Below, piece after piece: positions 1-20,721 of a stretch of 20,721 nt of DNA (within the stretch, counting starts at the first letter, position 1; the number at the start of each line of letters is the position of its first letter). A program made the translations under genes and the position numbers. Location of the stretch: positions 1-20,721 of IMG/VR virus record IMGVR_UViG_3300042473_000806. One strand, given 5' to 3'. The notes under the pieces are model-generated. The model did not search any database, was not told the DNA's origin, and worked only from the letters and a program-made list of their open reading frames with translations. The DNA comes from a virus.

Positions 1-1
1 C

Positions 2-298
2 ATCGACACCTATCTGAACGAGCCCGACGTGGAGGTGCCGTGGCTCGGCGGAGTGGAGGTGAAGTGGACGTCGGGCATCGGGCTCATCGTTCGCAACGAA
101 GGGCGTCACGAGACGCACGTGCTGGTGACTGGCAACGGGCCAGTCAAGCGCATCGTGGGTTGGCTGGACGTGGAGGGGTTGGAAGCCCTGAAGGCAAGTC
201 CGAAGACTGACTTCGGCAACGGTCGGGCGCCGCAGTGGCTCAAGCCGATTGAAGAACTGAACGACTGGGGACTCTTCCCCAAGAAGGAGGCAGCATGA
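2..298 (+). CDS. Unknown protein, 3' part (5' end outside window)
   Basis: The reading frame is open from the left edge of the window to a TGA at 296-298, so the gene probably starts upstream. A GTG at 29 could also start it, giving 89 residues. The visible product has a Trp-rich start (around PWLGG and VKWTSG), an alternating hydrophobic middle suggesting beta strands, and a charged end with KPIEELNDWG. I do not recognise the family. The stop overlaps the start of the next gene (ATGA), so the two are probably translated together, and its place next to a recombination gene suggests an early DNA-metabolism operon. No function is assigned. Confidence 0.6.
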   Translation: MDTYLNEPDVEVPWLGGVEVKWTSGIGLIVRNEGRHETHVLVTGNGPVKRIVGWLDVEGLEALKASPKTDFGNGRAPQWLKPIEELNDWGLFPKKEAA

Positions 299-993
299 AC
301 AAGCACTCGGAGATTCTCGCCGCGCTATCGGCACCCTTCCCACCTGAGGTGATCCGTCACCGCGTAGGTGCCGGGGGCAAGGACTTGACATGGGTGGACG
401 CCCGCACCGTCGCAGCTCGGCTGGATGAGGTGCTCGGCGTCAACGCTTGGGACTTCGCCGTGGAGCCAGTCGGCGACACGCACACGGTCGTCGGCATCTT
501 GACGTGCCGCTTTCCCGACGGCAGCGTTGCCCGTCGTCAAGACTTCGGCTATGAGACAGGCGGCTCGGGTGAGTCGCTCAAGGAGGCTGCGTCAGACGCC
601 CTCAGGCGCTGCGCTTCACTCTTCGGGGTGGCTAGGTACCTTTACGGGGGCGAACGCCCCGCAGCGGGGCGCGTTGCTATGCCTGCGTTGAAGGTGATGA
701 GCCTGCCTCAGACTGCTGCGCCAGCCGTCGGGCATGACACGATGGTGCTGAACGCAGCCATGGCGATGTTCGGCAACGACAACTGCCCTGAGCATGGGCT
801 GCCGTGGACGAAGAAGCCGGGCGGCATCAGCAAGGCGAGCGGCAAGCCGTATCAGCCCTTCTGGGCGTGCTCAGGTCGAACGGACGGGGCCTTCTGCAAG
901 AAGAAGCCCAGCATTGACTTCATCAACTCGCAGGCTGCGCCACTCGGCGAGCCCGAGCGGGCTGAGGAAGACCTCAGCGAGTTGCCGTTCTAG
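295..993 (+). CDS. Rad52/Rad22-type single-strand annealing protein
   Basis: A 232-residue product. Residues 20-118 match the Rad52/Rad22 phage annealing-protein pattern: VIRHRVG, then a TWVDARTVAARLDEVLG core (32-48), RRQDFGYETG (80-89), and LKEAASDALRRCASLFGVARYLY (95-117), which is the most diagnostic block. This family binds ssDNA and promotes annealing in phage recombination and repair. Residues 164-201 hold C164, H167, C192 and C201 in a small zinc-finger-like layout, often seen C-terminal in phage relatives. The protein ends EEDLSELPF, an acidic tail with terminal Pro-Phe like that of bacterial SSB. The start overlaps the upstream stop as ATGA, with an AAGGAGG ribosome site just before it. 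The family call is firm; the zinc and tail roles are inferred. Confidence 0.85.
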   Translation: MNKHSEILAALSAPFPPEVIRHRVGAGGKDLTWVDARTVAARLDEVLGVNAWDFAVEPVGDTHTVVGILTCRFPDGSVARRQDFGYETGGSGESLKEAASDALRRCASLFGVARYLYGGERPAAGRVAMPALKVMSLPQTAAPAVGHDTMVLNAAMAMFGNDNCPEHGLPWTKKPGGISKASGKPYQPFWACSGRTDGAFCKKKPSIDFINSQAAPLGEPERAEEDLSELPF

Positions 994-1002
994 GTCATCA
1001 CA

Positions 1003-1032
1003 TGGGGGCGGCGGCTGAATACGTCGCCCCCA
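1003..1032 (+). other. 11-bp hairpin between annealing protein and methyltransferase
   Basis: TGGGGGCGGCG (1003-1013) pairs with CGTCGCCCCCA (1022-1032) around an 8-nt loop, with one G-U pair. It sits between the annealing-protein stop and the strong ribosome site of the methyltransferase. There is no T-run after it, so it is not a standard intrinsic terminator. It may be an attenuator or a processing or stability element. The structure is read from the sequence; the role is inferred. Confidence 0.5.
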
Positions 1033-1052
1033 CCCAAACGAAGGAGGAGAAC

Positions 1053-1994
1053 ATGATTGACTTCCAAGATAACAATTTGACGCTGCGCGTCGGAGATTGT
1101 CGACATGAGCTTCGAGACATGGAGCCAGCGTCAGTGCAGACATGCGTGACGTCGCCACCGTATTGGGGGCTGCGAGACTACGGGCACTCTGGTCAACTGG
1201 GGCTTGAGTCGACGCCAGAAGAGTACGTCGCCAACATAGTCGACGTCTTCCGAGAAGTGAAGCGAGTGCTCTCAGACAATGGGACGCTCTGGTTGAACCT
1301 TGGGGATTCTTACGCGAGCGGCGGGATGAGCAATCCAAGTTCCAAGTCCACGCTTGGCGGCGGAAAGGATCGCGGCGCGGCGGATTACTCGCTAATCCGG
1401 TTAATTCCCGACGGCTTGAAACCAAAGGACCTTGTTGGGATTCCATGGCGAGTAGCCTTTGCCTTGCAGGCAGACGGCTGGTTCTTACGTTCGGAGATTA
1501 TTTGGGCGAAGCCAAACCCTATGCCAGAGAGCGTGACGGATCGACCTACGCGATCCCACGAGCAGATTTTCTTACTCGCCAAGAGCCAGACTTATTTCTA
1601 CGACCACGAAGCAATCAAGGAGTCTGCCGTCACTGGCAGCTGGGACGCTCTGCCACCCATTGGAGGGGCCAAAGCAGTTGGCGTCAATGGCAACTCAACA
1701 TACTCTGGCAATACGCCAGCAAGTGACGGCACGAGAAACAAGCGGGACGTCTGGACGGTCAGCACGAAGCCGTACGCTGGCGCGCACTTTGCCACCTTCC
1801 CGCCTGACCTGATTGAGCCCTGCATCCTTGCGGGTGCCCCAGTGGGCGGCATCGTCCTTGACCCCTTCGGCGGCAGTGGAACGACGGGCATGGTTGCCAA
1901 CAGACTCGGACGCCGAGCCGTGCTGATCGAACTCAACCCAGACTATGCTGCGCAGATCAAGCAGCGAACGGCACAAGCCCCGCTCGGCTTGTAG
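1053..1994 (+). CDS. SPPY-type DNA methyltransferase (N4-cytosine or N6-adenine, beta-like order)
   Basis: A 313-residue product. The catalytic motif TSPPYW is at 33-38 and the S-adenosylmethionine-binding DPFGGSGTT is at 270-278, followed by a hydrophobic strand ending in IELNPDY. The catalytic-first order with the target-recognition region between the motifs fits the beta class, which holds both N4-cytosine and N6-adenine enzymes; the base cannot be chosen from sequence alone. The start at 1053 is preferred over an in-frame ATG at 1002 because AAGGAGGAG (1041-1049) lies just upstream. No cognate restriction gene is visible, so it is probably an orphan enzyme for protection against host restriction or for regulation. 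The base composition and codons (for example AAT, TTA and ATT in the middle third) look more AT-rich than the neighbours, which may mean recent acquisition. Confidence 0.88.
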   Translation: MIDFQDNNLTLRVGDCRHELRDMEPASVQTCVTSPPYWGLRDYGHSGQLGLESTPEEYVANIVDVFREVKRVLSDNGTLWLNLGDSYASGGMSNPSSKSTLGGGKDRGAADYSLIRLIPDGLKPKDLVGIPWRVAFALQADGWFLRSEIIWAKPNPMPESVTDRPTRSHEQIFLLAKSQTYFYDHEAIKESAVTGSWDALPPIGGAKAVGVNGNSTYSGNTPASDGTRNKRDVWTVSTKPYAGAHFATFPPDLIEPCILAGAPVGGIVLDPFGGSGTTGMVANRLGRRAVLIELNPDYAAQIKQRTAQAPLGL

Positions 1995-2003
1995 GAGGAG
2001 GAG
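1994..2003 (+). promoter_or_regulatory. Strong ribosome binding site, GGAGGAGGAG
   Basis: A triple GGAGGAGGAG ends 3 nt before the ATG at 2007 and overlaps the methyltransferase stop codon. A near-identical site precedes the tail-chaperone gene (14790-14800), and AAGGAGGAG precedes the methyltransferase. It fixes the start at 2007. Confidence 0.7.
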
Positions 2004-2006
2004 CAC

Positions 2007-2441
2007 ATGGGACTATGGATCAAGTGGGACGCTAACGCTCACAAGGACGATAAGATCGCAACGCTCACGGACACGGAGTTCAGGGCGTTCATCATCGCCA
2101 TCAGCGAAGCCAAGCAGCTGCGCAGTGGCGGCATCTTCAAGAGCCGGGAGCATCTCAAGGCGTGCATCGGCAGCCACTACGGCAAGGCGATCAGTGGGCT
2201 CATCAACAAGGGCCTGCTCGGGGTAGATCAGGCTGGGTTCGTTGCCATTACGGGCTGGCATCGCTATCAGATCGACCCGACATCGACCCGACGTCAGGCT
2301 GCGTTCACTGCTCGGCGCCGTTCAGAATCGGGTGGGTTGACGGATAACGGACGCTCTAGAGAGACAACAGAGAAGAGCGAGAGAGAGAAACCCCCTACCC
2401 CCTTACAGGCGGGAGAAATCTTGCGGAGGATTGTCGGATGA
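2007..2441 (+). CDS. Winged-helix replication-type DNA-binding protein
   Basis: A 144-residue product. Residues 1-95 resemble the N-terminal winged-helix domain of phage replisome-organiser or replication-initiation proteins: a WIKWD start, a LTDTEFRAF helix, GGIFKSREHLKA, KAISGLINKGLLG as the likely recognition region, VAITGWHRYQIDPTS, then RQAAFTARRR. The tail is Arg/Lys/Ser-rich and probably disordered. Replication organisers of this type usually carry a longer C-terminal region for helicase loading, so this is either a minimal form or a regulator with the same fold. The start is set by the strong ribosome site. The end overlaps the kinase gene (ATGA). The fold is likely; the exact role is uncertain. 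Confidence 0.6.
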   Translation: MGLWIKWDANAHKDDKIATLTDTEFRAFIIAISEAKQLRSGGIFKSREHLKACIGSHYGKAISGLINKGLLGVDQAGFVAITGWHRYQIDPTSTRRQAAFTARRRSESGGLTDNGRSRETTEKSEREKPPTPLQAGEILRRIVG

Positions 2442-2998
2442 GAAACGTAGCCTTCATTGGGAAGTCAGGCACTGGGAAGACGACGCTGAGCCAGATGCTC
2501 TCGGAGCATCACGGCTTTCAGGTCACCAGCATCGCAGCACCTATTCGAGAGATCGCCGTCATGGCGTATGGCAAGTTCGATAAGAGCATGCGATACCCCC
2601 AGCAGACGCTGGGACTCTCTCGCCTGCTGACTGGGCGTGAGCTGATGCAGGAGATCGGCGCTGCCTTGAGAGAGATGGACTCGCTCTTTTGGATGCGCGT
2701 GTGGCTTCTTCGGACGAAGCGTGGCGCTGATGACGGCACCCTTGACTCGATCACGTTCGTGGTGGACGACGTCAGGCTAGACGCTGAGCGGGCCTTCATC
2801 CGAGCGTGGTACCCAGACACGCTCTTCGTGCGGCTGGTTCGTCCCCCGGTCGGCGAGCTGCAAGAGTGGCAGCATGACATCACTGAGCGACAGGCTGGAG
2901 ACATGGAGGCTGAGGTGGTACTGGACACCAGCGCCCTCAGTCCCCTAGAGTGCGTGGCGACCGTCCTTGAGGCGGCACGCATGGAGGTGGAAGCATGA
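2438..2998 (+). CDS. Deoxynucleoside monophosphate kinase (P-loop)
   Basis: A 186-residue product with a Walker A loop GKSGTGKTT at 8-16 right after the first beta strand. Then come an AAPIRE segment, LTGRELMQEIGAALRE typical of dNMP-kinase-like phage proteins, FVVDDVRLDAE (a strand ending in two acidic residues, then Arg and Asp), a Val/Arg-rich strand before a DITERQ segment that fits the lid region, and an acidic end. The family phosphorylates dNMPs to dNDPs, feeding DNA synthesis in the host cytoplasm. The start follows GCGGAGGA (2423-2430) and overlaps the upstream gene as ATGA. The P-loop NTPase call is firm; the substrate is inferred from similarity in layout to phage dNMP kinases. Confidence 0.75.
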   Translation: MRNVAFIGKSGTGKTTLSQMLSEHHGFQVTSIAAPIREIAVMAYGKFDKSMRYPQQTLGLSRLLTGRELMQEIGAALREMDSLFWMRVWLLRTKRGADDGTLDSITFVVDDVRLDAERAFIRAWYPDTLFVRLVRPPVGELQEWQHDITERQAGDMEAEVVLDTSALSPLECVATVLEAARMEVEA

Positions 2999-3216
2999 GC
3001 GACATGGGCGACCTTGAGACTATGGCGGAGATGGTTGGCTTCAGATACGCCAACTGCGCAATCGACACCGTGACCCGAAAGGTCACGCTGCAGTGTGAAG
3101 ATCACGATGGTCAGACGCTGAGCGTTGAGGCAGACAGCATCAGCGACGCGATGAGCGCCATGATGGTGAAGCTGGGCTCAATGCTTCAGCGGGATGGGCA
3201 GACATGGCAGGAGTAA
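2995..3216 (+). CDS. Small unknown protein, 73 aa
   Basis: An acidic product with an N-terminal helix (DLETMAEMVGFRY), a middle of two probable strands (KVTLQCEDHDG, then TLSVEAD) and a Met-rich C-terminal helix (AMSAMMVKLGSML). No family is recognised. It is coupled to the kinase by an ATGA overlap and overlaps the next gene by 13 nt, so it belongs to the same operon. It is probably a small early protein; no function is assigned. Confidence 0.6.
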   Translation: MSDMGDLETMAEMVGFRYANCAIDTVTRKVTLQCEDHDGQTLSVEADSISDAMSAMMVKLGSMLQRDGQTWQE

Positions 3217-3407
3217 AGGCGAAGCGCGGCGGGCCTTCGTTGCCCCCACGCTGGACGGACTCGGACTGCACTGAGTGCGGCAAGGTCATCGTCGTGGCTG
3301 ATCCCAAGAAGCCCGTCTTCCCCGCTGCTCGGGTGAAGGTCATCACCTTCAACGGCGCCAAGGGCAACGTGCGCCTGCACTGGCGACACAAGGCGTGCGT
3401 CAAGTGA
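3204..3407 (+). CDS. Small basic protein with possible zinc site, 67 aa
   Basis: A basic N-terminus (KAKRGGPS), then C-x2-C in SDCTECGK near residues 22-25, a strand-rich middle, and a C-terminal HWRHKACVK that supplies two His and one Cys. The four potential ligands (two Cys near the start, His and Cys near the end) would suit one zinc ion, but the spacing does not match a finger I can name. It overlaps the upstream gene by 13 nt and has only a weak ribosome site, so it probably depends on coupled translation. Unknown family. Confidence 0.6.
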   Translation: MAGVKAKRGGPSLPPRWTDSDCTECGKVIVVADPKKPVFPAARVKVITFNGAKGNVRLHWRHKACVK

Positions 3408-3706
3408 GCCGGGTGAAAGAGTTCACGCTGCGTGGCGAGAAGCTCTGGGCGTCGCAGTACGGCACCAGCGCCGAAGTGTTCGACATTGACGGCATGCCCT
3501 ACGCCCGGCTCAGCACCTACGTCACGGGGGAGAATCCGCCCGCTGGCTTCTTCTTCTGCAAGGCGTACAGCGAGAACACCGAACTGGTGAACGCCATGAT
3601 CGAGCAGGGTGCGCTGCTCATCAGCGGCGACCCCATCTTCTTGCCGCCGTTCGGTGCCAAGGTGCTGATCGCCCGGCTCAACTCCGAGCATGAGCAGGTG
3701 CAGTGA
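3404..3706 (+). CDS. Unknown protein, 100 aa
   Basis: A mixed alpha/beta product with VKEFTLRGEKLWASQYG near the start, several short strands (AEVFDIDGMPYARL), FFFCKAYSEN, a helix at NTELVNAMIEQGA and an end in LIARLNSEHEQVQ. I do not recognise it. The GTG at 3404 is chosen because it overlaps the upstream stop as GTGA, the pattern used all through the window; in-frame GTGs at 3395 and 3413 are alternatives. It is coupled to the small membrane protein downstream by TGATG. Confidence 0.6.
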   Translation: MSRVKEFTLRGEKLWASQYGTSAEVFDIDGMPYARLSTYVTGENPPAGFFFCKAYSENTELVNAMIEQGALLISGDPIFLPPFGAKVLIARLNSEHEQVQ

Positions 3707-3867
3707 TGGAGGGCCTCATCGTCACGCTGATGGTCGTCCACACGCTGATCGCTCTCGCCATGGGTTGGATTGGGCTGACGCATCACCGCGCCAGCTCAGG
3801 CATCGTCGTCACGTGGTTCGGCATCAGCCTGCTCACGGTGGTGGCACTAGGGCAGGCGCTACGATGA
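3706..3867 (+). CDS. Small two-span membrane protein, 53 aa
   Basis: Read directly from the sequence: ATG at 3706 and TGA at 3865-3867. The product has a hydrophobic segment at about residues 3-24 (LIVTLMVVHTLIALAMG), a short loop with two His and one Arg (THHRASSG), and a second hydrophobic segment at about 32-51. Both ends are tied to neighbours by overlaps (TGATG before, ATGA after), which supports real coding. It would insert in the host inner membrane. The size and two-span form fit a holin or a superinfection- or membrane-modifying protein, but it is far from the usual lysis site and no family was recognised. Confidence 0.65.
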   Translation: MEGLIVTLMVVHTLIALAMGWIGLTHHRASSGIVVTWFGISLLTVVALGQALR

Positions 3868-4247
3868 GCCGCATGAGTGACCTTGACATTGACCTGAAGA
3901 ACGCAGCACGCAGCCGCATGGGGAAGAACAACCGCCAACGCGGCAATGGGCTGGAGCGTCGGCTGGCTGCTGAGTTGACTGAAGCAGGGCTCGCTGGTGA
4001 GCGGGTGGGGCAATACGGTGGCAAGACGGACGTGCGCGCACTCGGGCTGATCATCAGCGCCAAGAAGGGCGGAGCGTTCAGCGAGCGATTCGATAAGTGG
4101 CTCAACGAACTCACGCCCAAGGCAGATGAGGTCGCGGCGCTGGTGGTGGAAGACGCCCCCGGCTCTGGCATCAAGGCGCGTCGCATGGTGGTCATCAGTT
4201 GGGAGTCACTCTTGCAGCTGCTGCAAGAGCGTGAGGAGAAGGCATGA
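3864..4247 (+). CDS. PD-(D/E)xK-like nuclease, possible Holliday-junction-resolvase type
   Basis: A 127-residue product. Residues 22-67 follow the layout of small phage PD-(D/E)xK nucleases: NNRQRGNGLERRLAAEL with E31 on the first helix, ERVGQYGGKTDV with D56, then GLIISAKKGG with K67. In the usual core the third motif is E-x-K; here Ser65 stands where Glu is expected, so activity is uncertain or another acidic residue compensates. A later strand (EVAALVVEDAP) and a strand/helix end (ARRMVVISWESLLQLL) complete the fold. Such proteins often process recombination intermediates or protect phage DNA, which fits the annealing protein upstream. The start at 3864 (ATGA overlap) is preferred to longer in-frame starts. 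The fold is likely; the function is tentative. Confidence 0.6.
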   Translation: MSRMSDLDIDLKNAARSRMGKNNRQRGNGLERRLAAELTEAGLAGERVGQYGGKTDVRALGLIISAKKGGAFSERFDKWLNELTPKADEVAALVVEDAPGSGIKARRMVVISWESLLQLLQEREEKA

Positions 4248-4699
4248 AGATCGCACTGGCACTGGCCCTGCTCTTCGCCCCGCTGACGAATCCGCAGCCA
4301 CTTGGCGAGCCGCCACTCAACTACGCCATGGGCGTGCTGGCGGATCAGCCCGCCGTGCCTGAGGGCTACTTCGTCGGCACTGCGACGTGGTATGACGCAG
4401 CCCGTGGCAGTCACTCCAGCTGGTACACCCGCGCAGGGATCACGCTCTACGGCGCGATTGGCGCTGACGTCCGAGCCTACAAGCAGCACCGCTGGCGCAC
4501 CAGTTGGGACGTCAAGATCACCAGCCTGCGCACTGGCAAGAGCGTCATCGTGCAGGTCGTTGACATCTGCACCTGCTACGGCATCCGCAGTGACCCACAC
4601 GATCAGCGACTGATCGACCTATCCCCTCAGACATGGGCAGCCCTTGGCGTGCCGCTCTGGCGTGGCGTGACCCCGATCACCTTGGAGGTGCTGCCATGA
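4244..4699 (+). CDS. Secreted RlpA-like double-psi beta-barrel protein
   Basis: A 151-residue product. It starts with a short signal-peptide-like segment (MKIALALALLFAP). From about residue 41 it carries RlpA/expansin-like features: GTATWYD (45-51), a middle strand block DVKITSLRTGKSVIVQVVDICTC (89-111) with Asp107 in the position of the family's conserved acidic residue, then IDLSPQTWAALGVPLWRGVTPITLEVL. Double-psi barrels of this class bind or cleave cell-wall glycans. This suggests a host-envelope role, either cell-wall weakening or virion passage, but it lies in the early block, not with lysis genes. The upstream ribosome site is GAGGAGAAGG. The family is fairly secure; catalytic activity is unknown. 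Confidence 0.78.
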   Translation: MKIALALALLFAPLTNPQPLGEPPLNYAMGVLADQPAVPEGYFVGTATWYDAARGSHSSWYTRAGITLYGAIGADVRAYKQHRWRTSWDVKITSLRTGKSVIVQVVDICTCYGIRSDPHDQRLIDLSPQTWAALGVPLWRGVTPITLEVLP

Positions 4700-5175
4700 G
4701 CAAGAGCCTACGCCCCGACGTCATCAACAAGCGCGTGCTGGAGTCTTACCCCGGCAGCACCTCAGTCGTCGCCAGCGAGAAGGTCGCCGCTCACATGCGG
4801 GAGTGCGGCGTCAAGATCACGGGGCGCACGATCAGGTCATACGCCAAGGCGGAGCGCCGACCGTCCGAGAAGTTCTGCAACATCTTCTCCCAAGCATACG
4901 GGCCCTTCGAGCAGGATGACTGGATCGAGCGTGAGGAGTTGCCCAAGCCGTACATGAGCCGCAAGCGACCCGAGATGACTGCAGCTGAGAAAGAGTCACG
5001 CCGCCTGCAGATGCTCGTGGCACGATTCTGCAACTGGTGCGTGGGTGGCGACATGGGCAGCAGTGAAGTGTTGCGCTGCCCTGATGCGACCTGCGTGCTA
5101 CGTCCAGCGTCGCCGTTGCCACTTGCAAGCAACGCAGCCACGAAGCGCGTGGCATCGCCTGACAGGTGGGACTGA
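4696..5175 (+). CDS. DNA-binding protein with C-terminal four-Cys motif
   Basis: A 159-residue product. Residues 20-65 look helix-turn-helix-like: VVASEKVAAHMRE, then ITGRTIRSYAKAERRPSEKF, where the second helix could read DNA. The C-terminal part holds C112-x2-C115 and C128-x4-C133 in the pattern CNWCVGG...EVLRCPDATC, a motif I know from many small phage proteins that end in a C-x2-C...C-x4-C layout, taken as a zinc site. The start at 4696 is preferred to an in-frame ATG at 4633 because it overlaps the RlpA-like stop as ATGA. It is a likely regulator or DNA-processing accessory; the target is unknown. Confidence 0.65.
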   Translation: MSKSLRPDVINKRVLESYPGSTSVVASEKVAAHMRECGVKITGRTIRSYAKAERRPSEKFCNIFSQAYGPFEQDDWIEREELPKPYMSRKRPEMTAAEKESRRLQMLVARFCNWCVGGDMGSSEVLRCPDATCVLRPASPLPLASNAATKRVASPDRWD

Positions 5176-5648
5176 TGGCATACAATCGCCGCACGCCAGC
5201 CCTTGTGGCTGGCCCCCTCCCCGGCGCTGCATCCTCCCAGCGTCGGGGAGCGACTCCCTCACTGCGTGAGCAGGTCGCTGCATACCTGAACGCCAACCGT
5301 GACGTCATGCACCTGAAGCAGTGGACGCTCAAGGTGAGTGCCGACATCCCAGCCGACGACTCATGGGCTGACGTCGAAGTCAGTGACAATCTCTGGGAGG
5401 CGACGGTGCGCATCTCTGGGGACTTCTTCAAGGAGACTCCCGAGAGCCAGCGCCGCATCCTTGCCCACGAACTGATGCACGTCCACCTAGCCGCCATGGA
5501 GCGACTGATGGGCTCACTTGAAGGCGTGCTTGGCTCGCAGGCGTATGAGGTGCTTGAGAAACTCTGGGACACCGAAGGCGAGCGCGTAGCCGAAGCCCTG
5601 AGCTTCATCGTGGCTGGCGTGTTGCCGCTGCCTAACTTCAAGGCGTGA
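5175..5648 (+). CDS. HExxH zinc metallopeptidase
   Basis: A 157-residue product with the zinc signature H98-E-L-M-H102 in RILAHELMHVHLAAMERL, and a downstream Glu-rich helix (TEGERVAEALS, E136/E140) that could give the third ligand as in gluzincin-like proteases. No signal peptide is visible; the N-terminus is basic and low in hydrophobicity, so it probably acts in the cytoplasm. Similar small HExxH proteins occur in phage early regions, but targets are mostly unknown. Possible jobs are host protein cleavage or virion maturation. The start at 5175 overlaps the upstream stop as TGATG. The motif is clear; the substrate is unknown. Confidence 0.75.
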   Translation: MAYNRRTPALVAGPLPGAASSQRRGATPSLREQVAAYLNANRDVMHLKQWTLKVSADIPADDSWADVEVSDNLWEATVRISGDFFKETPESQRRILAHELMHVHLAAMERLMGSLEGVLGSQAYEVLEKLWDTEGERVAEALSFIVAGVLPLPNFKA

Positions 5649-5980
5649 GCCCCCTACGCTTCGCCCGTTCGTGCCTGACCTGCGGCATCCTGCAGCGCGT
5701 CGGCAACCGTTGCCAGCCTTGCGCCAACAAGATCGTCACGAAGCGGGAGCAGGAGCGATACGGGCCAGTCGGGCGCAGCCCCTACGCTGACCCTGCGTGG
5801 CGCAAGCTGAGCCGCGAGATGCGCGAAGAGTTCCCGTGGTGCTTCGCATGTCGAGCGACGACTGACCTCACGGTCGATCACATCGTGCGCCTTCTGCCGG
5901 GGCAGTCGCCCGTGGTGCCGAAGCACCTGCTTGCCGTGCTCTGCCGTTCTTGCCACGGCAAGAAGACGAAGCACACCTAG
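5645..5980 (+). CDS. HNH endonuclease
   Basis: A 111-residue product. It has a Cys-rich N-terminal ribbon (C10, C13, C23, C26), then the HNH core: C66-x2-C69, VDHI with D78 and H79, and LCRSCHGKKT with C100, C103 and H104. The usual Asn before the LC pair is not obvious; the region reads KHLLAVLC, so the HNH Asn position seems to be Leu95. HNH enzymes next to terminase genes often help cos cleavage in HK97-like phages, and this one lies about 90 nt before the small terminase, which fits. The GTG start overlaps the metallopeptidase stop as GTGA. The family is secure; the exact role is inferred from context. Confidence 0.85.
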   Translation: MSPLRFARSCLTCGILQRVGNRCQPCANKIVTKREQERYGPVGRSPYADPAWRKLSREMREEFPWCFACRATTDLTVDHIVRLLPGQSPVVPKHLLAVLCRSCHGKKTKHT

Positions 5981-6068
5981 GGGGGTTTAGAATCTGCGCA
6001 TGAAGAACCTCAAGGTATCCAGCGACGAGCCCTGCGTGTGCACATGCAAATCTGACCCCGGGGGGTTT
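5979..6068 (+). repeat. Two GGGGGGTTT copies flanking a short gap before terminase
   Basis: GGGGGGTTT occurs at 5980-5988 and again at 6060-6068, 80 nt apart start to start. The interval between the HNH stop and the small terminase start is otherwise almost empty. A frame for 24 codons (6000-6074, ending CVCTCK...GGFR) lies inside but lacks a good ribosome site. The second copy doubles as the purine-rich site 5 nt before the GTG at 6071. Cos or terminase-binding sites often lie here in HK97-like phages, so the repeats are candidates only. Confidence 0.4.
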
Positions 6069-6070
6069 CG

Positions 6071-6559
6071 GTGAGCATGGGGCGCAAGGCGATCCCGAAC
6101 GAAATCAAGAAGAAGCGCGGCACGCTTCAGCCTTCAAGGCTGCCTGCGAAGCAGTCCAGCGGGGTGGCTGCACTGGACAATCTGACGCTGCCTGAGGGCC
6201 TTGACCCGATCGGGCAGGGCGTCTGGCTTCGGATCACGTCGGCGTGCGACTGGCTTGCCGAGTCTGATCGAGAAGCGTTGACGATGCTCTGCAAGGATGA
6301 GCAGATGCTGGCGATGCTTACTGCTAGGCTGGAGGTGGACGGCGTGGTGCTCTTCACGGATAAGGGCTACGCCTACGCTCACCCGGCTTGGGGGATGCGC
6401 ACCGCAACGGAGGAGAGAATCTACAAATGGATGAGCTCACTGGGGCTGACGCCAAGCGACCGCGCAAGGCTCGGCATCGCAATGGTGCAGGCAAGGACTC
6501 TGCTCGAAGAGTTTCGGGAGAAGTTCGCAGCACTCCCGACTGGCCCCCGCGCTGGCTGA
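6071..6559 (+). CDS. terS: Terminase small subunit (P27-like)
   Basis: A 162-residue product. The basic start MGRKAIPNEIKKKRGTLQP and the LDPIGQGVWLRIT...LAESDREALTMLCKDEQML block match the P27-type phage terminase small subunit, and ERIYKWMSSLGLTPSDRARLG near the end is typical of that family. It recognises the packaging site and delivers the large subunit. The GTG at 6071 follows GGGGGG by 5 nt; an ATG at 6077 is an alternative that drops two residues. Its last 133 nt overlap the large-terminase gene in another frame, and its C-terminal motif lies partly inside that overlap. Confidence 0.85.
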   Translation: MSMGRKAIPNEIKKKRGTLQPSRLPAKQSSGVAALDNLTLPEGLDPIGQGVWLRITSACDWLAESDREALTMLCKDEQMLAMLTARLEVDGVVLFTDKGYAYAHPAWGMRTATEERIYKWMSSLGLTPSDRARLGIAMVQARTLLEEFREKFAALPTGPRAG

Positions 6560-8046
6560 CGCCTACCGCGCAGGCTGACCTTGACCGCTCGCAGGGCGAT
6601 CAAGTCGCTGACTTCGGCGAAGCACTGGTGCCCATCGCCAAGGACTCTATCGGCGGGCTCTCGGGCGAGCCGATCAACTTCCGCCCATGGCAGCGCAACC
6701 TACTGCGCCATGCCCTAGCACGCAAGGCAGACGGCACCTATACGCACCGCTTCTTCATGGTTGGCGCAGCCCGCAAAAACGGGAAGACGGCGCTGCTCTC
6801 AACCGTGCCGCTGGCGCTCGGACTCTTCGGCGATCAGGGTGGTGAAATCTATTCGGCTGCTGCTGACCGCGATCAGGCGAAGCTCGTGATGGCACACGCG
6901 AAGCGTGCCGTCGAGATGAGCCCCATGCTGGCTGAGCAGATTCGAGTCTTCCGTGACACGCTGGAGTTCAAGCCCACGGGCACCATCTGGCGCGCGTTGT
7001 CGTCTGAGGCGTACACGAAAGAAGGGCTCAGCGCCACGCTAGTGCTGGCGGATGAGTTGGCGGCATGGCCCAACCGCGATCTCTTCGACGTGCTCTCACT
7101 CTCAATGGGCGCCCGTCGCAGCCCGCTCTTCTTGGCGATCACCACGGCTGGGCAGCGCACGGATCAGACGGGCATGGACTCCATCGCCTACACGCTCTAC
7201 CAGTTGGCACGCCGTCGGATCACGGGCGAGCATGACGACCCGACCCTTGGGATGGCGTGGTACGAAGCCGACGAAGACGCCTACACGCACCCTGAGAAGT
7301 GGGCACAAGCCAACCCCGGACTGCTCTCAACGCCGCCACTGCTGAGCCTTGAAGACTTGACGTCAGCGAAGATGCGCACCCCTGAGGCGGAGTTTCGGAC
7401 GAAGCGCCTGAACCAGTTCGCTGCATCTGGGCAGGCGTTCTTGCCTGCTGGGACGTGGGACGCCTGCGCCGATACCAGCCTGCAGCTGCAAGATGGTGAC
7501 CCGCTGGTGCTTGGGTTCGATGGCTCTTTCTCGGCAGATAGCACCGGGGTGATCGGCGTGCGCACCACGGACTCCGCCGTCTTCGTGCTCGGACTTTGGG
7601 AGCGTCCGATCGACGACCTCAGCTGGCGCGTCCCCGTTGAGGAGGTCGAGATGCGGATGGAAGAACTCTGCAAGACGTACGCCGTCAAGGAGATCAACTG
7701 CGACCCGTTCAGGTGGCAGGCAACAATGGAACGCTGGCAGCAGGCGGGCCTTCCCGTCGTTGAGCATCCCCAGAGCCCAGCGCGTATGACGCCAGCCACT
7801 GCCGCCTTCTATGATGCCGTCGTCAACGGGCGGCTGAAGCATGACGGCGATCCACGGCTTACCCGACACGTCGGGAACGCTACGCCCTACCAGACGCGCT
7901 ACGGTGTGCAGGTGCGCAAGGGCAAGGACTCAGGCAAGAAGATTGACTTGTGCGTGGCAGCCATTATGGCGTGGGGGCGTGCTGCTACGCTAGGCGCAAC
8001 ACCTGCGGAGAAGCCGCGCGCATCAGTCGCGTTCATTGAGTTGTAA
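6427..8046 (+). CDS. terL: Terminase large subunit (HK97-like)
   Basis: A 539-residue product. The ATPase part has Walker A AARKNGKT (114-121) and Walker B LVLADE (205-210), with a coupling-like ITTAGQ at 238-243. The nuclease part has LGFDGSFS with D365, EINCDPF with D426, and KKIDLCVAA with D507, fitting a three-acid RNase H-fold nuclease. It powers DNA packaging through the portal and cuts the concatemer. The start at 6427 is chosen because GGAGGAGAG (6409-6417) lies 9 nt upstream; an in-frame ATG at 6388 has no such site. This start gives a basic N-terminal tail (RPRKARHRNG) that is encoded within the small-terminase gene. Confidence 0.93.
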   Translation: MDELTGADAKRPRKARHRNGAGKDSARRVSGEVRSTPDWPPRWLTPTAQADLDRSQGDQVADFGEALVPIAKDSIGGLSGEPINFRPWQRNLLRHALARKADGTYTHRFFMVGAARKNGKTALLSTVPLALGLFGDQGGEIYSAAADRDQAKLVMAHAKRAVEMSPMLAEQIRVFRDTLEFKPTGTIWRALSSEAYTKEGLSATLVLADELAAWPNRDLFDVLSLSMGARRSPLFLAITTAGQRTDQTGMDSIAYTLYQLARRRITGEHDDPTLGMAWYEADEDAYTHPEKWAQANPGLLSTPPLLSLEDLTSAKMRTPEAEFRTKRLNQFAASGQAFLPAGTWDACADTSLQLQDGDPLVLGFDGSFSADSTGVIGVRTTDSAVFVLGLWERPIDDLSWRVPVEEVEMRMEELCKTYAVKEINCDPFRWQATMERWQQAGLPVVEHPQSPARMTPATAAFYDAVVNGRLKHDGDPRLTRHVGNATPYQTRYGVQVRKGKDSGKKIDLCVAAIMAWGRAATLGATPAEKPRASVAFIEL

Positions 8047-8054
8047 GGAGTCAC

Positions 8055-9227
8055 ATGGGAATCGTTGACCGTCTTCTTGGACGTCAGAGCGAAGAGCGAG
8101 CCGTCGGCGGCATGTGGAACGTTGAGGTCGACGCCGCAGGCACCAGTCTCAACGAGAAGAACGCCACCACAATCGGGGCCTTGTACGCCGCCGTGAAACT
8201 CTACGCCGACACCGTTGCAACCATGCCCGTCGGCGTCTTCATCCGTGACCGTGGCGTACGTCGCCCCGTGACACGCCCGCGCTGGCTGGACAATCCAGTG
8301 CCGAACAATCCGAACTACACCCGCTTCGACCTGATGCACCGAACCGTCAGCAGCTTGATGATTGACGGCAACGCTTTCCTCATGGTGCTGCGTGATGGTG
8401 CTGAGATCGTTGAGATCCGCCTGCTTGATCCACGCAAGGTCACGATTCTGCGCGGCGAGAACGGTGCGCCAATCTACCGCGTCAAGACGACAGCGGGCGC
8501 CGTTGACTTGACCGCTGACGACATTGTGCACATCACGCTCTTCGGCGTAGGTGAAGATCTGCGCGGGCTCTCACCAGTTGAGCACCACAAGACGACGCTC
8601 GGACTTGCCAAGGCGACGACAGAATACGCGGCTCAGTTCTTTGCTCAAGGAGCCTCAGTTTCTGGACTGGTGACAGTCCCGGGAGAGCTCACTGCCGATC
8701 AGGCAGAGAGCCTGCGCGCATCGTTCGGACGACGTCACGAAGGGCTGCGCAACATGCACAAAGTGGCAGTGCTCACAGGTGGAGCCGACTTCAAGAGCAT
8801 GGGCTTCAACCCTTCAGACCTTGCCATCGTGGAAAACATGGAGGCAGGCACGCAGGCGATCGCTCGACTCTACGGCGTACCGCTGCATCTTCTACAACTG
8901 CCGGGCGGCAACTCTAGCTTCAATAGCCTTGAGATCATCTCACGAGAGTGGTTGACCTTGGGACTCGGCAGCCTGATTGCGCGGCTAGAAGCAGGCTTCC
9001 AGCGGCTCATCGTTGGCGACACCACCTTCATCAAGTTCAACGTTGACAGCATGCTGCGACCGTTGACGAAGGAGCGATTCGACGCCTACGCCGTGGCACT
9101 CAACAACGGCTTCCTCAGCCTGAACGAAGTGCGCACCCTTGAGGATCGCCCGCCAGTGGGCCCTGATGGTGACGCCTTCCGCCAGCCGCTGAACATCGGC
9201 ACCGTAGGTGAGGAGCCGCAGGCGTGA
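8055..9227 (+). CDS. Portal protein (HK97-like)
   Basis: A 390-residue product matching the HK97-type portal family: a GIVDRLLG start, TTIGALYAAVKLYADTVATMPVGVF in the clip-to-wing region, IDGNAFLMVLRDG, LLDPRKV, DIVHITLFGVGEDLRGLSPVEHHK, and the later SLEIISREWLTLGLGSLIARLE followed by ERFDAYAVALNNGFLSLNEVRTLEDRPPVG, which is a classic family signature. A dodecamer of it forms the DNA gate and connector site at one capsid vertex. TAAGGAG ends 4 nt before the ATG. The end overlaps the protease-fusion gene as GTGA. Secure. Confidence 0.93.
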   Translation: MGIVDRLLGRQSEERAVGGMWNVEVDAAGTSLNEKNATTIGALYAAVKLYADTVATMPVGVFIRDRGVRRPVTRPRWLDNPVPNNPNYTRFDLMHRTVSSLMIDGNAFLMVLRDGAEIVEIRLLDPRKVTILRGENGAPIYRVKTTAGAVDLTADDIVHITLFGVGEDLRGLSPVEHHKTTLGLAKATTEYAAQFFAQGASVSGLVTVPGELTADQAESLRASFGRRHEGLRNMHKVAVLTGGADFKSMGFNPSDLAIVENMEAGTQAIARLYGVPLHLLQLPGGNSSFNSLEIISREWLTLGLGSLIARLEAGFQRLIVGDTTFIKFNVDSMLRPLTKERFDAYAVALNNGFLSLNEVRTLEDRPPVGPDGDAFRQPLNIGTVGEEPQA

Positions 9228-10720
9228 GCTACGTCATCGTCGACCTAGACGGCACGCTCGTTCTTGACAATGAGCAGCCGAATCAGCCACTGATTGACGC
9301 ACTGAACGAGAAGGTCATGAGCGGCGACACGCAGGTCATCATCGTCAGCGCGCGCAAGATCGACCGCCTGACTGAGACACGCGCATGGCTGCAGGAGTAC
9401 GGCGTGGCTGGTGTTGAGGAGATTCACCTGAACGACTTTGAGGGCAGCGCCTTCGCCACTGGGCTTGCGTTCAAGGAATACAAGTACGGACTTCTCAAGG
9501 AGCAATACGGCACAGAGTTGGAGTATGCAATCGACAACGACCCAGACGTGCGCGCCATGGCGCAGGGCTTGGGGATTGAAGCCTACACGCCAGAGCAGTT
9601 CATCACGGACGAAGAGCGCGCCATCGTCAACGTGCCGAACTACGTCGCAGCTGCAGCGAAGGCTGGGCTTGAAGCCTACGAAGGCGGGCTCGGCGGCGAC
9701 GGCTTGCAGCCAGCCACCATCCGAGAAGCGCGCCAACTTGCCGAAGGGCGAGTGGATGATGAGAAGGTCATGCGCATGGCGGCGTGGATTCGCCGACACC
9801 GTGGCGACTGGGAAGGCGTCCCTCAGAACAGCGACCCAGAAGACGAATCCTTCCCCGGCCCGGGAGCCGTTGCCGCCCTACTCTGGGGCGTCAATCCCGT
9901 AGACACAAACGGCGCCGATCGCGTGCTGGCTTGGGCGGATAGTATCAACAACACATCGCAGCTTGAGGAGAACTCAATGGCACGAGAGCACGAAACACGC
10001 GCACTGCCGCTCGGCGACTTCACCGTCACCGAAGGCGAAGACGGACAGAAGACGTTCACGGGATACGCCGCCGTCTTCAACTCCAACTCTGAGGGCCTGC
10101 CCTTCATCGAGCGAATCGCCAGCGGCGCCTTCGCGCGTGCCATCAAGCAGGCGGAGCAGGGGCGCCGCGTCATCAAGTTCTTGCACGGTCACGATGAGAG
10201 CCGCATGCTGGCGACAACCGCGAGCAAGCGCCTGACCCTGACTGAAGACTCCGTCGGGCTCAAGGTTGAGGCTCGCCTTGACCCTGCTGACCCAGACGCC
10301 GCAGCCGTCATCAGCAAGCTGACCAACGAAGCCAAGGCAATGGGGATGTCCTTCGGCTTCACCGTGCCCAAGAACGGGCAGACGTGGCACGAAGACGGCA
10401 GCCGCACCCTGACGGAGATCGGGCTCCTTGAAGTCTCAACGCTCTCGGGGCACACGCCCGCCTACCCGGCAACACTCGGGCTGACCGCCGTGCGCAAGAT
10501 CGCGCCGAACAAGATCGGCGTGGACGGCGACGCTCTCGTTGAGACTCTTGAAGCCGTCAAGGCTGGCAACACCCTTGACGCTGATCAGACGGCGCTGCTC
10601 GACGCAGTGCGCGCCAAGCTAGGCGCAGCACCCGAGCCCGTCATTGAAGCAACTGCCCCGGCTGGCGAGCACCACACGATTGTGGCAGCCCGCCTGAAGT
10701 TGGAGCAGTTGAAGGGATAA
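9224..10720 (+). CDS. HAD phosphatase / middle domain / HK97-type prohead protease fusion
   Basis: A 498-residue continuous frame. Residues 1-125 form a HAD-type phosphatase: DLDGT with D7 and D9, IIVSARK with S42, Lys84/87/92, and AIDNDPDV with D104 and D106; the TETRAWLQEYGV segment recalls polynucleotide 3'-phosphatase domains of the T4 Pnkp type. Residues 140-243 form a middle module (GLGGDGLQPATIREARQLAEG, then AAWIRRHRGDW, then PGAVAALLWGVNP) that I have seen beside phage head proteases. Residues 252-498 are a U35-type protease with GHD H323, MSFGF S376 and LLEVSTLS E403. A strong ribosome site before M252 suggests a second product. The protease cleaves scaffold and capsid during maturation. 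Start GTG at 9224, GTGA overlap. Confidence 0.85.
   Translation: MSYVIVDLDGTLVLDNEQPNQPLIDALNEKVMSGDTQVIIVSARKIDRLTETRAWLQEYGVAGVEEIHLNDFEGSAFATGLAFKEYKYGLLKEQYGTELEYAIDNDPDVRAMAQGLGIEAYTPEQFITDEERAIVNVPNYVAAAAKAGLEAYEGGLGGDGLQPATIREARQLAEGRVDDEKVMRMAAWIRRHRGDWEGVPQNSDPEDESFPGPGAVAALLWGVNPVDTNGADRVLAWADSINNTSQLEENSMAREHETRALPLGDFTVTEGEDGQKTFTGYAAVFNSNSEGLPFIERIASGAFARAIKQAEQGRRVIKFLHGHDESRMLATTASKRLTLTEDSVGLKVEARLDPADPDAAAVISKLTNEAKAMGMSFGFTVPKNGQTWHEDGSRTLTEIGLLEVSTLSGHTPAYPATLGLTAVRKIAPNKIGVDGDALVETLEAVKAGNTLDADQTALLDAVRAKLGAAPEPVIEATAPAGEHHTIVAARLKLEQLKG
9965..9979 (+). promoter_or_regulatory. Internal ribosome site and start for a free protease
   Basis: GAGGAG (9965-9970), a 6-nt spacer and ATG (9977-9979) lie in frame inside the fusion gene, exactly at the domain boundary before the protease. 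The product from here would be 247 residues, the usual size of an HK97-type head protease. The spacing is as good as that of any start in this window. Both a full-length and a short form may be made. Confidence 0.6.
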
Positions 10721-10747
10721 ACTCCCGACAGCCCACGCGCCACGGTT

Positions 10748-10768
10748 CTTCTGGCTGATCATCAGAAG
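10748..10768 (+). other. Hairpin in the capsid leader
   Basis: CTTCTG (10748-10753) pairs with CAGAAG (10763-10768) around a 9-nt loop; the loop contains part of CTGATcATCAG, an imperfect alternative palindrome at 10755-10765. It lies in the 91-nt gap between the protease and capsid genes. No T-run follows. A promoter for the capsid gene could also be here but no clear -35/-10 pair was found. Possible mRNA processing or stability element. Confidence 0.4.
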
Positions 10769-10826
10769 CGTCGGATAGGTGGCTCGGCGTATTGTGTAAA
10801 CCCAGACAAAGATGAAGGAGTCCACC

Positions 10827-11960
10827 ATGGACAGCATCAAGAATCTGGCTGAGAAGCGCGCCGCGCTGCTAACTGATGCTTCGGGCATCGTTGCAGATGC
10901 AGCAGCCAAGGGCGAAGCCCTTTCGGCTGAGGCACAGGCTCGTTTTGACGCCCTTACTTCGGAGGCTTCAGTTGTTGCTTCCGCCATCACTTCAGAGAAG
11001 ATCGCTGCTGAGGCCCGTGCCGCAGCCGACGCTGCTCGCTCGGAGAAGGCAGTTGCCTTCGCCCCGGCGACTGAGTCGACCCGTGACCTGTCTGCTGAGC
11101 TTCGCCGAATCGCCCGAGACGGCGGCACGGTTGAGCTTCGTGACATCACGAAGGCGACCTTCACGCAGGCAGTTGAGCAGGGTGACCGCTTCTGGATCAC
11201 CGCTGGTCAGGTCAACCCGTTCGTTGACCCTGCCGTTGTTTCCGTCATCCAGCTCGAGAAGGGCAACGTTCTTGCTCTTCCACGAACGACCGCTCTCGGC
11301 ACTGCAGCCGCAGTTTCCGAAGGCTCGTCGATCGGTGAGTCGGACGGCACGAACTCGTCCCTCAGCCTGACCCCAGTGAAGTACGCTTCACTCCTTCAGG
11401 TCGGAATCGAGACTGTTCAGGATCAGATGTTCGACGTAGCCTCATGGGCCACGGAGAAGCTGGCTGCAGAGCTAAGCGTCGCGCACGGGGCAGTTGCTGC
11501 TCCTGCCGTTGCTGCCGCTGCAACCGTTGGCGTTCAGGGTGCGGCAGTTGCCCCAACCTACGCGAACCTTGTCAGCCTCATCTATTCGGTGAAGCAGCAG
11601 TATCGTCGCGCAGCGAAGCGCGGCTTCCTTATGAACGACACCACGCTTGGTGCCGTTATGGGCTTGGTTGACGGCGCGAGCCGACCAATCTTCGTGCCGG
11701 GCGATCAGAACCGCCCAGACACGATCCTTGGCTTCCCAGTCTATTCAGCCGCTCTCGTCGACAACGGTGACGAAGCTCTCTCGATCGCTTTCGGCGATCT
11801 TGGGGCCATCTACACTGCCATCGCTGGGGCGCCTGCAATCGAAGCAGACCGTTCATTTGCGTTCGGAACTGGGCTCATCTCGTATCGCGGAATCCTTCGC
11901 GGCGCGACCGGGCTCATTGACCCAAGCGCAGTGAAGACGTTCAAGGGCGCGAACGTCTAA
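10827..11960 (+). CDS. Major capsid protein, HK97 fold, with N-terminal scaffold domain
   Basis: A 377-residue product. Residues 1-75 are Ala/Glu-rich and helical (KNLAEKRAALL, then ALSAEAQARFDALTSEA, then IAAEARAAADAARSEKA), typical of the delta scaffold domain removed by the prohead protease. The rest fits the HK97-type capsid: FWITAGQVNPFVDPAVVSVIQLEKG, KYASLLQVGIETVQDQ in the long-helix region, FLMNDTTLGAVMGLVDGASRPIF, TILGFPVYSAALVDNG, and IAFGDLGAIY near the end. The ATG at 10827 is preferred to 10812 because AAGGAG (10815-10820) lies 6 nt upstream. It is flanked by the hairpin-bearing gaps, suggesting it is expressed as a distinct message segment. Confidence 0.93.
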   Translation: MDSIKNLAEKRAALLTDASGIVADAAAKGEALSAEAQARFDALTSEASVVASAITSEKIAAEARAAADAARSEKAVAFAPATESTRDLSAELRRIARDGGTVELRDITKATFTQAVEQGDRFWITAGQVNPFVDPAVVSVIQLEKGNVLALPRTTALGTAAAVSEGSSIGESDGTNSSLSLTPVKYASLLQVGIETVQDQMFDVASWATEKLAAELSVAHGAVAAPAVAAAATVGVQGAAVAPTYANLVSLIYSVKQQYRRAAKRGFLMNDTTLGAVMGLVDGASRPIFVPGDQNRPDTILGFPVYSAALVDNGDEALSIAFGDLGAIYTAIAGAPAIEADRSFAFGTGLISYRGILRGATGLIDPSAVKTFKGANV

Positions 11961-11984
11961 TCCTTCGGGACTAGACTCGCAGGC

Positions 11985-12018
11985 GGCGGGGAGTCGGGCT
12001 TCGGCTCGGCTCCCCGTC
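11985..12018 (+). terminator. 15-bp stem with TTCG loop after the capsid gene
   Basis: The 5' arm (11985-11999, GGCGGGGAGTCGGGC) pairs along its full length with the 3' arm (12004-12018, GCTCGGCTCCCCGTC) around a TTCG loop, allowing three G-U pairs. It lies 25 nt after the capsid stop. No T-run follows, so it is not a textbook intrinsic terminator; it may act as a partial or factor-assisted terminator, or protect the abundant capsid mRNA from 3' decay. The structure is clear; the role is inferred. Confidence 0.7.
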
Positions 12019-12038
12019 ACCATTAGCAGGAGGGCAAC

Positions 12039-12269
12039 ATGAAAGTCCGACTCATCTATCGACTAGACGGCACCCGCAACGGGGAGCCATGGCCCGCAGT
12101 AGGCGGCGAGATTGACCTGCCAGTCAGCGAAGCCATCAACCTGATCAACCACGGCTACGCCGTACCAGTGCCTGCTCCACAAGTGCAGGAGCGTGCAACG
12201 CTTGAGGAGCAGCCCGAGCGCGCTACACTTCCGAAGACAACCTCCAAGCCACGCAAGGGGAGAAACTAA
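12039..12269 (+). CDS. Small protein after capsid, 76 aa (DUF7302-like pattern)
   Basis: The product has a beta start (MKVRLIYRLDG), a WPAVGGEIDLPVSEAINLINHGYAVPV core and a basic tail (KTTSKPRKGRN). The core resembles small phage proteins with a G-E-I-D-L-P...A..L...G.A pattern, often found beside head or tail genes; a possible name is the DUF7302 family, from memory. AGGAGGG (12028-12034) sets the start. It overlaps the next gene as TAATG. Likely a small structural or assembly protein; a similar core is seen in the gene at 13564. Confidence 0.6.
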   Translation: MKVRLIYRLDGTRNGEPWPAVGGEIDLPVSEAINLINHGYAVPVPAPQVQERATLEEQPERATLPKTTSKPRKGRN

Positions 12270-12532
12270 TGGCAGTGACTACTGGGCAGATCGCCGTGAC
12301 TTCAACCGCAGCGAAGATTGTGACGCCTGACGCCGACGGCTGCCGCCTGATGCTGCACACCGTCGGCAACGCTGACGTCTACGTCGGCACCTCAGCAGTC
12401 ACCACCAGCACGGGGCTGCTCATCGACAAGGATGCCGCCTACATGGAGCTGCGCCTTCGCCCCGGTGACGAACTCTGGGCAATCTGCGCAACGACTGAGA
12501 CACTGACCTACATGATTTTGGAGAACAACTGA
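12269..12532 (+). CDS. Small beta-rich virion protein candidate, 87 aa
   Basis: The product is made of short strands with Thr/Val-rich turns: TTGQIAVTSTAAKIV, CRLMLHTVGNADVYVGTSAV, LLIDKDAAYMELRLRPGDELWAIC, and an end in YMILENN. The look is that of a small beta-sandwich decoration or stabilisation protein, but no family signature is firm. It lies between the capsid-linked small gene and the connector, coupled on both sides (TAATG before; the TGA at 12530-12532 overlaps the next ATG as TGATG). Probably a virion protein. Confidence 0.55.
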   Translation: MAVTTGQIAVTSTAAKIVTPDADGCRLMLHTVGNADVYVGTSAVTTSTGLLIDKDAAYMELRLRPGDELWAICATTETLTYMILENN

Positions 12533-13134
12533 TGAGCTACGCCACGCTTGCCGAAGCCAAGGCGAGTCTAGGGATCACTGACTCGGCAGACGACAGCGCC
12601 ATCCAGTCATGCCTTGACGCTGCTGATCAACTGATCAACAACTACGTCGACACGAAGGTCGGCTTCGGACAGACGGCAAGTCAGACGCGCTACTACACCG
12701 CCGACCGCTTTGACTTCGTGCTGACTGACCCGATCGTATCCGTCAGCCAGTTGGCGACGGACATCAACGGCGATGGCACCTACTCGCAGGTGTGGACGTC
12801 CAACGACTACGTGCTGGCTCCGCGCAACGCAGCACTGGACTCTCGCCCCTACACGGAGATTGACACCAGCCCGTTCAGCAATGCCGACTACAACTTCCCC
12901 GTCGGGTACCTTGAAGTCAAGGTCACTGGCGTGTTCGGCTGGCCCTCAGTGCCAGCAGCAGTGAAGCAAGCAGCCCTGATCCAGTGTGGTGCCATCTTCG
13001 CCAGTCGCACGGCACCCTTCGGCGCAGTCGGGAGCGAATCGCTCGGAGGCGTATTGCGCATGAGCGCAGCCCTACACCCTGAAGCCCGAGCCCTGCTGGA
13101 CGCCTACCGCCTTCGCGGCGGGCTCGCCATCTGA
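12532..13134 (+). CDS. Head-tail connector, HK97 gp6-like
   Basis: A 200-residue product. The N-terminus MSYATLAEAKASLGITDSADDSAIQSCLDAADQLINNYV is the usual two-helix start of HK97 gp6/SPP1 gp15-type connector proteins. A beta block follows (YYTADRFDFVLTDPIVSVSQLATD), then PVGYLEVKVTGVFGWPSVPAAVKQAALIQCGAIFASRTAPFG, also typical of the family, and a C-terminal helix LHPEARALLDAYR. It binds below the portal and gives a platform for tail joining. Good confidence for the family. Confidence 0.8.
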   Translation: MSYATLAEAKASLGITDSADDSAIQSCLDAADQLINNYVDTKVGFGQTASQTRYYTADRFDFVLTDPIVSVSQLATDINGDGTYSQVWTSNDYVLAPRNAALDSRPYTEIDTSPFSNADYNFPVGYLEVKVTGVFGWPSVPAAVKQAALIQCGAIFASRTAPFGAVGSESLGGVLRMSAALHPEARALLDAYRLRGGLAI

Positions 13135-13571
13135 TGAACGACCTCACAATCCATCAAGCCGTAGCGGCTCGCCTAGTCGCAGCCACGAAGCCAGCGGGGT
13201 ACACGCTCCGAGCAGCCCACGCCACCCCGCCCGACAATCTCGCCGTGGTGCCTGCAGCCGTCTGCATCCCCGGCGGCGACAGCATCTCCTACGGCACGGG
13301 CGGCAGCCGCACCACCGTGCTCACGGTCAGCGTGACGATCTACACGCAGGATCAGGCTGACATGGCCCGCAAGTACGCCGACCTCCTCACGTGGCGCACG
13401 TGGCTCCGTGGCGTGTTCGACGGGCAGGTGCAGCTCAACACAGCCGACGTCGCTCAGGCGATCGTTGCAAGCACTACACTCGGCACTGACACTTGGGCAG
13501 ACGTGACGTATCTCACGATCACGGCGGAGCTGCAGGTGAGCATCCTTGAAGGAGTCAACGTCAGTGCCTGA
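13134..13571 (+). CDS. Tail-completion or tail-terminator candidate, 145 aa
   Basis: The product begins with a helix (HQAVAARLVAATKPAGYTL), then strands with VPAAVCIPGGDSISYG, TTVLTVSVTIYTQDQADMARKYADLLTWRTWLRGVF, and a closing strand block (WADVTYLTITAELQVSI). This layout fits tail-terminator or minor tail proteins that cap the tube at the head end, and the place between connector and major tail protein supports it. The exact family is not recognised. It overlaps the connector gene as TGATG and the next gene by 8 nt. Confidence 0.6.
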   Translation: MNDLTIHQAVAARLVAATKPAGYTLRAAHATPPDNLAVVPAAVCIPGGDSISYGTGGSRTTVLTVSVTIYTQDQADMARKYADLLTWRTWLRGVFDGQVQLNTADVAQAIVASTTLGTDTWADVTYLTITAELQVSILEGVNVSA

Positions 13572-13761
13572 TACGCTTCGCACGCTTCTGGTGAAGGTTG
13601 TTCAGCCCCGACCTGAGGGCAACGCTTACCTCCCAGCGTCTGACGACGTTGTCGAACTGGACGCCGCAGTTGCCACATCGTTGGCAGCCAGCGGGCTCGT
13701 TGAAATCGTAGACAATAAGCCCAACGCCACCACGGCGAAAGTTGAGAAGGAGTCCAAGTAA
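13564..13761 (+). CDS. Small unknown protein, 65 aa, before the tail tube gene
   Basis: The product starts at GTG 13564, 9 nt after AAGGAG (13549-13554); a TTG at 13546 is in frame but less likely. It has a strand (TLLVKVVQP), a ASDDVVELDAAVATSLAASGLVEIV core and a charged tail (TAKVEKESK). The core shares its spacing of E-L...A..L..G with the gene at 12039, so the two may be distant relatives. It overlaps the upstream gene by 8 nt and the tail gene by 1 nt (TAATG). Function unknown. Confidence 0.55.
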   Translation: MPDTLRTLLVKVVQPRPEGNAYLPASDDVVELDAAVATSLAASGLVEIVDNKPNATTAKVEKESK

Positions 13762-14771
13762 TGCCAACGCTAGGCGCTAAGTCTTTCACGAAGGTCGTCG
13801 TCAAGAGCGAGAGCGGCTACGGCACTCCTGCAACTTTCAACGACGCCAACGGCGAGTTGCTTCACACCGACATCGTCGGCATTGTTGACCCGGGCGTCGT
13901 CGTTGACTTGGCTGATGATAAGAGCGTCGGCATCCGCCCACGCCGCGTCGCTGCTTCCGCAACCATCACCGCGAAGTCGCCAGTCGTCACGTTCGGCGAA
14001 GCGCCTGCGTCACTCCGCACGCTTCCAATCGTCTTCGACTCACTCGCAACCATCACCCCAACGGGCTCTGGCCCATACACCTACGCCTACGCGCCAAGCC
14101 AGACGGACGTTGACACGCTGAAGACCTACTCGCTCTACGTCACGGACGGCGTGCAGAAGTTCGTGATCGACGGGTGCGTGCCGACGGAGATCACCCTGAG
14201 CGCCGACCAATCGGGCCTTCTTCAGATGGGCACCACGTGGGCAGGGCGCGCACTTACCACCAGCACTGACACCAGCACCGCTGCCTTCGCGCAGCAGTAC
14301 TTCGTGCCGGGGCGACTCTTCGGACTGAAGACGCACGGCTCCATGATCACCGCGAAGACGGGCACGGGCACCGCCTACTCCAGCTACATCACGAACTGGA
14401 GCCTCACCCTTATGCCGGGCGCTGCCCCGCTGCAGGTGTTGAACGGCTCCACCACGAACGTGAACGCTGGCGGCGTCGCCTACACGGGCGCGCTGGACGG
14501 CACCCTTGAGTTGACCATCGCATCGAACAGCGCCGCCACCAGCGCCTTCCCAGTCGGGGACATCGGCGCCACGAAGTTCGTGCAGGTGCAGGGCATTGAC
14601 GCCAACGGCTACGGCTTCACCGCCAACGTGTGCGGCGTCGTTGAGAACGTCAGCGTCATCGGCTCGGAGAGCGACGGGCTCATCTTGAACACCGTGACCC
14701 TGCAGCTCGCCAGCAACGGCACGAACTCGATTCTCTGCTGGGTGGATTCACCACTCTCGGCGCGTCCATAA
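13761..14771 (+). CDS. Major tail (tube) protein
   Basis: A 336-residue product rich in Thr, Ser and Gly, and almost all beta strand: KSFTKVVVKSESGYGTPATF at the start, YTYAYAPSQTDVDTLKTYSLYVTDG, FVIDGCVPTEITLSADQSGLLQM (a strand seen in siphovirus tube proteins), and a long C-terminal beta block with YTGALDGTLELTI. The place before the frameshifting chaperones and the tape measure is diagnostic. The length is in the range for tube proteins with an extra C-terminal domain. AAGGAG (13747-13752) precedes the ATG. Confidence 0.82.
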   Translation: MPTLGAKSFTKVVVKSESGYGTPATFNDANGELLHTDIVGIVDPGVVVDLADDKSVGIRPRRVAASATITAKSPVVTFGEAPASLRTLPIVFDSLATITPTGSGPYTYAYAPSQTDVDTLKTYSLYVTDGVQKFVIDGCVPTEITLSADQSGLLQMGTTWAGRALTTSTDTSTAAFAQQYFVPGRLFGLKTHGSMITAKTGTGTAYSSYITNWSLTLMPGAAPLQVLNGSTTNVNAGGVAYTGALDGTLELTIASNSAATSAFPVGDIGATKFVQVQGIDANGYGFTANVCGVVENVSVIGSESDGLILNTVTLQLASNGTNSILCWVDSPLSARP

Positions 14772-14776
14772 AGTAG

Positions 14777-14791
14777 CCCGCACTTAGCGGG
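14777..14791 (+). other. Small hairpin before the chaperone ribosome site
   Basis: CCCGC (14777-14781) pairs with GCGGG (14787-14791) around a 5-nt loop, directly before GGAGGAGGAG. If formed in the mRNA it touches the ribosome site and could limit chaperone translation. Only five pairs, so tentative. Confidence 0.3.
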
Positions 14792-14803
14792 GAGGAGGAG
14801 CAC

Positions 14804-15088
14804 ATGGCAAGCACTGACGTCGTCGTCGTTCACCTAGACGGAGAGTTCGCTGGCTGGCACGCCACGATGCGCACGCCTGCACGCATCAGCGCGCGCGTGC
14901 TCATTGACCTTGAGAGCGATTCGAACGCTAAGAAGTTGACCGCCTACGGCAAGATGATCCTGAGCGTTGAAGGCTGGAAGGACTGCGACGGCAACCCAAC
15001 GAACGACCCGCTAGACGGGCCACTCACGGCGCTGAACGCAGCGGCTGAGAAGTGGGCAGCACTGGCGGGCGACGTCCCAAAAGAGTGA
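14804..15088 (+). CDS. Tail assembly chaperone G
   Basis: A 94-residue acidic product: VVVVHLDGEFAGWHATMRTPARISARVLIDLES, then KKLTAYGKMILSVEGWKDCDGNPTNDPLDG, and a helical end. The gene lies between the tube protein and tape measure, just where lambda G/GT-type chaperones lie, and its end carries a slippery site for making the longer form. Chaperones of this kind coat the tape measure until the tube forms. The start follows GGAGGAGGAG (14790-14800). The family call rests mainly on order, size and the frameshift. Confidence 0.85.
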   Translation: MASTDVVVVHLDGEFAGWHATMRTPARISARVLIDLESDSNAKKLTAYGKMILSVEGWKDCDGNPTNDPLDGPLTALNAAAEKWAALAGDVPKE

Positions 15089-15276
15089 GGCTTGCCGCCC
15101 GGCAAATCAGCCTAGGGCAAGCAGTCCGTCCACCAGTTGAGATCATCTTCCACATCCTTGCCGAGAAGTTCGGCAAGTTTCCGTGGGAAATCGAAGAAGC
15201 CCCGCTAGACTCCGTGCTGCTGGCGTGGGCTCTCCACGTCGAGATGCAACCGAAGGACGTGAAGCGTGGTCGCTAA
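14804..15276 (+). CDS. Tail assembly chaperone GT, -1 frameshift product
   Basis: Reading the G frame up to AAA at 15080-15082 and then shifting -1 gives a 157-residue fusion: 93 residues of G, then RVRLAARQISLGQ and a second part with VEIIFHILAEKFGKFPWEIEEAPLDSVLLAWALHVEMQP, ending at TAA 15274-15276. The second part has the W-E-I-E-E helix style of T-part chaperone extensions. An internal start at 15052 in the second frame is not needed. The product would bring the tape measure to the tube. The end overlaps the next gene by 11 nt. Confidence 0.8.
15076..15122 (+). promoter_or_regulatory. Programmed -1 frameshift signal (CCCAAAA and downstream stem)
   Basis: C-CCA-AAA (15076-15082) is a perfect X-XXY-YYZ heptamer in the zero frame. 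The zero-frame stop TGA is only 4 nt later (15086-15088). GCTTGCC (15090-15096) pairs with GGCAAGC (15116-15122), starting 7 nt after the heptamer; a shorter TTGCC/GGCAA stem (15092-15105) competes. The spacing fits a stimulatory structure. Confidence 0.82.
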
Positions 15277-15778
15277 GGGCAACGAGAAGGTCAGAATCTT
15301 CGTCACGCCTGAGTCGCTCAAGGCGACGGACGACCTGCGCCTTGGCTTCTTGGAAGCCAGCAACCCCCGCAAGTTCAAGGCTATGTTGCAGCTCGCCACG
15401 CTGAACGCTGCTCGCACCATGGTGAAGCCAGTCAAGGCGAAGGCACCCGTGCGCACTGGACGCCTGCGTGGCGCAGTGGCTGCCCGCAAGGGTAAGAACG
15501 ACCGCCCGTCGTCCGTCGTCGGAGTCAAGGCAGGCAAGAGCCGGGGCGACATGCAAGGCGCGTGGTACCGCTGGTTTGTGGTCAGTGGCACATCTGGCAC
15601 CAGAAACACAAAGCGGCAGGGTAGAGTCAACATCCAGCGAGTGCCAGCGCGTGACTTCGTCAAGCAGGCAGTCACAGAGCCAAGCGTTCAGGCGCGGGCC
15701 ATTGAAGTATTGAACAACACAATCCAAGCCTTCTTGGATGGCACCATCAAATACAGGGGGCGAAGGGGTAGACGATGA
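15266..15778 (+). CDS. HK97 gp10-like protein, unusual position
   Basis: A 170-residue basic product. The diagnostic stretch is NAARTMVKPVKAKAPVRTGRLRGAVAARKG at about 47-76, the standard HK97 gp10-like core (helix, then KAPVRTGRLR). Then SSVVGVKAGK, AWYRWFVVSGTSGT and a VPARDFVKQAV segment, all usual for the family. Such proteins take part in tail completion at the head end. Here it lies after the chaperones instead of before the tube gene. The GTG at 15266 follows AAGGA and overlaps the chaperone end by 11 nt. The family call is good; the role in this position is open. Confidence 0.78.
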   Translation: MVAKGNEKVRIFVTPESLKATDDLRLGFLEASNPRKFKAMLQLATLNAARTMVKPVKAKAPVRTGRLRGAVAARKGKNDRPSSVVGVKAGKSRGDMQGAWYRWFVVSGTSGTRNTKRQGRVNIQRVPARDFVKQAVTEPSVQARAIEVLNNTIQAFLDGTIKYRGRRGRR

Positions 15779-16902
15779 ACAAGGGCACCATGAACCTAGT
15801 CATCAAGGCGATCGACAACGCTACGCCAACCCTGCGCACCATCGGCAAGGGCTTCGGAACTCTCAAGAACACCAGCATCGCCGCGTTCAAGGGCATCGCT
15901 GCAGCGTCAGCCCTAGTCGCCACTGCTCTCATTGGCTTCGGGGTCGCAGCCGTCAAGGCTGCACTAGACGACGAACGCTCAACCCTAAAACTGAACGCAG
16001 CCCTGAAGGCGCGTGGCATCCTCACTGACGGGCTCAAGACTGCAATCGACAGGCAGATTGAAAGCATGGCTGCACTCGGCATCGCTGATGACGAAGTACG
16101 CGCAGGCATTGAAGTCTCCAGCCGCTACTTCAGCAAGCAGGCAGACATCCTTGCCGTCAACGCCGCAGCTGCAGACATCGCAGCCGTCACTGGTGGCGAC
16201 CTTGCGGAGATCATCACCACCATCGGCAAGGGTGCTCGGGGTTCAACCCGTGGACTCATGGCGCTGGGCATCACCGTCAAGAAGGGCGCTGGCTTGCAGG
16301 AGATCCTCACCGCAACGACGGAGAAGTACGGCGGCATCGCTGCCGAGATCGCCAACTCAACGAGTGGACGGCTTGCCGCTGGGCAGGTTCGATTCAATGA
16401 AGCCATTGAAAAGTTCGGCTACAAGCTCATGCCAATCTTCCAAGATGCACTTGACTGGATCACGAACAAAGGGCTGCCAGCGTTTGAGGCTGCTCTCGGC
16501 GCGCTTGCGCCGATCCTCCTTGACGCCTACGAGAAGCAGGTCATCCCCCTCATCAAGTCAGTCGACGATCTTGCAAAGTCGTTCGGAGCAACTGGCGGCG
16601 CCATTGAAGTATTCGCCACCGCGACACAGATCGCACTCTTCCCACTGCTCAAGTTGATGGAAGCCATGAAAATCATCATTGACGGGATCGCTGCGGGGAT
16701 CCGATTCATCACGGGAGCACCCGATCCCAACAACGTACTTCCGACGGGCGCCTTCACGAGCTACGCTGGCGGCCCGTCTTACCCCGGCGCGCCAACATCC
16801 AGCACGCCACCGCTCACGGTCGTCATCGGCAACAAGCCAGTGGACGGCGTAGTGCGTGACTCCATGGGCAGGATTCTGGGCACCACCCCCGGGCCACGCT
16901 AA
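15775..16902 (+). CDS. Tape measure protein, short (375 aa)
   Basis: The product has an N-terminal helix with NATPTLRTIGKGFGTLK, a hydrophobic stretch at about 36-62 (AASALVATALIGFGVAAV), long Ala-rich helices with GDLAEIITTIGKGARGSTRGLMALGITVKKG, a family-typical GYKLMPIFQDALDWI segment, a second hydrophobic helix region near FPLLKLMEAMKIIIDGIAAGI and a Pro/Ser-rich tail. These features, with its place after the chaperones, identify a tape measure. Using about 1.5 angstrom per residue, the tail would be only near 55 nm. Start ATGA overlap at 15775; an ATG at 15790 is a weaker alternative. Confidence 0.85.
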   Translation: MNKGTMNLVIKAIDNATPTLRTIGKGFGTLKNTSIAAFKGIAAASALVATALIGFGVAAVKAALDDERSTLKLNAALKARGILTDGLKTAIDRQIESMAALGIADDEVRAGIEVSSRYFSKQADILAVNAAAADIAAVTGGDLAEIITTIGKGARGSTRGLMALGITVKKGAGLQEILTATTEKYGGIAAEIANSTSGRLAAGQVRFNEAIEKFGYKLMPIFQDALDWITNKGLPAFEAALGALAPILLDAYEKQVIPLIKSVDDLAKSFGATGGAIEVFATATQIALFPLLKLMEAMKIIIDGIAAGIRFITGAPDPNNVLPTGAFTSYAGGPSYPGAPTSSTPPLTVVIGNKPVDGVVRDSMGRILGTTPGPR

Positions 16903-16905
16903 GTC

Positions 16906-18327
16906 ATGGCGACGCACCCCTTCGCCATCATCGTTGACGGCGTCAACAGCGGCGCCAACATCCTTGACGACTACAGCACCGCGAGCCCAGAGACGCCATG
17001 GGTTGACCCTGAGACGGTCACGCTCACGCAAGACGCCAACGGTGAGGGCGGCTCTCTCCAGTTCGAAGTGGTGCAGGTCAAGACTCCGGGCGGCGGGCCG
17101 TGGTGGAAGTCAGGCGCAGTCAACGACAACGCGCGCGTGCGCTTTCAGGTTAGCGGCACCACCACCTTCTTGGGATACATCGTGCAGATTGACGCGCAGC
17201 TCGCCGAGAACGGACTGGGCACCCGCGCGCTGGTCATGGCGTCTGCAGCCTCATCGTTCTTGGATAAGATCATCGTCTACAAGGGGCGCCAACTGACGGG
17301 CACGAAGTCGGGATACACCAGCAACTTCAAGATCGGCGTAAGTGGTGGATCAGATCAGGCAGCCGTCACCGCGCTGGTGAGCAAGGCAGACGCTGCCATG
17401 GCGTTCAGCACGGGCACCAGCGGGCGCACCGCCAACCGCCTCATCGTCAACACGAACACCACGCCAACCTACACGGGCACGAGCGTCGTCGTCGGGCAAC
17501 TCAACATGGTGCCCGGCACGCTGCGCTCATGCCTTGACACCATCAAGGAGGCAGCCGAAGCCATTGACGGGGAAGAACGCCGCTACTGGGTGGCGCCGAG
17601 CGGCACGATCAACTATGCCCGACTGGGCAGCGCCGTGCCGACCTACGCCAACGCCCCCTTCAAGGTCGTCACCACGGCGACCTACAGCCCCTACGGCTCT
17701 AGCTCAGCAGCGGCAACGCTGCAGGTGCGCAACCTTAGCGTCAGCCTTGACCATGACGTCATCGTCAAGAAGGCACGCTTCGTCTTCAACACGAACGCTG
17801 ATGACTGGGACGCCCAGATCAGCGGCGGCGCCTACACGGTGAAAGATCCGTATGGTCGAGTCTACGATCAGGCAGCGCCGAACGGTGCAGGCATGACGAC
17901 GCGCAACGGCCCACGCCCAGAGACGATCATCGGCGTGACGCCGCAGCCTGCGAAGGCAGCGTCGCCAACCTACTGGACGGCAAAGATCACGGACTATGGC
18001 AAGAAGTACTTTGGGACGGACACCTACCCCAACCGCGCCGCGCCGCAGCGCAGCATCACCTTCAGCGTGCGCGGGGCTGATACGACGAACAACCCGTACG
18101 GCTTCGCCAACGGATACCGCCAGACGGCGCCGAGCACCTTCGTGCTGCAGAGTGGCTGGGAGGCTGGGCAGTACGTCAGCATCGCGGCGTCGTCGCTCGA
18201 CCTCAGCGGGCTATACCGCATTGAGTCGCTCACCATGTCCTTCGAGCCGGGCTCTATGATTCGCCAGTTCGACTTGACGTGCGAGCGGGTACCGCGCAAT
18301 CCGTTGAAGAAGTTCTTGCAGGGGTAA
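16906..18327 (+). CDS. Minor tail protein, tail hub candidate
   Basis: A 473-residue product, beta-rich. It starts with FAIIVDGVNSGANILDDYS, then a block with SLQFEVVQVK...ARVRFQVSGTTTFLGYIVQIDAQ as in hub or distal-tail proteins, a helix segment LRSCLDTIKEAAEAIDGEERRYWVAPSGTINYARLG typical of siphovirus tail-hub proteins, and a C-terminal block ending IRQFDLTCERVPRNPLKKFLQG. It follows the tape measure with only a 3-nt gap and has no clear ribosome site, so it may depend on coupling. It should form the tail-tip hub. The family is probable from layout. Confidence 0.7.
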   Translation: MATHPFAIIVDGVNSGANILDDYSTASPETPWVDPETVTLTQDANGEGGSLQFEVVQVKTPGGGPWWKSGAVNDNARVRFQVSGTTTFLGYIVQIDAQLAENGLGTRALVMASAASSFLDKIIVYKGRQLTGTKSGYTSNFKIGVSGGSDQAAVTALVSKADAAMAFSTGTSGRTANRLIVNTNTTPTYTGTSVVVGQLNMVPGTLRSCLDTIKEAAEAIDGEERRYWVAPSGTINYARLGSAVPTYANAPFKVVTTATYSPYGSSSAAATLQVRNLSVSLDHDVIVKKARFVFNTNADDWDAQISGGAYTVKDPYGRVYDQAAPNGAGMTTRNGPRPETIIGVTPQPAKAASPTYWTAKITDYGKKYFGTDTYPNRAAPQRSITFSVRGADTTNNPYGFANGYRQTAPSTFVLQSGWEAGQYVSIAASSLDLSGLYRIESLTMSFEPGSMIRQFDLTCERVPRNPLKKFLQG

Positions 18328-18330
18328 GAG

Positions 18331-19962
18331 ATGATTGGAAAGTTTGGATCGGATCAGCAGCAGCTCGCCACTCTAGGCGGCGGCGTCATCAGTGAAGACG
18401 GTGCAGTGCTCATCAGTGGCGAGAGCACCAGCTCACGCAGCCTGCTCGCAGGGCCCGCCCTGCTCAGAGAAGCCCAGACGTTCGTCGCCAACGGTGACTT
18501 CGCCATCCCGCCTGCAGACCCAGCCGCTGCAATCGGCACTGATAACGCACTGCCGTACTTCACCGCGCAGGACTTCGGCAACGGCAGGATTGTCGCAACG
18601 ATTGAGGATGCGCCCCTTGCGGCTGGTCAGAACATCTTGCGCTTCACCATGACCAACGCCATCGACGGTGACTTCTTCCTGATGGATCGTTTTATCTCGG
18701 TGCCAACGTCGCAGGCTCGAACGTTCGGCAATCAGCCGCGACTCTCAGTGGTCGCCGCGACCTCATCGGCGAACTATAACGCCTACATCTTTTCTCAGTA
18801 CTATCAAGAAGACCTGCAGACATCAACTGGGACTGGATCATCAGGAGCTATAAGTGGCGCGGACATTGCAACGGCACTGGCTGCAGTGACAAGTGCTGGA
18901 GTTGAATACCAAACCAATCCGAACGGCACGGGCGTTGCTCCGGAAGACGCTGCCTTCCTTGTCATCAGAGTCGGCGTCTTTGTCACTGGCAACGTTTCGG
19001 CAGCAGAGCTTGACTTTGCAGAAGTGCGAGTTGACCGCTCAACGATCCAATACCTTGTCTCGGAGCAAGCCTTCCCTGACCTATACGGCCCTGCATCTGT
19101 TTATCTGTATCAGGGCAACCTGGTTTTGCTCAACGGGGGCGTCGTTGGCTCGGAGCCAAAGATCGTTCTCAACGCTCCTTCAGGCGACATCACCGTCAAC
19201 GCTACGCTACAAGGCAAAACGATCAGCCTCACCAGCGCATCTCGAACTGCGAGCACGGTGACCATTGTGACCACGAGCGCGCACGCACTAGCGACTGGGT
19301 ATGAGGTCATCGTCGCTGGCATCACTGGCGTCCCCGGCACCACGATGAACGGCACCTTCATCGTGACGGTGACGAACTCGACCACGTTCACCTACACCGC
19401 AGCTGGCACGGCTGGCTCTGGCACGGTGACTGGGGCAACAGTGAAGAGCGGCCCAGGCTCAGGCATCATCTACCTCAAGCCAGCCGCCACCGCCGCAGGG
19501 CGCGTGCAGATTGACGGCCCTAACTCAAACTGGCTTGCGCGCGTCACTGCGACTGCGGCGCAGTCGCTCACCAACAACACCGCAGCCAAGATCACCTTCA
19601 ACACTGCAAGCAGCACGCCAGACATTGACTCATACGATCCGAAGGGCTGGTTTGATAACGCCAACGACAGGATCGTGATTGGTCAGGCTGGCTTCTACAA
19701 CATCACCGCCAATGTCGGCTTTGCCACCAACGCAACAGGTCGTCGGCTCGTGCAAATCTATGTCAACGGATCAGACCGTGGCGGCGTGCAGGTAGCCGCA
19801 CTTTCTGGAGCCACAACAATCCTAAGCGCTTCAACCAATGTGTATCTTGCCGTCAACGACTATGTGGAAGTATTCGCGCTGCAGCAGTCAGGCGGAGCAC
19901 TCAACACAGTCTTTGTCTCAGGCGTGTATCCGGCACTTAGCGTCGGAAGGATTGGTGCGTGA
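18331..19962 (+). CDS. Tail fibre or tip protein with C1q-like C-terminus
   Basis: A 543-residue product. Residues 50-135 (FVANGDFAIP...LPYFTAQDFG, then a FRFTM-like strand) look like a carbohydrate-binding jelly roll. Residues 303-371 form a Thr/Val-rich beta module (TVTIVTTSAHALATGYEVIVAG, then NGTFIVTV, then TTFTYTAAG) common in phage and environmental adhesins. Residues 398-536 resemble a C1q/TNF-like tip: ARVTATAAQSLTNNTAAKI, IVIGQAGFYNITANVGFAT, RRLVQIYVNGSDRGG, YLAVNDYVEVFALQQSGG. Such tips usually trimerise and bind host surface glycans. Residues 120-270 use more AT-rich codons than the neighbours, so a part may have been exchanged. Receptor-binding role inferred. Confidence 0.7.
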   Translation: MIGKFGSDQQQLATLGGGVISEDGAVLISGESTSSRSLLAGPALLREAQTFVANGDFAIPPADPAAAIGTDNALPYFTAQDFGNGRIVATIEDAPLAAGQNILRFTMTNAIDGDFFLMDRFISVPTSQARTFGNQPRLSVVAATSSANYNAYIFSQYYQEDLQTSTGTGSSGAISGADIATALAAVTSAGVEYQTNPNGTGVAPEDAAFLVIRVGVFVTGNVSAAELDFAEVRVDRSTIQYLVSEQAFPDLYGPASVYLYQGNLVLLNGGVVGSEPKIVLNAPSGDITVNATLQGKTISLTSASRTASTVTIVTTSAHALATGYEVIVAGITGVPGTTMNGTFIVTVTNSTTFTYTAAGTAGSGTVTGATVKSGPGSGIIYLKPAATAAGRVQIDGPNSNWLARVTATAAQSLTNNTAAKITFNTASSTPDIDSYDPKGWFDNANDRIVIGQAGFYNITANVGFATNATGRRLVQIYVNGSDRGGVQVAALSGATTILSASTNVYLAVNDYVEVFALQQSGGALNTVFVSGVYPALSVGRIGA

Positions 19963-20165
19963 TGGACGCTGAACTTGCTGCACTAGATCAAGCAATGGCC
20001 GCGTCAGCAGTCCACGGCTGGCAGGTGATCTTGCTCGACCAGATTGACGGCGTGTGGACTGCCCAAGCATCCGACAAGCTCGACGGCGACCCACTGCTCA
20101 CAGGCACCGGCGCAACTCGAACTGCCGCGCTGCTCGCGCTGACTGCCGCGCTGGAGGGGGCATGA
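19962..20165 (+). CDS. Small unknown protein, 67 aa, after the fibre gene
   Basis: An acidic, mostly helical product: DAELAALDQAMAASAVHGWQVILLDQIDG, a turn with WTAQASDKLDGDPLLTG, then TRTAALLALTAALE. I do not recognise it. The HGWQVILL strand and the TGATR-to-AALLALTAAL helix give an alpha/beta look. The ATG at 19962 overlaps the fibre stop as TGATG; a GTG at 19959 would add one residue. Its place between fibre and membrane protein may mean fibre assembly help or an early lysis-block member. No function assigned. Confidence 0.55.
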   Translation: MDAELAALDQAMAASAVHGWQVILLDQIDGVWTAQASDKLDGDPLLTGTGATRTAALLALTAALEGA

Positions 20166-20347
20166 CGCGCAGCCAAGCCGACGCCATCCTTGAACGACTA
20201 GACGCGCAGAGCGCCAAGATCGACCGCCTGCAGTCAGAGATTGACCAGATGAAGGGCGGGCTCACGGTGCTCAAGGCGATCGGCGCCTTCTTGGGAGTTG
20301 GGGGAATCGGCGCGCTTCTGGCGTGGCTTCAACAGCAGGGCAAGTAG
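20162..20347 (+). CDS. XhlA-like coiled-coil and membrane protein, 61 aa
   Basis: An N-terminal coiled coil (DAILERLDAQSAKIDRLQSEIDQMKGGL, heptads visible) is followed by one hydrophobic segment (LKAIGAFLGVGGIGALLAWL) and a short polar end (QQQGK). This is the shape of XhlA/hemolysin-type small phage proteins, which sit in the host membrane and often work with a holin or endolysin. It is right after the tail module, where lysis genes commonly start. Coupled by ATGA before and TAGTG after. Family by shape only, since the length is short. Confidence 0.62.
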   Translation: MTRSQADAILERLDAQSAKIDRLQSEIDQMKGGLTVLKAIGAFLGVGGIGALLAWLQQQGK

Positions 20348-20721
20348 TGCGCCGCGTACTCATCCCGCTCGTGGCTGCCGCCATGCTCTTCTGCACGCTG
20401 CCAGCGTTGGCGCAGGATGAACCCCAGCACGGGCTGACGATGACCGTCTACCCGGAGGTGATCGTTGGCACTGGCCCGTGGGAGACAGCGCCCACCACTG
20501 AGCCCTGCTTCGTCGGCATCGTGCCCAACATCGACTTCATGTGGGGCGGCGACGCTCCAGCTGCAGGCTGCCCCGCCGACTTCTTCATGGTGCACTTCAC
20601 TGGCTGGATCACCGTCCCAGAATCGGGCGCGTGGGAGTGGCTGAACTGGAGTGACGACGGCTGGCGCATGACCATCGGCGACTTCGTGGCGCTGGACGAC
20701 TGGAACTTCCACGGGTGCGGC
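20347..20721 (+). CDS. Secreted PA14-like domain protein, 5' part
   Basis: Open from GTG 20347 to the window end (125 residues seen). Residues 1-22 are a signal peptide (RR, then a hydrophobic stretch, ending PALA before QDE). Residues 78-123 resemble the PA14 beta-barrel: FFMVHFTGWITVPESGAWEW, then NWSDDGWRMTIGD with the conserved S-D-D-G, then LDDWNFHG. Two Cys (54, 75) could pair after export. PA14 domains bind carbohydrate or act as surface adhesins. The gene overlaps the XhlA-like gene as TAGTG. What it does in a phage is unknown; the rest lies outside the window. Confidence 0.7.
   Translation, partial: MRRVLIPLVAAAMLFCTLPALAQDEPQHGLTMTVYPEVIVGTGPWETAPTTEPCFVGIVPNIDFMWGGDAPAAGCPADFFMVHFTGWITVPESGAWEWLNWSDDGWRMTIGDFVALDDWNFHGCG

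Follow-up and report, generated by a model that had tools for sequence, protein, structure and literature searches.

The window, that is, the whole stretch of DNA that was analysed, is the 20.7-kb IMG/VR virus record IMGVR_UViG_3300042473_000806. Its head genes stand in the usual order: terminase (6388-8046), portal (8055-9227), a fusion gene (9224-10720), and then the HK97-type major capsid protein (MCP). The listed MCP open reading frame (ORF) begins at ATG 10812, while AAGGAG precedes ATG 10827, which makes the latter the likelier start; with either start, the protease gene sits between the portal and MCP genes. Upstream of the head genes (295-2998) are encoded an Erf-like annealing protein, a DNA methyltransferase, and a deoxynucleoside monophosphate kinase. 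Among the tail-region genes (15775-18327) are two ORFs, of 375 and 473 amino acids, for which no PHROG match was found at 0.001.

The fusion gene is a 498-codon frame that GTG 9224 opens and a stop codon at 10718-10720 closes, and it encodes a HAD phosphatase, a helical module referred to as MID, and a prohead protease, one after the other (Table 1). An earlier, sequence-only reading of the window had described a single continuous frame with a HAD domain, a middle module, and a protease, and both the frame and its coordinates are correct. GAGGAG stands 8 bases upstream of GTG 9224, and the start overlaps the portal stop codon. The same kind of overlap, as GTGA or TTGA, is seen in 126 of 158 distinct relatives.

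Table 1. Features of the fusion gene and of the neighbouring capsid gene, in window coordinates
Feature	Position	Strand	Evidence
Start region of the long product	9210..9227	+	GAGGAG 9210-9215, GTG 9224-9226, overlapping portal stop TGA 9225-9227
Long product, HAD-MID-protease fusion, 498 aa	9224..10720 (incl. stop)	+	Open frame; one ORF in >200 relatives
HAD phosphatase domain (activity predicted), residues 1-130	9224..9613	+	D7/D9, S42, K84/K87, D104/D106; profiles, Foldseek
MID, all-helical, residues ~137-245, PHROG 2859	9632..9958	+	Profile match; model
Internal Shine-Dalgarno-like site, GAGGAG	9965..9970	+	Sequence; pairing energy; control windows
Internal start, ATG, codon 252	9977..9979	+	ATG, GTG, or TTG in relatives
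Short product, putative free prohead protease, 247 aa	9977..10717	+	PF04586, 2e-28 with this part alone
Candidate self-cleavage site, E257-T-R259	9992..10000	+	Protease border; E and R invariant
S78 prohead protease core, residues 270-417	10031..10474	+	H323, S376, E403; profiles; Foldseek
Candidate cleavage site, E-L-R in MCP	11133..11141	+	End of coiled-coil propeptide

The C-terminal part scored 98.1 bits against PF04586 (E = 8e-28; curated cut-off, 21) and 88.3 bits against TIGR01543 (5e-25; curated cut-off, 59), and its H323, S376, and E403 are invariant across 31 aligned relatives. The protease is as intact as had been claimed. Foldseek matched this part to T4 gp21 (5jbl; E = 6.5e-5). 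The AlphaFold2 model of the full protein has a mean pLDDT of 80 and a pTM of 0.35, so the relative placement of the domains in it is unreliable.

What about the N-terminal domain? In profile searches, the sequence support for it is weaker than for the protease part. Against PF08282 (cut-off, 20.9) it scored 21.5 bits as an isolated domain and 18.6 bits within the full protein, and PHROG 415, "polynucleotide kinase," matched it at 7.6e-12. All of the HAD motifs I to IV (DxDGT, S/T, K, and the acidic pair) are present, in agreement with the earlier description of an intact phosphatase, and they are conserved: DxDGT occurs in 148 of 148 relatives, as the selection of that set required, S-A/G-R also occurs in 148 of 148, and in the aligned relatives K84, K87, and D104 are invariant, with N105 and D106 nearly so. 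The single sequence had no match in the PDB; a profile was needed, and it found Pnkp1 of the RNA-repair complex (4xrp; 1.2e-5) and T4 Pnkp. The top Foldseek match is the T4 Pnkp 3'-phosphatase (5uj0; E = 1.6e-5; TM of 0.59 on the target). Pnkp 3'-phosphatases are therefore the nearest solved relatives by both routes, and the likeness to a polynucleotide 3'-phosphatase that had been proposed stands. With PF25109, the family of PNKP-type 3'-phosphatases, the domain scored 17.2 bits, below the gathering cut-off of 27.6, and for this reason it is not filed as a PNKP member. Taken together, the profiles and the model identify it as a HAD phosphatase most resembling the T4 Pnkp type, with a predicted activity. 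Among cultured phages, the HAD domain of the window had no match, and a distant HAD relative had only weak ones, to polynucleotide kinases of Mycobacterium phages.

MID, between these two domains, comprises about 110 residues and belongs to no Pfam family. Modelled by itself, it forms a confident helical domain (pLDDT of 92, pTM of 0.85) that had no match in the PDB, either by sequence or by fold. Head proteases of four kinds have it N-terminally: S78, S78-capsid, S78_2/XkdF, and ClpP. Outside the window's family (loci L396, L397, L398, L399, and L400), MID is found in the protease-capsid polyproteins of Roseobacter phage CRP-811 and Synechococcus phage S-CBS3, in the XkdF-type protease of Limnohabitans phage DC31, and in a coiled-coil protein encoded between the portal and capsid genes of Vibrio phages. 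Jumbo phage PaBG has it alone, as a free 110-amino-acid protein annotated as DNA-binding and encoded outside the head gene cluster.

How widely is the fusion shared? Two viral-contig scans, one per half of the protein, gave a first set of 142 loci. HAD, MID, and protease lie in a single ORF at 112 of these, six more carry HAD and protease with no recognisable MID, and at none of the 142 are HAD and protease in separate ORFs. After further scans the tally was 252 HAD-MID-protease, 19 HAD-protease, and 98 MID-protease ORFs, some contigs being counted twice. Throughout, the reading frame is preserved despite varied linker lengths and a MID that comes and goes. The sequence-only reading had looked to related phages for the same fusion, and viral contigs from IMG/VR provided it in more than 200 ORFs. 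Every relative found keeps it except for one doubtful contig (L254:1971-3418, the same contig as L365), in which HAD-MID and protease are in different, overlapping frames and the protease is missing its first strand; this split is probably a deletion or an assembly error. A separate HAD gene in relatives and a join made in assembly, the two objections raised in advance, were both looked for with no credible case found, and the number of relatives with the same fusion rules out an assembly or cloning join. The phages that carry the fusion gene make up a large, uncultured group from water. It is also already in the databases, as is plain from the full-length likeness of UniProt A0A6J5R419 (501 amino acids, 56% identity), a "Prohead protease" of an uncultured Caudovirales phage whose name is silent on the phosphatase and on the internal start. 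A search of 84,980 species genomes for host prophages returned one match, in a Microbacteriaceae metagenome-assembled genome (MAG), with a Cys-rich extension.

The internal start is the second unusual feature of the gene. Its GAGGAG is separated by six bases from ATG 9977, which falls where the model predicts disorder (pLDDT below 50 at residues 246 to 258 and 260 to 264). The positions given earlier were exact, and the border at which they were said to lie is predicted to be disordered. In the first set, the homologous residue switches among Met, Val, and Leu, yet its codon is always ATG, GTG, or TTG (115 of 115 ORFs). Val at the border is GTG in 30 of 30 cases (background codon use, about 34%) and Leu is TTG in 9 of 9 (about 16%); when 40 M/V/L alignment columns were compared, the border column alone had 100% start codons. 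The Shine-Dalgarno (SD)-like stretch varies but persists as GAGGAG, AAGGAG, GAAGAGAGG, or AGGGAG, and in two of these four variants Arg is encoded by the rare AGG (4% of Arg codons). Pairing with the 16S tail has a mean energy of -8.0 kcal/mol, compared with -2.6 for other in-frame ATG, GTG, and TTG codons; for GAGGAG 9965 the median in its group is -8.3 kcal/mol, beating 98% of other in-frame starts. A start with an SD of -6 kcal/mol or lower is found at the border in 159 of 183 distinct ORFs (87%), against 15.5% of equal-sized control windows, these being counts of related sequences (14 clusters at 80% identity) and not of independent events. At -7 kcal/mol, the figures are 84% of border windows and 6.2% of controls. 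Even inside single 80%-identity clusters, ATG, GTG, and TTG interchange.

In the distant clade of Pontimonas phage phiPsal1, Leu at the corresponding place is TTG in 58 of 58 cases and Val is GTG in 3 of 3, with one exception; some members of this clade have a weaker SD. Ranked by synonymous conservation, the 5-codon windows around the internal start come no higher than the top 2% in two groups, and in another group, at rank 22 of 481, they are unexceptional. As proof on its own, the synonymous-site scan is only moderate, since lower scores are found at the portal overlap and in other stretches. As a whole, these comparisons support an internal start that has been preserved by evolution. Is it preserved everywhere? 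Three groups (L152-155; L159, L163, L164, L167, and L180; and L214, L215, L221, and L253) keep the HAD-protease fusion, and in them a clear start with an SD at the border was not seen; the linker there is rich in Pro, Ala, and Glu. L253 has AAGGA ahead of a Met codon, perhaps a usable weak start. Unless such a start is used, the protease of these groups can come only from the fused protein. The fused form, then, can suffice in a few clades, and elsewhere both starts are kept.

The module at the N terminus is exchanged among related phages. Some sister phages have nearly the same protease but, where HAD would be, a pair of Cys-rich modules that are weakly HiPIP-like (below the cut-off), a form that PHROG 80 already takes in at its N terminus; in other sister phages a DUF5824 or Tudor-like insertion occupies the HAD slot (loci with Cys-rich, DUF5824, or Tudor-like modules: L001, L060-L080, L143, L174, and L186). 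Since these modules are unrelated to HAD, no single enzymatic role is required for head assembly. The sequence-only reading had also suggested a phosphatase that works on DNA ends while the genome is packaged, a proposal that is not supported in that form: a slot that non-phosphatase modules fill in sister phages cannot be dedicated to end processing. The protease can be exchanged as well. At six loci (L388-L394 except L393; for example, L394:4115-5893, on which the ClpP family search was done), HAD-MID is joined to a ClpP-type (PF00574) head maturation protease, the fold of which is unrelated to S78, and the border there has an ATG and no SD. That one passenger is attached to head proteases of unrelated types suggests selection for attachment to a head protease as such.

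How might the fusion, the domain identities with their catalytic motifs, the internal start, and the exchange of N-terminal modules, each supported by the comparisons above, fit together? The best explanation as a whole, to which we give a probability of about one-half, is that the gene yields both a free protease and a protease that carries an N-terminal passenger into the prohead. For ribosomes coming from the portal gene, the overlapping GTG 9224 would be the start of HAD-MID-protease; the second ribosome site would give the bare 247-residue protease. Fused and free forms from one gene had been put forward before, and with the internal start preserved this is still the best reading. The two forms would co-assemble in the prohead via their common protease part; as the passenger of the long one, phosphatase and MID would thereby enter the head, at a dose that the two start sites would set. 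The protease would mature the capsid by removing the propeptide of the capsid protein, and it would probably trim itself near E257-x-R259, which is located 6 to 8 residues into the short form. Self-trimming would free the passenger from the protease and from the 8-residue tail of the short form. The substrate of the freed phosphatase would bear a phosphate and may be met inside the head or, likelier, in the next host cell after ejection. The best single guess at this substrate is a nucleic-acid 3'-phosphate, and any action on DNA ends is conjectural.

The cleavage step is predicted, and the only lead to it is the E-x-R sites in both proteins; that the protease might cut off the passenger had been suggested in the sequence-only reading. 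In the MCP, they are E103 and R105 (numbered from ATG 10827), conserved at 88% and 94%, respectively. The two E-x-R motifs, one bordering the protease and the other the capsid propeptide, are alike and may be a common cleavage motif, although the likeness is short and could reflect structure instead. In T4, the prohead protease works inside the core, where tagged proteins, foreign ones too, are taken in and processed, and gp21 activates by removing nine residues from its own N terminus (PMC9958956). Propeptides generally exit the head once cleaved (PMC10052503), so loss or degradation could also be the fate of the passenger after its release. MID and HAD could also act in the cytoplasm, prior to assembly. 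A broader version, in which head proteases are general carriers, with MID handling entry or passengers, enzymes plugging in ahead of it, the second start tuning the amount, and the passenger being released and ejected, is offered tentatively, as an idea with the odds somewhat against it.

Several other explanations have to be weighed against a two-product gene with a passenger. One is that two genes simply share a frame: HAD-MID would be functional upstream, the internal start would make nearly all of the working protease, and the long form would be unimportant read-through. The strength of the internal SD fits this (mean of -8.0, against -6.3 for the HAD start), as does a short form in which the canonical S78 protease is complete. 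Linker lengths have changed and MID has been lost or exchanged, though, with no stop or frame change in more than 200 sequences bar the one doubtful contig, clades without the internal start retain the fusion, and the same HAD-MID is also fused to a ClpP-type protease. We consider this explanation improbable, if still the strongest of the rivals. Slightly less probable is that the N-terminal region is an assembly or dosage device, in which MID and the preceding module limit entry of the protease or hold it inactive and the phosphatase is secondary. MID is indeed common to four protease types, and the modules before it vary. However, MID is missing in 18 HAD-protease ORFs, some of which share an 80%-identity cluster with MID-bearing ORFs, and it stands alone in PaBG, off the head gene cluster; moreover, a mere spacer would have no need of the catalytic motifs of HAD, yet they are conserved.

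Could the phosphatase instead serve RNA repair or counter-defence in the infected cell, for example, on 3'-phosphates left by host nucleases, with its link to the protease gene reflecting late expression only? The top PDB profile matches, Pnkp1 of the RNA-repair complex and T4 Pnkp, point that way, but the kinase part is absent from the fusion protein, and the gene would be a late one, too late for repair, which has to act early, unless the protein is ejected. We regard this role as quite unlikely. That the internal start is a coincidental linker Met is very improbable: the window by itself shows just one ATG after a purine-rich stretch, but family-wide conservation of codon and SD excludes chance, which the uniqueness of the start-codon column, the SD controls, and the phiPsal1-type clade rule out.

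If the preferred reading of two products and a carried passenger is true, its significance would be severalfold. (i) The head protease would be a vehicle that loads enzymes into the capsid, with inbuilt dose control and a release step. (ii) The odd N-terminal extensions on many head proteases would be explained. (iii) MID, widespread and unnamed, would gain a testable role. (iv) Gene callers would be shown to hide second products of head genes. (v) A natural design for loading capsids with passenger proteins would be at hand. A description of this fusion or of its internal start was not found in searches of the open-licence literature.

Which known systems does the gene resemble? Its phosphatase shares with the 3'-phosphatase domain of T4 polynucleotide kinase/phosphatase both the fold, as the top structural match, and the DxDGT, Ser, Lys, and Asp motifs; it differs in being only about 20% identical, in lacking a kinase domain, and in falling under the Pfam PNKP cut-off. 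Passengers that enter heads and are processed or delivered are known from the T4 internal proteins, which have a capsid targeting sequence, and from polyvalent proteins (PMC5512222). In the window, the carrier would be the protease itself. The CRP-811 and S-CBS3 polyproteins, like the fusion gene, have MID first and then an S78 protease, in a gene after the portal, but they run on into the major capsid protein and HAD is absent. The prohead protease of Pontimonas phage phiPsal1 (MG835450, AUV61415.1) likewise combines an N-terminal extension, MID, and S78 in one gene, with TTG at the border and GGAG upstream; it has Cys-rich modules in place of HAD, and the shared part is 40% identical.

Lambda C/Nu3 and similar systems have a prohead protease gene in which an in-frame internal start gives a shorter, C-terminal product. 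The likeness lies in a conserved in-frame start and ribosome site inside a head-protease gene. The difference is that the short product there is a scaffold without the protease, whereas the short product of the window would be the protease, and it is the long product that bears extra N-terminal domains, so that the window gene mirrors C/Nu3. The protease-scaffold fusion of lambda has been noted previously (PMC5513430). Nested in-frame products of a head-protease gene are thus already known; new are the reversed order and the conserved extra enzyme domain.
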